A stretch of DNA of 64,000 bases, from the NCBI GenBank assembly GCA_030584185.1, contig CP129495.1, positions 889,608-953,607 of the forward strand, written 5' to 3'. Both the position numbers and the translations under genes were made by a program. The first letter of the stretch is position 1. Every line of letters begins with the position of its first letter. The notes beneath the pieces are model-generated. The model did no database searches, was not told where the DNA came from, and saw only the letters and a list, made by a program, of their open reading frames with translations. This DNA comes from Acidimicrobiia bacterium. Its GTDB lineage: Bacteria; Actinomycetota; Acidimicrobiia; Spongiisociales; UBA11373. Below are positions 1 to 64,000 of the stretch, piece by piece.

Positions 1-119
1 GGCCCGGCCGCCGGTCTCAGGCCCCGCCGGCGCAGCCGGCGGCTCCCGGCCGGGAGCAAGGGTCCCGAGCACCAACCAGTCGACGGCATCCCTGGATTCG
101 CCACGTCTCGGTTCACTGG

Positions 120-125
120 TACCCT
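120..125 (+). promoter_or_regulatory. -10 hexamer for the bL37 gene
   Basis: TACCCT lies 6 nt upstream of the ATG at 132, the spacing expected if transcription starts at or next to the A of the start codon. No Shine-Dalgarno sequence is visible. This matches the leaderless arrangement seen at many other genes of the window. Confidence 0.5.
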
Positions 126-131
126 CCGTTC

Positions 132-215
132 ATGGCCAACGCCAAGCGACGCAAGATCAAGGCCCGCCGCCAGAAGGCGAACCACGGCCGCCGCCCCAAC
201 GCCGGCCGCGGCTAG
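132..215 (+). CDS. Mini ribosomal protein bL37
   Basis: A 27-residue, strongly basic protein (MANAKRRKIKARR...). Its core KANHGRRPNA is nearly identical to the KANHGKRPNA I recall from the actinobacterial large-subunit protein bL37, a 24-residue rRNA-binding peptide first seen in mycobacterial ribosome structures. The predicted role is therefore a structural element of the 50S subunit. The ORF is too short for routine gene finding. It has no Shine-Dalgarno, but TACCCT sits 6 nt upstream of the ATG, suggesting a leaderless transcript. A hairpin terminator follows at 294. Identification rests on the recalled family sequence plus composition and length; nothing else of this size would be expected to match that motif. 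Confidence 0.8.
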   Translation: MANAKRRKIKARRQKANHGRRPNAGRG

Positions 216-293
216 CCCGGCGATTCCTCCCGTTCAAAGGTAGGGGTTCCGGCGCGCCCGTGGAACCACGAAGCGCCGGAGGCTGACGCGACG

Positions 294-315
294 AAGGGGC
301 CCCGAAGGGCCCCTT
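294..315. terminator. Bidirectional hairpin terminator
   Basis: AAGGGGCCC, loop CGAA, GGGCCCCTT form a perfect 9-bp stem with a tetraloop. The hairpin lies between the 3' ends of the bL37 gene (plus) and the membrane protein gene at 338 (minus), so it can serve both. There is only a short T run in either direction. Confidence 0.65.
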
Positions 316-337
316 GTCCGTTCGATCCGGGTTGTCG

Positions 338-745
338 TTACTTCTGGCCGGGCAGCTTGAGCCCCGCCTCCTTGATGGCGGTGAAGGCCGCGTAGGTGGC
401 AACCGCTGCGGCGGCGACGCCGATGAACAGGCCGAACTTCACGGCCGACGACTCGGTCAGCCAGCGCAGCACGATCAGGACCAGCCCGCCGGCGGCCAGC
501 AGAAAGGCCAACTGCTCGGCCTTGAACTGACCGGCGGTGACGTCCTGCTTGCCCATCGCCTTGAGCACGATCACCGCCGCACCGGCGGCGGCGATCAGGC
601 TGCCGCCGAATGCGAGGAATCCCGCGTCGAAGGCGTTGGCGTTGAAGCTGAACACCCCGTACCAGGGCAAGAACAGATTCACGATGAGAACGGCCCCGGC
701 GATGAGCGCCATCTTGGCCGTGTTCGAAAGCTTGCTGAAGTCCAT
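338..745 (-). CDS. Four-TM membrane protein, unknown function
   Basis: This 135-residue protein has about four hydrophobic segments (roughly residues 12-30, 42-62, 78-95 and 102-120) separated by short charged loops, so it is an integral membrane protein. No catalytic or binding motif is apparent and I do not recognise the family. The ATG at 745 is preceded by a purine-rich stretch (gaggagatcggggg) that can act as ribosome binding site. It is convergent with the bL37 gene and transcribed in the same direction as no close partner; the next minus-strand gene ends at its 5' side at 815. Real coding is supported by the membrane pattern and a clean start; function is open. Confidence 0.7.
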   Translation of the reverse strand: MDFSKLSNTAKMALIAGAVLIVNLFLPWYGVFSFNANAFDAGFLAFGGSLIAAAGAAVIVLKAMGKQDVTAGQFKAEQLAFLLAAGGLVLIVLRWLTESSAVKFGLFIGVAAAAVATYAAFTAIKEAGLKLPGQK

Positions 746-814
746 GATCCCCCGATCTCCTCGGTTGGCTGATTCATGGCATTCAAGCAGGAAGGTGACC
801 GCCGTGCGGCGAGC

Positions 815-2104
815 TCAGCCGCCCAGCCCGGCAACGAGGTTCTGCCCGGTTGCCGTGTCCTCGGCGGCGACGAACAGGACTTCGCTGCCCTGCAGTCTCA
901 CGTAGGCGAATCGTGCACCTCCGGAGAAGGTGGTCACCCCTTCGTCCGTCGACCGCGGCGAACCGACGTCCATGCGGGCGGCGATGCTCTCCTTCAGGGA
1001 GGTGGCCAGCTCTTCGGCATCGCGAGGAGTGTCGCCGCGAAAGAGGTAGGCGAAGGCGATGCTGGTGCCGCAGGTCCCGTCGCCCTCGCAGTCGAGGGAG
1101 CCGGGCCAGTAGATCCGATAGCGGTCGCCGCCCCACCCGGCGGAAGCCACCACCGCCTCACCGCGAGGAACTCCGTTCAACAGATAGAGGAAGGTGTTCC
1201 ACTCCCCGAAGGTTCCCTCCTCGAATACCTCGTATCCGGTGATCTCGACTTCGGGGAGCACCACCTCTACCGCCGGCTCCCGGATCAGGTACTTCTCGGG
1301 ATGCAGCACCTGCTCGGTGGTCTCCGGCAGCAGTTCGTATGCCTGGTTCACGCCGGCGACGTCGCCCTCGGTGATCAGGCGCTCGACGAAGCCGAACCCG
1401 GAGTCGTAGGGGAAGGTGAGGTCCTCGCCGAACCACGCCGGGAGCGAGTCCATGACGGTGGTGTCGGTCGCCAGCGACTCCTCGACCGCCTCCAGTTGCT
1501 CGGCCACGGGCAGGGTTTCCAGGTACACCAGCTGAAAGTAGGTGGCATCACCCTCGGCCAGGGCGGAGATGGCAACCGCCCTTTCGAACTGATCGGACTC
1601 CCAGTACTCGTCGGAAACGGCGGCGAATCCGTAGTGCTGATCGGTGAGAGCGTGGACCAGTTCGTGGACCACGATCGACTCGGAGAGGGGGGAGAGGCTG
1701 GAGCCTCCCATGATCACCATCTCGCCGGTGTCCGAGTCGTAGTAGCCGCCCACCTGTTCGGCGTAGAGGTCGGTGTAGGCCTGGCCCAGGTCGACGGTCC
1801 CGTCGAGCAGGCCGAGCACCTCGTAGAGCCGCTGGGCCACGGCGACGTCCTCCGGGGTGAGGTCCTCTTCGATCTGGTCACGCACCCGCTCGGCGAGCTC
1901 CTCGGGCGTGACGATGGTGATCGTCGGACTGACCACGAACTCCAGGCCGCGGATCTGCTCGGCGGCCTCGACCAACACGGCGATCTCCTCTTCGAGTGCG
2001 GCAGCGTCGATGGATGTGGGCACGCTGGTGCTGGTGTCGAGCGAGTCGTCACCGCAGGCGGCGACGACGATCAGCAGGGCGAAGATGGGGAGGAGGCGGC
2101 GCAT
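815..2104 (-). CDS. Lipoprotein with HExxH zincin motif
   Basis: The 429-residue product starts with a lipoprotein signal (hydrophobic stretch, then VVAAC with the lipidated Cys at residue 17), so it is exported and membrane anchored. HELVH at residues 147-151, inside VVHELVHALTDQHYG, is the zinc-binding HExxH helix of zincin metallopeptidases; the third ligand is not assigned. The rest is mostly helical with a GGYYDSDTGEMV stretch just before the motif, as in other extracytoplasmic 'HELxHALxDQ' proteins. I place the start at the ATG at 2104 because TAACCT lies 7 nt upstream; longer in-frame starts would put unlikely sequence before the signal peptide. Probable role: surface proteolysis or, if inactive, a structural lipoprotein. 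Substrate unknown. Confidence 0.78.
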   Translation of the reverse strand: MRRLLPIFALLIVVAACGDDSLDTSTSVPTSIDAAALEEEIAVLVEAAEQIRGLEFVVSPTITIVTPEELAERVRDQIEEDLTPEDVAVAQRLYEVLGLLDGTVDLGQAYTDLYAEQVGGYYDSDTGEMVIMGGSSLSPLSESIVVHELVHALTDQHYGFAAVSDEYWESDQFERAVAISALAEGDATYFQLVYLETLPVAEQLEAVEESLATDTTVMDSLPAWFGEDLTFPYDSGFGFVERLITEGDVAGVNQAYELLPETTEQVLHPEKYLIREPAVEVVLPEVEITGYEVFEEGTFGEWNTFLYLLNGVPRGEAVVASAGWGGDRYRIYWPGSLDCEGDGTCGTSIAFAYLFRGDTPRDAEELATSLKESIAARMDVGSPRSTDEGVTTFSGGARFAYVRLQGSEVLFVAAEDTATGQNLVAGLGG

Positions 2105-2111
2105 CCGGGCC

Positions 2112-2117
2112 AGGTTA
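2112..2117 (-). promoter_or_regulatory. -10 hexamer of the zincin lipoprotein gene
   Basis: TAACCT (minus strand) is separated by 7 nt from the ATG at 2104. There is no Shine-Dalgarno, which fits a leaderless transcript and decides the start codon. Confidence 0.5.
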
Positions 2118-2202
2118 GGTGGTAGCGGCGCAATCCCATCACACTGGCCCTCAAGATTCGATGCGAAAAACGCCGATGGGTGAAGGAACAGGGAGGTTTC
2201 GC

Positions 2203-2727
2203 ATGACGACTGCCAGGACGATCGTCGCCGTGGCTTGTGTGATGGCGCTGGCCACGCCCGCACTCGCCGTCGAGGACCCGGGAACCACCGACGCCGAAGA
2301 TCCGGTGAAGGGCATCACCCTGCCGCTCGCAGGGGCCTTCGGCATGGACGCGGAGGCTCTAGCCGCCCTCCACGAGGAGGGGCTCGGGTACGGGCAGCTC
2401 TTCAAGATGAGCCTGTACGCCGCCGCAACGGGCCTCGACTTCGACGCGATCCTGGCGCTGGCGACCGTGGACCCGGAAACCGGGGAGACCGAGTTCTCAT
2501 GGGGCACTCTGTGGGCTGCACTCACCGATGAGCAGCAAGCCGCCCTCGGCGACCTTCCGCGCAACCTGGGCCAGGTCGTCTCGGAGGCGAAACGCCACCA
2601 CGGACGCGATGCCCACCGGCCCGATCATGCCGGCGGGCACGACGACGATGGCGGGGACGAGCCCGAGCCGGTCGCCGCAGAGCGAGGCAAGGGGAAGGGC
2701 AAGGGTCGGGGCGGCCGGAACGGCTGA
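2203..2727 (+). CDS. Secreted protein with basic Gly/Lys tail
   Basis: The 174-residue product starts MTTARTIVAVACVMALATPALAVED, a clear Sec signal peptide with an Ala-x-Ala cleavage site near residue 23. The middle is acidic and probably helical, with phrases such as EEGLGYGQLFKMSLYAAATGLDFD and DEQQAALGDLPRNLG. The C-terminus is His/Asp-rich and ends in Lys-Gly repeats (KGKGKGRGG). The ATG at 2203 has a GGGAGG ribosome site at 2191-2196; in-frame upstream starts lack one. It is divergent from the zincin lipoprotein gene. I do not recognise the family; the polar tail could bind nucleic acid or cell-wall polymers, but that is a guess. Confidence 0.7.
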   Translation: MTTARTIVAVACVMALATPALAVEDPGTTDAEDPVKGITLPLAGAFGMDAEALAALHEEGLGYGQLFKMSLYAAATGLDFDAILALATVDPETGETEFSWGTLWAALTDEQQAALGDLPRNLGQVVSEAKRHHGRDAHRPDHAGGHDDDGGDEPEPVAAERGKGKGKGRGGRNG

Positions 2728-2944
2728 TCGAGTCGATCGGACCGGGCTGGTCTCGCCTGCCGCGAACCCGGTGACCCGTGCGTTGCCGCGACGCCGGCGA
2801 GAATCCATCGACACCCGGATCAGGGCCGACTTCTACCGGCTACGTGGGCTGGGCCGCCGAGGGACTCCGCTCACCTGCCTGGCGGGGAAACTCCGTCGAC
2901 GAAGTCGGATGAGACCGTCCGGCCACCTGTGAGAATCCAGCCCG

Positions 2945-3535
2945 ATGCACCAGGGAGATCACCGACGGGCACTGATCCTCGAGTGGACCACGATCGCCTG
3001 GAACTCGGGGGAAGTGTTCATCACCATCGCCCTCGGGGTTGCCGCGCGTTCGCTGGCACTGATCGCCTTCGGTCTCGACTCGGTCGTGGAGGTGTTCGCC
3101 TCTCTGGTGGTGGTGTGGCACATCGGCAAGGCCGGATCGGAGTTCGCCCCACGCACCCGCCGCGCCCTGCGGCTTGTCGGGGCCGCCTTCGCCGTTCTGG
3201 CCGTGCTCCTGGTCGTGGGAGCGGTGCGGGTCCTCGTCGTCGGCCATGAGACCAACGACTCACCCTGGGGAATCGCATACCTGGGACTTACGGCGGTCGT
3301 GATGTTCGTGCTCGCTGCCGCCAAGCGGCGGGTGGCGCGCAGGCTCGACTCGGAGCCGCTTCACGCCGAGGCGACCATGACCACTCTCGACGGTTTCCTC
3401 GCCCTATCCATCCTCGGCGCCCTGGCGATGGACGCCACCCTCGGGTGGTGGTGGGCAGACCCGGTGGCGACTCTGGTCGTGGCCGGGGTCGCCGCCAACG
3501 AGGCGCGGGAGGCGTGGGAGGAGGCCGAGGGCTGA
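2945..3535 (+). CDS. CDF-like cation transporter, membrane domain only
   Basis: The 196-residue protein looks like the transmembrane domain of the cation diffusion facilitator family: ALIAFGLDSVVEVFASLVVVWH in the first half carries the conserved Asp of the transport site, and LDGFLALSILGALAMD a second helix with Asp. About five to six helices can be drawn. The usual cytosolic C-terminal domain is absent, so it is shorter than classical CDF exporters (around 300 residues). Short forms of this kind are common in actinobacteria. Likely role: export of divalent metal ions such as Zn or Mn across the cytoplasmic membrane. The ATG at 2945 has no strong ribosome site, so the start is not certain. 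A REPIN-like repeat follows immediately. Confidence 0.72.
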   Translation: MHQGDHRRALILEWTTIAWNSGEVFITIALGVAARSLALIAFGLDSVVEVFASLVVVWHIGKAGSEFAPRTRRALRLVGAAFAVLAVLLVVGAVRVLVVGHETNDSPWGIAYLGLTAVVMFVLAAAKRRVARRLDSEPLHAEATMTTLDGFLALSILGALAMDATLGWWWADPVATLVVAGVAANEAREAWEEAEG

Positions 3536-3545
3536 GGGGGTGCGT

Positions 3546-3630
3546 TCCCTCCCCCGCAGGGGGAGGTGGCCCGAAGGACCGGAGGGAGCAACCCGCGACA
3601 GAGGTTTCGTAGGATCTGCACCCCTCCCGG
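3546..3630. repeat. REPIN-like palindromic repeat, copy 1
   Basis: Two GC-rich palindromic modules in inverted orientation: left module with CCCCCGCAGGGGG hairpin followed by AGGTGGCCCGAAGGACCGG, a spacer containing CGCGACA, then a right module ending in TGCACCCCTCCC. The same architecture occurs at 27996, 30455 and 34465, always between genes. Here it lies between the CDF-like gene and the tRNA-Ala terminator. Confidence 0.7.
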
Positions 3631-3636
3631 AACGCC

Positions 3637-3663
3637 GCGAGCCCGCCGAAAAGGCGGGCTCGC
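3637..3663 (-). terminator. Terminator downstream of tRNA-Ala
   Basis: GCGAGCCCGCC and GGCGGGCTCGC form a perfect 11-bp stem with loop GAAAA (TTTTC on the minus strand). It begins 3 nt beyond the 3' end of the minus-strand tRNA-Ala and probably ends its transcript. Confidence 0.65.
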
Positions 3664-3666
3664 CAG

Positions 3667-3740
3667 TGGAGGTGAGGGGATTCGAACCCCTGGCCTCTTC
3701 CGTGCGAGGGAAGCGCTCTGCCGGGCTGAGCTACACCCCC
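3667..3740 (-). tRNA. tRNA-Ala (anticodon CGC)
   Basis: A complete 74-nt cloverleaf on the minus strand: acceptor GGGGGTG pairs with CACCTCC including a G3:U70 pair, the alanine identity element; D arm GCTC/GAGC; anticodon stem CTTCC/GGAAG with loop CTCGCAC giving anticodon CGC (codon GCG); T arm AGGGG-TTCGAAT-CCCCT; discriminator A. The CCA end is not encoded. A hairpin terminator follows at 3637-3663. Confidence 0.93.
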
Positions 3741-3883
3741 TGGGGGAACCTCGATTGTAGGGCGGGTGCCGCCCGGCCCCGATCCCCGGGTCGGCCACCC
3801 CGACGCCCAAGCACCGGCCGGGGTCATGAGTGCAACACACCGATCAGCCGATCCTCACCCGACCAACGAACAACGGGACCCGG

Positions 3884-4183
3884 CTAGAGGACCCGCACCT
3901 CCTCGTCCGCCCCATGGGACGGCAGCGGCCTTCCACCCTGTTGCGCCTGCTTTATCTGCAGGAGCATGGCTATGTATCCGGCGAGGGCCACGTCGACTGC
4001 CAGGTTGAGGAACAGGAGCAGGGTCGACCCCGTGATCAAGGCGAGGATCAGGGTCAGCGGCACGGCGGCACCCAGGACGATCAGTGCGAGACGGCGGCGC
4101 GCCAGGACCTGCTGCCGGGCGGTGATCGCACCACCCGATGAGCGGCCCCGCATCTGACGCGGAACTGGTCTTCTCGTCGCCAC
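3884..4183 (-). CDS. Small two-TM protein downstream of moeA-moaC-mog (GlpR-like?)
   Basis: The 99-residue protein has a basic N-terminus (about 30 residues), two adjacent hydrophobic helices (roughly residues 33-52 and 55-75) and a short polar tail. It starts with GTG at 4183, 50 nt after the mog stop, in the same direction as plsY-moeA-moaC-mog. In other actinobacteria the cluster ending in moeA/mog is followed by a membrane protein whose C-terminal ARRR...two-helix hairpin...AYLR layout resembles this one; in Corynebacterium such a protein (GlpR) is reported as membrane receptor of a MoeA paralogue (Glp) in cell division. The present protein would be a short version lacking the N-terminal part. 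The resemblance is by memory and layout only; 'unknown two-TM protein' is the safe reading. Confidence 0.55.
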   Translation of the reverse strand: MATRRPVPRQMRGRSSGGAITARQQVLARRRLALIVLGAAVPLTLILALITGSTLLLFLNLAVDVALAGYIAMLLQIKQAQQGGRPLPSHGADEEVRVL

Positions 4184-4233
4184 TTGGCCCCAAGTATGTC
4201 CGGAAGAGCCCGGGAAGGCGAGCCAATCCGGGA

Positions 4234-4707
4234 TCAGTGGCCTGCGGGACCCCCGGCGGCAAGCCGCACTGCATGCGGAAGCACCTCGACCACCGCCCGC
4301 AGCGACTCCTCGACGCCCACAACCGAACCCGGCAGGTTGACGATCAGTGTGCTCCCGGCGACGCCACTCATGCCCCGCGACAACATCGCTCGCGGGTCGT
4401 GCGTCATCCCGACTGCCCGCATCGCCTCCGAGATCCCGGGTGCCGGCCTCTCTACGACCAATGCCGTGGCCTCCGGCGTGAGGTCGCGTGGCGCCAAACC
4501 GGTCCCGCCGGTCGTCACCACCAGGTCCAGACCTTCTGCCACCGCCTCTCGCAGTGCGACGGCAACACTCTCGACCCCGTCGGCGACGACGCTCACCTCC
4601 ACCTCGAACCCGGCCTCGAGCAGGATGGCGGCGGCGGCTGGGCCCGATCGGTCTTCGGCCGTGCCGGCCGCCACCCGGTCGGAGACGGTCACCACCCTTG
4701 CCCTCAC
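4234..4707 (-). CDS. mog: Molybdopterin adenylyltransferase-type protein (MogA/MoaB family)
   Basis: The 157-residue protein has the MoCF (molybdopterin-binding) fold: VVTVSDRVAAGTAEDRSGP near the N-terminus, LVVTTGGTGLAPRDLTPEA in the middle (the TGGTG loop binds the pterin/phosphate) and an NLPGS motif near residue 130. Its reaction in molybdenum cofactor synthesis is adenylation of molybdopterin with ATP before metal insertion by MoeA. The GTG at 4707 overlaps the moaC stop codon by 4 nt (GTGA), which fixes the start and implies translational coupling. Length and motif order are as usual for MogA/MoaB. It is cytosolic. Confidence 0.88.
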   Translation of the reverse strand: MRARVVTVSDRVAAGTAEDRSGPAAAAILLEAGFEVEVSVVADGVESVAVALREAVAEGLDLVVTTGGTGLAPRDLTPEATALVVERPAPGISEAMRAVGMTHDPRAMLSRGMSGVAGSTLIVNLPGSVVGVEESLRAVVEVLPHAVRLAAGGPAGH

Positions 4708-5171
4708 CGGGACCACTCCCCCGACTTGCCGCCGTGCTTGGCGACGAGCCGGACCGGGCCGATCTCGGCGCCCCGGTCCACGGCCTTGATCATGTCGTAG
4801 ATGGCGATCACCCCCACCGACGCCCCGGTGATCGCCTCCATCTCGACGCCGGTGCGGCCGACGGTGGACACGGTCACCTCCAACCGGGCACCTGCCGGGT
4901 GCTCCTCGACGGTGACGGAGATGCCGGTGATCGGCAACGGATGGCACAGCGGGACGAGTTCGGAGGTGCGCTTGGCCCCGTTGATGGCGGCGATCCGGGC
5001 GACCGCCAGGGCATCGCCCTTGGGGAGCGTTCCGCCGAACAGCGCCCGCCGGGCTTCGTCGCCCATCGTGATGATCGCCTCGGCCACAGCGACCCGTTGC
5101 GTCTCCGGCTTGGTGGAGACGTCCACCATGCGGGCGTTGCCCCGCTCGTCGATGTGCGTCGGCTCAGTCAT
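4704..5171 (-). CDS. moaC: Cyclic pyranopterin monophosphate synthase MoaC
   Basis: The 155-residue protein carries the MoaC hallmarks: KPET near residue 21, GAKRTSELVPLCHPLPI around residues 65-81, VEMEAITGASV near 109, DMIKAVD near 125 and a C-terminal KSGEW. With MoaA, MoaC converts GTP (via 3',8-cyclo-GTP) to cyclic pyranopterin monophosphate, the first committed step to molybdenum cofactor. Length is typical. The ATG at 5171 overlaps the 3' end of moeA by 8 nt, and its stop overlaps the mog start. moaA is not in this window. Confidence 0.95.
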   Translation of the reverse strand: MTEPTHIDERGNARMVDVSTKPETQRVAVAEAIITMGDEARRALFGGTLPKGDALAVARIAAINGAKRTSELVPLCHPLPITGISVTVEEHPAGARLEVTVSTVGRTGVEMEAITGASVGVIAIYDMIKAVDRGAEIGPVRLVAKHGGKSGEWSR

Positions 5172-6390
5172 CTTCGGCCTCCTCGAGGGTACGCGTCTCG
5201 GCGGCGCGCCACATCTCCACAGTCACCACCTCGCCGACAGCCACAGTGCCGACGCCGACCGGAACCACCGCGAAGGCATCGGCCGCTGCGAGGGCGGAGA
5301 GCACGTTGGACGACTGCCCACCCGCAGGTCGCACCGATCCGTCGTCATCGATTGCTACCCGCACGAACACCACCTTTCCCGGATTGGTCACCAGGTCCTC
5401 GGCGGCGATCGCCCGCATCCGGGGTCGGAACAGCCGAATCGCTCCTAGCCGTCGCAGCATGGCCGGCCGCAGGAACTGTTCGAAGGCGACCGCCACCGAG
5501 ACCGGATTCCCCGGCAGCCCGAAGAACGGGGTCTCGCCGAGGAACCCGAAGGCGAAGGGCTTGGCGGGCTGCATCGCCACCTTCCAGAACTCGACCCGAC
5601 CCAACTCGCCCAGCACCTGCTTGACCAGGTCGTGAGCTCCCATGGAGACCCCGCCGGTGGTGACGACGGCGTCGGCGGTGGAAGCCGCCTCCTCGAGCGT
5701 CGAGCGCAGCAGCCGGGCGTCGTCGGGGATGATGCCGAGGTCGCGTACCTCCATGCCGGACTCGTGGAGAAGGGCGGTCAGCATCGGACGGTTGGAGTCG
5801 CGGATGGTGCCGGGGCGCAGCGTCACCGCTTCGGACGGGAGTAACTCGTCGCCGGTGGAGGCCACGGCGACCACCGGGCGACGCCTCACCCGGGGAAGCG
5901 TCACCCCAAGGGTCGCCAGCACGCCCATCGCTGCGGGACCGAGCCTGGTGCCTGCCTCCAGGGCCACCGCTCCCGATGCCAGATCCCCGCCAGCGGGTCG
6001 CACGTTCTCCCCGGTTCGCACCGCACGCCGAATGGTCACGGTTCCGGACTGCTCCTCGGTGTCCTCCACCATGACCACGGAGTCGGCACCATCGGGCATG
6101 GGTGCCCCCGTCATGATGCGGATGGCGGTGCCGGTCAGCACCCTATGCGAAGCCACCCTGCCCGCAGGGAGGTCCTCGACCACCACCAGCTCGATCGGCA
6201 CCGAGACCAGGTCTACGGCCCGCACCGCGAAACCGTCCACCGCCGAGTTGGGGAACGGCGGAACGTCATGGGGCGCCACCACGTCGGATGCGAGCACCAG
6301 GCCGGCGGCCTCCGCCAGCGGCACCGAGATCACCGGCAGCGGCACCATGGCTTCGACCACGGTCCGCCTCGCTTCGGCCAGTGCCCTCAC
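5164..6390 (-). CDS. moeA: Molybdopterin molybdotransferase MoeA (gephyrin-like)
   Basis: The 408-residue protein has the MoeA domains in order: N-terminal region with PPFPNSAVDGFAVRAVD (conserved SxxDG(F/Y)A), a central domain with IMTGAPMPDGADSVVMVE, the MoCF domain with STGDELLP and TTGGVSMGAHD, then LFGLPGNPVS and a C-terminal beta-barrel domain. It inserts molybdate into adenylated molybdopterin. The GTG at 6390 overlaps the plsY stop by 4 nt (GTGA). Actinobacteria often also carry a MoeA paralogue (Glp) that works in division with a membrane receptor; the two-TM protein at 3884 makes that alternative worth considering, but moaC and mog next door favour cofactor synthesis. Confidence 0.92.
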   Translation of the reverse strand: MRALAEARRTVVEAMVPLPVISVPLAEAAGLVLASDVVAPHDVPPFPNSAVDGFAVRAVDLVSVPIELVVVEDLPAGRVASHRVLTGTAIRIMTGAPMPDGADSVVMVEDTEEQSGTVTIRRAVRTGENVRPAGGDLASGAVALEAGTRLGPAAMGVLATLGVTLPRVRRRPVVAVASTGDELLPSEAVTLRPGTIRDSNRPMLTALLHESGMEVRDLGIIPDDARLLRSTLEEAASTADAVVTTGGVSMGAHDLVKQVLGELGRVEFWKVAMQPAKPFAFGFLGETPFFGLPGNPVSVAVAFEQFLRPAMLRRLGAIRLFRPRMRAIAAEDLVTNPGKVVFVRVAIDDDGSVRPAGGQSSNVLSALAAADAFAVVPVGVGTVAVGEVVTVEMWRAAETRTLEEAEDD

Positions 6391-6971
6391 GGCTCGATCC
6401 GGTGCTCGGCGTTGCGCAGCAGTCGATCGATGTTGGCGCGATGCCGGGTGACCACCAGGACGGCGATGAGGGTCGCCCAGGCCAGAGTCCATCCCCTCTG
6501 CCCGACCACCCACAGACCGGGCACCAGGGCGGCGGCAACGGCGATCGAGGCGAGCGATGCCCGTTTGGTGACGGCGACGATGGCAGCCCACACGGCGAAG
6601 AGGATCAGGCCGACGAGGGGCTCCACCCAGAGCACGGTCCCGGCCGTGGCGGCCACGCCCTTGCCTCCCCTGAACCGGTGCCATACGGGGAAGCAGTGCC
6701 CGAGGACTGCGGCAAACCCGGCGGCGATGGCTGCCGGATCGCCACCGGCGGTGCCACCCATGGCGGCGGCGGCGATCCCCTTGCCCAGATCGCCCAGCAT
6801 CACTGTGGTGGCGGCACCGCGGCCCATCGTCCGCAGCACATTGGTGGCACCCGGATTGCCGCTTCCGCTGGCGTAGATGTCGACGCCGCGCACCCGGGGG
6901 AGGATCACCCCGAAGTCGATGCTTCCGAGCAGATAGCCGCCGACGACGGCGGCGATGGTCCAGGGGCTCAC
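6387..6971 (-). CDS. plsY: Acyl-phosphate:glycerol-3-phosphate acyltransferase PlsY
   Basis: The 194-residue integral membrane enzyme shows the three PlsY signatures: SGNPGATNVLR (residues about 36-46), GHCFPVWHRFRGGKGVA (about 91-107) and a C-terminal TRHRANIDRLL. It transfers an acyl group from acyl-phosphate to glycerol-3-phosphate to give lysophosphatidic acid at the cytoplasmic membrane. About five helices can be drawn and the length is normal. GTG at 6971 has TAGACT 8 nt upstream (6980-6985). It heads the operon with moeA, moaC and mog. A second, unrelated G3P acyltransferase (PlsB) lies at 17667; the PlsX needed to make acyl-phosphate is not in the window. Confidence 0.95.
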   Translation of the reverse strand: MSPWTIAAVVGGYLLGSIDFGVILPRVRGVDIYASGSGNPGATNVLRTMGRGAATTVMLGDLGKGIAAAAMGGTAGGDPAAIAAGFAAVLGHCFPVWHRFRGGKGVAATAGTVLWVEPLVGLILFAVWAAIVAVTKRASLASIAVAAALVPGLWVVGQRGWTLAWATLIAVLVVTRHRANIDRLLRNAEHRIEP

Positions 6972-6979
6972 GATCGGCG

Positions 6980-6985
6980 AGTCTA
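6980..6985 (-). promoter_or_regulatory. -10 hexamer of the plsY-moeA-moaC-mog operon
   Basis: TAGACT on the minus strand is 8 nt upstream of the plsY GTG. It lies back to back with the plus-strand hexamer TACGAT at 7009-7014. Confidence 0.45.
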
Positions 6986-7008
6986 TTAGGGGTGGCGGTG
7001 GCCGGCCC

Positions 7009-7014
7009 TACGAT
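7009..7014 (+). promoter_or_regulatory. -10 hexamer of the split-barrel flavoprotein gene
   Basis: TACGAT predicts a transcript starting near 7021. Unlike the leaderless genes nearby, this one then has a short leader with a strong ribosome site GGAGGAG at 7028-7034 before the ATG at 7037. Confidence 0.45.
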
Positions 7015-7036
7015 GGGCACCCGATACGGAGGAGCC

Positions 7037-7693
7037 ATGGCGGAGGCCCGGGTGGAGCGCGAGTTCGAGGTTCGGCGGCACTCGGAGCGCGGCTCCTACG
7101 ACCGCTCCGTCATCGAAGCCATCCTCGACGAGGCGATGTTCTGCACCGTCGCCTTCGTCGACACCGGTCAGCCGGTGGCGATCCCCACCATCCACGCCCG
7201 AGATGGCGACCGCATCCTCATCCACGGCTCCGTGGGCTCCCGGATGATGCGAACCCTGGCCTCGGGCGCCCCCTGCTGCGTCTCGGCGACCCTCCTCGAC
7301 GGCCTGGTGCTGGCCCGATCGGCATTCAACCACTCCATGAACTACCGAAGCGTCGTCCTCTTCGGATCGGCCACGATCGTCGACGACGACACCAAGGAGG
7401 AAGCCCTGCGGCAGTTCACCGAGAAGCTGATCCCCGGGCGATGGAGCGCGGCGCGCCCGCCGTCGCCGAAGGAGCTGCGCACGACCATGGTGGTGGCGAT
7501 CCCGATCGAGAGCGCCTCGGCCAAGGTGCGGTCCGGACCGCCCGAGGACGAACCTGAGGACATGGAACTCGAGATCTGGGCGGGGGTGATCCCCTACCTG
7601 GTGTCCCCAGGCCCGGCGGTCCCGGCGCCGGAGATGCCACCCGGGACACCCTTCCCCGATCACCTGTCGCAACGGTTCCCGTCGCCGGCCTGA
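7037..7693 (+). CDS. Pyridoxamine 5'-phosphate oxidase-like FMN-binding protein
   Basis: The 218-residue protein belongs to the split-barrel flavoprotein superfamily (PNPOx/NimA-like). SVIEAILDEAMFCTVAFVDTGQPVAIPTIHARDGDRILIHGS is the usual N-terminal strand pair, followed by CCVSATLLDGLVLARSAFNHSMNYRSVVLFG, where the FMN-contacting residues lie in this family. Members are cytosolic oxidoreductases acting on flavin or deazaflavin and small substrates; the specific reaction cannot be told from sequence. The C-terminus is Pro-rich. The start at 7037 is chosen over 6992 because of the GGAGGAG ribosome site just upstream. It is divergent from plsY. Confidence 0.85.
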   Translation: MAEARVEREFEVRRHSERGSYDRSVIEAILDEAMFCTVAFVDTGQPVAIPTIHARDGDRILIHGSVGSRMMRTLASGAPCCVSATLLDGLVLARSAFNHSMNYRSVVLFGSATIVDDDTKEEALRQFTEKLIPGRWSAARPPSPKELRTTMVVAIPIESASAKVRSGPPEDEPEDMELEIWAGVIPYLVSPGPAVPAPEMPPGTPFPDHLSQRFPSPA

Positions 7694-7850
7694 GCACTCC
7701 CACCCTGCGGCAGCCCAGCGGCCGCCCGCTGCCGCCGTCTGCGCGCCATGTGAGGCCTCGGCGTCCTGGAAGAGACCACAGAATCGAAGAGCGCGGCCTG
7801 GTCGACCTGGCTACCGTCGGAGTAACCCGTCGTCACTTGAGGAGGGGAAG

Positions 7851-8735
7851 ATGGATACTTCACATCGCCGCCACGAGATCCTCGTCTGGTTCGTCGCCCT
7901 AGCGGTCACCATGGCGTTCAGCCTGATGCTCGTGCGGGGTGGCGCCCCGGCGCCGTACGGCGGACAGCCGGAAGACACCTCGGCAGGAGCGGCTGGGGAG
8001 TCGTTCGCTCCCGGTGAGTTCGTGCCTTCCAGCACGCCGCGGACCGTGTACCTGGCGACGGGCCTCAACTACCCCGATGCCCTGGGCGCCGCCGCCGCCG
8101 CCGGTGTGGCCATGGGGCCGGTGCTGCTGGTGCAGCAGAACTCGATCCCTTCGGAGACCCTCGCCGAGATCAACAGGCTCGCACCGAACCGGATCGTGAT
8201 CGTCGGCGGCACCGCGGTCATCTCCGACACGGTGAAGACGACGCTGGAGGGCCTCGCCTTCTCGCCCACGGTCGACCGCATCGCCGGCGCCAACCGGTAC
8301 GCCACGGCGGCGGCACTCTCCGCCGACGTCCACCCGACCCGGGGCTTCTACCCGCGGGCCACCTGGTCGCAAGCGGACGGGCCGGTGGCCGGTACCGACT
8401 TAGCGCAGACCGCCGCCTCCGTCGACCACACGACCGAGCTGCCAGGGATCTACATCATCTCCGGGTCTGCCGACCTCTATGCCACCGGGTCCGACGCCTT
8501 TGTCGAGTGCTCCATCTACGTGAACGGCGTGGAGATTCCCGAGTCCGAACGCCAGCTTTCCTTCGCTGCGGGGGCAGGAGCGAACGAGTCCAACTGCGCA
8601 ACCGATGCCGCGTACGTCGCCGCCACCGCGGGCACTTACACGATCTCCCTGGTCATCGACTACGCCGCGGCCAGCACGTCTTTCGACGAGCGGGGAGTGT
8701 TCGTCACCTGGATGCCTTACTACCCGGGATCGTGA
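7851..8735 (+). CDS. Cell-surface protein with CWB2 repeat
   Basis: The 294-residue protein has an N-terminal hydrophobic segment (residues about 10-29) acting as signal or anchor. Residues about 65-145 match the cell-wall-binding repeat 2 (CWB2) pattern: VYLATGLNYPDALGAAAAAG, PVLLVQQNSIP, NRIVIVGGTAVIS, then VDRIAGANRYATAAALS. CWB2 modules attach proteins to wall polymers in Gram-positives, usually as three copies; here one complete copy and the start of another (the RIAGANRYATA signature) are seen. The C-terminal 130 residues, with two Cys that could pair, are unrecognised and may be the functional domain. Strong ribosome site GAGGAGG at 7839-7845 precedes the ATG. Confidence 0.82.
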   Translation: MDTSHRRHEILVWFVALAVTMAFSLMLVRGGAPAPYGGQPEDTSAGAAGESFAPGEFVPSSTPRTVYLATGLNYPDALGAAAAAGVAMGPVLLVQQNSIPSETLAEINRLAPNRIVIVGGTAVISDTVKTTLEGLAFSPTVDRIAGANRYATAAALSADVHPTRGFYPRATWSQADGPVAGTDLAQTAASVDHTTELPGIYIISGSADLYATGSDAFVECSIYVNGVEIPESERQLSFAAGAGANESNCATDAAYVAATAGTYTISLVIDYAAASTSFDERGVFVTWMPYYPGS

Positions 8736-9165
8736 CCCGCACAAGAAATCGAAGCACTCGCTCACCGGATCACGCCAAGTCGAGTCACCTCGACTCGGTG
8801 AACGCGTGTCCCTGATCCTCGCCGGTAGGCGGAGATCGGTGTCGAACGAGAGGAACGCCTCTGCTCCCTCCTCCCCGGCGCCGTAGCCGAAGGCAGGACG
8901 CGTGGAAGGGAGTGACCTTCGCCCCGGCATGCACGAGGCCGGCGGTGTTTCTCGTCCCCGCCAGGCCCCGAGCGCTCGATGTCGGGGCCGACCGCCACCG
9001 GGCCTCACTGCCCGGTCGACGGGCGAAGCGGCCTACGGAGTCCTGTCAGCGCGGTCGGGACTCGCCCTCCCGGTTGAACGCAAAGGCATGGCCCCCTCCT
9101 CGACGTGGCCACGGACGACCGCCCCACCCCTTCACCCCGAGGCCTGGGGTCGATACCTTGCCCCG
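8736..9165. other. Intergenic stretch of 430 nt, no gene seen
   Basis: No ORF here has convincing protein features; the apparent reading frame running into the SAF-domain gene reads as low-complexity sequence. A 7-bp hairpin AGTCGAG-TCAC-CTCGACT at 8778-8795, 43 nt past the CWB2 gene stop, may be a weak terminator. The last part (9154-9159) holds the -10 hexamer of the next gene. I see no known riboswitch or small RNA. Confidence 0.5.
9154..9159 (+). promoter_or_regulatory. -10 hexamer of the SAF-domain gene
   Basis: TACCTT followed by the 6-nt spacer gccccg and the GTG at 9166. The spacing implies a leaderless transcript and fixes the start. Confidence 0.5.
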
Positions 9166-9687
9166 GTGTACTGGCTGCAGCCACCACCACACCTGCGTCG
9201 TGCCGCCGCCGCCCTCCTGATCGTCGGCGCATTTCTCTGGGACCTGCGAGGGCCGGCATCGGTCCCCCACCCCTTCGTCGCCCGTCCGATCTCCAGAGGA
9301 TCTGCCATCACCGCCGACGACGTCGAGTGGCGATCGATCACCGCGGGGGCACTCCCCGCGCCGGACCTCGAGGGGGCGGTGGCGGCGGTGGACCTCACCG
9401 CAGGCGACCCGCTCATCCCGGCCGTCCTCTCCGGCGGGGTCTCGGTCCCGGACGGGTGGTGGGCGGTATCGCTAGACGCCGGGCGCCACGCCACCCCCGG
9501 CCTCGAGGTCCTGCTGGTGGTCGTGGACCCGCCGGTCACCACCACCGGCATCGTGATCGAGGCCCAGCGGGGGGACCGCCTCTCCCTCGACTACCGGCCC
9601 GCCCTGGTGGCGGTACCGGGCGATGTGGCCGCCGTGGTGGCAGCCGCCGACCACGCCGGCCTCCTGGTGACGGCGGTGCGGCCGTAG
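9166..9687 (+). CDS. SAF-domain protein (CpaB/RcpC-like), one TM
   Basis: The 173-residue protein has a single hydrophobic segment near the N-terminus (AAALLIVGAFLWDLRG, residues about 12-27) and then a SAF-type domain: HPFVARPISRGSAITADDVEWRSITAGALP followed by AVDLTAGDPLIPAVLS. The layout resembles the CpaB/RcpC proteins that sit in the envelope of Flp/Tad pilus systems and P-ring assembly factors. A Flp-type pilin is encoded at 42923, but no other tad gene is in the window, so a link is possible but unproven. The GTG at 9166 follows TACCTT by 6 nt; upstream in-frame codons look non-coding. It precedes uppP, which has its own -10 element. Confidence 0.72.
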   Translation: MYWLQPPPHLRRAAAALLIVGAFLWDLRGPASVPHPFVARPISRGSAITADDVEWRSITAGALPAPDLEGAVAAVDLTAGDPLIPAVLSGGVSVPDGWWAVSLDAGRHATPGLEVLLVVVDPPVTTTGIVIEAQRGDRLSLDYRPALVAVPGDVAAVVAAADHAGLLVTAVRP

Positions 9688-9700
9688 CCCCGACCCCGGG

Positions 9701-9706
9701 TAATGT
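9701..9706 (+). promoter_or_regulatory. -10 hexamer of uppP
   Basis: TAATGT, 6-nt spacer, then the GTG at 9713: one of the clearest leaderless arrangements in the window. It lies 13 nt after the stop of the SAF-domain gene. Confidence 0.55.
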
Positions 9707-9712
9707 CTCCCG

Positions 9713-10474
9713 GTGCTGATCGCCGCCTTCTGGGGCCTGGTCCAGGGCCTCACCGAATTCCTCCCCATCTCGTCCAGCGGGCATCTGGTGCTGATCCCCG
9801 CCCTGCTCGGCATGGACGAGCCGGATCTGGCCACCACCGCCGTGCTCCACCTGGGCACGCTGCTCGCCATCCTCTGGTACTACCGCAGCGACGTAGCCGG
9901 CCTCGTGCTGCGCCCCGTCTCCAGGTCCAGCAGGCGGATCTGGTGGCTGCTGATCCTCGGAACCATTCCGGCGGCGGTGATCGGCCTCACGCTGAAGAGC
10001 CCGATCGAGGTGGTTTTCTCCGAGCCATGGCTCGTTGCCGTCTGCCTGATGATCACCGGGGTGTTGCTGCTCGGGTCGCACTTCCTGCCGAAGGGCCGCC
10101 GCCGGGTCGAGGACGCCCGCTCGGCGGACGCCGGGGTGGTGGGGATGGCCCAGGCGTTCGCCCTGCTCCCCGGTATCAGCCGCTCGGGGGTGACCATCAC
10201 CGCCGGGATGGCGCAAGGCCTCAGCCGCACCGAGGCCGCCCGATACGGCTTCCTGCTCGGGATCCCGGCCATCGCCGGCGCCGGCACCCTAGAGGCCATC
10301 GAGCTGATCGACAGCGGCGGTTTCGAGGCCAGCCTCCTGGTCGGCACGGCGGTGGCCGCCGTCACCGGCTACGCCGCCATCTCGGTGCTGATCCGACTCA
10401 TCGGCCGCTTCGGCCTGCTCCCGTTCGCCCTCTACTGCCTCGCCTTCGGCGCCGCCTCGTACCTCCTGGTCTGA
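9713..10474 (+). CDS. uppP: Undecaprenyl-diphosphatase UppP (BacA)
   Basis: The 253-residue integral membrane protein shows both UppP signatures: GLTEFLPISSSGHL (residues about 12-25, with the catalytic Glu and the Ser/His cluster) and LLPGISRSGVTITAGM (about 158-173, with the conserved Arg). It dephosphorylates undecaprenyl diphosphate to recycle the lipid carrier for peptidoglycan and other wall polymers, and often gives bacitracin tolerance. Around eight helices are evident and the length is normal (near 270). Start: GTG with TAATGT 6 nt upstream. It functionally pairs with the polyprenyl diphosphate synthase at the other end of the window. Confidence 0.95.
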   Translation: MLIAAFWGLVQGLTEFLPISSSGHLVLIPALLGMDEPDLATTAVLHLGTLLAILWYYRSDVAGLVLRPVSRSSRRIWWLLILGTIPAAVIGLTLKSPIEVVFSEPWLVAVCLMITGVLLLGSHFLPKGRRRVEDARSADAGVVGMAQAFALLPGISRSGVTITAGMAQGLSRTEAARYGFLLGIPAIAGAGTLEAIELIDSGGFEASLLVGTAVAAVTGYAAISVLIRLIGRFGLLPFALYCLAFGAASYLLV

Positions 10475-10480
10475 GGCAGG

Positions 10481-11491
10481 TCACAGGTCGAGAAGCCGAG
10501 TGAGGGTCGTGGTGACCAGCCAGGTCAGCACCGGGAGCACCAGCGCCGTGGAGAATCCCCTCAGGGTCGCCGTCTCCCAGGGCCAGACCGAGGCCTTGCG
10601 CACCCTCGTCCGCTCCGCCTCCAGGGCATCGAGGGCGGCACGGGCAGGGGCGACGTCGCCGTAGCGACCGGCATCGATGACCCGGTGCACCTCGGAGGTC
10701 ACCACTGCGATCCTGCCCTGTGCCTCCCCCTGTAGTGCTGCCTTGGCCTCGACCAGGCGGCGGCGCATGCCGAGCAGCGGGGTGATGAATGCCGCCACCG
10801 CCACCAACCCCGACCCGGCCAGGAAGGTGATCCAGACCGGGTTCTCGAAGGTCGAGGGATCCGTGGCCATCGCATACGAGACGTTCACCAGCAGGTAGAC
10901 ACCGGCCAGGACCGTCACCCTGGCGAAGGCGTGAGCCGGCCCGGTGGCGAACAGGTCGACGTGGGCGGCTCGCCGGTGCAGCCGCGCCACAGCCGACAGA
11001 ACCCGGATCAGCTGCACCACCACCATCAGGAACAGCGACACGCTGGCGCCGAGCGTGATGGCGACGACCACCCCGACGAAGAGCGGGTCCGATCCGGCCA
11101 GTTCGACCAGCGCCGGATCCGAGACACCGGCGAGCACCCCTATGCCGAGTCCCACCAGGCCGGTGATGAGAGCGGTGCGACGCGGCATGGCCACCAATGA
11201 GCGACGCAGCGAATCGGCCTCATCGTCACCGTCGGCCAGAGCGGGGCGAAAGCTGTCGAAGGCGCGGCCTGCACGGACGCCGAGGTATCCGTACATCGCC
11301 AGGGCGAAGACACCGTAGAAGGTGCTCAACAGCTGCAGCCGCAACTGGTAGGTGTCATCGGCATGGTCCAGCCACCAGGACCCGGCGACCACCGCCGCCG
11401 CCAGGGCCCACACCGTCAGCAGCAGGGCCCACCAGGGGACCCGCCTGCTCGTCGCCGAGGCGATCAGACGATCCAGCCAGCCCACCTTCAT
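10481..11491 (-). CDS. Multi-TM membrane protein, unknown function
   Basis: The 336-residue protein has about seven to eight hydrophobic helices: two near the N-terminus (residues 19-41 and 55-74), a pair around 107-160, another around 195-245 and a final one near 312-332. The loop at 245-300 is charged and probably helical and cytosolic (RRRLVEAKAALQGEAQGRIAVVTSEVHRVIDAGRYG). No family motif is recognised. The ATG at 11491 has a strong GAGGAGG ribosome site. It converges on uppP, whose stop is 6 nt away. Confidence 0.7.
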   Translation of the reverse strand: MKVGWLDRLIASATSRRVPWWALLLTVWALAAAVVAGSWWLDHADDTYQLRLQLLSTFYGVFALAMYGYLGVRAGRAFDSFRPALADGDDEADSLRRSLVAMPRRTALITGLVGLGIGVLAGVSDPALVELAGSDPLFVGVVVAITLGASVSLFLMVVVQLIRVLSAVARLHRRAAHVDLFATGPAHAFARVTVLAGVYLLVNVSYAMATDPSTFENPVWITFLAGSGLVAVAAFITPLLGMRRRLVEAKAALQGEAQGRIAVVTSEVHRVIDAGRYGDVAPARAALDALEAERTRVRKASVWPWETATLRGFSTALVLPVLTWLVTTTLTRLLDL

Positions 11492-11662
11492 CGTTCCTCC
11501 TCATACCGCATCCGACCTTCCCTCCCGCACCGAAGGTGGAGCGTAGGGTCGGAGCAAGTCACCGTGCCCTCACAGGCGGTGACGAGGCAGGCGGCGGGCA
11601 GGCGGTGGAGAACGGAGTATCGCACCGGTCACAGGGGTATTGCCCCGACAACTCCGATGCAA

Positions 11663-11668
11663 TAGGTT
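11663..11668 (+). promoter_or_regulatory. -10 hexamer of the secreted protein gene at 11675
   Basis: TAGGTT, 6-nt spacer gccgcc, then ATG at 11675; leaderless arrangement. Confidence 0.45.
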
Positions 11669-11674
11669 GCCGCC

Positions 11675-12511
11675 ATGCAGGTGCGCCACCGAGGCGCACG
11701 GCTGGCGGTGCCCCTGACAATCATCCCGCTCCTCGTCGGGATCGCATGGCTGCTGACCTCCGTCCCGGTCCGGGCGGACGACGGCTGCGTGCTCACCCCA
11801 TCTGGGATCGACTGCGGGTTCCGGGGCAGCACGACGTCGACCTCCATGGCCGTGGCGACCGGGTTTTACCGCTATCTGCGGATGCGAGAGCACCCCACCG
11901 TCGGCACCTGCTGGCAGTGGTACCGGGAGCCTCCGGGCTGGGACCGCTGGAACTGGAGCCACTCGGTGGCGATCACGATCGCCCAGCGGGACCACCCGGA
12001 GTGCCCGGCATGGGGCTGGCGGGTGGTGTCGGTGTCGACGCGGGCTTGGGCCATCTTCCGATCCTTCCCCCTATCCGGTCCGAGCCTCGACGTCAGGCCG
12101 TCGATCGGGATCGCCAACCTGGCCACCGTGATCGCCGTGGGGCGCCCCGCCGAGTTGCGGCATCGGGAGCGGCTCCCCGACGGGCGCATGCTGGAGGTAC
12201 GCGCAGCCGTGGAGACCGTCCGGATCGACTGGGGTGACGGAGCCACGACCACCCTCTCACCGGGCGAGGCTTCCGGGCCCGGCGCGCTCCACGCCTACGC
12301 ACTCAAGACCTGCACCGCCGCCTACCGCCGCAGCCATCCCTCGGGACGCAACTGCCACCCTGCGCTCGACTCCTACCCGATCGGCGTGGTGCTCTCATGG
12401 AGGGGCCGATACAGCACCGGAGGCGCCTGGACCAACCTCGGAACCCTGAACCGATCGACCACCCTCGGCTACGACGTCGACGAGGTGGTGGGCATCCCGG
12501 TCGCTCCCTAA
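11675..12511 (+). CDS. Secreted protein with PKD-like segment
   Basis: The 278-residue protein begins with a signal peptide (LAVPLTIIPLLVGIAWLLTS...VRA, cleavage near residue 34). The mature part has several Cys (DGCVLTPSGIDCGFRG; CWQWYREPPGWDRWNW), many Trp, and VRIDWGDGATTTLSPG near residue 195, which is the WGDG turn of PKD/immunoglobulin-like folds, followed by a Cys-bounded loop. It is likely extracytoplasmic and disulfide-stabilised. Function is unknown; I do not recognise the full-length family. Start ATG at 11675 follows TAGGTT by 6 nt. The TAA stop at 12509 is also the first bases of the next gene's -10 hexamer. Confidence 0.72.
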   Translation: MQVRHRGARLAVPLTIIPLLVGIAWLLTSVPVRADDGCVLTPSGIDCGFRGSTTSTSMAVATGFYRYLRMREHPTVGTCWQWYREPPGWDRWNWSHSVAITIAQRDHPECPAWGWRVVSVSTRAWAIFRSFPLSGPSLDVRPSIGIANLATVIAVGRPAELRHRERLPDGRMLEVRAAVETVRIDWGDGATTTLSPGEASGPGALHAYALKTCTAAYRRSHPSGRNCHPALDSYPIGVVLSWRGRYSTGGAWTNLGTLNRSTTLGYDVDEVVGIPVAP

Positions 12512-12514
12512 CCT
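12509..12514 (+). promoter_or_regulatory. -10 hexamer overlapping a stop codon (thioesterase gene)
   Basis: TAACCT uses the TAA stop of the preceding gene as its first three bases. A 7-nt spacer leads to the GTG at 12522. Confidence 0.5.
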
Positions 12515-12521
12515 CCCAGGC

Positions 12522-12941
12522 GTGCATCGCACTCCGATCGAGGTCCGCTGGGGCGAGCTCGACCCCTATCACCACGTCAACCATGCCGCCTACCTCTCCT
12601 ACATGGAGCATGCCCGCGTCGCCGTCCTGGACGCCGCCGGATGGGGCATGGAGGAGCTCACCGCCCGCGGCTACATGGTGTTGGTGGTGCGGGTCGACGT
12701 GAAGTTCGTCCGACCGGCCGCCGCCGGCGACCGGCTGGAGGTCCACACCAGCGTTGTCGAGATCGGCGCCTCGCGCAGCACCTGGTCGCAGACGATCGTT
12801 CGCGGTGAGGAGAGACTGGTGGCGGCCGAGGTGCAGGCCGCCTTCACCGATCTCGAGGGGCGCCCGGTACGCGCCCCGGAAGATCTGCGTGATGCACTGA
12901 AACGCGTTGCCGGGTCCGACAACGACCCGCCGAACATCTAG
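12522..12941 (+). CDS. Hotdog acyl-CoA thioesterase (4HBT/YbgC family)
   Basis: The 139-residue protein has the hotdog-fold signature IEVRWGELDPYHHVNHAAYLSYMEHAR at residues 6-32; the Asp of ELDPYHHVN is the catalytic residue of 4-hydroxybenzoyl-CoA thioesterase-type enzymes. VRVDVKFVRPAAAGDRLEVHT follows as the central strands. It hydrolyses acyl-CoA (or acyl-ACP) thioesters in the cytosol; chain specificity cannot be read from sequence. Length is typical. GTG at 12522 follows TAACCT by 7 nt. The gene is tightly packed between two others on the same strand. Confidence 0.9.
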   Translation: MHRTPIEVRWGELDPYHHVNHAAYLSYMEHARVAVLDAAGWGMEELTARGYMVLVVRVDVKFVRPAAAGDRLEVHTSVVEIGASRSTWSQTIVRGEERLVAAEVQAAFTDLEGRPVRAPEDLRDALKRVAGSDNDPPNI

Positions 12942-12944
12942 CCT
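12939..12944 (+). promoter_or_regulatory. -10 hexamer overlapping a stop codon (gene at 12951)
   Basis: TAGCCT begins with the TAG stop of the thioesterase gene; a 6-nt spacer leads to the GTG at 12951. Confidence 0.5.
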
Positions 12945-12950
12945 GGGGCC

Positions 12951-13301
12951 GTGGACATCGAGTACCGCCCGCCCCGCCCCATCTTCCTCGGGTTCGCCCT
13001 GGTGACGATCGGCACGCTGTTTCTGCTGCGCGAGCTGGAGGTTCTCCCCGACGTCTCGGTGTGGAGCATCGTCTGGCTGGCACTCGGAGGGTGGCTGCTG
13101 ATCGGCACCCTGGCTGGGAACAGACGCGGATGGTTCTGGCCCCTAGCCCTCCTGCTCATCGGGTCGTTCATGCTGTTGCGCGACCTCGAAGTGATCAGCC
13201 GCGGGGTGGCTATCTGGCCGATCGTGGTCCTCGCCTTCGGGTTGGCGATCCTGCTCGAGGCGGTGGGCCCCAAGTCGAAGCGGGATCCCTGGCACCACTG
13301 A
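12951..13301 (+). CDS. Four-TM LiaF-like/DUF5668-type membrane protein
   Basis: The 116-residue protein has four short helices in two hairpins: FLGFALVTIGTLFLLRELEV, VWSIVWLALGGWLLIGTL, FWPLALLLIGSFMLLRDLEV and AIWPIVVLAFGLAILLEA. The repeated (G)xxFLLRxLEV pattern marks an internal duplication, as in the N-terminal membrane modules of LiaF/DUF5668 proteins. No soluble sensor domain follows, so this is the membrane part only. Role unknown; relatives report on envelope state. GTG start at 12951 follows TAGCCT by 6 nt. It sits upstream of a P-type ATPase with its own hexamer. Confidence 0.72.
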   Translation: MDIEYRPPRPIFLGFALVTIGTLFLLRELEVLPDVSVWSIVWLALGGWLLIGTLAGNRRGWFWPLALLLIGSFMLLRDLEVISRGVAIWPIVVLAFGLAILLEAVGPKSKRDPWHH

Positions 13302-13324
13302 CCGGCTCGACGGGGCCGGCCAAC

Positions 13325-13330
13325 TACTCT
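13325..13330 (+). promoter_or_regulatory. -10 hexamer of the P-type ATPase gene
   Basis: TACTCT, 8-nt spacer, GTG at 13339; no ribosome site, consistent with a leaderless transcript. Confidence 0.45.
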
Positions 13331-13338
13331 CGCCGGGC

Positions 13339-15771
13339 GTGACCACTTCTCCCGCACTCACCGGTCTGAGCGCCGAAGAGGTCCGCCGCCGGGTCGCGGC
13401 AGGTGCCGTGAACCGGGTGCCGTCGGGCCCGAGCCGGACCGTGGCCGAGATCATCCGGGCCAATGTGGTCACCCTCTTCAACCTGCTGCTCGGGGTGATG
13501 CTGGCTGTGATCCTCATCGTCGCCCCGCCCCAGGACGCCCTCTTCGGCGGGGTGCTCGTGGCCAACGCCGCCATCGGGATCGTTCAGGAGCTGCGGGCCA
13601 AGAAGACCCTCGACAGGCTGGCACTGCTCTCCGCACCCAAGACCACCGTGATCAGGGACGGGCGGAACCGCGACATCGCCGTGGAAGACGTCGTGCTCGA
13701 CGACCTGCTCCGGGTGGGCGCCGGCGACCAGATCGTCGTCGACGGGGTGGTGCTGGTGTCGGACGGCCTGGAGATCGACGAGTCCCTGCTCACGGGAGAG
13801 GCCGATCCGATCCCGAAGGAGCACGCCGACGAGATCCTCTCCGGGTCCTTCGTCTCGGCGGGGTCGGGGGTCTTCAAGGCCCGCAGGGTGGGAGTCGACG
13901 CCTACGCAGCCCGCCTCGCCGCCGAGGCCAAGCAGTTCACGATGGTCCGGTCCGAGCTCCGTGGAGGAATCGACAAGATCCTGGCGGTGATCGGCTGGGG
14001 CATGGCGCCGACGATGGCGCTGCTCATCTGGTCTCAGCTCAAGGCGAACGATGCCCTGAAGGAGGCCATCAGGGTGGCGGTGGGCGGCATGGTGGCCATG
14101 ATCCCGCAGGGGCTGGTGCTGCTCACGTCGGTCGCCTTCGCCGTGGGCGTCGTGCGCCTGGGAAGGCTCCAGGTACTCACCCAAGAGCTCCCCGCCATCG
14201 AGATGCTCGCCCGCGTGGACGTGGTGTGCTTCGACAAGACGGGAACCCTCACCGAAGGACGCATGACGGTCGACGGCCTCCACGTGTTCGACGATCGAAC
14301 CGACCTGGAGCAGGCGCTCGGTGCGCTCGCCGCCGCCGACACCAGCCCCAACGCCACCATGCGCGCCATCGCCGAGGCCTTCCCGGAACCCGTGGGCTGG
14401 TACCCGGAGGCCGTGGTCCCGTTCGCCTCGTCCCGCAAGTGGAGCGCCGCCTCCTTCGGCCGGCTGGGCACCTGGGTGATCGGCGCCCCGGAGATGATCC
14501 TGCCCAACGACCTCAGGGTCGGTCGGGAGGTGCTGGCCATGGCCGGGGCCGGGAGCCGGGTGCTGCTCCTGGCGATGAGCGGCACCCCCGTCACCGGCGA
14601 GAGCCTCCCGCCGGACCTCGAGGCGGCGGCTCTGGTGACGCTCTCCGACGTGGTCCGGCCCGAAGCCGCCGACACACTGCGGTTCTTCGCCGAGCAAGGC
14701 GTGGAGACGAAGGTGATCTCCGGAGACCACCCGGACACGGTGGCGGCGATCGCCCGCAGCGTCGGACTGGAAGGGCGGGTGGTCGACGCCCGCGACCTCC
14801 CAGAGCAGGGACCCGAACTCGTGCGGGCGGTCGAGGAGGGGCGGATCTTCGGCCGGGTCACCCCCCATCAGAAGCGCGCCATGGTCGGCGCCCTCCAGTC
14901 CCGCGGTCATGTGGTGGCGATGACGGGTGATGGCGTCAACGACGTGCTCGCCCTGAAGGACGCCGACATCGGGATCGCCATGGGATCCGGCTCGTCGGCT
15001 TCGCGGGCCGTCAGTCAGTTGGTGCTCCTCGACGGCAACTTCGCCACCCTCCCGTCGGTGGTCGGCGAGGGCCGCCGGGTGATCGCCAACATCGAGCGGG
15101 TGGCCAACCTGTTCGTGGTCAAGACCGTCTACGCCTTCCTGCTCGCCGTGCTGGTGGGGATCTTCTCCCGACCCTTCCCCTTCGTTCCCCGCCACCTCAC
15201 CCTGGTGGGAACCCTCACCATCGGGGCACCCGCCTTCTTCCTCGCCCTCGCGCCGACCGCCGCCCGCGCCCGACGCGGTTTCGTGGCCAGGGTCCTGCGG
15301 TTCGCCGTCCCGGTCGGAGCCCTCACCGCCGCCTCGGCATACCTGGCGTACGAACTGGCGATCTCCGAGGAGGTCTCCCTGCTGCGCGCCCGTACCCTGG
15401 CGACCATCGTGCTGGTCTCGATCGGGCTCTTCGCCCTGATCATCAACTCCCGCCCGCTCACTCCCGGGCGCCGCCTGCTCATTGGCACCATGGCCGGCAT
15501 CTTCGGATTAATCCTGCTCCTCCCGTCGTGGCGTGCCTTCTTCGAGCTGGAGATGCCCCGCCCGCTGGTGCTGCTCGCCGGGGTCGGGATCATCGCCATC
15601 ACCGGATCGGTCATGTACTCGGCGCTGCGAGCCGTCGGCTGGCTGCGGCTGGCGCCGGAGTGGCTCCGCACCCCGTTCGAGGGAGAGGGCCGCTGGAACG
15701 GAGTGCGCGACGGGATTCGGCGGCTTCGCGAGCGGGCGGCACGGGTGGGCCGCCCAATGGACCCGGACTAG
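13339..15771 (+). CDS. ctpE: P-type cation ATPase, CtpE-like
   Basis: The 810-residue protein has all P-type ATPase parts: actuator loop with LLTGEADPIPK (residues 151-160), phosphorylation motif DKTGTLT with Asp299, a nucleotide domain, the MTGDGVNDVLALKDADIGIAMG hinge region around residue 530 and a six-helix C-terminal membrane part. The fourth helix has AMIPQGLVLLTS (253-264), where many pumps have PEGL. TGEA in place of the usual TGES, together with the QELPAIEMLARVDVV segment, resembles mycobacterial CtpE, which is reported to move calcium. Predicted role: ATP-driven divalent cation transport across the cytoplasmic membrane. The gene ends overlapping the convergent ATP-grasp gene by 4 nt. 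Family firm; CtpE assignment from memory. Confidence 0.88.
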   Translation: MTTSPALTGLSAEEVRRRVAAGAVNRVPSGPSRTVAEIIRANVVTLFNLLLGVMLAVILIVAPPQDALFGGVLVANAAIGIVQELRAKKTLDRLALLSAPKTTVIRDGRNRDIAVEDVVLDDLLRVGAGDQIVVDGVVLVSDGLEIDESLLTGEADPIPKEHADEILSGSFVSAGSGVFKARRVGVDAYAARLAAEAKQFTMVRSELRGGIDKILAVIGWGMAPTMALLIWSQLKANDALKEAIRVAVGGMVAMIPQGLVLLTSVAFAVGVVRLGRLQVLTQELPAIEMLARVDVVCFDKTGTLTEGRMTVDGLHVFDDRTDLEQALGALAAADTSPNATMRAIAEAFPEPVGWYPEAVVPFASSRKWSAASFGRLGTWVIGAPEMILPNDLRVGREVLAMAGAGSRVLLLAMSGTPVTGESLPPDLEAAALVTLSDVVRPEAADTLRFFAEQGVETKVISGDHPDTVAAIARSVGLEGRVVDARDLPEQGPELVRAVEEGRIFGRVTPHQKRAMVGALQSRGHVVAMTGDGVNDVLALKDADIGIAMGSGSSASRAVSQLVLLDGNFATLPSVVGEGRRVIANIERVANLFVVKTVYAFLLAVLVGIFSRPFPFVPRHLTLVGTLTIGAPAFFLALAPTAARARRGFVARVLRFAVPVGALTAASAYLAYELAISEEVSLLRARTLATIVLVSIGLFALIINSRPLTPGRRLLIGTMAGIFGLILLLPSWRAFFELEMPRPLVLLAGVGIIAITGSVMYSALRAVGWLRLAPEWLRTPFEGEGRWNGVRDGIRRLRERAARVGRPMDPD

Positions 15772-16982
15772 GCGATCATCACCTCGAGAAGACCGTGCGC
15801 CTCGCGCAACGCCGCCACCACCTCGTCAGGGGTGTCCGCCTCGGCGAAGAGGAACCCGAGGTAGCGGTCGCCCTCGGGGAGCCGGCGGATCGACCTTCCC
15901 GGGGGGATCGTGATCTCGATCCCGGTGATGCCCGGGACCTCGGCGACGGCCTCCGTCCCCCGAACCCCCAACAGGACGCCATCGGCGGGGATGGGAAGCA
16001 TCATCGCCCCCGAGGCCGTCGCCCGGCGGCGCATCCCGCGTCGGTTGAGACCGAGGGCCGCTCGCAGCAACAGCACCTCGAGGCTCTGCCCGAGCAGGCC
16101 GAACCGCAGCGACCTCCCGCACAGCCCGCCGATGGAGCGTGCGGCGACCTCGACCAGGCGCGGGCCATCCGGTGTGAGCCGGACCTCGGCGTGTACCGGG
16201 CCGTGTGCCAGGCCGATCGCCGCCACACCAGCGGACACCAGGTCTTCGACCTCCCCCTGGACGGCAGCTGAGTAACGCGACGGCGTTACATAGATCGTCT
16301 CCTCGAAGAAGGGCCCATCGAGGGGATCGGGCTTGTCGAAGATGGCCAGCACCTCGAGACCGCCGGGAGTCGCCAGAGCCTCGACGGCCACCTCCTCTCC
16401 CCGCAGGTACTCCTCGACGAGCAACGGAGGCGACCCTCCGGCCTCGGCGATGATCACCGAGACCCGCTCGAAGGCCGCCTCCACCGCCGGGGCGTCGTCG
16501 GCTCGGATCACACCCCGGCTGGCCGACAGGCCCCGTGGCTTGAGCACCACCGGGTACCCGATCGCATCGGCGGCGGCCACGGCGGCGGCCGCGTCTTCGG
16601 CCACGGCAAACCGGGCCTGGCCGACTCCGGCTTCGCCGAGCAAGCGCCTCATCTCGGCCTTGTCGCCAGTGGCGGCAACTGCCTCCGGCCGATCGTGCGC
16701 AAGCCCGAGCCGGGCGGCGGCCAGGGCTGCCACCATCACTCCGCCGTCGTCGACCCCGAGCACGGCCTCGACCCCGTGGCGCTCCGATGCCGCCACCAGG
16801 CGCGCTGCCGCCTCTTCGGGGGCGTCACAGGAGATGGGCACCACCTCGAGGATCCGGCCCGATATGGCCGGCAGGTCCCCGTCCGAGGCCACGATCAGGT
16901 CGACACCGAGCTCCTCCGCCGCGGCGACGAAGTCGGGACCGCGGTAGGAGTGGGACGGGATCACGAGACCGACGACGGGCAC
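15768..16982 (-). CDS. ATP-grasp carboxylate-amine ligase, substrate unknown
   Basis: The 404-residue protein has an N-terminal Rossmann-like preATP-grasp domain (residues 1-100), the ATP-grasp domain (about 105-300) with GYPVVLKPRGLSASRGVIRADD for nucleotide binding, LLVEEYLRGEEVAVEAL, and a metal site near PVHAEVRLTPDGPRLVEVAARSIGG, then a C-terminal domain. Such enzymes activate a carboxylate as acyl phosphate and join it to an amine or similar nucleophile (compare PurK and BacD-type dipeptide ligases). No pathway partners lie next to it, so the substrate is open. GTG at 16982 is used; CAACAT lies 6 nt upstream. It is divergent from the NfuA-like gene. Confidence 0.87.
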   Translation of the reverse strand: MPVVGLVIPSHSYRGPDFVAAAEELGVDLIVASDGDLPAISGRILEVVPISCDAPEEAAARLVAASERHGVEAVLGVDDGGVMVAALAAARLGLAHDRPEAVAATGDKAEMRRLLGEAGVGQARFAVAEDAAAAVAAADAIGYPVVLKPRGLSASRGVIRADDAPAVEAAFERVSVIIAEAGGSPPLLVEEYLRGEEVAVEALATPGGLEVLAIFDKPDPLDGPFFEETIYVTPSRYSAAVQGEVEDLVSAGVAAIGLAHGPVHAEVRLTPDGPRLVEVAARSIGGLCGRSLRFGLLGQSLEVLLLRAALGLNRRGMRRRATASGAMMLPIPADGVLLGVRGTEAVAEVPGITGIEITIPPGRSIRRLPEGDRYLGFLFAEADTPDEVVAALREAHGLLEVMIA

Positions 16983-17024
16983 GGCCCCATGTTGGTCGGT
17001 TGTGGTTGAGTAACCGGCAGCCGG

Positions 17025-17030
17025 TATCGT
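17025..17030 (+). promoter_or_regulatory. -10 hexamer of the nfuA-like gene
   Basis: TATCGT, 8-nt spacer, ATG at 17039. Confidence 0.4.
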
Positions 17031-17038
17031 CGGCCCGG

Positions 17039-17659
17039 ATGCCGATCGAGGACCGCTCCGTGATCGAAGTGACGCCCGAGGCCGCCGAGGCCATCCTCGG
17101 GATCAGGGCGAACGAGCCGGACGCCACCGACCTCGCCCTCTCGGTCGCCATCGCCGGCGTCAGCGGACCCAAGTTCACCTACGAGCTCACCTTCATCCCC
17201 ATCGCCGACGCCGGGGGTGAGGATGTGATGCAGGTCTTCGGCGACCTCCCGGTCGTGGTACCTGCCGGCAGCGTGGAACGCCTCACCGGTGCGACGATCG
17301 CCGTCTCGGCCGACGGCCTCGCCATCGACAACCCCAACTCGCCCAGCCCCCGGATTCCGACCGGCGATCTGGCCGGGCTCGAAGGGCCACTCGCGGAGCG
17401 GATCCAGTCCCTGCTCAGCCAGAGGATCAACCCGGCGATCGCATCCCACGGCGGATTCGCCGAACTGGTGGCGGTCGAGGCGGACACCGCCTTCCTGCGC
17501 CTCGGCGGAGGGTGCCAGGGCTGCGGGATGGCGCAGGTGACCCTGCGCCAGGGAATCGAGGTCGCCATCAGGGAGGCGTTCCCGGAGATCACGCGGGTCG
17601 TGGATGTCACCGATCACGCCTCGGGCGAGAACCCCTACTACGAGGCCGCCAAGAAGTAG
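17039..17659 (+). CDS. nfuA: NfuA-type Fe-S carrier protein
   Basis: The 206-residue protein fuses two domains: an A-type/HesB-like N-terminal part (residues 8-100, degenerate, as in NfuA) and a NifU C-terminal domain (about 117-195) with GGGCQGCGMAQVTLRQGIE, where Cys159 and Cys162 bind a 4Fe-4S cluster at the dimer interface. NfuA-like proteins carry and deliver Fe-S clusters to apo-enzymes. Clients in this window could include the KamA-like radical SAM enzyme and aconitase X, but this is inference. ATG at 17039 follows TATCGT; the in-frame upstream sequence is not coding-like. Confidence 0.88.
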   Translation: MPIEDRSVIEVTPEAAEAILGIRANEPDATDLALSVAIAGVSGPKFTYELTFIPIADAGGEDVMQVFGDLPVVVPAGSVERLTGATIAVSADGLAIDNPNSPSPRIPTGDLAGLEGPLAERIQSLLSQRINPAIASHGGFAELVAVEADTAFLRLGGGCQGCGMAQVTLRQGIEVAIREAFPEITRVVDVTDHASGENPYYEAAKK

Positions 17660-17666
17660 GCGGCGG

Positions 17667-19988
17667 TCAGCCGGCCTCGATCCGATCGATGCGCTCGACC
17701 AGGCCCCTGATCTGGTCGGCGAACGCCTGGCGCCTCTCGAGATCCTCGATGGATCCCGATACCAGCAGGCCCCGATTCTCGGCGAGCCGGATGGCCGACT
17801 CGAAGAGCTCGGTGGAGACCGCCTCGGGACTGCGAATCCGACGCTGCGCCCGGTACTGGTCGCCGAGGGCGAGGGTGGCCGCCACGAGGCGCTTGCGATC
17901 CACCTCCACCCGGTAGTCACGGGCCACGAGGGCGTCGGCGATCAGCAGATACGCCTCGAATATGGGACGCAGAATCCTCCCGGCGGCGGCGGGGCGAAAG
18001 CGACAGCGCACCTTCTCTCCCCCTCCGGCGATCGCCTCCTCCCAGTCGGGACAGTGGGAGGCGACCTCGCTCGCCACCTCGTCCCGGAACCGATCCTTCT
18101 CCGAGAAGAAGAACTCGAACTTGAGGAGGTCGCGCAAGGCGGCCAGCTCGGCCCAGAAGCGGGCGAGGGCGTCCTTGCCGGAAGGCACCCCGGCCAGGGC
18201 CACCTCGGCCACCGCGGTGGTGACGAAGTGATGGACGATCGTGTTGCCGTAGAAGGCTGCCGCAAGGTGCTGATCCGCCCCGACCGAGTAGACGGTCTCG
18301 GTGCCCCCATCCCACCGGGTGACGACCCCATGCTCCGCCAGGGCGTTCAGGGCGCCGGCCACCTCATCGGGATCGTCGAGATCGATCCGCTGGGTGACCG
18401 GGAGCTCCTTGGCTTCGACGTAGGTGATGAAGTCGCGCAGCTCGTGGAGGGTCTCGTCCACGGTGAGCGCCCGATCCGTTCCCAGCAGCGCCAGCGTCAC
18501 CAGGGAGATCGGGGTGATCGGCGTGACCCGGTTGATCCTCGCCGAGACCTCGAAGGCGAGTTTGGCGATCTCGAGGTTCACCGACTCCGGGTCGGGCTCA
18601 CCTCCGGCAGGGTGCCGTCCCAGAGCCTCTCCGAGCAGGATCGGCTCGCCGAACGAGATGTGGATGCGGCCGTAACGGCGCCGCAGGCTGCGCAGCGCTC
18701 GCAGCATCCAGGAGAAGGACTCCTTCTCCTTCGCCCGTCCACGCTGCTCGGCCGCATGGGCACCGACGTCCTGGATCTGGTCGTAGGCGATGGAGATGGG
18801 GACCAACACCACGTCGTCGCTGGAGCCGCGCCGCCACGAATCGACCACATAGGAGAGCATCCCGTAGCGCGGCGGACGCAGCTTCCCGGTCCGGCTGCGG
18901 CCGCCCTCCAGGTACCACTCCAGCGGGAAGCGGCGGGCGAGCAGGTAGTCGATGTACCTCCTGAGCACGAACTTGTAAGGCTCGTTGTCCTTGAAGGTCC
19001 GCCTGATGAAGAAGATCCCATGGCGCCTGAGCAACGGGCCGATCGGGAAGAAGTTCATGTTGATCCCACCGGCGGTGTGGTTGGGCGGCATCCCGTTCTC
19101 ATATAGGACGTAGGTGAGCGCAAGGTGATCCAGGTTCGACTTGTGGCTGGGCAGGAATGCGAGGGGGTGTCGCTGGCCGAGGGCCGCGATCCGCTCCAGC
19201 ACCTCGCGGTCGTAACGGATCCGCGGCTCGTACCCCATCGTGTACACCATCCGCACCAGCGCCGCCACCAGGTCGATGACGAAGGTGCTGGGCGTGGCGG
19301 CGATCTCCTTCAGGTACCGGGCCGACCTGGCTGAGAGGTCGACCGGGTCGTCACCGGTGCGACGCGCCAGGTCGTCGAGTCCCGCCTGGAACGAAGCCGA
19401 CTCGAGCAGATCCTCGGAGAGGAAGCGAGGGACCTTGTACCGGTTGCCCCGCAGCCGCCGCTCCCGCACCTCCAGGGCGAGGGCACCCTGGAGGGCGACG
19501 AACTCGGTGAATCCCGCTGCGGCATCTGGGTGCTGCACCCGCTCCGCCACCCAGCGGGCCCGGAGATCGCCCAGCGTGGCGGTTTCGGCGGCGATGACGG
19601 TCACCCACGAGGGCTTGATCCGCAGGATCAGATGTTGCAGCAGCCGGTTCGGATCGCGGGGGTCGCCCAGGGTGATCAGGTCGACGAGACGCGGAACCCG
19701 GCGCGACCGACCGTGAGGCATCCACGCCACCCGCAGCGGCACCATGAGGGCGTCGCCACCCGATTCGATCGCCTCACGAAGTTGCTCGAGGCCGCGTCGG
19801 TGACGGCGCCGCCGCCGCGAGGGCGGGAGGGTGACGACCCGAAACTCACTGGCGGGACGGTTGCTCTCGATCCACCCGTCGATCAGCCGGTTCTCGAGGG
19901 GACCGGAGGCATCGACGAGGAAGCAGACCGGAAGCCCCCCCGGGTCAGGAATGGGGGGATCTGCGGGTGGAACCAGGCGCAGGGTCAC
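17667..19988 (-). CDS. plsB: Glycerol-3-phosphate 1-O-acyltransferase PlsB
   Basis: The 773-residue protein contains the PlsB acyltransferase blocks: HKSNLD (residues 282-287, the HxxxxD catalytic motif, usually HRSHID/HKSNID), GIFFIRR near 324, EWYLEGGRSRTGKLRPPRYGM (357-377, substrate binding) and VLVPISIAYD near 395. It acylates sn-1 of glycerol-3-phosphate from acyl-CoA or acyl-ACP at the membrane. Length matches long-form PlsB (about 800). I take GTG at 19988 as start because TACACT lies exactly 6 nt upstream, instead of the GTG 36 nt further out. It coexists with PlsY at 6387. It converges on the nfuA-like gene with 7 nt between the stops. Confidence 0.93.
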   Translation of the reverse strand: MTLRLVPPADPPIPDPGGLPVCFLVDASGPLENRLIDGWIESNRPASEFRVVTLPPSRRRRRHRRGLEQLREAIESGGDALMVPLRVAWMPHGRSRRVPRLVDLITLGDPRDPNRLLQHLILRIKPSWVTVIAAETATLGDLRARWVAERVQHPDAAAGFTEFVALQGALALEVRERRLRGNRYKVPRFLSEDLLESASFQAGLDDLARRTGDDPVDLSARSARYLKEIAATPSTFVIDLVAALVRMVYTMGYEPRIRYDREVLERIAALGQRHPLAFLPSHKSNLDHLALTYVLYENGMPPNHTAGGINMNFFPIGPLLRRHGIFFIRRTFKDNEPYKFVLRRYIDYLLARRFPLEWYLEGGRSRTGKLRPPRYGMLSYVVDSWRRGSSDDVVLVPISIAYDQIQDVGAHAAEQRGRAKEKESFSWMLRALRSLRRRYGRIHISFGEPILLGEALGRHPAGGEPDPESVNLEIAKLAFEVSARINRVTPITPISLVTLALLGTDRALTVDETLHELRDFITYVEAKELPVTQRIDLDDPDEVAGALNALAEHGVVTRWDGGTETVYSVGADQHLAAAFYGNTIVHHFVTTAVAEVALAGVPSGKDALARFWAELAALRDLLKFEFFFSEKDRFRDEVASEVASHCPDWEEAIAGGGEKVRCRFRPAAAGRILRPIFEAYLLIADALVARDYRVEVDRKRLVAATLALGDQYRAQRRIRSPEAVSTELFESAIRLAENRGLLVSGSIEDLERRQAFADQIRGLVERIDRIEAG

Positions 19989-19994
19989 CCAGGG

Positions 19995-20000
19995 AGTGTA
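19995..20000 (-). promoter_or_regulatory. -10 hexamer of plsB
   Basis: TACACT on the minus strand with a 6-nt spacer to the GTG at 19988; leaderless arrangement that decides the start. Confidence 0.5.
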
Positions 20001-20064
20001 CGCAACGGCCCCCCCGGCCGACACCGAAGCCGCCGAGCGGTCGGCAGGGTCTCGCGGGCTCGGG

Positions 20065-20829
20065 TCAGCGGGGGCCCATGCGGGCGGCGGCGTCGAGTCG
20101 TACCACCTCGCCGTTGATCAGGGCGTTCTCGCAGAGATGCTGAGCCAGAGCGGCGAACTCGTCGGGACGTCCCAGACGCCGCGGGAACACGTGCACCGCG
20201 GCGAGGGACTCGCGCACCTCGTCGGGCATCCCACCGACCATTGGAGTATCCATGATCCCCGGTGCGATCGTGTTGACCCTCACCCCGATCGAGGCGAGGT
20301 CCCGGGCCAGGGGAAGGGTCAGCGATGCCACCCCGCCCTTGGATGCCGAGTAGGCGGCCTGGCCGATCTGACCCTCGGTGGCGGCGATCGAAGCGACGTT
20401 GACGACCACTCCGCGCTCGCCGTCATCGTTCGGCTCGTTGTGGGCCATGTGGCGCGCCGCATTGCGTGTGACATCGAATGTGCCGATCAGGTTGACCCGG
20501 ATCACCTTCTCGAAGAGGTCGAGGGGGAACATCTCACCGGTCCGGGTCACGACCCGGTGGGCGGGAGCGATCCCGGCGGCGTTCACGCATACGTGGATGC
20601 CGCCCATCGCCTCGGCGGCTGCGTCCACCCCACCGATCACCTCGTCGGGAACGGTGACGTCGCCCGCCACGAACCGGCCCGAGATGGCGTCGGCGACATC
20701 GGCTCCGTGCGAGCCGGGAAGGTCGAAGATGGTCACGGTGGCGCCGGCGGCGGCAAGACGGCGGGCAGTGGCCTCGCCGAGCCCGCTGCCGCCACCGGTG
20801 ACGAGGACCTTGGCACCCTTGATCTTCAT
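20065..20829 (-). CDS. SDR dehydrogenase, 3-hydroxyacyl-CoA dehydrogenase type 2-like
   Basis: The 254-residue classical short-chain dehydrogenase has TGGGSGLG (residues 11-18) for NAD binding, NAAG (83-86), catalytic Ser147, Tyr160 and Lys164 (YSASKGG). The overall sequence, including APGIMDTPM and PRRLGRPDEFA, follows the HSD17B10/3-hydroxyacyl-CoA dehydrogenase type 2 pattern, so the likely reaction is NAD-dependent oxidation of 3-hydroxyacyl-CoA in fatty-acid degradation. A clear AGGAGGT ribosome site precedes the ATG. It is the last gene of a three-gene run with the HAD protein (9 nt gap) and the unknown protein at 21797. Confidence 0.87.
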   Translation of the reverse strand: MKIKGAKVLVTGGGSGLGEATARRLAAAGATVTIFDLPGSHGADVADAISGRFVAGDVTVPDEVIGGVDAAAEAMGGIHVCVNAAGIAPAHRVVTRTGEMFPLDLFEKVIRVNLIGTFDVTRNAARHMAHNEPNDDGERGVVVNVASIAATEGQIGQAAYSASKGGVASLTLPLARDLASIGVRVNTIAPGIMDTPMVGGMPDEVRESLAAVHVFPRRLGRPDEFAALAQHLCENALINGEVVRLDAAARMGPR

Positions 20830-20838
20830 TGCTACCTC

Positions 20839-21789
20839 CTAGGCATGTCCCGGGGGACGGGGGATGTCGGCGAGAGCCCGGTGGCGGTCGGCGACGATCC
20901 CCTCTGCGATCTGTTCCAGTGAATCCATCAGCCACAGGTGGGCCGCGGCACCGGGACGGTAGTCGGCCTCGGCCATGCCCTGGATGCGGCCCTGCTCCTG
21001 CAGCTCGCGTACCCCGCGGAAGTTGTTCTTCGGTTCGGTGGTGTACACGCCAAGGGTCTTGCCGCCCCTCTCGTTGACGATCGAGAAGCAGGGCACGTCG
21101 GAGGGGCCGTCGGCGATGTAGATCATGTTCTGGATGGGCACCCTTCGTTGTTCCGGTCCCATCCGGGCGTTGACGTCGAGCCCCGGGGTCACGTTGACCC
21201 CCTTGTTGATCTCGAAGATGGCCCTGGTCTTGGCCGTGTTGTCGATCATGTAACCCACGTGGGACACCGGCTGGGACGACCGGTCGACGTCGAGGTGCTC
21301 CTGATACCGGGGAGGGGCGAGCTTCTCGATGAAGGTGTTGGCCCAGATCCCGTCGAGGTGGGGGGCGACCACCGAGCCTTCGATCATGGGGCGGATCCCG
21401 GTGGACACGACATGATGTTCCACGACGATCCCCTCCCGCTCGTATCGAGGCTCCCCCGCCACGAGGTCGCGCGTCGCCTGCATGAACTCGGGGATGCCGG
21501 GCGCCGGCTTCAGCCTCGCCCCGAGCTCACGGAGCCGGTCGTTTGTGAGCCCGGCGAAGATCCCGGCCTCGACGTAGGACAGCACGTGGAGCAGGTAGAC
21601 GGAGTCGCGCGCCACCAGGGTCCCACGGGAGGCGTAATGGTCCACCAGCCCGTCCACCTCGGCCCAGAAGGAGCCCTCGTCCACGCCGTACTCGGCGAAC
21701 AGCACCTCCTGCTGGTTGCCCGGGATGAGGGTGCGGTCGAAGTCCCACAGGAAGGCGATGACCGTCTGGGTGTACAGAGGTACCGGCAT
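20839..21789 (-). CDS. HAD-superfamily phosphatase-like protein
   Basis: The 316-residue protein starts with FLWDFDRTLIPGNQQ, the HAD motif I (DxDxT with both Asp present), has HHVVSTGIRPMIEGS as motif II region and MIYIADGPSDVPCFSIV as motif IV (GDxxxD type, here ADGPSD). The long cap between motifs I and II resembles phosphoserine phosphatase-like proteins. It probably hydrolyses a phosphomonoester in the cytosol; the substrate is unknown. The ATG at 21789 has GAGGGGG just upstream and leaves the preceding gene untouched; an alternative start at 21834 would overlap it. Operon with the SDR gene downstream. Confidence 0.78.
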   Translation of the reverse strand: MPVPLYTQTVIAFLWDFDRTLIPGNQQEVLFAEYGVDEGSFWAEVDGLVDHYASRGTLVARDSVYLLHVLSYVEAGIFAGLTNDRLRELGARLKPAPGIPEFMQATRDLVAGEPRYEREGIVVEHHVVSTGIRPMIEGSVVAPHLDGIWANTFIEKLAPPRYQEHLDVDRSSQPVSHVGYMIDNTAKTRAIFEINKGVNVTPGLDVNARMGPEQRRVPIQNMIYIADGPSDVPCFSIVNERGGKTLGVYTTEPKNNFRGVRELQEQGRIQGMAEADYRPGAAAHLWLMDSLEQIAEGIVADRHRALADIPRPPGHA

Positions 21790-21796
21790 TGCCCCC

Positions 21797-22174
21797 TCAG
21801 GGTACTTCCGGTCCTCCGAACCTAACCGCTTCATCGTCGGGCCACCACGGCTGCAGCGTCGCCCCGGTCCCCCGGAAGGCCCGATGTGCCTCACCCATGC
21901 GAAAGGCCGGGACCAGAACCACTACCCGCCATCCCGCAGCCACCGCCCCGGGGACGGTCTCGGCCAGTTCGTCCAGGTCCTGGGCCTCGTGCGGGAACCA
22001 CTCGACCAGACCGCGCCCGGCGACGATCACGGCGACACCTTCGAGGTCGGGCGCATCGGCGAAGCGTGCCAGTGGGGTCTCCACGACCGCACCGTCGTGA
22101 TAGAGGTGGAGGGACGCCGCCGTGGTGGCGGCTACCCGATGCGATGTCTGCTGCTGGACCGGGGCCAGGACCAT
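21797..22174 (-). CDS. Unknown protein, first gene of HAD-SDR operon
   Basis: A 125-residue soluble protein with alternating strands and helices (VAVIVAGRGLVEWFPHEAQDLDELAETVPGAVAAGWRVVVLVP), suggestive of a small alpha/beta fold. I do not recognise the family. The ATG at 22174 is preceded by GGAGGCGAC as ribosome site. The stop is 7 nt from the HAD gene start. Upstream, in the space shared with the divergent aconitase X gene, lies TACATCTTTGTA, an inverted repeat that could be an operator. Confidence 0.55.
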   Translation of the reverse strand: MVLAPVQQQTSHRVAATTAASLHLYHDGAVVETPLARFADAPDLEGVAVIVAGRGLVEWFPHEAQDLDELAETVPGAVAAGWRVVVLVPAFRMGEAHRAFRGTGATLQPWWPDDEAVRFGGPEVP

Positions 22175-22186
22175 GTCGCCTCCGTG

Positions 22187-22206
22187 ACCGGATTACAAAG
22201 ATGTAG
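22187..22206. promoter_or_regulatory. Candidate operator between divergent genes
   Basis: This AT-richer patch in a GC-rich region contains TACAAAGATGTA (TACA-N4-TGTA) in the space between the minus-strand unknown gene (start 22174) and the plus-strand aconitase X gene (start 22267). It could bind a dimeric regulator or simply hold the minus-strand promoter. Confidence 0.3.
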
Positions 22207-22266
22207 TTTACCCGGAGCCGGCGACAGAATGTGGCGGGAGGGGATGGAGCGAGGCAGACTGCCGCC

Positions 22267-23526
22267 ATGACCATCGCCCTCACCGACGACGACCGCGCTC
22301 TCCTCGCCGGCGAGTCGGGGGAGGCGGCCGCCCTGGCGATGCGGATCCTGGTGGAGATGGCAGGGATCTCCAACGCCCGCAGGTTCATCGCCGTGACCTC
22401 GGCCCACATCGATTCCTGCCTGTACCACGGTGACGCCGGGCTCGACTTCGCCGAGCGCCTCGCCGGGTGGGGGGCACGGGTAGCCGTATCGACCACGCTC
22501 AACGTCTCCTCACTCGATCTGCTCCATCCCGATCTCGTGGATGCAGACGACACCCTGCGCACCAAGGCCCGCCGCCTGATGGCCGCCTACGTCTCCATGG
22601 GTGGGCTCCCCACGTGGACCTGCGCCCCCTACCAGGCGCTGCAGCGACCCTCTCTCGGGGAGCACGTGGCCTGGGCCGAGTCCAACGCCATCGTCTTCGC
22701 CAACTCGGTGCTCGGAGCCCGTACCGACCGATACGGCGACTTCACCGACATCTGCGGCGCCATCGCCGGCCGCGTACCGGAAGCCGGCCTGCATCTCGAC
22801 TCCGGGCGTCGGGCGCGCTCGGTGTTCCGCCTCGAAGGAGTGCCCGCCTCGATTCTCGAGTCGGAGGTGATCTACCCGGTGTTGGGCCACCTGGTGGGCC
22901 GGGCCACCGGAACCCTGGTCCCGGCAATCGTCGGGCTGTCTCCGGATGCACCCGAGGACGGGCTGAAGGCCCTCGGGGCGGCGGCGGCGTCGTCGGGTGG
23001 GGTGGCCATGTTCCACGCCGTGGGACGAACCCCCGAGGCGCCCACTCTCGAAGATGCTCTTGGGGGTGCGGCGCCGTTGCTGGAGGTGTCCGTGGACCCG
23101 GCGGCACTGCGCCGGGCACGCGCCGAACTCACCACCGATGCCACAGGGCGCCTGGGAGCGGTGAGCGTCGGCACCCCGCATTTCTCGATCGAGGAGTTCC
23201 GAAAGCTCGCCGCCCTGTTCTCGGGCCGGCGGGTGGCGCCGGGCGTCGAGTTCTACGTCGGCACCTCCCGCCAGGTGCTCGCCGAGGCTGCGGCCGACGG
23301 GTTGATCGACCCCCTGCGGGCAGCGGGGGTGCAGGTGGTGACCGACACCTGCACCTACATCACGCCGGTGATCCGGGACACCGAGGGCGTGGTGATGACC
23401 AACTCGGGGAAGTGGGCGTACTACGCCCCCGGCAACCTGGGCCTGGACGTGGCTTTCGGCTCGCTCGAGGACTGCGTCGAGTCGGCGGTGCAGGGAAGGA
23501 TCGTGATCGGGGGATGGGATGGCTGA
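22267..23526 (+). CDS. Aconitase X catalytic (large) subunit
   Basis: The 419-residue protein matches the AcnX large-subunit family (formerly DUF521): N-terminal LTDDDRALLAGESGEAAALAMRIL, VTSAHIDSCLYHGDAGLDFAERL, TTLNVSSLDLL, GGLPTWTCAPYQ, ESNAIVFANSVLGARTDRYGDF and CTYITPV...GVVMTNSGKWAYYAPGN near the end. Family members are Fe-S dehydratases: bacterial ones include cis-3-hydroxy-L-proline dehydratase, archaeal ones phosphomevalonate dehydratase. Neither hydroxyproline nor mevalonate genes are nearby, so the substrate is open. It overlaps the small subunit by 8 nt. Start at 22267: CAGACT lies 6 nt upstream, like the leaderless genes. Confidence 0.88.
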   Translation: MTIALTDDDRALLAGESGEAAALAMRILVEMAGISNARRFIAVTSAHIDSCLYHGDAGLDFAERLAGWGARVAVSTTLNVSSLDLLHPDLVDADDTLRTKARRLMAAYVSMGGLPTWTCAPYQALQRPSLGEHVAWAESNAIVFANSVLGARTDRYGDFTDICGAIAGRVPEAGLHLDSGRRARSVFRLEGVPASILESEVIYPVLGHLVGRATGTLVPAIVGLSPDAPEDGLKALGAAAASSGGVAMFHAVGRTPEAPTLEDALGGAAPLLEVSVDPAALRRARAELTTDATGRLGAVSVGTPHFSIEEFRKLAALFSGRRVAPGVEFYVGTSRQVLAEAAADGLIDPLRAAGVQVVTDTCTYITPVIRDTEGVVMTNSGKWAYYAPGNLGLDVAFGSLEDCVESAVQGRIVIGGWDG

Positions 23527-23929
23527 TCGGATGCTGGTGGCCGGTGAGGCGGCCGGGGACGCACTGGTCCTGGACGAGCCGCTCTCGATGTGGGGCGGCC
23601 TCGACCCGAAGACCGGCGAGATCATCGACCGCAGGCACCCGCAGTCGGGTTCGGTGGTCACCGGAAGGGTGCTGGTGATGCCGGTCGGCCGCGGCTCCTC
23701 GTCGGCCTCGAGCGTGCTCGCCGAGGCGATCCGCCTGGGCACCGCCCCGGCGGCGATCGTGCTCGCCGAGCCCGACGGGATCATCGCCGTAGGGGCGATC
23801 GTGGCTCGCGAGATGTACGGGCGGGCGATGCCGGTGGTCGTCACCGACGAGGAGCGCTACCGGGCGATCGGCGACGGGCAGCGAGTGGAGATCGGTCCAC
23901 AGGGGTTGCTCGGGACGGCGATGGCCTAG
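23519..23929 (+). CDS. Aconitase X swivel (small) subunit
   Basis: The 136-residue protein is the DUF126-type partner of AcnX: EAAGDALVLDEPLSMWGGLDPKTGEIIDRRHPQSG, then GRGSSSASSVLAEAIRLGTAPAAIVLAEPDGIIAVGAIVA. The GRGSSS(A/G)S loop and the 'swivel' beta domain contribute to the active site of the heterodimeric enzyme (type II AcnX; some bacteria have both parts in one chain). The ATG at 23519 lies within the last codons of the large subunit gene (ATGGCTGA overlap), a strong sign of coupled translation and one complex. Its TAG stop forms the first bases of the next gene's -10 hexamer. Confidence 0.9.
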   Translation: MADRMLVAGEAAGDALVLDEPLSMWGGLDPKTGEIIDRRHPQSGSVVTGRVLVMPVGRGSSSASSVLAEAIRLGTAPAAIVLAEPDGIIAVGAIVAREMYGRAMPVVVTDEERYRAIGDGQRVEIGPQGLLGTAMA

Positions 23930-23932
23930 CGT
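23927..23932 (+). promoter_or_regulatory. Possible -10 hexamer overlapping a stop codon (GNAT gene)
   Basis: TAGCGT starts with the TAG stop of the AcnX small subunit; a 10-nt spacer leads to the ATG at 23943. The spacing is longer than in the best leaderless cases. Confidence 0.35.
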
Positions 23933-23942
23933 TCTGCTCCGA

Positions 23943-24380
23943 ATGCCCGCCTTCGACCTGAGACCGATCGATGCCGCCGAGGCACTCGGGCTCCGACGGG
24001 CCCTGCTTCCCGGATCGGAGGCACATCCGGGTGACGAACACGAAGACAGGCGCCACGTAGGCGTGTTCAAGGGTGAGCAGCTCGTCGGCGTCGGAACGGC
24101 CCACCCGCAGCCGATGCCAGGAGGCCTACATGCTGGTGCCTGGCGGATACGGGGCCTGGCCGTCGAGCACGGTCACCGCGGTCGGGGACTGGGAACGCTT
24201 CTCCTTCAAGACCTCTTCGACCACGCCACCTCGCTCGGTGGCACCCTTGCCTGGGCGCTGGTGCCGCCGGAGGCGGCGGGATTCTTCATCCGGCACCGTT
24301 TCGATGGCTCGGCTATCGACGATCGGATGCGTCTGATGTCGGTCGCCATCCGCCCGACCACCCGCTCCTGGGCGATCTGA
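23943..24380 (+). CDS. GNAT-family N-acetyltransferase
   Basis: The 145-residue protein has the GNAT core: GVFKGEQLVGVGTAHP (strands 2-3), IRGLAVEHGHRGRGLGTLLLQDLFDHA (motif A with the R/Q-x-x-G-x-G/A acetyl-CoA pyrophosphate loop, here RGRGLG) and a C-terminal AGFFIRHRFD, typical of the last helix-strand unit. It transfers an acetyl group from acetyl-CoA to an unknown amine, in the cytosol. Length is standard. It follows the aconitase X genes by 13 nt on the same strand and might be co-transcribed with them. Confidence 0.85.
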   Translation: MPAFDLRPIDAAEALGLRRALLPGSEAHPGDEHEDRRHVGVFKGEQLVGVGTAHPQPMPGGLHAGAWRIRGLAVEHGHRGRGLGTLLLQDLFDHATSLGGTLAWALVPPEAAGFFIRHRFDGSAIDDRMRLMSVAIRPTTRSWAI

Positions 24381-24469
24381 GCCGAGCCTCGATGGAAACC
24401 GGCGTGCCGAAGGGCTTCCTGGCCGGCTCATCTTGAACATCTTCGCCGCGCGTGGCATCGTTTGGGCCT

Positions 24470-24649
24470 GTGAGCGACCAGACGATCGGCAAGCTGGCGG
24501 GTGGCAGGCCGCGCCGGACCTACGGGGCCGGGCGCATCTGTTCCACCAAGGGTTGCACCACCCAGCTCTCCGCATACAACAAGAATTCACACTGCTGGAC
24601 CCATTTCCAGCCGATCCCGAAGCCGGCGCGCATCCCCGCCGACAACTGA
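24470..24649 (+). CDS. Small Cys/His zinc-binding-type protein
   Basis: A 59-residue protein with a GTG start. The Cys/His pattern ICSTKGCTTQLSAYNKNSHCWTH (C-x4-C-x12-C-x2-H) is a likely zinc knuckle, preceded by a basic KLAGGRPRRTYGAGR and followed by a Pro-rich basic tail. Similar small proteins with R-(R/K)-TY...IC...C...LS(x)YN...C..H occur in actinobacteria, by memory. The basic flanks suggest nucleic-acid or protein binding. CATCGT lies 8 nt before the GTG. The reading frame could open further upstream, but only the part from 24470 has protein-like sequence. Confidence 0.6.
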   Translation: MSDQTIGKLAGGRPRRTYGAGRICSTKGCTTQLSAYNKNSHCWTHFQPIPKPARIPADN

Positions 24650-24701
24650 TCCGGATCCCCGTCGACACGCCGCCGCATTGGGGCGTTCTCGGCGGGCGCC
24701 G

Positions 24702-25694
24702 TCAGAACTCGAGCGCCACCGCCGCCCAGTGAAACCCTGCGCCGAACGCGGTGAGCACCACCAGGTCTCCGGCGACGATGCGGCCCGCCGACACCGCCTC
24801 GGCCAGCGCCAGGGGAACCGTGGCCGACCCGGTGTTGCCGAACCGATCGACGTTCACGTACACCTGCTCCTCACGCAGCCCCAGCTTGGCTCGCACCGAA
24901 TCGATGATCCTCAGGTTGGCCTGATGTGGGATCACCACGGCGATCTCCTCGCGTAGGCGCCCCGCCATGGACACGACCTTCTCGGCGGCCTCCGACATCC
25001 GCTTCACGGCCTGGCGGTACACCTCCCGCCCGTTCATCAGGATCTGCTTCTGCTCGTTGCGCTCGGCGGCCTCGAGGGTGAAAGGCCGCCGGGTGCCTCC
25101 GGTCTCCACCATGAGGATGTCGGCTGCGCTGCCGTCGGTGCCGGCATCGGCGGCGACGATCTCGGCCCGCACCCGGTCGCCTTCCCCGACGACGACGGCC
25201 CCGGCGGCGTCGCCGAAGAGGACGCATGTGGCACGGTCGCTCCAGTCCATGATGCGCGAGATCACCTCCACGCCCACCACCAGGATCCGCTTCGCCGCCA
25301 CCTGCACCCGCGTCCTGGCGATGTCGAGGGCGAGCACGAAACCGGCGCAGCCGCTGCCGCCGAGGTCGTAGGCGATCACCTGCCGGGCACCGATGCGGTG
25401 CTGAAGGTGGGCGGCGGTGTCGGGCGTGTACACCTCGGGGGTGTCGGTGGCGACGATGATCTCGTCGATGTCGTTCGGGGTGAGGCCGGCATCGGCGATG
25501 GCCTTCTCGGCGGCGTGGGCGGCGAGGTCGAGGGTCGACTCGTCGTCGGCGGCGAACCGGCGCTCCCGGATGCCGGTGCGGCTGACGATCCACTCGTCAT
25601 CGGTGTCGACGAGGCGCGACCACTCCTCGTTGGTCATTACCCGCGACGGCACGTAGGAGCCGAAGCCCATGATCCCGATCCGCTGCGTCATCAT
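24702..25694 (-). CDS. fabH: Beta-ketoacyl-ACP synthase III FabH
   Basis: The 330-residue thiolase-fold enzyme has the KAS III catalytic triad: Cys116 in GGSGCAGFVLAL, His257 in IPHQANLRII and Asn287 in FGNTGSATVP. DEWIVSRTGIRERR near residue 33 and LFGDAAGAVVVG are further hallmarks. It condenses an acyl-CoA primer with malonyl-ACP to start type II fatty-acid synthesis. The gene stands alone here rather than in a fab cluster, so it could also be a KAS III-like enzyme of a side pathway. Two adjacent ATGs (25694, 25691) follow a GGGAG ribosome site. Confidence 0.92.
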   Translation of the reverse strand: MMTQRIGIMGFGSYVPSRVMTNEEWSRLVDTDDEWIVSRTGIRERRFAADDESTLDLAAHAAEKAIADAGLTPNDIDEIIVATDTPEVYTPDTAAHLQHRIGARQVIAYDLGGSGCAGFVLALDIARTRVQVAAKRILVVGVEVISRIMDWSDRATCVLFGDAAGAVVVGEGDRVRAEIVAADAGTDGSAADILMVETGGTRRPFTLEAAERNEQKQILMNGREVYRQAVKRMSEAAEKVVSMAGRLREEIAVVIPHQANLRIIDSVRAKLGLREEQVYVNVDRFGNTGSATVPLALAEAVSAGRIVAGDLVVLTAFGAGFHWAAVALEF

Positions 25695-25824
25695 GGCTCC
25701 CGTAGCTTGCAGTCCCCGAGGTTACGGGGTTCCCGGTAGGACCGTCGGCGTAGGCGCATGGTTACCGATCGATTCGGCAGCGCCGCAACACCAGACGACA
25801 ATGGCGGTCCCCTCAGGTCACGGA

Positions 25825-26352
25825 ATGGAACTCTTCCTCGGTTCGCTGGCAATCTTCGGCCTCCGCATCGGCGACGTCTCGATCTCATCGGTACGCATCG
25901 TCACCCTGATGCGGGGGCGTATCTGGCTGGCGGCGCTGCTCGGCTTCTTCGAGTCGCTGTTCTGGGTGAGCGCCGCCGCCATCGTGTTCACCAACCTGGA
26001 CCATCCCATCCGGATCGTCTCGTTCGCTGCCGGGTTCGCCGTCGGAACCCTGCTCGGTGGGTACGTGGAACGCTGGGTGGCGATGGGATCGGCGCTGGTC
26101 AGGGTGATCGCCCCGGTGGAGGATCCGCCGGTGGCACCTGCGCTGCGAGCGGCCGGCTTCGCGGTGACGGTCCTCAACGCCGAAGGCAGGTACGGGGAGG
26201 TGCGACTCAACTTCACAGTGCTCCCCAGGAGAAGGGTGAGGGAGCTGATGACGATCGTCGATCAGGTGAACCCGGCGGCGTTCGTCACCGTCGAAGAGGT
26301 CCGCATCGCCGAGATGGAGCGGATCAAGCGAAGCTCGGCGATCCGGAAATAG
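25825..26352 (+). CDS. UPF0316/DUF5698-DUF2179 membrane protein
   Basis: The 175-residue protein begins with three hydrophobic helices: MELFLGSLAIFGLRIGDVSISSVRIVTLMRGR, AALLGFFESLFWVSAAAIVF and IRIVSFAAGFAVGTLLGGYVE, the typical UPF0316 N-terminal region (GLRIGDVSISSVRI is the family's L-R-x-x-D-V-S-(L/I) pattern). A soluble DUF2179-like domain follows (AGFAVTVLNAEGRYGEVRLNFTVLPRRRVRELMTIVDQVNPAAFVTVEEV). The function is unknown; the soluble part resembles small-ligand-binding domains. The start is uncertain: ATG at 25801 is an alternative in the same frame. A terminator hairpin follows 3 nt after the stop. Confidence 0.83.
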   Translation: MELFLGSLAIFGLRIGDVSISSVRIVTLMRGRIWLAALLGFFESLFWVSAAAIVFTNLDHPIRIVSFAAGFAVGTLLGGYVERWVAMGSALVRVIAPVEDPPVAPALRAAGFAVTVLNAEGRYGEVRLNFTVLPRRRVRELMTIVDQVNPAAFVTVEEVRIAEMERIKRSSAIRK

Positions 26353-26355
26353 CGA

Positions 26356-26381
26356 GAGGGAGCGGGTCGCCCCGCTCCCTC
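26356..26381. terminator. Bidirectional hairpin terminator
   Basis: GAGGGAGCGGG, loop TCGC, CCCGCTCCCTC: 11 perfect base pairs, with flanking CGAG/CTCG able to extend the stem. It lies between convergent genes ending at 26352 and 26400. Confidence 0.65.
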
Positions 26382-26399
26382 CTCTCGAACCAACACCGA

Positions 26400-27062
26400 T
26401 CAGCCGCCGAAGATCTCCGCCCATCGATCGGCCAGAACCGAGTCGTAGGTCAGCGAGTATCCGCATCCCCACACCCAGATCTCGGACCCCGAGATCAGGT
26501 ATCGCTGCCCCACTTCCAGGCCCGGCCCGGTGAGCGCCAGCGAGGTCTCGCCGACCAGCCCGTCGCCCCGGAAGGTCGCCTCGGCGCCTTCGCCACCCTT
26601 GAACCAGCGGTGCACTTCGAAGGTGACCAGCACCTCGGTGGCCTCGAGTCCGTCTTCGGTGCCCTCGGCGACGTCGATCGACTTGACCGTGCCGTCGAAG
26701 GCGAACTCCTGCTGGGCGAGGGTGGCCTCGTCGAAGGCGAGGCAGATCGCCATGGCGTCGCTGCCGACTGGCACGCCGCCGACGACCGGCTCCGGGGCGT
26801 CTTCGCCGAGAAAGGCCACCGCCCCCACGGCCACCGCCGCGGCTACCGCCAACGCTCCGCCCGCCAGCGCCAGTCGGCGGCCTGTCCGCCCCTGAGGTGC
26901 CGAGGCGCTCGCCTTGTGTTCCATCGTGTCCATGCTCACAACCTCCTGGAAAAGGGCCCTTGCGTGGACCCCGGTGGTGTCCTGTGGCGCGTGATGCCGG
27001 TCGAGCGGATCGGCGCGGCGCAGCGTCTCCTGGGGATCGCCCTGGAACCTCCGCCGGCTCAT
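26400..27062 (-). CDS. Probable anti-sigma factor, one TM
   Basis: The 220-residue protein has a cytosolic N-terminus (MSRRRFQGDPQETLRRADPLDRHHAPQDTTGVHARALFQEV, the 'ADP..D....P......ARALFEE' pattern of proteins paired with ECF sigma factors), one transmembrane helix (about residues 64-85) and an extracytoplasmic domain of about 130 residues with a Cys pair (near ICLAF and WGCGYS). Its ATG overlaps the sigma gene stop (ATGA), so the two are made together. It likely holds the sigma factor at the membrane until an envelope signal arrives. The external domain is not recognised. Anti-sigma role is inferred from context and layout. Confidence 0.72.
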   Translation of the reverse strand: MSRRRFQGDPQETLRRADPLDRHHAPQDTTGVHARALFQEVVSMDTMEHKASASAPQGRTGRRLALAGGALAVAAAVAVGAVAFLGEDAPEPVVGGVPVGSDAMAICLAFDEATLAQQEFAFDGTVKSIDVAEGTEDGLEATEVLVTFEVHRWFKGGEGAEATFRGDGLVGETSLALTGPGLEVGQRYLISGSEIWVWGCGYSLTYDSVLADRWAEIFGG

Positions 27063-27658
27063 CTCCGTCTCTCCTCCTGCATGTCGACGCCCCTCACACC
27101 GTCAGGTGTCCGGGAGGGGTCCTGCGATTTCACTTCCTCTGCGCCGGCGCCAAGTCGAGCCAGCTGTCGGGCGAGGCGGCGACGGGCACGGTGCAACCGC
27201 ACCGCCACATTGGCCGGTGTCGTGGCGAGCACCACGGCGATCTGGTCGTTGTCCAGGTCGTCCCAGGCGGAGAGGGTCAGGATCTCCCGATCGTCGGGGC
27301 GGAGGCGCTCCAACGCCCCATGCACCGCCTCGAACTCGGGGGGCGACGCCTCGGACGGCGGGGTGAGGCGCTCCTCGAGGCGGGCACGGCGATCCCGCGA
27401 CCGGTACTGGTTGGCGAGCACCCGTCGCGCCACCCCGAACACCCATGGGATGCGCGCCGGGCCTTCCGGGATCTCGTCGAGGCGGCGCCACACCACCAGG
27501 AAGGTCTCGGACACGGCGTCCTCGGCATCGGACCGGGTGTCGCTGCGGCGCAGGCAGTAGGCCATGACCCGCGGGTAGGCGGAGTCGAAGAGTTGGCGAA
27601 ATGCCTCTACGCGGCTCGGGTCGGATCCTTCTCCCACAGCTGTTGGACGGAAGCGCAC
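27059..27658 (-). CDS. ECF-type RNA polymerase sigma factor
   Basis: The 199-residue protein has sigma region 2 (FRQLFDSAYPRVMAYCLRRSDTRSDAEDAVSETFLVVWRRLDEIP, residues about 20-66, including the DAEDAVSETFL -10 recognition helix) and region 4 (ERLRPDDREILTLSAWDDLDNDQIAVVLATTPANVAVRLHRARRRLARQL, about 117-168, the helix-turn-helix for -35 contact). There is no region 3, as in ECF sigmas. It directs polymerase to a small regulon, probably under control of the anti-sigma encoded downstream. The start is GTG at 27658; a second GTG seven codons in is possible. Confidence 0.92.
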   Translation of the reverse strand: MRFRPTAVGEGSDPSRVEAFRQLFDSAYPRVMAYCLRRSDTRSDAEDAVSETFLVVWRRLDEIPEGPARIPWVFGVARRVLANQYRSRDRRARLEERLTPPSEASPPEFEAVHGALERLRPDDREILTLSAWDDLDNDQIAVVLATTPANVAVRLHRARRRLARQLARLGAGAEEVKSQDPSRTPDGVRGVDMQEERRR

Positions 27659-27691
27659 GGGATGGGGTTCCCGCGTGGCACCATGGCGGGA

Positions 27692-27844
27692 ATGGACGAG
27701 AAGCTCATGCGCATCCTCCTCGTGGTCGGGGCCGTGGTCGTCGCCGTCGTCCTGTTCCTGTGGGTGCTCAAGGTCATCTGGTGGCTGACGATCGGGGTGG
27801 CCGTGGTGCTGCTGATCGGCTTCCTCCTCAGGGAGAAGGCGTAG
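27692..27844 (+). CDS. Small hydrophobic membrane protein
   Basis: A 50-residue protein made of two hydrophobic stretches around a KVIWW turn (MRILLVVGAVVVAVVLFLWVLKVIWWLTIGVAVVLLIGFLLREKA). ATG at 27692; an in-frame ATG at 27683 adds three residues. It is divergent from the sigma gene and upstream of tRNA-Arg. No function can be assigned. Its hydrophobic pattern is too regular to be chance, but there is no ribosome site at good spacing. Confidence 0.45.
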   Translation: MDEKLMRILLVVGAVVVAVVLFLWVLKVIWWLTIGVAVVLLIGFLLREKA

Positions 27845-27889
27845 GAGGGCAGGGCACTACCCTGCTGTGCCGAAGCCTGCCATGGCCCG

Positions 27890-27962
27890 GCCCCCGTAGC
27901 TCAGGGGACAGAGCAACGGTTTCCTAAACCGTGTGTCGGAGGTTCGAGTCCTCCCGGGGGCG
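27890..27962 (+). tRNA. tRNA-Arg (anticodon CCU)
   Basis: A 73-nt cloverleaf: acceptor GCCCCCG/CGGGGGC, D arm GCTC/GAGC, anticodon stem ACGGT/ACCGT with loop TTCCTAA giving anticodon CCT (codon AGG), T arm GGAGG-TTCGAGT-CCTCC, discriminator G. CCA is not encoded. A REPIN-like repeat follows about 35 nt downstream. Confidence 0.93.
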
Positions 27963-27995
27963 CCTTGTGATGTCGCGAGACATCCTGCACACCTC

Positions 27996-28170
27996 GAACG
28001 GGGAGGTGGCCCCAAAGGCCGCAGGGGGCAGAGGCGACAGACGTCTCACAACGTTCCTTCCCCCGTAGGGGAGGTGGCCCGGAGGGCCGGAGGGGGCGAG
28101 ACGCGACACACGCCCACGCAGGACCTGCCCCCCTCCCGGCTTCGCCGCACTACCCCTGCGGGGTGAGGTG
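27996..28170. repeat. REPIN-like palindromic repeats, copies 2a and 2b
   Basis: A left-type module (GGGGAGGTGGCCCCAAAGGCCGCAGGGGGC) followed by a spacer with GCGACAGACGTCTC, then a complete unit: CCCCCGTAGGGGAGGTGGCCCGGAGGGCCGGAGGGGGC split here for description, spacer with CGCGACACA, and the right module with CCCCCCTCCCGGCTTCGCCG and CCCCTGCGGGG. It fills the space between tRNA-Arg and the membrane protein gene ending at 28182. Confidence 0.7.
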
Positions 28171-28181
28171 TGGACGGCTTC

Positions 28182-29852
28182 TCACTCGTAGGGGATCGCC
28201 GTCACCTCACCCGGCTCGACGATCACCACGAGGTGAGAGCCCACCGCCGAGTCGATGGCCCGAACGATCGCCCCGACATCGCCGCCGGCACCATCCGATC
28301 GCCTCAGCAGCCGCACCCTGACATTGGCCCGCTCTTCGATCTCCTCGATGTCGACGTCGCCCCCGGCCACCAGCATCACCGCACGGCGCGGCGCTCGCGT
28401 CTCGACCTCCCGCTCCGAGCGATAGACCAGCCAGTGGTACATCGAGGAGACCCCGGTGGTGAGCAGCAACGCCACCGGCATGTCGATCTGGCGAACCATC
28501 GCCTCGTCGACCACCTCTTCGAACAACGCCCGGAACACGACCACCAGGAGGGAGATCAGCGCCCCGAAGGCGACGGCGGCCCCCACCCCGAACACGGCGT
28601 ACAGGTACACCCGCCGGGTCACCGACTCCACCTCTCCATGGTTCTGGGTGGCGAGGCGCTGTACCCGTCGCCAGGTCACGGCCCACATCGGCACGCCCAC
28701 CACCAGGAGGGTGATGGCGGTGAGCAGCACGTCGCCACCCACCCGCTCGTCCACCACCGACGCCGGAGCCAGGGCATCGAAGACGGCAAGCACCAGGATG
28801 GCGAAGGCGACGGAGACCGTTCCCAGGCCGACACCGGTGACGATGTAGTCGTAGATCCGGTCGATCTCGTTTCGATCCCGCCGGGCCGAAGCACCGAGAA
28901 CCCCCCGGTGATACCGCCACGAGGCCAACCCCACCGTCCCCAGGCCCAGCGCCGGGGCGACCTCCCGGAAGTGGTCGACAGCGCTCATCCCGGGCGATCC
29001 GAGGAACCACTCGAGCACCAGGAACACGAGCAGGCCTGCGGCCACGACGGTGGCGATCAGCCCCACCATCACTCCGAGCAGCAGGACGTAGGCGTACCAG
29101 CCCTCGCTCCGAGTGGAGCCAAGCCCGTGCCCCAGCCAGTGCCATCCCCACACCGCCCCGCCGATCACGATCCCGGTGGCCGCCAGCCACATGTCGCGGC
29201 TGTCGGGGGCGATGACCAGACCATCCGGAGCAGGAAAGAAGCGCCTCACCACGTCGTCGACGAAGAAGGCGACGGCGGCGCCCAGTACCCAGAGCCCGAC
29301 GGCGGAGGCCAGCCACATGTGCAGGAAGGGGAACAGCACGGGCTGGATTCGCCGCCACACCCGCCAGTGTGAGGCCCACACCGCCGCCCAGACCAGGAGG
29401 CCGGCCACCCCCTCGGCATGCCACTCCCAGGCGACGAGACCCTCGGTGGCGTCGAAGGCATGGACCACGACCAACGACACCGAGAGCACGAGAGTGGCGT
29501 TCAGGTAGAGCGCCCATGCCACAGAGCCCGCTTCGGTGGGATCGGCGGAATGGGTGGCCAGCACCCAACGCCCCAGCAGGGCGAACACCGGCAGGCCGAC
29601 CACGGTCATGGCCAGAGGTGACGCGATCTCGGCGCCGACACGATCGCCCCCCGATCCAAAGGCGATCGCCAGCAACTCGACCATGCCGATGGCACCCACC
29701 AGCAGGGCGGCGAAGCCGAGCAGGTAGACGAACAGGCGGCGCACCGAGAACCCACCGCCCGGCGGCGGCCCGTCGCCGCGGCGCCGGGCCAGGGAGGCGA
29801 TGATGAACACGATCCCGCCGAGGACGATGAGCGGGATGAGGCCGGCGATCAC
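28182..29852 (-). CDS. Large DUF5671-type multi-TM membrane protein
   Basis: The 556-residue protein has about twelve or more helices arranged as repeated four-helix blocks; SVRRLFVYLLGFAALLVGAIGMVELL at residues 36-61 and RRVYLYAVFGVGAAVAFGALISLL near 410 show the recurring '(V/R)RRLY(V/L)Y...G' start of each block, as in DUF5671 proteins. The last 80 residues form a soluble domain (RRAVMLVAGGDVDIEEIEERANVRVRLLRR). Function is unknown. The ATG at 29852 is 3 nt past the stop of the gene upstream (29856), so they form an operon. Repeats lie on its 3' side. Confidence 0.75.
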   Translation of the reverse strand: MIAGLIPLIVLGGIVFIIASLARRRGDGPPPGGGFSVRRLFVYLLGFAALLVGAIGMVELLAIAFGSGGDRVGAEIASPLAMTVVGLPVFALLGRWVLATHSADPTEAGSVAWALYLNATLVLSVSLVVVHAFDATEGLVAWEWHAEGVAGLLVWAAVWASHWRVWRRIQPVLFPFLHMWLASAVGLWVLGAAVAFFVDDVVRRFFPAPDGLVIAPDSRDMWLAATGIVIGGAVWGWHWLGHGLGSTRSEGWYAYVLLLGVMVGLIATVVAAGLLVFLVLEWFLGSPGMSAVDHFREVAPALGLGTVGLASWRYHRGVLGASARRDRNEIDRIYDYIVTGVGLGTVSVAFAILVLAVFDALAPASVVDERVGGDVLLTAITLLVVGVPMWAVTWRRVQRLATQNHGEVESVTRRVYLYAVFGVGAAVAFGALISLLVVVFRALFEEVVDEAMVRQIDMPVALLLTTGVSSMYHWLVYRSEREVETRAPRRAVMLVAGGDVDIEEIEERANVRVRLLRRSDGAGGDVGAIVRAIDSAVGSHLVVIVEPGEVTAIPYE

Positions 29853-29855
29853 CGT

Positions 29856-30317
29856 CTACCTCCAGGCACAGTTGTACAGCGGCCAGAAGGCGTCCTTCAC
29901 CTGCCAGGCGTCGCCGGACATCTCCATCGTCAGCCAGGTGGATGTCTCCCAGCCCTCACCGGGGAACGGGTCCAGGTCGAAGCGACGCGGCTCCAGGCGG
30001 ACGTCGATGATCACCTGATCGCCCTGGACGGTCACGGCGTCGAAGTAGACCGCCCCGAACTCATCCAGCGAGACGGCGAACTCGGCGAGGCTGCACTGCT
30101 CCCTCAGGTCGGGCGAGAGCATCCCGTAGGCGGTGGAGGTGTCGCCGGTCATCATCGCCCGTAGGTAGGTCTGAGCCGCGGCTTGCGCCGATCCCTCCGG
30201 GTACTCCACCTCGCGCAGACTCTTGAGCATGGCGACAACGACGATGGCGCCGACAACGACGATGGCGACGGCGGCGAGGAAGACATCGTTCACACGCCGG
30301 GGCGCGGACTCGCTCAC
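29856..30317 (-). CDS. Membrane-anchored NTF2-like protein
   Basis: The 153-residue protein has a short cytosolic start, one helix (FLAAVAIVVVGAIVVVAML, residues 13-31) and an external domain with GSAQAAAQTYLRAMMTGDTSTAYGMLSPDLREQCSLAEFA, the usual 'xxxYLxAlxxGDxxxAYxlLsp' start of NTF2-like/DUF4878-type lipoproteins and anchored proteins. Such domains bind peptides or other ligands; no enzyme role is implied. GTG at 30317 follows TACGAT by 6 nt. It is the first gene of an operon with the DUF5671-type protein. Confidence 0.72.
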   Translation of the reverse strand: MSESAPRRVNDVFLAAVAIVVVGAIVVVAMLKSLREVEYPEGSAQAAAQTYLRAMMTGDTSTAYGMLSPDLREQCSLAEFAVSLDEFGAVYFDAVTVQGDQVIIDVRLEPRRFDLDPFPGEGWETSTWLTMEMSGDAWQVKDAFWPLYNCAWR

Positions 30318-30323
30318 GATGTC

Positions 30324-30329
30324 ATCGTA
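30324..30329 (-). promoter_or_regulatory. -10 hexamer of the NTF2-like/DUF5671 operon
   Basis: TACGAT on the minus strand, 6-nt spacer, GTG at 30317; leaderless arrangement. Confidence 0.5.
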
Positions 30330-30454
30330 GGTTTTCCTGGACTGCGGCGTGAGGGGCGAAATGCCCTGCGGTCAGTCCGGGGCACTCGGTGTCCTACGGG
30401 GGCGCGCTGAGCCTGACGCCGGGCGACCTGCGCGTCGACGGCTCCTCGCGCTCT

Positions 30455-30755
30455 TGCCCCCCTACCGGCTTCGCCGTGCTCCCCCCTGCGGGGGGAGGAA
30501 AGACGAACTTCCTCCCGGTGTCCCCTTACTCCCCCCGCGAGGAGGAAGAACGCGGATGCCTGCAGGGCCGACGGCGCCGTTGCCTCCCCCGGAGGGGGAG
30601 GTGGCCCGGAGGGCCGGAGGGGGCACGAGCGCGACACAGGTCTCCCAAGATCTGCCCCCCTCCCGGCTTCGCCGTGCTCCCCCCTGCGGGGGGAGGAATG
30701 ACGAACTCCCTCCCGGCTTCGCCGTACTCCCCCCTGCGGGGGGAGGAGAGAACCG
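30455..30755. repeat. Cluster of REPIN-like palindromic repeats, copy 3
   Basis: The gene-free stretch 30318-30805 is mostly this cluster: a right module at 30455-30500 (CCCCCCTACCGGCTTCGCCG then CCCCCCTGCGGGGGGAGG), a variant right module at about 30509-30550, a complete left+right unit at about 30583-30697 with spacer GCGACACAGGTCTC, and another right module at 30708-30752. CCCCTGCGGGG and GGCCCGGAGGGCC are hairpins. Part of the cluster is open in several reading frames, but none looks like protein. Confidence 0.75.
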
Positions 30756-30805
30756 GCATGTCCCCATCCAGGCTGCCGCCGTCGGTGAGGTGCCGGTGGT
30801 GTTGC

Positions 30806-31894
30806 TCATCCCTCTTCTCGCCGACCGTTCCCCCGGGTCAGATCGAACAACAGCACTGCCGGCTTGGCGGTGAGCTTCACGAACTCGACGAGACCCCTGC
30901 CCACGAGCCCGGGAACGGCGCCCAGGCGCGGTCCGCCGATGAAGCCGCGACGCCCGAAGTACGCCCACAGTCCCACCGCCACCAGGACCATCAGACCCAG
31001 GACCGCCGGGTACGCCCACCGCCACTGCAACTCGGGCATGTGGGCGAAGTTCATCCCGTACACGCCGGCGATCAGCGACAGCGGGAGCACGATGGCGGCG
31101 AAGACGGTGAGCACCTTCATCACCTCGTTGGCCCGCTCCGCCATCGTCCCCCGGTAGGCCTCCAGTGCGCTGCCCAGCAGCATGCGGGCACCCTCCAGGA
31201 TCTCGGTGAGGCGGGCGTGATCGTCTGCCACGTGGGCGAGACGCCGTCGCGCCGGCTTGCCGATTCCGGGCAGTGACTCGCGCACCAGGGTGCGCAGAGC
31301 GTCGCGCTGCGACAGCGTGATCTGTCGAACCGTCTGGGCGTCGCGCCGAAGAGCGAGGACGTCGGCCGGCACGCCCGGATCGCCGAGCACGGCCCGGTCC
31401 TCCAGTTCGGCTATCCGTTCCTCCAGCCCGTCCACCAGGGGAAGGTATCGAGCCGCCCCCACCTCGGCCATCCTCGCCCACAACAGGTCCGGACCAGCCC
31501 CGGCGAGAACTCCCGGTTGGAGGACGAACTGGCGGCCCCAGGCGAACGACGGCAGATCCTCACGGTGGAACGTCACCAACAGGCCGTCGCCCAGGAAGGC
31601 GTCGTGCTCCACGACCGCCAGCCGTTCCGCCTCTCGTGCCGAGAGGGCATGGCCGACGACCAACGTGTAGTCGGGGTGCTCTCCCACCTTGGGGAACTTG
31701 GACCAGTCGAGGACGTCCTCGACGTCGAGTGGGTCGAAGCCGAGAGTGGCGCCGATCTCTTCGACATCCTCGTGCGTGAAGTCGTAGACGTCGAGCCAGA
31801 GCCAGCCGCCGGCAGCCCGCACCTGGGCCAGGTCGGTGGCCGTCACCTCGACTGCCGTCTCGGCCCCGGGGGCTGAGTGGAACAGGTGCTGCAC
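30806..31894 (-). CDS. corA: CorA-family divalent cation channel
   Basis: The 362-residue protein has the CorA layout: soluble N-terminal domain (residues 1-250) with LGFDPLDVEDVLDWSKFPKV, a long helix, then two helices at about 262-282 and 290-310 with the selectivity signature YGMNF (Gly-Met-Asn at 280-282) and the following MPE loop. It forms a pentameric Mg2+ (or Co2+/Ni2+) channel in the cytoplasmic membrane. A C-terminal extension of about 50 residues is longer than usual, as in some actinobacterial members. GTG at 31894 follows GATAAT by 6 nt (leaderless). A cluster of REPIN-like repeats lies beyond its 3' end. Confidence 0.9.
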   Translation of the reverse strand: MQHLFHSAPGAETAVEVTATDLAQVRAAGGWLWLDVYDFTHEDVEEIGATLGFDPLDVEDVLDWSKFPKVGEHPDYTLVVGHALSAREAERLAVVEHDAFLGDGLLVTFHREDLPSFAWGRQFVLQPGVLAGAGPDLLWARMAEVGAARYLPLVDGLEERIAELEDRAVLGDPGVPADVLALRRDAQTVRQITLSQRDALRTLVRESLPGIGKPARRRLAHVADDHARLTEILEGARMLLGSALEAYRGTMAERANEVMKVLTVFAAIVLPLSLIAGVYGMNFAHMPELQWRWAYPAVLGLMVLVAVGLWAYFGRRGFIGGPRLGAVPGLVGRGLVEFVKLTAKPAVLLFDLTRGNGRREEG

Positions 31895-31900
31895 AGGTCG

Positions 31901-31906
31901 ATTATC
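31901..31906 (-). promoter_or_regulatory. -10 hexamer of the corA gene
   Basis: GATAAT on the minus strand with a 6-nt spacer to the GTG at 31894. Confidence 0.45.
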
Positions 31907-31944
31907 GGCCTGATCGGCCTCGGTGCCCGGTATTGCCGACGCGA

Positions 31945-31970
31945 TGGCGGGGCCCCGAAGGGCCCCGCCA
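31945..31970. terminator. Hairpin terminator of the fasciclin gene
   Basis: TGGCGGGGCCC, loop CGAA, GGGCCCCGCCA: an 11-bp perfect stem located 23 nt past the 3' end of the minus-strand fasciclin gene. It shares the GGGCCC-CGAA-GGGCCC core with the hairpin at 294. Confidence 0.65.
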
Positions 31971-31992
31971 CCAGCAGCCTGCCGAGGGAGGG

Positions 31993-32967
31993 TTACGGCA
32001 GGAGGACTGCGTCGATGACGTGGATGACGCCGTTGGAGGCGGCGATGTCCACGGTGACGACCTTGACCGAACCGTTGAGGATCACCTCGCCGTCGACGAC
32101 CTCGATGGTGATCTCAGAGCCCTGAACGGTGGCCGCCGAGTCCAGGCCGACCACGACGTCGCTGGTCACGGCGCCGGAGACGACGTGGTACAGCAGGATG
32201 TCGGTGAGGGAAGGGATGTCGGCGAGCAACGCCTCGATGGTCCCTTCGGGGAGCATGGCGAAGGCGTCGTCGGTGGGGGCGAACACGGTGAACGGCCCCT
32301 CACCCTGGAGGGTCTCGGTCAGTCCGGCAGCCTCGACTGCGGTGAGCAGCGTGGCGAACGAACCCGCCGCCTCGGCCGTCTCCACGATGTCCATCGCCTC
32401 GGCCGGGGGCGCCGGCGGCAGGAGGACTGCGTCGATGACGTGGATGACGCCGTTGGAGGCGGCGATGTCCACGGTGACGACCTTGACCGAACCGTTGAGG
32501 ATCACCTCGCCGTCGACGACCTCGATGGTGATCTCAGAGCCCTGAACGGTGGCCGCCGAGTCCAGGCCGACCACGACGTCGCTGGTCACGGCGCCGGAGA
32601 CGACGTGGTACAGCAGGATGTCGGTGAGGGAAGGGATGTCGGCGAGCAACGCCTCGATGGTCCCTTCGGGGAGCATGGCGAAGGCGTCGTCGGTGGGGGC
32701 GAACACGGTGAACGGCCCCTCACCCTGGAGGGTCTCGGTCAGTCCGGCAGCCTCGACTGCGGTGAGCAGCGTGGCGAACGAACCCGCCGCCTCGGCCGTC
32801 TCCACGATGTCCATCGCCTCGGGCATCGGGGCGGTGGTGGTGGTAGTCGCCACCGTGGTGGTCGGCGCGGCCGTCGTGGTCGTCGTCGCGTCGTCGTCGC
32901 CGCATGCGGCCACGACCAGAGTGAAAGCGGCCGCCACCAGGGCGATCCGGCTCAAACGGTTGAACAT
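31993..32967 (-). CDS. Lipoprotein with two identical fasciclin (FAS1) domains
   Basis: The 324-residue protein begins with a lipoprotein signal (LVVAAC with Cys at residue 22), a Thr-rich linker (residues 28-47) and two FAS1 domains (about 49-186 and 190-324). Each has the FAS1 H1 and H2 boxes: [19 protein letters not shown] and [13 protein letters not shown], with the YH pair in LLYHVVSG between. The two domains are identical in amino acid and DNA sequence, apart from the linker. FAS1 domains mediate adhesion at the cell surface. A GGAAG ribosome site precedes the ATG at 32967. It is divergent from the PQQ-type dehydrogenase and followed by a strong terminator. Confidence 0.9.
31996..32822. 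repeat. Perfect 407-bp tandem duplication
   Basis: Positions 31996-32402 and 32416-32822 are identical, offset 420 bp (140 codons), so the frame is kept. Only a 13-bp linker (32403-32415) and the flanks differ. The copies encode the two FAS1 domains of the lipoprotein. Confidence 0.95.
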
Positions 32968-33011
32968 GCATCTTCCTTTCGGTTCGACCCCATCCAGGAA
33001 GGACGGGGTGA

Positions 33012-33023
33012 TTTAGTGCTAAA
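33012..33023. promoter_or_regulatory. Palindrome TTTAGTGCTAAA in a divergent promoter region
   Basis: TTTAG and CTAAA flank TG in the 100-nt space between the fasciclin gene (start 32967, minus) and the PQQ-type dehydrogenase (start 33068, plus). It may be an operator shared by both genes. It also supplies TAG-type -10-like sequence on the minus strand. Confidence 0.3.
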
Positions 33024-33067
33024 GAACCAATCACGCCCGATTCCTATTCCCGAAGCCGAAGGAATCC

Positions 33068-34444
33068 GTGGCCGGTCTGCCATCCTTCACCGGGATGACC
33101 GGCGCACCCCCACCCCACCGACCGGCTTCTGCCACCTCCCGACCTGCAGCCGGAGGGCGACTCGGGCCGAACCTCCCCTACCTCCTGGTGACCGTCATCG
33201 CCGGGAGCGCCCTGACCGGCTATCTGTTGTTCGCAGAGCCCTTCACCGACGGCCCGGGGACGACATCGAGCCTGATTGCCGTTTCGACTACTGGCACCCC
33301 GGAAACCACACTCCCGGGCGCGCCGTCCACGACCACTCAGGGGACTGGCACCACCCAGCCCGTGCTCTCGCCTGACGCCGGGCCTCTTCAGGGCCTGGCT
33401 CTGCAGACCCTGGCCACAGGGATCCCGTTCCCAGTGTTCGCCGCCTCGATTCCCGGAGACCAGCGGGTCTTCGTCCTGGAGCGACAGGGCCGGGTACGTC
33501 TGATCGACCCCGATCTCGGCCTGCTCGAGACGCCGTACCTCAACCTGCTCGACCGCGTCGGATCCGGGGGCATCGAGAACGGACTGCTCGGCATGGCGTT
33601 CCACCCTGACTTCGCAGCCAACGGAAGGCTCTTCGTCTACTACACGGACGCTTCGCTCAACTCGAAGGTCTCCGAGTTCCAGGCGGACGGAGTCGACACA
33701 CCCACGGTGAGCGCATCCACCGAGCGCGTGATCCTCGAGGTTCCCCAGAGCGGAATCCGTCACCGGGCGGGAATGCTGCAGTTCGGACCCGATGGGTACC
33801 TCTACATCGCTCTCGGTGACGGGGGTATGGGAGATCACGCCGCCCAGGACCTGACGACCCATCAGGGGAGCATCCTGCGAATCGATATCGACTCGGGCGA
33901 TCCGTACGCCATCCCCGCGGACAACCCGTTTGCCGCGGGCGGGGGTCTGGCCGAGATCTGGGCATACGGGCTACGCAATCCGTGGAGGTTCTCAATCGAT
34001 GACGGCCTCATCTACATCGGTGACGTCGGCCAGTCGGAGTGGGAGGAGATCAATGTGCAGCCACTCACCTCGGCAGGGCTCGACTACGGCTGGCCCAATT
34101 TCGAGGGAACCTCCTGCTACAAGCCAACCGACGGGTGCGAGATGACCGGCTGGGTGGCACCGACACTGGCCTACACCCACGAGGAGGGCTGCTCGGTGAC
34201 CGGTGGTTACGTCTACCGGGGAGTGTCCATCCCCGAGCTGGGTGGCCACTACTTCTACGCCGACTGGTGCAACGGCTGGATCCGCTCTTTCCGTTACGAA
34301 GGCGGCGAAGCACTCGACCAGCAGGACTGGTCCGAGGACCTCGACGGTGCCGGACAGGTGTCGAGCTTCGGCATCGACGGCAGCGGCGAGCTGCTGGTGG
34401 TCGACTCCAACGGGAGCGTGCACCGGGTGGTGGCGGAGAGATAG
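33068..34444 (+). CDS. Membrane-anchored PQQ-dependent sugar dehydrogenase
   Basis: The 458-residue protein has an N-terminal anchor (LPYLLVTVIAGSALTGYLLFA, residues about 36-56), a Thr/Ser/Pro-rich linker and a six-bladed beta-propeller of the soluble glucose/sorbosone dehydrogenase family (about 108-458). Signatures include ENGLLGMAFHPDFAANGRLFVYYTD, IRHRAGMLQFGPDGYLYIALGDGG, AYGLRNPWRFS and DVGQSEWEEIN. Enzymes of this family oxidise sugars outside the membrane with PQQ; some relatives lack activity and bind other ligands. GTG at 33068 has AAGGA at good spacing; ATG at 33095 is an alternative. It is divergent from the fasciclin gene. Confidence 0.88.
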   Translation: MAGLPSFTGMTGAPPPHRPASATSRPAAGGRLGPNLPYLLVTVIAGSALTGYLLFAEPFTDGPGTTSSLIAVSTTGTPETTLPGAPSTTTQGTGTTQPVLSPDAGPLQGLALQTLATGIPFPVFAASIPGDQRVFVLERQGRVRLIDPDLGLLETPYLNLLDRVGSGGIENGLLGMAFHPDFAANGRLFVYYTDASLNSKVSEFQADGVDTPTVSASTERVILEVPQSGIRHRAGMLQFGPDGYLYIALGDGGMGDHAAQDLTTHQGSILRIDIDSGDPYAIPADNPFAAGGGLAEIWAYGLRNPWRFSIDDGLIYIGDVGQSEWEEINVQPLTSAGLDYGWPNFEGTSCYKPTDGCEMTGWVAPTLAYTHEEGCSVTGGYVYRGVSIPELGGHYFYADWCNGWIRSFRYEGGEALDQQDWSEDLDGAGQVSSFGIDGSGELLVVDSNGSVHRVVAER

Positions 34445-34464
34445 CGGAGCGCGGATTTCCACCG

Positions 34465-34594
34465 TCCCCCAAGTGAGGTGGCCCGCAGGGCCGGAGGGGC
34501 AATACGCCACAGGGCCCACATCGAGGCCGATACACGACCCGGGTTGCGTCTGCCCCCCTCCCGGCTCCGCCGTACTCCCCCTCGGGGGGAGGAA
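34465..34594. repeat. REPIN-like palindromic repeat, copy 4
   Basis: Left module GAGGTGGCCCGCAGGGCCGGAGGGGC, a longer spacer than in other copies (about 48 nt, with CGCCACAGGG), and right module TGCCCCCCTCCCGGCTCCGCCG followed by CTCCCCCTCGGGGGGAGGA. It lies between convergent genes ending at 34444 and 34641. Confidence 0.7.
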
Positions 34595-34640
34595 AGACCG
34601 GCCCCCCGACCCGGCTTCGGGGTACTACCTGGATGCTCGG

Positions 34641-35780
34641 TCAGACCGGGAGGCCGAGGCTGCGAGCGATGATCAGCCGCTGGATCTCCGAGGTCCCCTC
34701 CCCGATCTCCAGCACCTTGGCGTCCCGGTAGAGCCGGGCCACCGGCGAGTCGTCCATGAACCCGGCGCCACCGAACACCTGGGTGGCGGTTCGCGTCGCC
34801 CGTACCGCCGCCTCCGAGGCGAACAGCTTGGCCTGAGCGGCCTCGCGGTGAAACGGCCGGCCGGCGTCGCGCAGCCAGGCGGCCCGCATGGTGAGCAGAC
34901 GGGACGCGTCGACGTCGACCTGCAGGTCCGCCAGGGGGAAGGCCACGCCCTGGTTGGCGCCGATCGGCCGGCCGAAGGCGGTGCGCTCCCCGGCGTAGGC
35001 CAGGGCGTGGTCCAGGCATGCCTGGGCGACTCCGACCGACATGGCGGCCACCGCGACCCGTCCCTCGTCGAGGATGGCGAGAAACTGCGACAGCCCCCGC
35101 CCCCTGTCACCGAGCAGGTTCTCGGCGGGCACCCGACACTCCTCGAGCCTGATCCCGTGGGTGTCCGAGGCGCGCCAGCCCATCTTGCGATAGCCCGGCT
35201 CCACGATCAGCCCCGACGTGCCCGCAGGCACCAGGATCGTCGAGATGCCCTCGTCGCCGGTGCGGGCGGTGATCGTCACCAGCGAGGTGATGGGGGTCCC
35301 CGAGTTGGTGATGAACGACTTCGCCCCGTCGATCACCCACTCATCGCCATCGAGCCGGGCCCGGGTCCGGGTGGCTCCCGCGTCGGAGCCGGCGTCGGGT
35401 TCGGTGAGCCCGAATGCGGCCAAGGCACGCCCGGCAGTCAGATCCGGTAGCCACCGCCGCTTCTGCTCGTCGGTGCCGTAGTGATGGATTGGGGTGGCCC
35501 CCAGGCTCACCGCCGCCTCCAGGGTGATCGCCAGCGACGAGTCCGCCCTGGCTATCTCCTCGACCGCCACACAGAAGGTCGCCAGGTCGGACCCGGCTCC
35601 CCCGTGTTCCTCGGCGAAGGGGATGCCGAACAGCCCGAGCTCGCCCATGGCTCGTACCGTCGCCAGCGGGAACTCACCGGTGCGGTCCCACTCGGCAGCA
35701 TGCGGGGTGATCTCGGCGGCTGCGAACTCGCGCACCACCCGCCGCAGCGTCTCCTGCTCCTCGGTCGGCTCGAAATCCAC
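34641..35780 (-). CDS. Acyl-CoA dehydrogenase
   Basis: The 379-residue flavoenzyme follows the short/medium-chain ACAD layout: N-terminal helices (1-115), beta domain with FGLTEPDAGSDAG (123-135, FAD/substrate contacts) and WVIDGAKSFITNSG, C-terminal helices with TAFGRPIGANQG, QVFGGAGFMDD and IGEGTSEIQRLIIARSL, where Glu361 is the expected catalytic base. It oxidises acyl-CoA to the 2-enoyl-CoA and passes electrons to ETF. GTG at 35780 has a GGAGGT ribosome site. No other beta-oxidation gene is adjacent, though an SDR of the hydroxyacyl-CoA type and a thioesterase lie elsewhere in the window. Confidence 0.93.
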   Translation of the reverse strand: MDFEPTEEQETLRRVVREFAAAEITPHAAEWDRTGEFPLATVRAMGELGLFGIPFAEEHGGAGSDLATFCVAVEEIARADSSLAITLEAAVSLGATPIHHYGTDEQKRRWLPDLTAGRALAAFGLTEPDAGSDAGATRTRARLDGDEWVIDGAKSFITNSGTPITSLVTITARTGDEGISTILVPAGTSGLIVEPGYRKMGWRASDTHGIRLEECRVPAENLLGDRGRGLSQFLAILDEGRVAVAAMSVGVAQACLDHALAYAGERTAFGRPIGANQGVAFPLADLQVDVDASRLLTMRAAWLRDAGRPFHREAAQAKLFASEAAVRATRTATQVFGGAGFMDDSPVARLYRDAKVLEIGEGTSEIQRLIIARSLGLPV

Positions 35781-35874
35781 GAAACCTCCATCCGGCTAGG
35801 AGGAGAGGCTATCCCAACCCAGGATGCCACCCGTCGGCGGGGACCGCCGCCACCCGTTCTAGCGTTGCGAAGTC

Positions 35875-36765
35875 GTGATCCGTCTCATCGGCCTGGCCGG
35901 CACCATCACCATCTCCTTCTCGGCGATCTTCGTCAGGCTCGCCGACGTCGCACCGACCACGGCCGCCTTCTTCCGGGTCGGATACGCCGTCCCGGTCCTG
36001 TTCTTGATCCACCGGTTCGTGTCGGACGGCCGCAGCCGCCGGCAACGGCTGATGGCGTTCGGCGCCGGCGCGTTCTTCGCCGCCGACCTGATCAGCTGGC
36101 ACCTGTCGATCCGCTACATCGGCGCCGGCCTCTCCACCGTCGTGGCCAACTCCCAGGTGCTGTGGGTGGGCATCCTCGCCTGGATCCTCCTCGGCGAGAA
36201 GCCGACCAGGGCGTCTTTCGCCGTGGTTCCCCTGATGTTGATCGGCATCACCCTGATCGGCGGGCTCGGGCGCGACGACGCCTACGGCGTCAACCCGGGG
36301 TTGGGGGCGGTGCTCGCCCTGGTCGCCGGGCTCTGTTACGCAGGGTTCCTCATGATGCTGCGCTCGTCCAATCGGGGGATGGCGCATCCGTCCGGCCCAC
36401 TGCTCGACGCCAGCTTCAGTGCCAGCCTGATCCTTCTGGTGGTGTCACCGCTCGACTCGGGCTTCGACCTGGCCTTTTCCTGGCCGGCGCACGGCTGGCT
36501 GCTCGCCCTGGGGGTCGTCATCCAGGTGGGCGGGTGGATCATGATCACCGCCACCCTCCCCAGGCTCCCCGCCCTGGAGACCTCGGTGATGCTGCTGCTG
36601 CAGCCTGCGCTGACCGTGATATGGGCGGGAATCATCTTCACCGAGGACCTCTCCTGGGTGCAGTGGTCCGGGGTCGTCCTGGTGATGGGAGGCATCCTCG
36701 CCTCGGCCCTGGCCGGAGCGGCCCAGATCAGACGAGCGGGCGCAGCCAGGGCCCCAGCCGGCTGA
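35875..36765 (+). CDS. EamA/DMT-family transporter
   Basis: The 296-residue protein has ten helices in two EamA repeats (residues about 1-130 and 145-285). The first repeat starts LIGLAGTITISFSAIFVRLADVAPTTAAFFRVGYAVPVLF, including the FxRxG pattern; the second ends PRLPALETSVMLLLQPALTVIWAGIIFTEDLSWVQWSGVVLVMGGI, the common 'LxPvxa.l.g..flgE.l' block. It exports or imports a small metabolite by ion exchange; the substrate is unknown. GTG at 35875 with TAGCGT 9 nt upstream. Its 3' end overlaps the convergent gene at 36728 by 38 nt. Confidence 0.88.
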   Translation: MIRLIGLAGTITISFSAIFVRLADVAPTTAAFFRVGYAVPVLFLIHRFVSDGRSRRQRLMAFGAGAFFAADLISWHLSIRYIGAGLSTVVANSQVLWVGILAWILLGEKPTRASFAVVPLMLIGITLIGGLGRDDAYGVNPGLGAVLALVAGLCYAGFLMMLRSSNRGMAHPSGPLLDASFSASLILLVVSPLDSGFDLAFSWPAHGWLLALGVVIQVGGWIMITATLPRLPALETSVMLLLQPALTVIWAGIIFTEDLSWVQWSGVVLVMGGILASALAGAAQIRRAGAARAPAG

Positions 36766-37435
36766 AGAACCGCGATCTCGGTTCCACCGCGTCCGCCCCC
36801 AGGCTACGCGCCCGGATCATGGCCAGGTCGTCGACATGGGGACCGAAGGCAAGGACCTTCACACCTGTGGCGGCGAGATCGGCGATCACCGTGCCGGCGT
36901 CTGGGTGCTCCAGATCGACGACCGCCTGGCGGGAGGTTTCGGCACCCGCCGTCGGGAGCCGCACCACCCGATAGCCGACGCTTCCGGCGATCCCCTCGAT
37001 TCGTTCCAGATCGAGCAGATTCGAAGCCAGGGCCAACAGCACCGGCCTGACTCCGGCCGCCTTGGCGGCACCCCAGGCGGCGTGGGCACTCCAGGCCTCA
37101 TCACCGAGAGCCTGCGACGACGCCGGGGCAAGGTCGTAGGAGTCACCGGGGAGGGCGGCGACGGCGGCCTGATCACGATCCGGCTCCACCACTCCCGCCG
37201 CGGCCAACGCACGATTCGGCCCCTCCATCGCCTCCTGGAGCACCTCCAGAGGGCCGCGCCGCTGCGCGGCGAAGGGCAGCACCAGGAGCTCGGAGAGGGC
37301 GGCATCGAGGCGCTCCACCGCAGACTCCACCGCTCCCGGGATCGGAGGCCACTCTCGAGTGGCAAGCAGACCCTCCAGGTAGGGGCGAAAGGCATCGAGG
37401 AATGCCCGATGCAGTTCGGCGGCGACTCCATCCAC
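36728..37435 (-). CDS. Unknown protein with receiver-like C-terminal domain
   Basis: The 235-residue protein has a helical N-terminal half (residues 1-110) and a C-terminal alpha/beta half with RPVLLALASNLLDLERIEGIAGSVGYRVVRL, then AVVDLEHPDAGTVIADLAATGVKVLAFGPHVDDLAMIRARSLGADAVEPRSRF. This is the layout of response-regulator receiver folds, with Asp in VVDL at the phospho-acceptor position, but the acidic pair and switch residues of true receivers are not clear, so it may be a pseudo-receiver. GTG at 37435 follows TACGCT by 6 nt. It overlaps the EamA gene end to end. Function unknown. Confidence 0.7.
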   Translation of the reverse strand: MDGVAAELHRAFLDAFRPYLEGLLATREWPPIPGAVESAVERLDAALSELLVLPFAAQRRGPLEVLQEAMEGPNRALAAAGVVEPDRDQAAVAALPGDSYDLAPASSQALGDEAWSAHAAWGAAKAAGVRPVLLALASNLLDLERIEGIAGSVGYRVVRLPTAGAETSRQAVVDLEHPDAGTVIADLAATGVKVLAFGPHVDDLAMIRARSLGADAVEPRSRFFSRLGPWLRPLV

Positions 37436-37441
37436 GCCGGG

Positions 37442-37447
37442 AGCGTA
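37442..37447 (-). promoter_or_regulatory. -10 hexamer of the receiver-like gene
   Basis: TACGCT on the minus strand with a 6-nt spacer to the GTG at 37435. A plus-strand hexamer TAGAGT for the LppM gene lies about 30 nt away, giving a compact divergent promoter. Confidence 0.45.
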
Positions 37448-37510
37448 GGCGACATGGCGTCGCCACCCTGCCAGGTAGAGTCAGCCGCACACGACAAGAA
37501 GGGGTTTCTG

Positions 37511-38257
37511 ATGCGTCGATTGATGGTCGTGGCGTCGCTGCTGGCATTGGTCGCGGCCGCCTGCAAGATCGAGACGAATTTCGGTGTCGCCATCAATGCC
37601 GATGGGACGGGCACGATCGTCGCCGAGGTCGGGTTCGACGAGGAGGCCGCCGGCTTCTTCCTCGAGGGCGACACCGATCCGTTCGAGGGGAACGACCTCT
37701 CGGATTGCCCAGGCGCCCGCACCAGCGAGGAGACGCGGGGCGACATGACGTTCTACATCATCGAGTGTGACGTCGACGACCTCGCCGAACTCCAGGACGC
37801 CGCTCTCGAAGGCGAGAACTCGCTGCTCTCCGACTTCCAGATCACCGTCACCGACGATCTGATCACGGTGACCGGGTCGGCCTCTGCCGAGGAGAGCCTC
37901 GGTGACGACGTGGAGGGATTCGATCCGGCGACGCTGGAAGACTCCTTCTCGGCGAACCTGCTGATCACCATGCCGGGGCGGATCCTGGAGCACAACGCCG
38001 ACTCCCAGGACGGCAACACGCTCAAGTGGGCGATCCCGATCCTCGGCGGCACGCTCGACGTCAGCGCCTCGTCGGACCCCAAGGGCAGCCCGGCAGGTGG
38101 TGGCGGTGGCGGCATTCCGGTGTGGCTGATCGCCGTGATCGCCGTCGTCGTGCTCGGTGCCGGCTACTGGTTCATGACGCAGAAGAAGGGTGGAGGCGCC
38201 GCCCCGGCTGCCGCCGGTGAAGGCGACTTCCCGCCCCCGCCACCCCCGACCGAGTAA
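37511..38257 (+). CDS. lppM: LppM-like lipoprotein (DUF3153)
   Basis: The 248-residue protein has a lipoprotein signal (LLALVAAAC, Cys at residue 18), followed by KIETNFGVAINADGTGTIVAEVGFDEEA, the start of the LppM/DUF3153 domain, a long beta-rich domain, a Gly-rich linker, one transmembrane helix (GGIPVWLIAVIAVVVLGAGYWFM, about residues 200-221) and a Pro-rich cytosolic tail. It is thus anchored at both ends. Mycobacterial LppM is a surface lipoprotein linked to phagosome traffic; the general role is unknown. ATG at 37511 with AGAAGGGG as ribosome site. A strong hairpin follows 23 nt after the stop. Confidence 0.85.
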   Translation: MRRLMVVASLLALVAAACKIETNFGVAINADGTGTIVAEVGFDEEAAGFFLEGDTDPFEGNDLSDCPGARTSEETRGDMTFYIIECDVDDLAELQDAALEGENSLLSDFQITVTDDLITVTGSASAEESLGDDVEGFDPATLEDSFSANLLITMPGRILEHNADSQDGNTLKWAIPILGGTLDVSASSDPKGSPAGGGGGGIPVWLIAVIAVVVLGAGYWFMTQKKGGGAAPAAAGEGDFPPPPPPTE

Positions 38258-38695
38258 GTGCACCTCGTCCTGATCGACCTGGTCCCGGCCCTCCTCTCGT
38301 GGGAGGGCCGGGACCTTTCCGAGGAGCCGACGGTCGCTCCCGGCGCTGCCCACGCCCTCGGACACCTCTTCGACCGCTACCAGGTGATCGGAGTGGCCGA
38401 CGCCGGCCTCTCGGCCGGGCTGCTCCGTCGGCATCTGGAACGCGAGGGTCTCGCCAACCACTTCGACACGGTGCTCACAACGGCGGCCCACGGACCCAGG
38501 TTGTCGGCGCGCACGCTGCGCCGCATCGTGGATGCCGTGGCGCCCGGCGAGCGCCCCGGGGTGGTCACCGGCCGCCCCGATGTCGCCCACCAGCTGGCGC
38601 ACTCCCGTTTCACCGTCGTGCTCACCACCCAGGAGGAGTTCGAGGGGGTGCCTGATGCCCTGGCAGCGATAGAAGAGGGGCGAATCACCCCCTGA
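38258..38695 (+). CDS. HAD-like protein with degenerate motif I
   Basis: The 145-residue protein has a HAD-like fold: LVLIDLVPALLSWEG at the start corresponds to motif I but reads D-L-V in place of D-x-D, so the second catalytic Asp is missing; VIGVADAGLSAGLLRRHLEREGLANHFDTVLTT matches the motif II/III area and GVVTGRPDVAHQLAHSRFTVV the C-terminal part. The protein is probably not a phosphatase, or uses another residue. GTG at 38258 follows the LppM stop directly, so it is likely translated from the same mRNA. The hairpin at 38281 sits in its 5' coding region. Function unknown. Confidence 0.62.
   Translation: MHLVLIDLVPALLSWEGRDLSEEPTVAPGAAHALGHLFDRYQVIGVADAGLSAGLLRRHLEREGLANHFDTVLTTAAHGPRLSARTLRRIVDAVAPGERPGVVTGRPDVAHQLAHSRFTVVLTTQEEFEGVPDALAAIEEGRITP
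38281..38318 (+). terminator. Intrinsic terminator-like hairpin inside the next ORF
   Basis: GGTCCCGGCCCTCC, loop TCTCGTG, GGAGGGCCGGGACC, then TTT: a 14-bp perfect stem starting 23 nt after the LppM stop. It falls within the first codons of the ORF at 38258, so it may both end lppM mRNA and attenuate that gene. Confidence 0.55.
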
Positions 38696-38701
38696 GCGAG
38701 C

Positions 38702-39409
38702 TCAGGCGAGCTCGATGCGCATCCGCTTGTTGCCCTTGCCCTTGCTCTCGGTCCCGACCACCCGCACCGCTCCCACCTCGGTGGTGCTGGCGACGTGCGT
38801 GCCACCATCCGCCTGCTTGTCGATGCTCCCGATCTCGATGATGCGGATCGGGTCCACCCACTCCGGGATCAGGTTCACCTTGGTCCGGATGAGGTCGGGG
38901 TCGGCGAGGGCCTCGGACCGCGGAAGGAAGCGCACCGTGACCGGATGCCCCTGGGCAAGGGCCGCGGCGAGACGCCCCTCCACCTCACGGCCGAACTCCA
39001 CTGAGATCCCGTCCAGCTCGAAGTCCATGCGGGCGACTCCGGGCTCCATGTTGCCTCCGGTCACCTTGGCTCCGAAGTCGCGCCAGATCACCGCCGAGAG
39101 CACGTGCAGGGCGGTGTGCGTGCGCATCAACAGGTGTCGCCGCTCCCAGTCGATGGTCGCCGTCACCGATGCCCCCATCGGAGGAGGATCGCCCTCGACG
39201 AGATGTCGCACTCCCGACGGCCCCTTCACCGTGTCGACCACCCGCACCGAGCCTGCGTCCCACTCGATGAGCCCGGTGTCGCCCGGCTGGCCGCCGCCCC
39301 GGGCGTAGAACACCGTGCGATCCAGCACGACGCCATCGTCGCCGGCTGCGATCACCATCGCTTCGGTGCTGGTCAGATAGGCGTCGCGGGAGGCCAGCTC
39401 TTCGGTCAC
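38702..39409 (-). CDS. alaX: Alanyl-tRNA editing protein AlaX-type
   Basis: The 235-residue protein is a free-standing tRNA editing domain related to the AlaRS editing domain: LDRTVFYARGGGQPGDTG near residue 28, HTALHVLSAVIW (HxxxH zinc ligands), GGNMEPGVARMDFEL and a C-terminal QADGGTHVASTTEVG with the third zinc ligand region (D-G-G-T-H in place of C-G-G-T-H). It hydrolyses mischarged Ser- or Gly-tRNA(Ala) in the cytosol. GTG at 39409 has GGAGGG upstream. A further GTG one codon out is possible. It converges with the HAD-like gene. Confidence 0.9.
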   Translation of the reverse strand: MTEELASRDAYLTSTEAMVIAAGDDGVVLDRTVFYARGGGQPGDTGLIEWDAGSVRVVDTVKGPSGVRHLVEGDPPPMGASVTATIDWERRHLLMRTHTALHVLSAVIWRDFGAKVTGGNMEPGVARMDFELDGISVEFGREVEGRLAAALAQGHPVTVRFLPRSEALADPDLIRTKVNLIPEWVDPIRIIEIGSIDKQADGGTHVASTTEVGAVRVVGTESKGKGNKRMRIELA

Positions 39410-39437
39410 CACACCCTCCGGGTCGGACGGCCGCACC

Positions 39438-41330
39438 CTACCGCCATGGAGAGACGGCGACGAGACGCCCAGAGGCCACCGCCATCCCGTCGACCCGCAA
39501 CATGGCCAGCCCGGGCCCCGCCGCATCCACCTGCACCGGGCCGCAGTGGAACCGGGCCGGAACGGCTTCGTCGACGAGAGAGCACGATGCTCGAGATCTG
39601 CCGACCGTGATCTCGATCGCACCCGTGGGTGGATCGACCATGGGCAGGAGGGTGATGGTGCATCCGACCGAGACCTCTCGCCAGGCCACGGTCGAGCACT
39701 CGACGGTCGCAGCCTCTGGGAAGAAGTCGGCGCGACCGTTCCACATCGCCAGCACGGTCTCGACGTGACGCCGGTTCACCGACCCGAACACCGGCAGCGC
39801 CGAGTTCATCAGCGAGTCGACAGAGGGCCGCACCGACTCGTCGGTACGTGTCGAGTAGCAGCCTCCGGGCACGAAGTCGATAGCCAACTGACCATCGAGC
39901 ACGGGTGGTGGCGTCGCCCGGAAGCGCTTGAACGCCAGCCGATACTCCTCGATGAACGGGTCGACCTCGCCGACGAGGTCCGACCACCACTCTTGCGCGG
40001 TGGCTAGATCCGGGGCGCAGTTTGGGTATCCGTAGGCGACCTGGCGCCCCTCCTCCGAGTACTCGTCGCGCAGGTCGAAGATGGCGTGACCCCACTCGTG
40101 CGTCAGCGTCTCGGAAGCGAACACCTCGCCCTCGGCGGGCACCGCCAGGTACACGGAACCGAACCGGAGCCCGTCACGACGAAGGTCCACCGGTCCGAAG
40201 GGGGCGCTGAACGACGGCCACAGTGCCTCGGACCGACCGAACCTTCCAGGGCCGAGGACATCGACGACGGTCACCTGGACGTCGGGGAGGCCGAAGTCGG
40301 GTGCCGGGCGGTCCCATCCGACCGGCGGCGAGGTGTGATCGAGAGCCCTGGCATCGACCAGGACGTCGTCCAGCATCCATAGGTTGAAGAGGTGGCGCGA
40401 CCTGGCCAGAGGAGATGTGGCAAACGGGCCGAACCTCACGGTCCACACGCTCTCGCCGGGATCGCTCACCAGTTCATCGTCGTAGCCGACCCCCACCGGA
40501 CCGTCCCACCCGAGCAGCAGGCTCACGATCTCCAGCGCTTCCTGCGGTGTGGTGTCCCCGGTCGGAGCGAACACCACGTTGATGCGATCGGCAGCGGCGA
40601 GGTTCCATCCGGGAACCACCTCGATCAGTTCGCCGTCTCCCACCTGGAAGGGCACTCCTCCGGGAACGACCTCGCAGGTATCGGAATCGAACCCGAGACA
40701 AGGCGTCACCAGGTATCGACCGGGTGGCAGGGCCTCGACCTCGAGGGCGACCGGGGAGTAATCCTCAGAGCCAACGGGCGGCAACGGCAGGATGCCCATC
40801 GGCTCGGCGTCGCCCCTGCGACTCACCACCGCCCACGCCGGCAGATGGCGCTGCGGTCCGTCCACCCACAGTCGAAGTGGATTCTCCGGGAACACGTATG
40901 GCTCGCCGAACCACTCGGGCGTGAAGGTGACCGGATACGCCGAAGCGTCCCGAACCACGAACTCGGCGAGGGTCCCGGTCCTGGTGCCCCCCACGATCAA
41001 GGAGACCTTCCGGCTGCCCACCCGCCATCCGACGTCGATGCTGCGACACACCAGGTGGTCGCCCTCGACCACACACGACGGCAGATCCTCCTCCGTCGAC
41101 CCGACACCCACGTCGACGACGTGAGGCCCCCAGGGGTCGAGGTCCGAGTTCTCGAGAAGAGGGAAGCGACAGTCGACCTTCTGCCCGGTGAGCACCTCCC
41201 CAGGCGTGCACTCGCCGGGGCCAACGTCGGAGGCAGCGAGATAGTCGGCGGCATGAGCCGGTGCCGGGGCGACGAGCACCGCGGCGACCAGTGTCAAGAC
41301 GGGGAGAAGGTGAGATGGTGACGTGGCGAC
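39438..41330 (-). CDS. Secreted M64-like (IgA peptidase-type) metallopeptidase
   Basis: The exported protein of about 630 residues has a hydrophobic leader (LLPVLTLVAAVLVAPAPAHA), a Cys-containing N-terminal region, then ADRINVVFAPTGD and TLTHEWGHAIFDLRDEYSEEG. HEWGH (411-415 from position 41330) and the following DEY are the zinc site pattern of peptidase family M64. The C-terminal region holds two Ig-like segments with Cys pairs. Likely a surface or secreted protease. The start is unclear: TACACT (41340-41345) points to a leaderless start near 41330, but the in-frame codon there is GTC. TTG at 41297 or GTG at 41279 are possible but would shorten the leader; the ATG at 41462 lies in the upstream gene. 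Confidence 0.75.
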   Translation of the reverse strand, partial: VATSPSHLLPVLTLVAAVLVAPAPAHAADYLAASDVGPGECTPGEVLTGQKVDCRFPLLENSDLDPWGPHVVDVGVGSTEEDLPSCVVEGDHLVCRSIDVGWRVGSRKVSLIVGGTRTGTLAEFVVRDASAYPVTFTPEWFGEPYVFPENPLRLWVDGPQRHLPAWAVVSRRGDAEPMGILPLPPVGSEDYSPVALEVEALPPGRYLVTPCLGFDSDTCEVVPGGVPFQVGDGELIEVVPGWNLAAADRINVVFAPTGDTTPQEALEIVSLLLGWDGPVGVGYDDELVSDPGESVWTVRFGPFATSPLARSRHLFNLWMLDDVLVDARALDHTSPPVGWDRPAPDFGLPDVQVTVVDVLGPGRFGRSEALWPSFSAPFGPVDLRRDGLRFGSVYLAVPAEGEVFASETLTHEWGHAIFDLRDEYSEEGRQVAYGYPNCAPDLATAQEWWSDLVGEVDPFIEEYRLAFKRFRATPPPVLDGQLAIDFVPGGCYSTRTDESVRPSVDSLMNSALPVFGSVNRRHVETVLAMWNGRADFFPEAATVECSTVAWREVSVGCTITLLPMVDPPTGAIEITVGRSRASCSLVDEAVPARFHCGPVQVDAAGPGLAMLRVDGMAVASGRLVAVSPWR

Positions 41331-41339
41331 CTCGGGTCG

Positions 41340-41345
41340 AGTGTA
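41340..41345 (-). promoter_or_regulatory. -10 hexamer of the M64-like gene
   Basis: TACACT on the minus strand, 9 nt upstream of the in-frame GTC at 41330. It sits just after the hairpin that ends the AI-2E permease gene. Confidence 0.4.
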
Positions 41346-41352
41346 AGTGCAC

Positions 41353-41372
41353 GGCGGCTTTCGACTGCCGCC
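41353..41372 (-). terminator. Hairpin after the AI-2E permease gene
   Basis: GGCGGC, 8-nt loop, GCCGCC, located 8 nt past the stop at 41381 on the minus strand; a modest terminator candidate separating the permease and peptidase genes. Confidence 0.4.
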
Positions 41373-41380
41373 CCGCCGCC

Positions 41381-42490
41381 TCAGGCGCCCTCGCCTTGCT
41401 CCTCTGCACCGGAACCGGCGGCCACCACCTCCCACGGCTCTCCCAGCACCCGGGTCCGCCACAGATGGCCCGCGACGATCTTGGTCGACGCCATCACCGG
41501 GACCGCCAGGAACACCCCCCAGAATCCGCCCAGAGCGGCGCCCAGGATGAGCCCGAGAATGATCAGGGCCGGATGAAGGCGCACGGTGGCCCGCAGCACC
41601 GTCGGGCTGATGAAGTGGTTGTCAACCTGCTGGACGATCAGCGCCACCATGCCCGCCCAGGCGGCCGTCTGCAGGTCGCGGGTGGCCAGGGCGACCATCA
41701 CCCCGAGGGTTCCGCCCACCCACGGGCCGACGAACGGGATGATGTTGAGGAACCCGGCGATCATCCCGATCAGCAGCCAGAACGGCAGACCGACCAACCA
41801 GAACCCGAACGAGGTCATGAAGCCCACGATCAACGCCACCATCAACTGCCCGCGCAGGAATCCACCCACCGCGGTCCCCAGGCGTCGTGACACGAAGACG
41901 ATCTCGGCCCGATGCCTGGCGGGGATCAGTGCCATCGTCTTGGCGCGAACTGTCGGAAGGTCGAGCAACACGTAGAAGGCGACCACGGGAGCGAGCAACA
42001 GCAGCACCGCCGCCTCGAGCACCGACAGGGTGATGTCGGTGATCCGCCTCAGCTGGTCGCCGAAGAAGGTTCCTCCGTCACCGGCGAGGCGCTCCCTCAG
42101 CTCGTCGTAGTCGGGCAGATCGATGCCCAGGCCGAGGCCCTCCGCGAACTCCTCGACGTCGAGGACGAGGTCGTCGTAGATGCTGGGGAAGTCGTCGGCG
42201 AGCTGGCCGGCCTGCTCCCCGATCGAAGGGGCGATCAGGAAACCGACGAGGGTGAGCACGCCCATCAGCACCAGGTACGAGAGGCACGATCCCATCCAGC
42301 GCGCCATCCCCCGGCGCTGCAGGCGGGTGACCACCGGGTTGAGCACGTAGACGATGGCGATGGCGATCACGACGGGCGGCACGATGATCCAGACCCGTCC
42401 CAGCAGCCACAGGCATGCGGCGAGCAGCAGCAGTGTCCCGAGGAGGCTCCATGCGGCCACCCCCAGCGAGCGCAGGCGCTCGGTGCTCAT
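41381..42490 (-). CDS. AI-2E family permease
   Basis: The 369-residue protein has the AI-2E/PerM layout: two N-terminal helices, VVIAIAIVYVLNPVVTRLQRRG, a third helix, a soluble helical domain (residues about 95-175), then helices with FWLLIGMIAGFLNIIPFVGPWVGG (the family's 'LNxIPxvG' signature, about 265-285) and NHFISPTVLRATVRLHPALIILGLILGAALGGFWGVFLAVPVMA. Members export various small molecules or ions; a quorum-signal role should not be assumed. ATG at 42490 overlaps the stop of the DUF3263 gene (ATGA). A charged tail ends the protein. Confidence 0.88.
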   Translation of the reverse strand: MSTERLRSLGVAAWSLLGTLLLLAACLWLLGRVWIIVPPVVIAIAIVYVLNPVVTRLQRRGMARWMGSCLSYLVLMGVLTLVGFLIAPSIGEQAGQLADDFPSIYDDLVLDVEEFAEGLGLGIDLPDYDELRERLAGDGGTFFGDQLRRITDITLSVLEAAVLLLLAPVVAFYVLLDLPTVRAKTMALIPARHRAEIVFVSRRLGTAVGGFLRGQLMVALIVGFMTSFGFWLVGLPFWLLIGMIAGFLNIIPFVGPWVGGTLGVMVALATRDLQTAAWAGMVALIVQQVDNHFISPTVLRATVRLHPALIILGLILGAALGGFWGVFLAVPVMASTKIVAGHLWRTRVLGEPWEVVAAGSGAEEQGEGA

Positions 42491-42768
42491 CCGGGTCGGC
42501 TGTCGCCGGCGTGCTTCTCCCGGATGCGACGCTGGGCGTCGCTGCGAACTCGCCGCATGCGGCGAACCGTCAGCGGAGCCGTCCGTTCGGCGGAAGGGTC
42601 CTCGCAAAGCCGGCGAAGCGCCTGGTAGTAGGTGGTGGCGCTGATCCCCAGGTACTGGCGGATCGCCAGGTCCTTCGGCCCGGGGTACAGCCACCAGGAC
42701 CCCTCGAACTCAAGGATGGCGCGGTCGCCCTCGGTCAGCATGCCGTGGTGATGGTACGAGCGGCTCAT
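42487..42768 (-). CDS. DUF3263 small HTH-like protein
   Basis: The 93-residue protein contains LTEGDRAILEFEGSWWLYPGPKDLAIRQYLGISATTYYQALRRLCEDP, the DUF3263 signature typical of actinobacteria: a compact helical unit resembling a sigma region 4-like helix-turn-helix (LGISATTYYQALRRL as recognition helix), then a basic tail. It probably binds DNA; targets unknown. ATG at 42768 has AGGAAGGG upstream; a second ATG at 42741 starts the conserved part. It is the first gene of an operon with the AI-2E permease and divergent from the Flp pilin gene. Confidence 0.85.
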   Translation of the reverse strand: MSRSYHHHGMLTEGDRAILEFEGSWWLYPGPKDLAIRQYLGISATTYYQALRRLCEDPSAERTAPLTVRRMRRVRSDAQRRIREKHAGDSRPG

Positions 42769-42922
42769 GACCCTTCCTGGGATTTCGCGACCCGGACGGA
42801 TCGACCGCAGCGGTCGGATGTCGCCGATGCATCCGGACAGCACCGCCCATGGCATCGGTGCCGGCCCCGGTTCAAGATTGCCGGCACTCGCTGCCGATGA
42901 AGATCGCAGGGAAGGAGGCCGC

Positions 42923-43072
42923 TTGAGGAGGATGCGAGCTGAGGACGGCGCCACCATGATCGAGTACGCGGTCATGGTCTCGCTGGTGGCGATGATGGCC
43001 TTCCTCGCCGTGCAGCTGTTCGGCGCGGCGGTGCTCGGCCTGTTCTCCGATGCCGTCGACGTCATGCCCTGA
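42923..43072 (+). CDS. flp: Flp-type (type IVb) pilin
   Basis: The 49-residue protein has a short basic leader (MRRMRAEDG) followed by ATMIEYAVMVSLVAMMAFLAVQLFG, the Flp pilin signature: cleavage after Gly and Glu at +5 of the mature chain, then the hydrophobic assembly helix. It would be processed by a TadV-like prepilin peptidase and assembled into a Tad/Flp pilus or pseudopilus. No tad genes are in the window; the SAF protein at 9166 might be a distant part of it. TTG at 42923 has AAGGAGG (42912-42918) at proper spacing, better than the ATG at 42932. Confidence 0.82.
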   Translation: MRRMRAEDGATMIEYAVMVSLVAMMAFLAVQLFGAAVLGLFSDAVDVMP

Positions 43073-43101
43073 CCACACCGACCCGGTACCCTGACGATCC
43101 C

Positions 43102-43174
43102 GCCGGGTTAGCTCAGTTGGTAGAGCACCTCTCTTGTAAAGAGGATGTCGCCGGTTCGATTCCGGCACCCGGCT
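43102..43174 (+). tRNA. tRNA-Thr (anticodon UGU)
   Basis: A 73-nt cloverleaf: acceptor GCCGGGT/ACCCGGC, D arm GCTC/GAGC with AGTTGGTA loop, anticodon stem CCTCT/AGAGG with loop CTTGTAA giving TGT (codon ACA), T arm GCCGG-TTCGATT-CCGGC, discriminator T. CCA is not encoded. Confidence 0.93.
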
Positions 43175-43203
43175 CGCGATCCCCGTCCCGGCGGGGACGA
43201 CGG

Positions 43204-43953
43204 TCAGCCGACTCCGCTTCCTGGGCCGAATCCCCGCACCCTGGCCACCTCGTACACCGCCAGCGCCGCCGCCACCGAGGCGTTGAGGCTCTCCACCGGT
43301 CCCAGCAGCGGGATCGATGCGATCACGTCGGCTCTCTCCCCCACCAGCCGGCTCACCCCGCCGCCTTCGGCGCCGACGACGATCGCCACCGGCTCCGCCA
43401 GCAGGTCGAGGCCGAACAGCGACCGCTCGGACCCGGCGTCCAGGGCCACGACCCACACCCCCAGGTCTCGAAGCGACGACACGGCGTCGGCCACCGAAGA
43501 CACCTCGACCAGGAGAAGATGCTCCAGGGCCCCTGCCGCCGACTTGAAGGCCGTGGCGCCGAGCGGGGCACCCCGGTGACGGGAGAACACCATCGCCCCG
43601 AAACCGGCCGCCACCGCCGTCCTGGCGATCGCACCCACGTTGCGCGGGTCCTCGAGATGGTCGAGCACCAGTACCGCCGCCGGCGTGGAAGCGGCCACCG
43701 CCTCGTCCAGGGAGACGGGCCGGATCGGGCGACATGTCGCCAGCACGCCCTGGGGCGCATCGGTGGCTGCCGAGCGACGCACATCGTCGACCAGATCGAC
43801 GGGAACGCCGGCGGCCCGCGCCCGGTCGAGCATTTCGCCGAGGGCGTTCGCCCGCCCGCGCTCCACGGTGAGACGGGTCACTCTTCCGGCGCCTAGGGCG
43901 GCGTCGACGGCGTGAACGCCCTCGACGCTATCGCCGATGCCAGGTGGTGCCAT
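43204..43953 (-). CDS. rlmB: SpoU-family rRNA methyltransferase RlmB/TrmH-like
   Basis: The 249-residue protein has an N-terminal RNA-binding part starting VEGVHAVDAAL (substrate-binding domain) and the SpoU domain with the three knot motifs: LDHLEDPRNVGAIARTA (motif 1), AIVVGAEGGGVSRLV (motif 2) and IPLLGPVESLNASVAAALAVYEVAR (motif 3). It 2'-O-methylates a guanosine of 23S rRNA (RlmB, G2251) or a tRNA base; next to cysS the RlmB assignment is usual in actinobacteria. ATG at 43953 has GAGG at good spacing; ATG at 43962 is too close to it. It overlaps the cysS end by 26 nt. Confidence 0.9.
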   Translation of the reverse strand: MAPPGIGDSVEGVHAVDAALGAGRVTRLTVERGRANALGEMLDRARAAGVPVDLVDDVRRSAATDAPQGVLATCRPIRPVSLDEAVAASTPAAVLVLDHLEDPRNVGAIARTAVAAGFGAMVFSRHRGAPLGATAFKSAAGALEHLLLVEVSSVADAVSSLRDLGVWVVALDAGSERSLFGLDLLAEPVAIVVGAEGGGVSRLVGERADVIASIPLLGPVESLNASVAAALAVYEVARVRGFGPGSGVG

Positions 43954-45334
43954 CGGCGCCATCCTCGAGAACTATCCCCAGCCCGGCCAGGCCGTCCCTG
44001 ATGCCGTCGGCGACGGCGAACTGGCGGAGGTGGCGCGCCTCGGCGCGCCGGGCGATGAGTGCCGAGATCGACGACTCTGCATCCGAGCCGGGGACACCGA
44101 ACTCGGTGGCGAGTTCCGCCAGCGACAGTTCCAGGTCCGAGACGTCGACCGCAGGCTCGTCGATGGCGAGCACCCCGGTGATGACGTCGTAGGCGGCGAC
44201 GATCGACGCCGCGTCCTCACCGGCATCGAGCAGCCGGTTCCCCTCGCGAACCGCATCGAACAAGGCCCCGATGGCGGCGGCGGTGTTGAAGTCGTCGTCC
44301 ATCGCCTGGCGAAAGGCTGCGATCGTGCCCTCGTCGGGTGGCGTCTCGCCGGGATCGCCGGCCCGACGACGGAACGACCAGAGGCGATCGAGGGCGGCAT
44401 CGGCGTCGTCGAGCAGATCGGGGGCGTACTCGATGGGCTGGCGGTACTGGGCGCGAAGGTAGAAGAGCCGCAGCACCTCGGGGCGGTGCCGTTCCAGCAG
44501 CTCGTCGAGCGAGACCACGTTCCCCTCCGACTTGGACATCTTCTCGCCGCGCAGGGTCACCATCCCGTTGTGCAGCCAGTACCGGGCGAACGGGGCCGAT
44601 CCCTCGGCGGCCTCCGACTGGGCGATCTCGTTCTCGTGATGAGGGAACACCAGGTCGAGCCCGCCGCCGTGGACATCGAACCCGAACCCGAGCTCCTCGG
44701 CGGCCATCGCCGAGCACTCGATGTGCCAGCCGGGCCGGCCAGGACCCCACGGCGAACTCCACTCCGGTTCGCCAGGCTTGGAAGCCTTCCAGAGGGCGAA
44801 GTCGAGCGGATCGTGCTTCAGCTCGCCGGGTTCGATGCGAGTGCCGCTGCGCATCTCTTCGACATCGCGCCCGGAAAGGCGCCCATACTCGGGGAAGGAG
44901 CGCACCGCGAAGTAGACGTCCCCGTTCGCCGGGTAGGCATGGCCCCCCTCGATGAGCCTCTCGATGAGGGCGATCATCTGCGGGACGAAATCGGTTGCCC
45001 GGGGCATGACGTCGGGCGGCAGCACCCGCAAGCGGCGATAGGCCTCGAGGAAGGCGGCCGTGGCCCGTTGCGCCACCGCGGAAGTGGTGACACCCTCGGC
45101 GGCGGCGGCGGCGATGATCTTGTCCTCGACATCGGTGATGTTGCTCACGTGCCGAACCCGATGCCCGGACCAGGTCAAGTAGCGCCGTATGACGTCGAAG
45201 GCGACCGCCTGGCGCCCGTGGCCGACGTGGGGAGCCGCCTGAACCGTCGGCCCGCACACGTACATGGACACCTCTCCGGCGACCCGGGGGGTGAACTCCT
45301 CGACATGCCGGCCCATCGTGTTGTAGATGCGCAT
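43928..45334 (-). CDS. cysS: Cysteinyl-tRNA synthetase CysS
   Basis: The 468-residue class I synthetase has YVCGPTVQAAPHVGHGR with HVGH (36-39, the HIGH motif), GWHIECSAMA, HHENEIAQSE and KMSKSEGN (265-271). Zinc ligands are Cys27, Cys207, His232 and Glu236, matching the E. coli enzyme. The C-terminal helical anticodon region is normal, so this is the tRNA enzyme and not the truncated MshC of mycothiol synthesis. ATG at 45334 has TACCAT 9 nt upstream. It is upstream of rlmB in the same operon and divergent from the GDPD gene. Confidence 0.95.
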   Translation of the reverse strand: MRIYNTMGRHVEEFTPRVAGEVSMYVCGPTVQAAPHVGHGRQAVAFDVIRRYLTWSGHRVRHVSNITDVEDKIIAAAAAEGVTTSAVAQRATAAFLEAYRRLRVLPPDVMPRATDFVPQMIALIERLIEGGHAYPANGDVYFAVRSFPEYGRLSGRDVEEMRSGTRIEPGELKHDPLDFALWKASKPGEPEWSSPWGPGRPGWHIECSAMAAEELGFGFDVHGGGLDLVFPHHENEIAQSEAAEGSAPFARYWLHNGMVTLRGEKMSKSEGNVVSLDELLERHRPEVLRLFYLRAQYRQPIEYAPDLLDDADAALDRLWSFRRRAGDPGETPPDEGTIAAFRQAMDDDFNTAAAIGALFDAVREGNRLLDAGEDAASIVAAYDVITGVLAIDEPAVDVSDLELSLAELATEFGVPGSDAESSISALIARRAEARHLRQFAVADGIRDGLAGLGIVLEDGADGTTWHRR

Positions 45335-45343
45335 CGACCGGCG

Positions 45344-45349
45344 ATGGTA
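45344..45349 (-). promoter_or_regulatory. -10 hexamer of cysS
   Basis: TACCAT on the minus strand, 9-nt spacer to the ATG at 45334. It lies back to back with the hexamer at 45358-45363 for the divergent gene. Confidence 0.4.
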
Positions 45350-45357
45350 TCGCCGGT

Positions 45358-45363
45358 TAGCCT
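45358..45363 (+). promoter_or_regulatory. -10 hexamer of the GDPD gene
   Basis: TAGCCT, 6-nt spacer cgcccc, GTG at 45370; leaderless arrangement. Confidence 0.5.
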
Positions 45364-45369
45364 CGCCCC

Positions 45370-46080
45370 GTGCCCCACCCCTCGGGAAGACCCTGGATCG
45401 TCGCTCACCGCGGCGCCTCACTGGTCCGAAGGGAGAACACCGTCGAGGCGTTCCTCGAAGCCGCCCGTCTCGGTGCCGACGCCGTGGAGATGGATGTCCG
45501 CCGCACCGCCGACGGCGGACTGGTTGTGCATCACGACCACACCATCCCGGGATGTGATCGGCCGATCGTGGCCATGACCCGGTCCGAGGTGGCGATCATG
45601 GCTCCCCACGTCCCGGACCTGATCGATGCCCTCGCCGCCTGCGAAGGGATGTGGGTGGATCTCGAGATCAAGAACTCGCCCTTCGAACCGGACCACGATC
45701 CCGACGACCTCGTACTGGCCGGCGTGCTGCCTCTCGCCGACGGCGGAGTCCTGATCACTTCGTTCAACCCGGTCACGGTCGAGCGAGCAGCCGCCGCCGG
45801 CGGGTGTACCGGCTGGCTGCTCCCGCGTGGAGTCGACCCGCTCGATGCCCTGACACGGTGGCCGGGGCACGAGTTCGTCCTGCCCTCCGTGGCGGCGATG
45901 GGTGGCGTCACCGCCTCCGCAGTGGTCGAGTCGGCGACGGCGGCCGGGGTCGAGGTCGGGGTATGGACGGTCGACGACCCCGATGAGATTCGCCGCCTGG
46001 CGGCGTGCGGCGTAGGGATGATCTGCACCAACGCACCGGATGTGGCCCGCTCAGCCCTCGACGACCACCGCTACCGCTGA
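45370..46080 (+). CDS. Glycerophosphodiester phosphodiesterase (GDPD)
   Basis: The 236-residue TIM-barrel enzyme has the GDPD motifs: VAHRGASLVRRENTVEAF (His13, Arg14, Glu22), AVEMDVRRTADGGLVVHHDHTI (Glu40 and Asp42 as metal ligands, His54/55 as acid/base). It cleaves glycerophosphodiesters to glycerol-3-phosphate and an alcohol. There is no signal peptide, so it is cytosolic. C-terminal VWTVDDPDEIRRLAACGVGMICTNAPD is the typical last strand-helix unit. GTG at 45370 after TAGCCT. Its 3' end overlaps the convergent ispF by 30 nt. Confidence 0.92.
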   Translation: MPHPSGRPWIVAHRGASLVRRENTVEAFLEAARLGADAVEMDVRRTADGGLVVHHDHTIPGCDRPIVAMTRSEVAIMAPHVPDLIDALAACEGMWVDLEIKNSPFEPDHDPDDLVLAGVLPLADGGVLITSFNPVTVERAAAAGGCTGWLLPRGVDPLDALTRWPGHEFVLPSVAAMGGVTASAVVESATAAGVEVGVWTVDDPDEIRRLAACGVGMICTNAPDVARSALDDHRYR

Positions 46081-46524
46081 GGCGGCGATCCCTTCGTCGG
46101 CACCCAGGAACCCCATGCCGTCGGTTGTGGTCGCCTTCACCGAGACGACGTCCCGTGCCAGACCGAGTGCGGCTGCCAGCGAATCCCGGATCTCCTGGCG
46201 ATGTGGCGCCACCCGTACCGTCTCGGCGACCACCGTCACGTCCACCGAGGAGGGGGCGAACCCGGCCGCTTCGAGGCGACCGACGGTGTCGGCGAGCAGG
46301 GCCATGCTGTCGGCGCCTTCCCAGGCAGGATCGTTCGACGGGTAGTGGGTACCGAGATCCCCCAGGGCGGCGGCACCGAGCAAGGCGTCGATGACGGCGT
46401 GCGCTGCCACGTCGCCGTCGGAGGTGGCCTCCACACCGCGGGTTGCGTCGACGACCACCCCGGCGAGAAGCACCTTCCCCGAAGGAGAGAAGCGGTGGGC
46501 GTCGAAGCCCCAGCCAACCCTCAC
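46051..46524 (-). CDS. ispF: 2-C-methyl-D-erythritol 2,4-cyclodiphosphate synthase IspF
   Basis: The 157-residue protein has the IspF pattern: GWGFDAHRF (metal ligands Asp and His), SDGDVAAHAVIDALLGAAALGDLGTHYPSNDP (third metal ligand His in the AHA segment) and TTTDGMGFLGADEGIAASAVA. It forms the cyclodiphosphate in the MEP isoprenoid pathway. Length is normal for this homotrimeric enzyme. GTG at 46524 overlaps the ispD stop by 4 nt (GTGA), a common arrangement for these two steps. Confidence 0.96.
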   Translation of the reverse strand: MRVGWGFDAHRFSPSGKVLLAGVVVDATRGVEATSDGDVAAHAVIDALLGAAALGDLGTHYPSNDPAWEGADSMALLADTVGRLEAAGFAPSSVDVTVVAETVRVAPHRQEIRDSLAAALGLARDVVSVKATTTDGMGFLGADEGIAASAVAVVVEG

Positions 46525-47129
46525 GGCAGCATCCTCGTCAGCAGCTCGAGATCGCCGGGCCGGGTGACCTTCAGGTTGGCGGGATCCCCGGCGACCACGG
46601 CGACCCGCCCTCCCCACAGTTCCACCAGGTAGGCGTCGTCGGGGGCATCCCCCGGATGGGCCGCATGTGCCGCTCGCAGCGACTCGATCACGAACCCCTG
46701 AGGGGTCTGCACCGTCGCCAGGCCGTCGCGCTCGACGGTGCCCTCCACGACGCCATCCCCGACGCGTTTGACCGTGTCGGTCACATCGAGGGCGGGCACG
46801 ACGCCGTCGACGTCGCCGACCCCGAGCCGGGCGATGACGGAGGTGACGAGTTCGGACCCGGCCAGCGGACGCGCTGCGTCGTGAATCACCACATGGGTGG
46901 CGTCTGGGGGAAGCGCGCTCAGGCCGGCCGCCACCGAATCGCGCCGCCGATCACCGCCGGGGATCCCACCAGGAATGGGTCCCACGACGATCACCTCGTC
47001 GACGCCGCCGGCTTGCAGGGCATCGAGCGCCCACACCCAGAGCGGGCGGCCGCCGAGAGTGGCCTGGACCTTGGGCCCGCCGAAACGCTCCCCGCGCCCG
47101 GCGGCCAGCAGGATTCCGTGGACGATCAC
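46521..47129 (-). CDS. ispD: 2-C-methyl-D-erythritol 4-phosphate cytidylyltransferase IspD
   Basis: The 202-residue nucleotidyltransferase has LLAAGRGERFGGPKVQATLGG (CTP-binding loop), RRDSVAAGL, VVIHDAARPL, TVQTPQGFV and a C-terminal NLKVTRPGDLEL, all IspD hallmarks. It activates MEP with CTP in the MEP isoprenoid pathway. Slightly shorter than the E. coli enzyme (236). GTG at 47129 overlaps the stop of the PIN/TRAM gene by 4 nt. The genes carD, PIN/TRAM, ispD and ispF form one operon, as in other actinobacteria. Confidence 0.95.
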   Translation of the reverse strand: MIVHGILLAAGRGERFGGPKVQATLGGRPLWVWALDALQAGGVDEVIVVGPIPGGIPGGDRRRDSVAAGLSALPPDATHVVIHDAARPLAGSELVTSVIARLGVGDVDGVVPALDVTDTVKRVGDGVVEGTVERDGLATVQTPQGFVIESLRAAHAAHPGDAPDDAYLVELWGGRVAVVAGDPANLKVTRPGDLELLTRMLP

Positions 47130-48184
47130 GCCGCCAGTCTGCCGAAGAAGAGGCGGCCGATGCTGGTTCGCAGCGCCCCGGCGATCTCGACGACGACGGT
47201 GTCGCCCACCAAGGAGGCCGCCCCCTCCACCACCACCATCGTGCCGTCGTCCATGTACCCGACTCCTTGGCCGGGCTCCGAACCGGGCCGTTCGATGAGG
47301 AGCGATACCTGATCGCCCGCCATGGGGCCGCCACGCAGCGAGTCGCCGAGCGACTGCACATCGAGCACCGCCACACCCCGCAGGGCGGCGTGGCGGGCCA
47401 GGTTGTGATCGGTGGTCGCCAGGGTGGCATCCAGGTCGGCGGCGAGGGCGATCACCTTGGCATCCACATCGGGAAACTCCGGGTACTGGCGTGGATCCAC
47501 CCGCAGCTCGATCCCGGGCACCGTGGTGAGGGCATCGAGCACATCGAGGCCCCGGCGCCCACGCTTGCGACGGTTGATGTCTCCCGAGTCGGCGATCCCC
47601 TGCAGCTCCTCGAGCACGAATCCGCCGATGCGCAGCTCGCCCCTCACCAGGCCGGCGCGGGCGAGTTCCAACAGCCGACCGTCGATGGCCGCCGAGGTGT
47701 CGACCACGAAGCAGTCCATCCGGCCCACCGGTTCGGACGGGGCGGTGCGGCGGCTGCCCAATCCGGCGGCGGCAAGCAGATCCTCGGAGCGGGCGGCGAA
47801 CACTCGGGCTCCGAGAGCGGCGAGGACGATCACCAGGAAGGCGGCGATGAACCAGCCGAGGATGTCGGGGAGCAGCACGATGGCAGGCACGGCGCTCACC
47901 GCTCCGAGAAGCAGGCCGGCGATCAGGCCGAACCCTCCAGCGAAGAGTTGGGCCCCGCTGGCATGCTCCAGCGCCACCGGTGCGCGATCGATCCCGCGTC
48001 GCACCAGGCGTCCGATCAGGCCACCGGCCACGTACCCGATCCCGGCGCCGATGACGGCCCCGAACACGGCAGAGGTGTCGGGATCGCGCGCCACCTCCAC
48101 CCAGTCGGGCGCTCCCTGGCCGACCAGGTAGCCGGCTGCCGTGGCAGCGAGCGTCACCACCAGGCGCACGGCCTCGATGATCAT
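47126..48184 (-). CDS. PIN-TRAM membrane protein, YacL-like
   Basis: The 352-residue protein has four N-terminal helices (residues about 5-22, 40-60, 80-105 and 108-128), a PIN nuclease-like domain starting VVDTSAAIDGRLLELARAGLVRG with acidic residues at the expected metal site (Asp in VVDTSAAIDGR, ATLATTDHNLA), and a C-terminal TRAM domain (GQGVGYMDDGTMVVVEGA...VGDTVVVEIAG). This is the YacL architecture found between carD and ispD in many Gram-positives. It may act on RNA near the membrane. The ATG at 48184 is 4 nt after the carD stop. Confidence 0.9.
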   Translation of the reverse strand: MIIEAVRLVVTLAATAAGYLVGQGAPDWVEVARDPDTSAVFGAVIGAGIGYVAGGLIGRLVRRGIDRAPVALEHASGAQLFAGGFGLIAGLLLGAVSAVPAIVLLPDILGWFIAAFLVIVLAALGARVFAARSEDLLAAAGLGSRRTAPSEPVGRMDCFVVDTSAAIDGRLLELARAGLVRGELRIGGFVLEELQGIADSGDINRRKRGRRGLDVLDALTTVPGIELRVDPRQYPEFPDVDAKVIALAADLDATLATTDHNLARHAALRGVAVLDVQSLGDSLRGGPMAGDQVSLLIERPGSEPGQGVGYMDDGTMVVVEGAASLVGDTVVVEIAGALRTSIGRLFFGRLAA

Positions 48185-48188
48185 CTCA

Positions 48189-49058
48189 TCACTCCGCTTC
48201 TTCGGCTTCTACCTTTGGAAGTGCCCGATCGAGACGCTTCATTGCATCTTCTTCGGTCAGTTTCAGGGCGAACCGAAGCTCGGAAGCGAGAATCAGCCGG
48301 GCCTTGGACAGCATCCGCTTCAGTGCCGGCGAGATCCCCTTGGTCTGCTGGGCGAAGGTCAGGTCGCGAACCACCTCGGCGACCTGATAGATGTCGCCAC
48401 TGTTGATCTTCTCGGTGAGCAGCTTGTACCAGCGGCTCCAGTTGGCTCCGGCCTCCTCGGGCTCGGTGCGGAACACGGCCAGGACCCGATTTGCGGCCGC
48501 CTTCGAGATCACGGGGCGAACGCCGAGGTCCAGGGCGCGTGAAGCCGGGACCCTCAGGATGAGCTGGTCGATGGCCACCTGAAGCACGTAGAACTCGGCC
48601 GACTTGCCCTCGAACGGACGCTTCTCGATGTCGATGATCGTGGCGGCCCCGTGATGGGGGTACACCACCTTGTCGCCCTTGGCGAACGGCAGCACCACCT
48701 TCTTGGAACGCCTCGGGGCCGGGGCGGTTTCCGGCTTCGCCGCAGGCTTCTTCGCCGCAGCAGCCTTGGTGGCAGGCTTCTTCGCCGCAGCAGCCTTGGT
48801 GGCAGGCTTCTTCGCCGCAGCGGCCTTGGCCGGAGCCTTCTTGGCCGCAGCGGCCTTGGCCGGAGCCTTCTTGGCCGCAGCAGCCTTGGCCGGAGCCTTC
48901 TTGGCCGCAGCAGCCTTGGCCGGAGCCTTCTTGGCCGCAGCAGCCTTGGCCGGAGCCTTCTTGGCCGCAGCAGCCTTGGCCGGGGCCTTCTTGGCCGCAG
49001 CAGCCTTGCTCACCGCAGGGGCGGGCGTGGCATCGGGGGTGTTCTTCTTGGCGCTCAT
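48189..49058 (-). CDS. carD: CarD-family regulator with N-terminal histone H1-like tail
   Basis: The 289-residue protein has two parts. Residues 19-108 are nine tandem decapeptides: six AAAAKKAPAK, two AAAAKKPATK and one AAAAKKPAAK, giving an unstructured, very basic tail like histone H1 or the tail of mycobacterial HupB. Residues about 122-285 form a normal CarD: polymerase-interacting domain (FAKGDKVVYPHHGAATIIDIEKR) and helical DNA-binding domain (ANWSRWYKLLTEKINSGDIYQVAEVVRDL). CarD binds RNA polymerase and stabilises open complexes, especially at rRNA promoters. Typical actinobacterial CarD is about 160 residues and has no such tail. ATG at 49058; TACGAT at 49084-49089 gives a short leader. 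First gene of the operon with PIN/TRAM, ispD and ispF. Confidence 0.92.
   Translation of the reverse strand: MSAKKNTPDATPAPAVSKAAAAKKAPAKAAAAKKAPAKAAAAKKAPAKAAAAKKAPAKAAAAKKAPAKAAAAKKAPAKAAAAKKPATKAAAAKKPATKAAAAKKPAAKPETAPAPRRSKKVVLPFAKGDKVVYPHHGAATIIDIEKRPFEGKSAEFYVLQVAIDQLILRVPASRALDLGVRPVISKAAANRVLAVFRTEPEEAGANWSRWYKLLTEKINSGDIYQVAEVVRDLTFAQQTKGISPALKRMLSKARLILASELRFALKLTEEDAMKRLDRALPKVEAEEAE
48735..49004 (-). repeat. Nine in-frame 30-bp tandem repeats in carD
   Basis: The unit on the plus strand is about ttggccgcagcagccttggc plus ggagccttc-type sequence, with single-base differences between copies. It encodes the AAAAKK(A/P)(P/A)xK decapeptide. Copy number is likely variable between strains. 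Confidence 0.9.
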
Positions 49059-49083
49059 GCCTCAGGGGGGGGACGGGGCTGCC

Positions 49084-49089
49084 ATCGTA
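49084..49089 (-). promoter_or_regulatory. -10 hexamer of the carD operon
   Basis: TACGAT on the minus strand predicts transcription from about 49077, leaving a leader of about 19 nt with GAGG before the ATG at 49058. Confidence 0.4.
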
Positions 49090-49159
49090 ACGGCTTGCGG
49101 TGCCGCCTCCCGCCACCATCCCCGCAGCGGATGCCAAGGAGACCCAATCACCGCCGCCC

Positions 49160-50221
49160 TCAGTCCTCCTCGAACTCCCAGGTGCGGGTGGTGTCGAGCA
49201 GGCGGTCGAAGTAGTGGCGAAGCTGGCGGGCGCGCGCCCTGCCCACCCCCTCCACCTGATCGAGCTCGGCGACCGATGCAAAGAGCAGCTTCTGCAGGGT
49301 GCCGAAGTGGCTGATCAACGAACCCTTGACGGCCTCCGGGAGCCTCGGGATCCGCTCCAGGATCCGATAACCCCTCGGGCGGGCCGGGCTCTCCATCGGC
49401 CCCAGGTCGAGCAGGCCGGCGACCCGGGTCTCATCACCCAGGTGTTCCGTGGACAGGGTTTCGAGGACCGCCAGCGGCTGGGGCTGCTTGGGCGGGTACT
49501 TGCGGCTGTAGTCGCCGTAGACCATGGCGGCCATCTCGGTGACCCCGGAGAGCAGGTCGAACAGCTGCAGCCGGATGAGCTCACCCTCGCCGCCCAGCTC
49601 AACCGCGTAGTGCTCCAGGTCGGTGCCGATTCGATACACCAGGGCGGCGCGCTGCAGGAACTGCACGACATCCCTGTTGACCACGATGTCATCCACCTCG
49701 AGCTGGGTGAGCCGGTCCTCATCGTCGGAAAGGCGGCGCCGGAATCGTTCCAGGGTGAGGAGATTCTGGTTGGCCTGGGCGAGCAGCACGGTAGGGCTGA
49801 GAAGCTCGAACTGGGACCGGCCGGCGTACACGGTGACCGTCTGGCGATCCTCGCTGATCACCACGACCGGCCGTCCGGTCTGGATGGCGGTCCGCTCGGC
49901 GGTGCGATGCCGGGTCCCGGTCTCGTTGGTGACGATCGACGGATCCGGGATCAGGTGCACGTTGGCCCGATAGATCACCTCCGCCCCTTCGTCGGTGATC
50001 ACGGCGCCATCCATCTTCGCCAGCTCGGCGAGGCGGGCCGGACCGAAGTCGGCACCGTTGAGGTGGAAGCCCCCGGTGCAGATGGACTCGACGTCCCGGC
50101 CGTAGCCGAGGACGATCAGGGCGCCGGTCCTCTGGCGGAGAATCAGCTCGATGGCGTTGCGCAGCGGTGTCCCCGGGGCCAGGGCGCGCCTGATGTCGAG
50201 AGTCGGGTCCTTCGTGGGCAT
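49160..50221 (-). CDS. disA: Diadenylate cyclase DisA
   Basis: The 353-residue protein has the diadenylate cyclase (DAC) domain at residues about 10-145 with DGA (71-73) and GTRHRTAER (RHR at 104-106), a helical linker and a C-terminal helix-hairpin-helix part (LDQVEGVGRARARQLRHYFDRL). It makes c-di-AMP from two ATP as an octamer that scans DNA for branched structures. Length equals that of the usual DisA (about 355). ATG at 50221 is 15 nt after the radA stop, so the two are co-transcribed, as usual. Confidence 0.96.
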   Translation of the reverse strand: MPTKDPTLDIRRALAPGTPLRNAIELILRQRTGALIVLGYGRDVESICTGGFHLNGADFGPARLAELAKMDGAVITDEGAEVIYRANVHLIPDPSIVTNETGTRHRTAERTAIQTGRPVVVISEDRQTVTVYAGRSQFELLSPTVLLAQANQNLLTLERFRRRLSDDEDRLTQLEVDDIVVNRDVVQFLQRAALVYRIGTDLEHYAVELGGEGELIRLQLFDLLSGVTEMAAMVYGDYSRKYPPKQPQPLAVLETLSTEHLGDETRVAGLLDLGPMESPARPRGYRILERIPRLPEAVKGSLISHFGTLQKLLFASVAELDQVEGVGRARARQLRHYFDRLLDTTRTWEFEED

Positions 50222-50236
50222 CCGGCGGCGAGGCTA

Positions 50237-51556
50237 CTACGAGCGGCCGGAACCGGCTCCCCGCAACCCGGCCTCGGCCAGGATCTCCTCGATTCGAGCA
50301 TGCCCGTTGCCGCCTGCGGCGTACACGCTGGCGATCCCGAGGCGCTTCACCTCGGACCGGCGCTGATCGCCGTGGGCCACGGTTCGCACCTCGCCGGTGA
50401 GGCCCACCTCCCCCCATGCGGCAGCGGCGCCGATCCCGCGATCGAGCAGCGAAGAGGCCAGAGCCAGCGCCACCGCCAGATCGGCTCCCGGGTCGCGCAC
50501 CCGGATCCCACCCACCACCGCCACGTAGACGTCATGGGCAGAAAAGGAGAGCCCTGCGTGGCGTTCCAACACCGCCACCACCTGACTCACGCGCGCCGCC
50601 TCCAACCCCTTGACGGAACGGCGCGGCTGCGGGGCCGTGGAGGCGATGACCAGCGCCTGGACCTCCAACAGCAGGGGACGCCTGCCGTCGACGGCCGGGA
50701 ACACCACGCTGCCGGGGACCGACCCGAGATGTTCGGAGAGCAGCAGCCCCGCCGGGTCGACGACCTCCACGAATCCCCCATCTCCCATCTCGAACAGGCC
50801 GACCTGGTGGGTGGGTCCGAAGCGGTTCTTGAAGCCGCGCAGCAGGCGCAGTCCCCTCTCGGGATCGCCCTCCAGGTACAGCACCACGTCGACGGCATGC
50901 TCCAGGAGCTTGGGGCCGGCGATGGCGCCCTCCTTGGTGACGTGCCCGATCAGCACCAGCGGGGTGCCCGACTCCTTGGCGTGATGAATGAGCCTTGCCG
51001 CCGCCTCGCGCACCTGTGCCGGCCCACCCGGGGTGCCTCCCAACTCGCGGGCGGCGATCGCCTGCACCGAGTCGACCACCAGCAGGTCGGGCCGCACCTC
51101 GGTGGCGGCGGCGATGATCGAGTCGACGTCGCTCTCCGCGGAGAGCATGACACCGGGATCGGCTATCCCCAGCCGGCGCGCCCTGAGCCCCACCTGGTCC
51201 AAGGACTCCTCGGCCGACGCCACCAGGCACCGCCCTCCGCCGGCAGCCAGCGAGGCGGCCGCCTGGAGCAGGAGGGTGGACTTGCCGACGCCGGGCTCAC
51301 CGGCGAGAAGAATGGCGGCCCCGGCAACCAGGCCACCGCCGAGCACCCGATCGAACTCGTCGATGCCGACCGGCCTGCGGGCCGGGGCGGTGGCGCCGGC
51401 ATCGCCCACCGGGACGACTCGGGCGGCGGGGCGCCCCTGGCGTCCCCTGGCCGAGCGGGACTCCACCTCGGTGAGGCCACCATCGGCGCGGCACTGGGGG
51501 CAGAACCCCATCCACTTTGGGCTCTCGTAGCCGCACGATTCGCAGCGGTACCTCAC
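50237..51556 (-). CDS. radA: DNA repair protein RadA
   Basis: The 439-residue protein has an N-terminal zinc finger (Cys5, 8, 19, 22), the RecA-like ATPase with Walker A GEPGVGKST (86-94), the RadA-specific KNRFG (243-247) and a C-terminal Lon-protease-like domain (VYVAVVGGIRVRDPGADLAVALALASSLLD). RadA drives branch migration of recombination intermediates and pairs with DisA in branched-DNA processing. ATG at 51556 is 9 nt past the stop of the small membrane protein gene at 51566. Confidence 0.96.
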   Translation of the reverse strand: MRYRCESCGYESPKWMGFCPQCRADGGLTEVESRSARGRQGRPAARVVPVGDAGATAPARRPVGIDEFDRVLGGGLVAGAAILLAGEPGVGKSTLLLQAAASLAAGGGRCLVASAEESLDQVGLRARRLGIADPGVMLSAESDVDSIIAAATEVRPDLLVVDSVQAIAARELGGTPGGPAQVREAAARLIHHAKESGTPLVLIGHVTKEGAIAGPKLLEHAVDVVLYLEGDPERGLRLLRGFKNRFGPTHQVGLFEMGDGGFVEVVDPAGLLLSEHLGSVPGSVVFPAVDGRRPLLLEVQALVIASTAPQPRRSVKGLEAARVSQVVAVLERHAGLSFSAHDVYVAVVGGIRVRDPGADLAVALALASSLLDRGIGAAAAWGEVGLTGEVRTVAHGDQRRSEVKRLGIASVYAAGGNGHARIEEILAEAGLRGAGSGRS

Positions 51557-51565
51557 GCGCCGAGG

Positions 51566-51682
51566 CTACAGACGGCGTGCGACGAAGAACAGGCCGAGGG
51601 CGATGATCCCGACGAGGAGGACGACGCCGCCCACGTAGCCCAGGGCGGTCCACTGTTCGGCTTCACGAATCGTGGCGAGCAT
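51566..51682 (-). CDS. Small single-TM protein upstream of radA
   Basis: A 38-residue protein MLATIREAEQWTALGYVGG... followed by one hydrophobic helix (VVLLVGIIALGLFFVARRL). Its stop is 9 nt from the radA start, so it would be the first gene of the radA-disA operon. There is no convincing ribosome site before the ATG at 51682, and the evidence is only the hydrophobic helix with basic C-terminus and the position. A minus-strand hexamer TATTGT lies about 30 nt upstream. Confidence 0.42.
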   Translation of the reverse strand: MLATIREAEQWTALGYVGGVVLLVGIIALGLFFVARRL

Positions 51683-51752
51683 CTGAAGGGGAGGTCGAGA
51701 TCCGTGGCACAATAGCCGCTCGCATCCGATCAGCCGGAGAACACAGGCGCGC

Positions 51753-52601
51753 ATGGGAAAAGACGACACTCTGGAGCCGTTCGACGACATCTTCGAGCCG
51801 TTCGGGCTGGAAGGGGCGCCGGCGGGAGACGCCCCCAAGGAGGTGCCGATTCGGCGCCCGACGACCGTGCCGGCACGGGGGCCCGACGCCCTGGTGTGTG
51901 CTTCTTGCGGGAGCCCCAACGATGCTGCCAACCGTCACTGCGAGAGATGCGGCGCTCGCCTGGTCCGCTCGCAGATGCCGGTCGCCCCGCAGCCGATGCT
52001 GCGCACAACCGCCGGCGCGAGAGCCCTCATCGTGCTCTCCGCAGTTGTTCTCGCCGTCGCCCTCATGGCGCTGGTGGTCAATCTCTTCAGTGGCAACGGC
52101 ACGGCCGAACCGACCGAGACCACCCTGGCGTCGAGCAGCTCGATCGTCCCGGTCGCCATCACCGAGCTGCAGCCGATCCGGGTGAGCTGCACCGCGGAAC
52201 TCGAAGCGTTCCCGTGCACAGCACTCATCGACGGCGACCCTTCGACATCGTGGAACGGTCCCGACGGTGGGATCGGCGCCGAGATCACCTTCTTCTTCTC
52301 CCCGCCGGTGCAGATCACCGAGATGGTGATCCAGAACGTCCAGGACGAGTGCCGCTTCCTGCGCAACCATCGAATGAAGGGGGTGGAGGTCCTGGTGAAC
52401 GACCTCACCCAGGCCGCGGTCAAGACCCTGGACGACAGCCGCAGCGAGCAGCGCATCGAGATCCGGTCGCTGAGCACCTCCAGCCTCACGCTGCGCATCA
52501 CATCGGGGTACATCGGCCAGACCTGCGACGGCAAGGAGCCGTTCGCTGAGATGGCGGCCGAGGACGTGTTCTTCTGGGGCCGACCCACCCCGGAGGGTTA
52601 G
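51753..52601 (+). CDS. Zinc-ribbon membrane protein with discoidin-like domain
   Basis: The 282-residue protein has an acidic start, a zinc ribbon (CASCGSPNDAANRHCERCGARL, residues about 49-70), one helix (ALIVLSAVVLAVALMALVVNLF, about 90-111) and an external domain with CTALIDGDPSTSWNGPDGGIGAEITFFFSPPVQITEMVIQNV. This 'DGxxxTxW' pattern is that of discoidin/F5-8 C and NADase-type glycan-binding domains. The protein probably links a cytosolic zinc ribbon to an external carbohydrate-binding domain; a sensing or wall-associated role is inference. ATG at 51753; the promoter region is shared with the radA operon. Confidence 0.75.
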   Translation: MGKDDTLEPFDDIFEPFGLEGAPAGDAPKEVPIRRPTTVPARGPDALVCASCGSPNDAANRHCERCGARLVRSQMPVAPQPMLRTTAGARALIVLSAVVLAVALMALVVNLFSGNGTAEPTETTLASSSSIVPVAITELQPIRVSCTAELEAFPCTALIDGDPSTSWNGPDGGIGAEITFFFSPPVQITEMVIQNVQDECRFLRNHRMKGVEVLVNDLTQAAVKTLDDSRSEQRIEIRSLSTSSLTLRITSGYIGQTCDGKEPFAEMAAEDVFFWGRPTPEG

Positions 52602-52623
52602 GCCCGGAGGCGAGGCAGGATCC

Positions 52624-53901
52624 TCAGTCCTTGATGTACGGCTTGCCGTCCGCCGCCGGCGGACGGCTCCGCCCCACGACGCCGGCCACCACGACGATCG
52701 TCACCACATAGGGGACCATCGACAGGAACTCCGACGGGATCGGTGTGCCCAGGACGCCCAGCTTCTGCTGGATGGCACGGGCGAAGCCGAACACCAGGCC
52801 GGCGCCGAGTGCCCCGAACGGCATCCAGCGGCCGAAGATCATCGCCGCCAGCCCGATGTAGCCGATCCCTGCGGTCAGGTTCTCCTCGAACCTGGAAACC
52901 TGGGAGAGCGTCAGGAAGGCGCCACCGAGCCCTGCGATCAGACCGCCGAGGATCGTGGCGCGGTATCGGACCCGGAAGACGTCGATGCCCACGGTGTCCG
53001 CCGCCTTGGGATGCTCCCCGACGGCCCGGGCCCTGAGGCCCCACCTCGTATAGAACAGCCCGAAGTGGAGTACGGCGACGATCCCGAACATGGCGTAGAC
53101 GAGGATGTTGTGGTCGAAGAACACCGGGCCCAGCACCGGGATGTCGCCGAGGACGGGGATCTTGAACGAGGTGAACCGTCCCGGCGAGTTCAGGCTCGGA
53201 GACGCCGCCAGCACCCGTCGCGCCAGGAAAGAGGTCAGCCCCAGGGCGAACATGTTGATCACCACGCCGGCGATGATCTGGTCGATCCGGTACCGGATGG
53301 CGAGCACGGCGAGGACGGCGCCGAGAACTGCCCCGGTCAGGATGGCGGCAAGTAGGCCCACCCAGATCCCCCAGGCCGATCCGACGATGGTGCCCACGAA
53401 GGCTGCGGTGAGCAGCTGCCCCTCGATGGCGATGTTGATCACCGCCACCCGCTCGCTGGTCAGACCGGACAGGGCCCCGAGCGTCACCGGCACCGACAGG
53501 ATCACCGTGGAGCGCAGCATGCCCACCAGGCTGAACTGCTTGCCCACCGCCGCCCAGGTGAGGAATGCCAGGGCGAAGAGGGTGAGACCGACCGCCAGGG
53601 CGACGTTGGTCCAGCGCAGGTGTGAGCGCCGCAACACCCAGCCCCCGAGGAAGGCGATGACGGCGGCGGCGACCAGCGACAGCCAGCGCGCATCCACCAC
53701 CCAGGCGAGATCCTGGAACCGACCTCCGGGCAGAGACAGGTTGAAGGTGGATCGCGCCCCCGCTTCGGCTCCGAACCCGAAGGCCCATGCGGTGAACCCG
53801 GCGAGCAGGAGCATGACGATGCCGATGGCGGTCGCCCGCCGCTGCTCGGGCGTCGCCCGGGCGGTGGCCTTGGGGACCGAGGTGGCGGGGCTGTCGGTCA
53901 C
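52624..53901 (-). CDS. Nucleoside ABC importer permease 2 (BmpG/YufQ-type)
   Basis: The 425-residue permease has an N-terminal cytosolic region of about 25 residues, two extra helices, then the BPD_transp_2 core of about eight helices (residues 130-410), with VTLGALSGLTSERVAVINIAIEGQLLTAAFVG (the conserved start of this family) and GYIGLAAMIFGRWMPFGALGAGLVFGFARAIQ near the end. It works with the permease at 53898, the ATPase at 55088 and the lipoproteins at 56701/57938 to import nucleosides. GTG at 53901 overlaps the other permease stop by 4 nt. Confidence 0.9.
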   Translation of the reverse strand: MTDSPATSVPKATARATPEQRRATAIGIVMLLLAGFTAWAFGFGAEAGARSTFNLSLPGGRFQDLAWVVDARWLSLVAAAVIAFLGGWVLRRSHLRWTNVALAVGLTLFALAFLTWAAVGKQFSLVGMLRSTVILSVPVTLGALSGLTSERVAVINIAIEGQLLTAAFVGTIVGSAWGIWVGLLAAILTGAVLGAVLAVLAIRYRIDQIIAGVVINMFALGLTSFLARRVLAASPSLNSPGRFTSFKIPVLGDIPVLGPVFFDHNILVYAMFGIVAVLHFGLFYTRWGLRARAVGEHPKAADTVGIDVFRVRYRATILGGLIAGLGGAFLTLSQVSRFEENLTAGIGYIGLAAMIFGRWMPFGALGAGLVFGFARAIQQKLGVLGTPIPSEFLSMVPYVVTIVVVAGVVGRSRPPAADGKPYIKD

Positions 53902-55091
53902 GCTCCCCACCCGGTCGAGATCACAGGGGTCGTCTCCTGATCGGGCGTCTTGATCCGATAGATGGCCCGCACCAGAGCGGGGGCGGCGATCATCACGATT
54001 ATCAGCGCCTGGAGCACGAGGACCAGATCGATCGGAATCCCAGCCGCCCCCTGCATCTCGCGACCTCCGGCTCGCAACGCTCCGAAGAGCAGGCCGGCGA
54101 AGAGGACCCCGACCGGCTGCGAGCGCCCGAGGAGGGCCAGGGCGATGGCATCGAACCCGATCGAGCCGGCGAAGTTGGAGATCCCCCGATACGGCTCCAG
54201 GCCGAGGACATGGTTGGCGCCGGCGATGCCTGCCAGACCGCCGCTCACCGCCATCACGCCCACATAGATCCAGGCGACGCTCATCCCGGCGTACCTGGCG
54301 CCGGTCGGGTTGTATCCGACGGCGCGGAACTGGAACCCGATCGTGGTGCGGTACATCAGCCACCAGGTGAAGGCGACGGCGGCCAGGGCTATCAGGAAGC
54401 CGATGTGAACGCGGTAGCCGTCGAGGAGCGTGGGGAACCGGGCGGACTCGAGAGCCGGCCGGGAGATCGGATCGTCCCGGCCGGGCTGCTGAAAGATGCT
54501 GGACTTGAGCAGGTAGTCGACGAGGAAGACGGCGACGAAGTTGAGCATCATCGTCGTGATCACCTCGTGGGCGCCGGTCCTCGCCTTGAGCAGTCCGGTG
54601 ATCCCGCCCCAGACGGCCCCGGTGACGATGGCGGCAAGGATGGCCAGCGGGATGTGGAGGACCATCGGCAGCGAAACGCTGAACCCCACCCACAGGGCCG
54701 CCATGCCGCCGACGAGGATCTGGCCGTTGGCACCGATGTTGAACAGACCCGCCTGGAAGCCGACGGCCACGGCCAGGCCGGCGAGGATCACCGGGGTGGC
54801 GGCGAACAGGGTCTCCGTGATCGCCCTGGTGGACCCGAGGGAACCGGCGAACAGCGCCCGGTACGCATCACGGATCCCGGTGACCGTCGACCGGAAAGCC
54901 TCTCCGGGGTCGTCGCCCCAGAGCCGCAGGGTGTCGATGTCGGTGACGGCGATGATGATCGCTCCCACCACCAGTGCGGTCACCACGGCCAGGAGGGGGA
55001 TGAGCAACGCCCGGCGGACCGAGGTCCCGACGCCGGTGATCCGCACGAACCACTCGGGCCGGCCGTCGGGGCCTGAAGGCATCGATGTCAC
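53898..55091 (-). CDS. Nucleoside ABC importer permease 1 (BmpF/YufP-type)
   Basis: The 397-residue permease has the BPD_transp_2 fold with about ten helices. ETLFAATPVILAGLAVAVGFQAGLFNIGANGQILVGGMAALWVG (residues about 90-133) and GAHEVITTMMLNFVAVFLVDYLL (about 170-192) are the signature of BMP-type nucleoside/purine ABC permeases. A large external insert around residues 45-88 contains DDPGEAFRSTVTG. It forms the channel with the downstream permease. GTG at 55091 overlaps the ATPase stop by 4 nt (GTGA), so all three genes are coupled. Confidence 0.9.
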   Translation of the reverse strand: MTSMPSGPDGRPEWFVRITGVGTSVRRALLIPLLAVVTALVVGAIIIAVTDIDTLRLWGDDPGEAFRSTVTGIRDAYRALFAGSLGSTRAITETLFAATPVILAGLAVAVGFQAGLFNIGANGQILVGGMAALWVGFSVSLPMVLHIPLAILAAIVTGAVWGGITGLLKARTGAHEVITTMMLNFVAVFLVDYLLKSSIFQQPGRDDPISRPALESARFPTLLDGYRVHIGFLIALAAVAFTWWLMYRTTIGFQFRAVGYNPTGARYAGMSVAWIYVGVMAVSGGLAGIAGANHVLGLEPYRGISNFAGSIGFDAIALALLGRSQPVGVLFAGLLFGALRAGGREMQGAAGIPIDLVLVLQALIIVMIAAPALVRAIYRIKTPDQETTPVISTGWGA

Positions 55092-56605
55092 GAGGCGACC
55101 ACCTCCCGCTCGCCGAGCATGGCCAGCCCGATCTCGATGGGGCTGGCGGAGGGGTCGAACTCCGCCACGATCTTTCCCCTGAACATGACCAGGATGCGGT
55201 CGGAGAGGGCGAGGATCTCCTCCAACTCCGAGGAGACGATCAACACCCCAACCCCCTGGTCGCGCTCCTGGACGATCCGTCCGTGGATGTACTCGATGGA
55301 GCCGACATCGAGCCCCCTGGTGGGCTGGGAGGCGATGAGCAGCTTGACGTCGCGGCCTACCTCGCGGGCGACGATCACCTTCTGCTGGTTCCCACCGGAC
55401 AGCGTGGAGACCAGCGTGTCCACGCCCGGAGTGCGCACGTCGTACTCCTCCACCAGGCCCTGTGCCCGCTCATGAGCTTTCGCCCAGTCCATCTGGATGC
55501 CGCGCGAGACCGGACGCTCGTAGTAGGAGTTGAGGATGATGTTCTCGGTCACGGTGAAGGGGAGGACCAGGCCACTCTCCTGGCGGTCCTCGGGCACGTG
55601 CGCCACCTGGCGTTCGTGAATCGCTCGCGGCGAGTGGGTGGTGACGTCCTCGTCACCGATGCCGACCGTCCCATGGATCGAGGGGCGCAGCCCGGTGATC
55701 GACTCGACCAGCTCCGTCTGGCCGTTGCCCTGAACGCCTGCGATCCCCACGATCTCGCCTGCTCTCACCTGCAGGGTCACGCCATCGACGGCCCGGCGGG
55801 AACGGCTATCGAGAACCACCAGGTCCTCCACCGACAGCACCACATCACCCGGTGTCGCCGGCTTCTTGTGGACCCTTAGATCGACCGGGCGGCCCACCAT
55901 GAGCTCTGCCAGCTGCTCCTCGTCGACCTCAGAGGGCAGGACCTCGGCGACGGTCTTGCCCCTCCGCATGATGACGATTCGATCGGCGACCTCTAGGGCC
56001 TCGCCGAGCTTGTGGGTGATGAAGACGATGCCCTTTCCGTCGGCCTTCAAGCCGTTGACGATCTCCATGAAGCTCTCGACCTCGGCCGGGGTCAGCACCG
56101 AGGTCGGCTCGTCGAAGACGAGGAACCTGGCCTCGCGGACCAGCACCTTGATGATCTCCACCCGTTGCTGGACGCCGACCGGCAGGTTCTCCACGATGGC
56201 GTCGGGGTCGACTTCGAGCCGGTAGCGGGAAGAGATGTCGGTGACCATCTTGCGAGCCCGGCGCATGTCGAGCCGACCCATCCCCAGGACCGGCTCGTCG
56301 CCCAGGATGACGTTCTCGGTCACGGTGAAGACCGGAACCAGCATGAAGTGCTGGTGAACCATCCCGATGCCGGCAGCGATGGCGTCCCCGGGACCGCCGA
56401 ACACCCGATCTTCGTCATCGATGCGTACTCGGCCGGAGCTCGGCGTGTACAGCCCGTACAGGATGTTCATCAGGGTGGTCTTGCCCGCCCCGTTCTCCCC
56501 CAGGAGGGCGACGATCTCGCCCTCCTGGACGCCGAGGTTCACGTCGTCGTTGGCGAGGACGCCTGGGAACTGCTTGGTTATCCCGATGAGCTCGAGTCCG
56601 GGCAT
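55088..56605 (-). CDS. Nucleoside ABC importer ATPase (BmpE/YufO-type)
   Basis: The 505-residue protein has two ABC domains. The first (1-240) has Walker A GENGAGKTT (36-44), VGVQQRVEI as signature (degenerate) and Walker B LVFDEPTSVLTP. The second (about 255-500) has GVQGNGQTEL in place of a full Walker A, LSGGNQQKVIVAREV as signature and LLIASQPTRGLDVG as Walker B region. This fused arrangement is usual for BMP-type and sugar importers of the RbsA group. ATG at 56605; TAGCAT lies 9 nt upstream. A strong terminator separates it from the bmp gene. Confidence 0.92.
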   Translation of the reverse strand: MPGLELIGITKQFPGVLANDDVNLGVQEGEIVALLGENGAGKTTLMNILYGLYTPSSGRVRIDDEDRVFGGPGDAIAAGIGMVHQHFMLVPVFTVTENVILGDEPVLGMGRLDMRRARKMVTDISSRYRLEVDPDAIVENLPVGVQQRVEIIKVLVREARFLVFDEPTSVLTPAEVESFMEIVNGLKADGKGIVFITHKLGEALEVADRIVIMRRGKTVAEVLPSEVDEEQLAELMVGRPVDLRVHKKPATPGDVVLSVEDLVVLDSRSRRAVDGVTLQVRAGEIVGIAGVQGNGQTELVESITGLRPSIHGTVGIGDEDVTTHSPRAIHERQVAHVPEDRQESGLVLPFTVTENIILNSYYERPVSRGIQMDWAKAHERAQGLVEEYDVRTPGVDTLVSTLSGGNQQKVIVAREVGRDVKLLIASQPTRGLDVGSIEYIHGRIVQERDQGVGVLIVSSELEEILALSDRILVMFRGKIVAEFDPSASPIEIGLAMLGEREVVAS

Positions 56606-56645
56606 GGGGGCAGGATGCTAGGAGGTGCGCTCGGGCGTCGCCAAA

Positions 56646-56677
56646 GGAGAGGGCCCTCCCGAAGGAGGGCCCTCTCC
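56646..56677 (-). terminator. Strong terminator between bmp and the ABC ATPase
   Basis: GGAGAGGGCCCTCC, loop TTCG (minus strand), GGAGGGCCCTCTCC: 14 perfect pairs, followed by CTTT on the minus strand. It ends the bmp transcript 23 nt past the stop and allows partial read-through to the ATPase and permeases. Confidence 0.75.
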
Positions 56678-56700
56678 GATTCAGTCGGTTGGGTTGCGGC

Positions 56701-57819
56701 TCAGTAGCCGACGTCGTAGAACGGCCCGCCGACGGTCCCGGCCTCGATGTCGGCCAGGAGCTGGTCGACCTCGGCCGCCAGCTCGTCGGAGACCCGATCG
56801 TCCCAATCGTGGTACGGGGCGAGCCCCACACCGTCGTTGGCGAGATCGCCCAGGAACGCCCCGGGCGTCCAGGTGCCGGCCGCCTGATCGGACACGGCCA
56901 GGGTGATGAACGGCGCGATCGCCTTCTCCACCGTGGTCAGCCAGAGGCCCTTGTACTGCTCGGGCATGGCGAAGTAGGCATCGGCGTCGACCCCGATGAG
57001 GGCGGCGTCCAGGCCGAGGTCGATGATGGCATCGCCTGCAGGCAGGTTGATGGCGCCACCGACCGGGATGATCACGTCACAGCCCTCCTGGAACATGCTC
57101 TCGGCGGTCGACCTGGCCAGAGCCATGTCGGTGAAGCTGCCGGTGAACGTTCCGTCCTTGGCCGCGGGATCCCAGCCGATCACCGTGATGTCGGCACCCT
57201 TGACGTCGGCGTAGTGCTGAGCGCCGCGGGTGAATCCGTCCATGAAGATCGACACCGTCGGGAAGTTGGCACCCCCGTAGGTGCAGATCACACCGGTCTG
57301 GCTGACGCCGGCGGCGAGGTACCCGGCGGCGAACGACGCCTGGTCGGTCTGGTAGACCAGCTCACGCACGTTGGGCAGGCCCAGCGGGGCGAAGTTCTCG
57401 TCGGTCAGCACGTTGTCGATCATCGTCCAGATGATCTCCGGATGGGCCTGGGCGTTGATCGCCGTGACCTCACCCAGGGCGAACCCGACGGTCACGATGT
57501 GCTGGCATCCCTGGGCGACCATCTGGTCGATGTTGGGCTGCCAGTCGGAGGCATCGTCGGACTCCAGATAGAACGAGTCGGGCGTGGCGACACCGGCGGT
57601 CACCGCATCCTGAACTCCCTGCCAGGCGCTGGCGTTGAAGCTCTGGTCGTCGACCCCGGCGAGGTCGGTCACGAGACATGTCTTGATGGCGTCGCTCGAT
57701 GCGGCCGTGGTGGTGGTCTCCTCCGCCGCGGTCGTCGTGGTGGCATCGTCGTCACCGCATGCGGCTACGAGCAGTGCGAACACAGCCAGCAGCGCGACGA
57801 GATGGAAGCGCTTTGTCAT
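56701..57819 (-). CDS. bmp: BMP-family nucleoside-binding lipoprotein
   Basis: The 372-residue lipoprotein (LLVAAC, Cys at residue 21; Thr-rich linker to about residue 42) is a BMP/Med-type periplasmic-binding-like protein: CLVTDLAGVDDQSFNASAWQGVQDA at the start of lobe 1, VTVGFALGEVTAINAQAHPEIIWTMIDN, QASFAAGYLAAGVSQTGVICTYGG and IIPVGGAINLPAGDAIIDLG. It captures a nucleoside outside the membrane for the ABC importer downstream. ATG at 57819 with GGGAG ribosome site; TACAAT (57874-57879) gives a leader of about 48 nt. A paralogue lies at 57938. Confidence 0.92.
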   Translation of the reverse strand: MTKRFHLVALLAVFALLVAACGDDDATTTTAAEETTTTAASSDAIKTCLVTDLAGVDDQSFNASAWQGVQDAVTAGVATPDSFYLESDDASDWQPNIDQMVAQGCQHIVTVGFALGEVTAINAQAHPEIIWTMIDNVLTDENFAPLGLPNVRELVYQTDQASFAAGYLAAGVSQTGVICTYGGANFPTVSIFMDGFTRGAQHYADVKGADITVIGWDPAAKDGTFTGSFTDMALARSTAESMFQEGCDVIIPVGGAINLPAGDAIIDLGLDAALIGVDADAYFAMPEQYKGLWLTTVEKAIAPFITLAVSDQAAGTWTPGAFLGDLANDGVGLAPYHDWDDRVSDELAAEVDQLLADIEAGTVGGPFYDVGY

Positions 57820-57853
57820 TGGTGCAATCTCCCTTGGATTGGTTTCGGTCACA

Positions 57854-57879
57854 CGTTGGGCGACCAACGAGAGATTGTA
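57854..57879 (-). promoter_or_regulatory. bmp promoter and start-site hairpin
   Basis: TACAAT at 57874-57879 (minus) is the -10. CGTTGG-TCGC-CCAACG, a 6-bp hairpin, lies about 7 nt downstream, at or near the 5' end of the mRNA; it may stabilise the transcript or serve as operator. Confidence 0.4.
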
Positions 57880-57937
57880 GGCGACCAAGGGCGTCAGCGC
57901 ACCCTCCACCCGCCTGTCGGGGTCGGTGAAGACCGCA

Positions 57938-59083
57938 TCATCCTTCCCCCGGAACCAGGTCGCCCCCGGCCACTGCGACCGCCAGCTCGGAGAGCTCTGC
58001 GGCCAGTTCGGCGGGCACATCGGGTGCGGGAGGGAACGGGCCAAGGACGACTCCCCGGTTGGCCAGGTTCCCCTCGGACGATGCCACGACACCGCCGGAG
58101 CGCAGGAACTCGGCAACGGCGTCGACCACCATCTGCTCGAAGTCCTTCACCACGGACGCCAGGGCCACGGGCGAGCAGACCGGCATCCGGGCGGCGAGGT
58201 CGGTGTGGGTGAGGACCAGCCGGACCTCGGCCCCGCCGGCGTTGGCCTCAGAAGCAGCCTCGCACGCTCCCCTGCTCACCGGCAGGGCGGCCGGGAGGAT
58301 CACGTCGGCGCCCCGGGCGATCAGATCGGCGGTCGCCGCCCGATCGGCGGCCATGTCGTCGAAGGTTCTGATGAAATCGCCGCTCGTCCCATCCCAGCCG
58401 AGCACACGCGTCACCGTGCCGTGGACGGAGTCGTGATGCCCGGCACCGAGACGGAACCCCTCCATGAAGTCGGTGGAGGCGGCGATGGGGAGGGAACCAT
58501 AAGTGCCGACCACCCCCGTCTCGGTCACGCCTGCCGCCAGGTAGCCGGCCAGGAATGCGCCATCGACAACACGGAAGGTGACCCCGGCGACGTTGTCGGG
58601 TGGCGGATCGCCCCATGGCTCGAACGGCCCCACCGGGTAGTCGAGGATGACGAAGGCGACATCGGGGTGGTGCCGAGCCGCCTCGGACGTGGCGACCGCC
58701 AACTCGAAGCCGACGGTGATCACCAGGCCGCACCCGTCGTCGACGAGCGCCCCGATCTCTGCATCCTGGTCGTCGGGCCCCGAGGTCTCCGCCCACCGCA
58801 CCGCCACATCGAGGTCGGCGGCGGCGCGCTCCATGCCGCGCCATGCAGCCCGGTTGAACTGGCCGGCGGGGCCGGTGGAGTCCATTACCAGGCAGGCGAC
58901 GCCGGCCGGCGGCGGCACGGTGGTGGTCGCCGGCACGGTCGTTGTTGCCGGCAAGGCCGTGGTCGATGTTGCCGGCAAGGGATTACCGCCTGTAGAGGTG
59001 GTCGTCGAAGCCTGAGGGCCCGCCTCACCGCATGCCGCCACGAGGAGTGCCGCCATCACGACCATTCCCCTGGTTCCTGTCAT
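57938..59083 (-). CDS. Second BMP-like lipoprotein (diverged paralogue)
   Basis: The 381-residue lipoprotein (ALLVAAC, Cys at 18) has a longer Thr/Pro linker (residues 26-63) and the same BMP fold: CLVMDSTGPAGQFNRAAWRGMERA, VITVGFELAVATSEAARHHPDVAFVILDYP, AFLAGYLAAGVTETGVVGTYGS and VILPAALPVSRGACEAASEANAGG. It differs from the downstream BMP in the ligand-pocket loops (for instance no VDDQSFN), so it may bind another ligand or act as a sensor. ATG at 59083 has CGAGG upstream; TACTCT about 35 nt further out is a likely -10. Its stop is about 118 nt from the bmp start, with a separate promoter between. Confidence 0.85.
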   Translation of the reverse strand: MTGTRGMVVMAALLVAACGEAGPQASTTTSTGGNPLPATSTTALPATTTVPATTTVPPPAGVACLVMDSTGPAGQFNRAAWRGMERAAADLDVAVRWAETSGPDDQDAEIGALVDDGCGLVITVGFELAVATSEAARHHPDVAFVILDYPVGPFEPWGDPPPDNVAGVTFRVVDGAFLAGYLAAGVTETGVVGTYGSLPIAASTDFMEGFRLGAGHHDSVHGTVTRVLGWDGTSGDFIRTFDDMAADRAATADLIARGADVILPAALPVSRGACEAASEANAGGAEVRLVLTHTDLAARMPVCSPVALASVVKDFEQMVVDAVAEFLRSGGVVASSEGNLANRGVVLGPFPPAPDVPAELAAELSELAVAVAGGDLVPGEG

Positions 59084-59234
59084 CGCCTCGAGCCCCCGTC
59101 GCGTCAGCGGCGGGCGGGAGAGTACACCGGGCACCTCGGGGCCTCCGGGATGAGCGGCCGCCGGCACCCGCCGGATCGGCAGGTCATCGGGTGGGTCCAT
59201 GGTGCCGCCCGACGAGACGAAAGGGTCTCGGGCC

Positions 59235-61745
<2,511 letters not shown>

Positions 61746-61807
61746 TTGCTGATCACTCCTCAGATGGCAATGGCGCACCCGGGGTTCCCCCCGGAGGCGC
61801 CCCTTTG

Positions 61808-61813
61808 ACTATA
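61808..61813 (-). promoter_or_regulatory. -10 hexamer of clpC
   Basis: TATAGT on the minus strand, in an unusually AT-rich spot, about 63 nt before the GTG. No convincing ClgR or CtsR operator is seen around it. Confidence 0.45.
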
Positions 61814-61910
61814 GCGGTGAGCCGTTACAAAACCGGGGCGGCCACAAATCGCTCAACGATCGTTTCGGCGGAATCCTTCCCGAGGTGAAGCGCCGTCTGC
61901 AAGAGCGCGA

Positions 61911-63320
61911 TCAATCGACCTGGCGGGGCCGGCGCCGACGCACCGCGCGGCGGCCGACCGGGGCGAATCCGCCTCGATGAGAGCCTGCCGGGAGCGGCCT
62001 GCCCACCTCCACTGCCAGTCGACGCCTGGTGTTCAGATGCGGGAAGAACCGCTCGTCGCCACCGCGCAGCGGGCGAAGCTGATCGAACCAGGTCGCCTCG
62101 GGATCGAAGGCGGCGAAGAAGGGACGCCCCACCAGGTCGGGGTCGCGGGCCTGGAGGTACTCGAGCACGAATGCGTCCTGACCGTCCACCCGGGCGATGC
62201 CGGAGATCCTCACCTTGCCGGGGGTGGCCGACATCGACGGGCCGCGTACGGTGCGGCCCAGTCCGGACACCTTGCTCACCGCCCTTCGGTACATCTCCCA
62301 GCACTCCACCAGCGGCACCTCGAAGTAACGGCGGGCGCCGGTGTCGCGCTCGACGAACATGTAGTAGGGAACGCATCCCAGCTGAACCCCGCGTCGCCAC
62401 AGGTCGCGCCAGATTGCTGCGTCGTCGTTCACATGACGGATCACCGGGCTCTGCATTCTCACGTTGGCCCCGGTGGAGCGGATCCGACGCACCGCCTCCC
62501 GGGCGACCCCGGTGGAGAGCTCCACCGGGTGCGAGTAGTGACCCATGATCGCCAGGTGCTTGCCGGCTGAGGCGACCTCCTCGAAGAGGCGGAGCAGGTC
62601 TTCGGCGTCGTCATCCGACACGAAGCGCTGCGGCCAGTAGGCGACCGCCTTGGTCCCGATGCGGATCGAGGTGACGGTCTCGACCTGCAACAGCGGCTCC
62701 AGGTACCGACGCAGGACCCTGGTCTTCATGATCATCGGATCGCCCCCGGTGAAGAGCACGTCGCTCACCTCGGGATGCCTGTCCAGGTAGGCGATGAGGC
62801 CCGCCACCTCGGGCGCCCCGAAGCGGAGGTCCTTGGGCCCGACGAACTGCGCCCACCGGAAGCAGAAGGTGCAGTAGGCGTGGCAGGTCTGGCCTCGGTT
62901 GGGGAAGAAGAGGACGGTCTCGGCGTACTTGTGCTGCAGGCCGGGCAGCGCCACACCGTCGAGCTGCGGGATGTTGTCGGTCATCTGCCCGGCAGGATGC
63001 GGATTCAGCTCGAGACGGATGGCGTCGGCAGCGGCTTCGATGTCGTCGTCTCCGACGCCGGCCTCGAGCAGTGCTTCGATGGCGGAGAAGTGCTCCGGAT
63101 CCAGCATGCCTCGCTGCGGGAAGGTGAGCTGGAACATCGGATCGTCCGGGACCCGGTCCCAGTCGATCAGCCGATCGACCACGTACTGGTTGGTGCGAAA
63201 CGGCAGAACCCTCGCGACCACGCCCACCGAACGCTTGACCGACTCCGGGAGCCGCCCCCACTGGGGCAGCCGGTCCACGTTGGCGAGGGTGATGGCACGA
63301 TACCTGCTCGTCTCTTCCAC
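61911..63320 (-). CDS. KamA-like radical SAM aminomutase family protein
   Basis: The 469-residue protein belongs to the lysine 2,3-aminomutase (KamA) family of radical SAM enzymes: GQTCHAYCTFCFRWAQF with the CxxxCxxC cluster motif (Cys146, 150, 153), DVLFTGGDPMIMKT (GGDP for SAM), and a PLP-lysine candidate Lys369 in SATPGKVRI. Classical KamA has DAPGGGGK here, with the Asp binding the substrate; this protein has no acidic residue in that stretch. The substrate may therefore not be lysine. The C-terminal 30 residues are very basic (RRAVRRRRPRQ). GTG at 63320 with TAGGGT 9 nt upstream. Divergent from the polyprenyl synthase gene. Family sure, reaction not. Confidence 0.85.
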   Translation of the reverse strand: MEETSRYRAITLANVDRLPQWGRLPESVKRSVGVVARVLPFRTNQYVVDRLIDWDRVPDDPMFQLTFPQRGMLDPEHFSAIEALLEAGVGDDDIEAAADAIRLELNPHPAGQMTDNIPQLDGVALPGLQHKYAETVLFFPNRGQTCHAYCTFCFRWAQFVGPKDLRFGAPEVAGLIAYLDRHPEVSDVLFTGGDPMIMKTRVLRRYLEPLLQVETVTSIRIGTKAVAYWPQRFVSDDDAEDLLRLFEEVASAGKHLAIMGHYSHPVELSTGVAREAVRRIRSTGANVRMQSPVIRHVNDDAAIWRDLWRRGVQLGCVPYYMFVERDTGARRYFEVPLVECWEMYRRAVSKVSGLGRTVRGPSMSATPGKVRISGIARVDGQDAFVLEYLQARDPDLVGRPFFAAFDPEATWFDQLRPLRGGDERFFPHLNTRRRLAVEVGRPLPAGSHRGGFAPVGRRAVRRRRPRQVD

Positions 63321-63329
63321 CTGGTTTCG

Positions 63330-63335
63330 ACCCTA
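63330..63335 (-). promoter_or_regulatory. -10 hexamer of the KamA-like gene
   Basis: TAGGGT on the minus strand, 9-nt spacer to the GTG at 63320. A plus-strand hexamer for the divergent gene lies at 63401-63406. Confidence 0.35.
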
Positions 63336-63400
63336 CCAGCGGGCACCGGCAATGTCGGATCGACGATGGAGCGGCCGCCGAGGCCTGTGCCGCCGCGGCG

Positions 63401-63406
63401 TAACAT
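63401..63406 (+). promoter_or_regulatory. -10 hexamer of the polyprenyl synthase gene
   Basis: TAACAT, 6-nt spacer cgaccg, ATG at 63413; leaderless arrangement. Confidence 0.5.
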
Positions 63407-63412
63407 CGACCG

Positions 63413-64000
63413 ATGGAACTTCCCCCGATACGCGACCTGGTCGGCATCGATCGGGTGTGGTCGCGCCTGGAGCGGGTGGAAGAGCGTCTCCGCCAGGTGA
63501 CCACCTCGGACGACCCGTTCCTGACCGGGATCGCCCAGCACCTGCTCGACGGCGGCAAGCGCTACCGCCCGATGCTGGCCCAGGTGACGGCCGAGATCGG
63601 AGGGGGTGACGGGGAGGAGCCGGTCGAGGCCGGGGTGGCGGTGGAGCTGGTCCACCTGGGAAGCCTGTACCACGACGATGTGATCGATGAGGCGTCCTCG
63701 CGCCGCGGCACGGTGTCGGTGAACACCAACTGGACCAACACCATCGCCATCCTCGCCGGTGACTTCCTGCTCGCCCGGGCCTCGGAAGTGGCGGCGCCGC
63801 TCGGCCCCGAGGCGGTGGCACTGCTGGCGCGCACGTACGCCCTGCTGTGCGAGGGGCAGATGCTGGAGTTACAGGCGGGCAACGACCTGGATACGCCCGC
63901 CGAGCGCTACTTCACGGTCATCGAGAAGAAGACCGCCAGCCTGATCCGCACCTCGGCGCGCCTAGGCGCCATGGCCGGCGGGGCCGATGTCGAAGCCGTG
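63413..64000 (+). CDS. Polyprenyl diphosphate synthase, 5' part
   Basis: The reading frame is open for 196 codons to the window end. It shows the trans-prenyltransferase N-terminal motifs: GGKRYRPML (residues about 47-55, GKR(F/L/Y)RP) and VELVHLGSLYHDDVIDEASSRRGT (first Asp-rich motif DDxxD, here DDVID). EGQMLELQAGND and IEKKTASLIRTSARLGAMAGG follow. It condenses isopentenyl diphosphate with an allylic diphosphate to a long chain for menaquinone side chains (for example heptaprenyl or octaprenyl). The second Asp-rich motif is beyond the window. ATG at 63413 after TAACAT. It depends on IPP from the MEP pathway, of which IspD and IspF are encoded at 46-47 kb. Confidence 0.92.
   Translation, partial: MELPPIRDLVGIDRVWSRLERVEERLRQVTTSDDPFLTGIAQHLLDGGKRYRPMLAQVTAEIGGGDGEEPVEAGVAVELVHLGSLYHDDVIDEASSRRGTVSVNTNWTNTIAILAGDFLLARASEVAAPLGPEAVALLARTYALLCEGQMLELQAGNDLDTPAERYFTVIEKKTASLIRTSARLGAMAGGADVEAV

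Follow-up and report, generated by a model that had tools for sequence, protein, structure and literature searches.

Genes and features at the AcnX locus

The window analysed here is the whole 64,000-nucleotide stretch of an Acidimicrobiia bacterium genome (contig CP129495.1, positions 889,608 to 953,607), and its two AcnX genes lie on the plus strand between a divergent operon and an acetyltransferase gene. The features of the locus are as follows.

20065–20829, minus strand: short-chain dehydrogenase (SDR; PF00106)
20839–21789, minus strand: HAD hydrolase (PF12710)
21797–22174, minus strand: HYP, a 125-aa protein outside the enzyme, first gene of the divergent operon
22193–22210, between HYP and AcnX: conserved dyad TTACA-N4-TGTAGTTTA with a variable N4
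22267–23526, plus strand: AcnX type IIa large subunit, aconitase domains 1–3, 419 aa (PF04412, 448.6 bits; NF051439, 418.1 bits)
23519–23929, plus strand: AcnX type IIa small subunit, swivel domain 4, 136 aa (PF01989, 93.6 bits; NF051439, 138.8 bits)
23943–24380, plus strand: GNAT acetyltransferase (PF00583, 40.3 bits), in an AcnX-independent block

On sequence grounds, the membership of this pair in the AcnX family is settled. Both chains pass the Pfam gathering scores (31.5 bits for PF04412 and 27 bits for PF01989), and the frames overlap by 8 nt, the large subunit running from the ATG at 22267 to the stop at 23526 and the small one from the ATG at 23519 to the stop at 23929; the sequence-only reading of this DNA had described just such a two-subunit enzyme. 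The pair is the sole AcnX match in the genome, a single contig of 2,211,559 bases that is 96.5% complete, and in all 80 related loci, a few of them clipped by a contig end, the small-subunit match lies downstream of the large-subunit match. No pathway gene adjoins the pair in the window, as that reading had also observed, and the GNAT gene it placed after the pair is real.

The divergent genes had been taken for a HAD-SDR operon with a possible operator shared with AcnX. A divergent HAD and SDR are indeed there, but the first gene is HYP, not HAD; it has no Pfam or NCBIfam match and is 51–64% identical in the AcnX-bearing relatives inspected and 34–40% in the AcnX-less G077, G016 and G057. The HAD protein probably starts at the ATG at 21789 rather than at 21894, since in AcnX-bearing relatives the similarity sets in only at residues 29–36 of the longer frame. 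Six AcnX-bearing relatives were inspected: HAD and SDR adjoin AcnX in every one, and GNAT does so in five, the exception being G023. Our sample of the order comprised 119 genomes; the family accounts for 14 genomes, eight with AcnX and six without, and HAD was found in 12 of the 14, AcnX or not. The SDR gene is retained in the AcnX-less loci L207–L209 and was not found in L210–L211. A related locus titled Acidobacteria (L003) has the same synteny as contig C226 of G045, a member of the window's family, and its title is probably a misnomer.

The dyad is exact in six of the eight AcnX-bearing family genomes (G000, which holds the window, G023, G039, G045, G052 and G061); G008 has a near-copy, and G073 was outside the comparison of AcnX loci. 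Its chance expectation is 0.01 per window at up to two mismatches. Allowing up to one mismatch, the genome of the window contains a single copy, so the dyad does not tie AcnX to the reductase and dehydratase genes described below. The motif is real, and synteny tells us where it belongs. The AcnX pair of G008 is flipped, and the near-copy remains next to HYP. Without AcnX, G016 and G057 have HYP, the exact dyad, HAD, SDR and GNAT, with a geneless gap of about 105–115 nt between dyad and GNAT; the AcnX-less G077 has a dyad with an altered tail next to HYP, and its GNAT lies 3 kb off. HAD adjoins GNAT in G031 and G065, where HYP, dyad and AcnX were not found. Given this synteny, the dyad belongs to the divergent HYP-HAD-SDR operon and not to AcnX, and the two AcnX genes are an optional insertion into a block that is otherwise independent of them. 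The conserved dyad of the sequence-only reading therefore stands, but the shared operator controlling AcnX does not: the dyad tracks HYP-HAD-SDR through the flipped pair of G008 and through three AcnX-less relatives. The neighbours are a poor guide to function, given that two AcnX-less relatives retain the dyad and GNAT with nothing encoded between the two, and we rejected any function guessed from HAD, SDR and GNAT, which AcnX-less relatives keep.

Profiles, pocket residues and phylogeny of the AcnX pair

According to two papers (PMC8184944, PMC5144071), AcnX types I and IIa are cis-3-hydroxy-L-proline (C3LHyp) dehydratases. Watanabe et al. (PMC8184944) count the Micromonospora viridifaciens enzyme among the type IIa dehydratases, give this type potentially only two cluster cysteines, and describe types IIc–IIf as uncharacterised. 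The C3LHyp dehydratase profile NF051439 scored the large chain at 418.1 and the small one at 138.8 bits, below its cut-off of 700 bits, which belongs to a profile covering the fused protein. Among solved structures, the large subunit matched 7cnp (AtAcnX, the type I C3LHyp dehydratase of Agrobacterium) at 290 bits and 7cnr (TkAcnX, the type IIb phosphomevalonate dehydratase of Thermococcus) at 201 bits; the small subunit gave 99 and 63 bits, respectively. Taken together, the profile and structure matches favour a C3LHyp dehydratase over a phosphomevalonate dehydratase.

The residues of the pocket and the cluster were compared as assigned by Watanabe et al. (PMC8184944), in AtAcnX numbering. 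The residue alignment places the window with type I at Trp, Ser, Asp, Asn, Cys, Glu-Ser-Asn, Cys, Lys and Tyr; the changes are Cys71 to Ser, Thr72 to Ser, Ile206 to Leu and Ser449 to Thr, and the third cluster cysteine is absent. The same source states that the C3LHyp-binding residues W35, S70, T72, D203, I206, E292, S293, N294, K530 and Y534 are conserved in type IIa (PMC8184944). Strictly, eight of these ten are found in the window, the T72S and I206L changes being Micromonospora-like. The other marks of type IIa are also found: separate, adjoining genes for the two subunits (22267–23526 and 23519–23929), only two cluster cysteines, equivalent to C273 and C508 (a gap ambiguity places the second under C510 in another alignment), and a retained Glu292. 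By analogy with Ser70 of AtAcnX, Ser60 of the small subunit is the predicted general base. Four Micromonospora loci have exactly the same residues at the compared positions, as do Arthrobacter, Achromobacter, Chthonobacter and Caballeronia; 67 of 81 loci share the window's whole set, and the remaining 14 differ at one to three positions.

Type IIb offers a different picture. Leu27, Val64, Ala47, Ser50 and the cluster Cys283 of TkAcnX are Trp, Ser, Asp, Leu and Thr in the window, and the three cluster cysteines, the MVA5P-binding residues and the mevalonate pathway of that type (judged by HMG-CoA reductase) were not found. Four divergent AcnX (L190–L193) also lack several of the C3LHyp-type residues that the window has. 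On plasmids of Pseudorhizobium banfieldiae (L190:5004-6640) and Cupriavidus campinensis (L193:5001-6122), Asp-Thr-Gly replaces Glu-Ser-Asn; in the former, AcnX is encoded by two paired genes with malate synthase G and FAD-linked oxidase genes after them, and it could be a hydroxy-acid dehydratase of glyoxylate metabolism. A Vibrio europaeus plasmid (L192:5001-6710) carries a two-subunit AcnX that is very divergent, most of its landmark residues being altered.

A phylogeny of AcnX, one of the checks proposed with the sequence-only reading, was built from 94 rows. The window groups with its family relatives (support 100/98), within a clade of type I and two-subunit, Micromonospora-like bacterial AcnX (support 100/99). 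The Thermococcus type IIb enzyme and the four divergent plasmid AcnX fall outside this clade; their branches are long, and the order among them is uncertain. Because the rows hold no characterised type IIa sequence, the name IIa was assigned to the window's AcnX by its closeness to Micromonospora.

Likely partner genes in the genome and across the order

A second proposed check, a genome search, turned up partner-type genes far from AcnX. Two are given here in genome coordinates.

1078409–1079281: OCD/mu-crystallin reductase, a delta1-pyrroline-2-carboxylate (P2C) reductase candidate, one copy, above the PF02423 cut-off
2209265–2210227: proline-racemase-like gene of the Cys/Thr type, one copy, with MCGH and DRSPTGSG motifs

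The best curated name for the OCD protein is pyrroline-2-carboxylate/piperideine-2-carboxylate reductase, at an NF004793 score of 197.2 bits, below the cut-off of 322. The family is above cut-off in six of 14 control genomes, so an OCD gene by itself is weak evidence. The racemase-like protein matches the PDB entry 7qpo at 380 bits and falls short of the NCBIfam trans-3 dehydratase cut-off (329 against 540 bits). Its two motifs nevertheless place it in the Cys-Thr type of the proline-racemase family, which PMC4364671 equates with trans-3-hydroxy-L-proline (T3LHyp) dehydratase. No other member of the family was found in the genome, and hence no Cys-Cys 4-hydroxyproline epimerase belonging to it. 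One proline dehydrogenase (Pro_dh) is present, and the four genes are far apart in the 2.2-Mb genome. A reductase of the Ldh_2 type was rejected as partner, none being found in the genome.

The 'orphan' status suggested by the sequence-only reading does not stand up. That reading had named beforehand what would refute it, namely tight grouping with characterised hydroxyproline dehydratases and partner genes elsewhere in the genome, and this was found: the clade with type I enzymes, and an OCD-type reductase gene, a Cys/Thr racemase-like dehydratase gene and a proline dehydrogenase gene. With such partners elsewhere in the same genome, the puzzle largely dissolves. That reading had also argued against a mevalonate role from IspD and IspF in the window, and like genes do lie at 46521–47129 and 46051–46524, both detected by motif expression only. 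HMG-CoA reductase, the one mevalonate gene searched for, was not found in the genome, which carries IspG of the MEP pathway outside the window, so the mevalonate role is very unlikely.

Orthologues of the unlinked genes stand beside AcnX in other genomes. In two loci titled Acidimicrobiia and Acidimicrobiales (L020 and L048), AcnX-L, AcnX-S and OCD follow in a row on the same strand; the OCD begins about 50 nt past the AcnX-S match and is 60–61% identical to that of the window's genome. In a third, from the same order (L177, genome G098), the gene after AcnX-L and AcnX-S encodes a Cys/Thr dehydratase with 57% identity to that of the window's genome. More broadly, a tblastn search of the flanks (E ≤ 1e-6) found partner-type genes at 17 of 80 related loci, many of them on short contigs, with raw counts of 14 for OCD, six for racemase-like and three for both; these flank OCD genes are mostly just 33–46% identical to the window genome's. 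The unlinked layout seems common, and in each of the seven other AcnX-bearing family genomes the three genes are on three different contigs.

The co-occurrence of these genes was also counted. Within the family, both partners are present in all eight AcnX-bearing genomes vs. one of the six without AcnX, the exception (G069) being 76% complete with an OCD fragment. An unrooted HAD tree groups the AcnX-less members in a single clade (support 0.98), and one event of gain or loss may therefore account for the family pattern. AcnX is above cut-off in 51 of the 119 genomes sampled from the order; 55 have a Pro_racemase-like gene (after removal of one fragment and four below-cut-off genomes), and 45 have an OCD at least 54% identical to the window genome's, against 90 with any OCD match. 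Pro_racemase is found in 37 of 51 AcnX genomes vs. 18 of 68 without AcnX. Outside the family the figures are 29/43 and 17/62 (Fisher 6e-5), whereas the OCD at ≥54% does not track AcnX (16/43 vs. 20/62, p 0.68), both P values being uncorrected for relatedness. By the thresholds used, nine of the 51 have neither partner. Left out of these counts as below cut-off were the AcnX of G106 and the Pro_racemase of G001, G032, G053 and G058; the Pro_racemase of G089 was left out as a short fragment, and genomes with a best OCD match of 43% identity or less were left out of the OCD count. Fragments retained were the AcnX of G073 and the OCD of G069, G087, G095 and G107.

Some genomes of the order have more than one AcnX. 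A second copy of 373–378 bits stands beside one of 420–426 in G043, G064, G068 and G072, all of one family, and G074, of another family, has a second copy of 271 bits. Two near-identical loci on different contigs of an Acidimicrobiaceae NAT100 MAG (L052 and L053) are a recent duplicate or an assembly artefact.

Proposed function and comparison with known systems

The window's AcnX is most likely an ordinary two-part bacterial enzyme that breaks down cis-3-hydroxyproline. The observed family membership, pocket residues, partner presence, adjacency in other genomes and co-occurrence are best explained as a whole by a heterodimeric type IIa AcnX dehydrating C3LHyp, with unlinked partners completing the route from P2C to proline; we give this reading a probability of roughly 0.88. 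As predicted from sequence, the activities, substrate, flux and cluster chemistry would be these. By analogy with AtAcnX, Ser60 of the small subunit would take the C2 proton of cis-3-hydroxy-L-proline, and the Fe-S cluster, held by the two conserved cysteines of the large subunit and perhaps the conserved Glu, would take the C3 hydroxyl, with the conserved Lys and Tyr assisting dehydration. The unlinked OCD-family reductase would turn the product, P2C, into L-proline, which proline dehydrogenase would then oxidise. The unlinked Cys/Thr racemase-like protein may feed trans-3-hydroxy-L-proline into the same P2C pool.

Other substrates have to be weighed against this. The Ser72/Leu206 pocket, in place of Thr/Ile, and the bifunctional pyrroline/piperideine name of the OCD would suit a type IIa AcnX acting on some other 3-hydroxylated cyclic amino acid, for example 3-hydroxypipecolate, giving delta1-piperideine-2-carboxylate for the same reductase. 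We consider this quite improbable: the pocket changes are conservative and common to the Micromonospora loci, the Micromonospora type IIa enzyme is reported as a C3LHyp dehydratase (PMC8184944), and the genome also has a trans-3-hydroxyproline-type dehydratase. Seen across the family, AcnX IIa, the Cys/Thr dehydratase and the OCD could form a co-inherited, unlinked module for 3-hydroxy cyclic imino acids, with no racemase-family 4-hydroxyproline epimerase in the window's genome and with a Ser72/Leu206 clade of widened range, taking in 3-hydroxypipecolate, for example; this wider reading is unlikely.

The role of type IIb, phosphomevalonate dehydration in a modified mevalonate pathway, shares with the window the two-subunit architecture, the family and the weaker 7cnr match, yet its chances are close to nil. 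We rejected it on the absence of HMG-CoA reductase (the sole mevalonate gene searched), the presence of IspG and the pocket residues, the substrate residues and cluster Cys283 of TkAcnX all being replaced; type IIb also lies outside the window's clade. An AcnX of types IIc–IIf with a substrate tied to its neighbours would fit HAD and SDR adjoining it in 6/6 relatives inspected and GNAT in 5/6, but is very improbable when HAD occurs in 12/14 family genomes irrespective of AcnX, when HYP-HAD-SDR, the dyad and GNAT persist in the AcnX-less G016 and G057, and when the window has C3LHyp-type residues, several of which the divergent L190–L193 lack.

The dehydration of C3LHyp remains our preferred reading. 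A false orphan is removed, the HAD, SDR, GNAT and dyad beside it being common to AcnX-less relatives, and likely partners that are unlinked have been recovered via orthologues adjoining AcnX in other genomes. The reading also hints at a route for 3-hydroxyproline that does without a racemase-family 4-hydroxyproline epimerase, in a lineage of small genomes; the closest named records to this lineage are from uncultured Acidimicrobiia and Actinobacteria. This amounts to a modest ecological prediction.

Among known systems, the closest is type IIa of the Micromonospora kind, with the same separate L and S subunits, two cluster cysteines plus a conserved Glu, the same residues and the same clade. 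The window's large subunit is 54–56% identical to Micromonospora loci of species other than the characterised one. A further difference is that the window's AcnX genes are unlinked from the reductase and the trans-3 dehydratase; the type IIa genes of Azospirillum brasilense reportedly likewise lie apart from the hydroxyproline cluster. With type I AtAcnX (7cnp) the window shares the catalytic Ser, Asp, Asn, Glu-Ser-Asn, Lys, Tyr and Trp35, but the type I enzyme is a single chain with three cluster cysteines, and AtAcnX, unlike the window, has Cys71, Thr72, Ile206 and Ser449. Type IIb TkAcnX (7cnr) has the two subunits and the family in common with the window, and differs from it in the substrate residues and the third cysteine.
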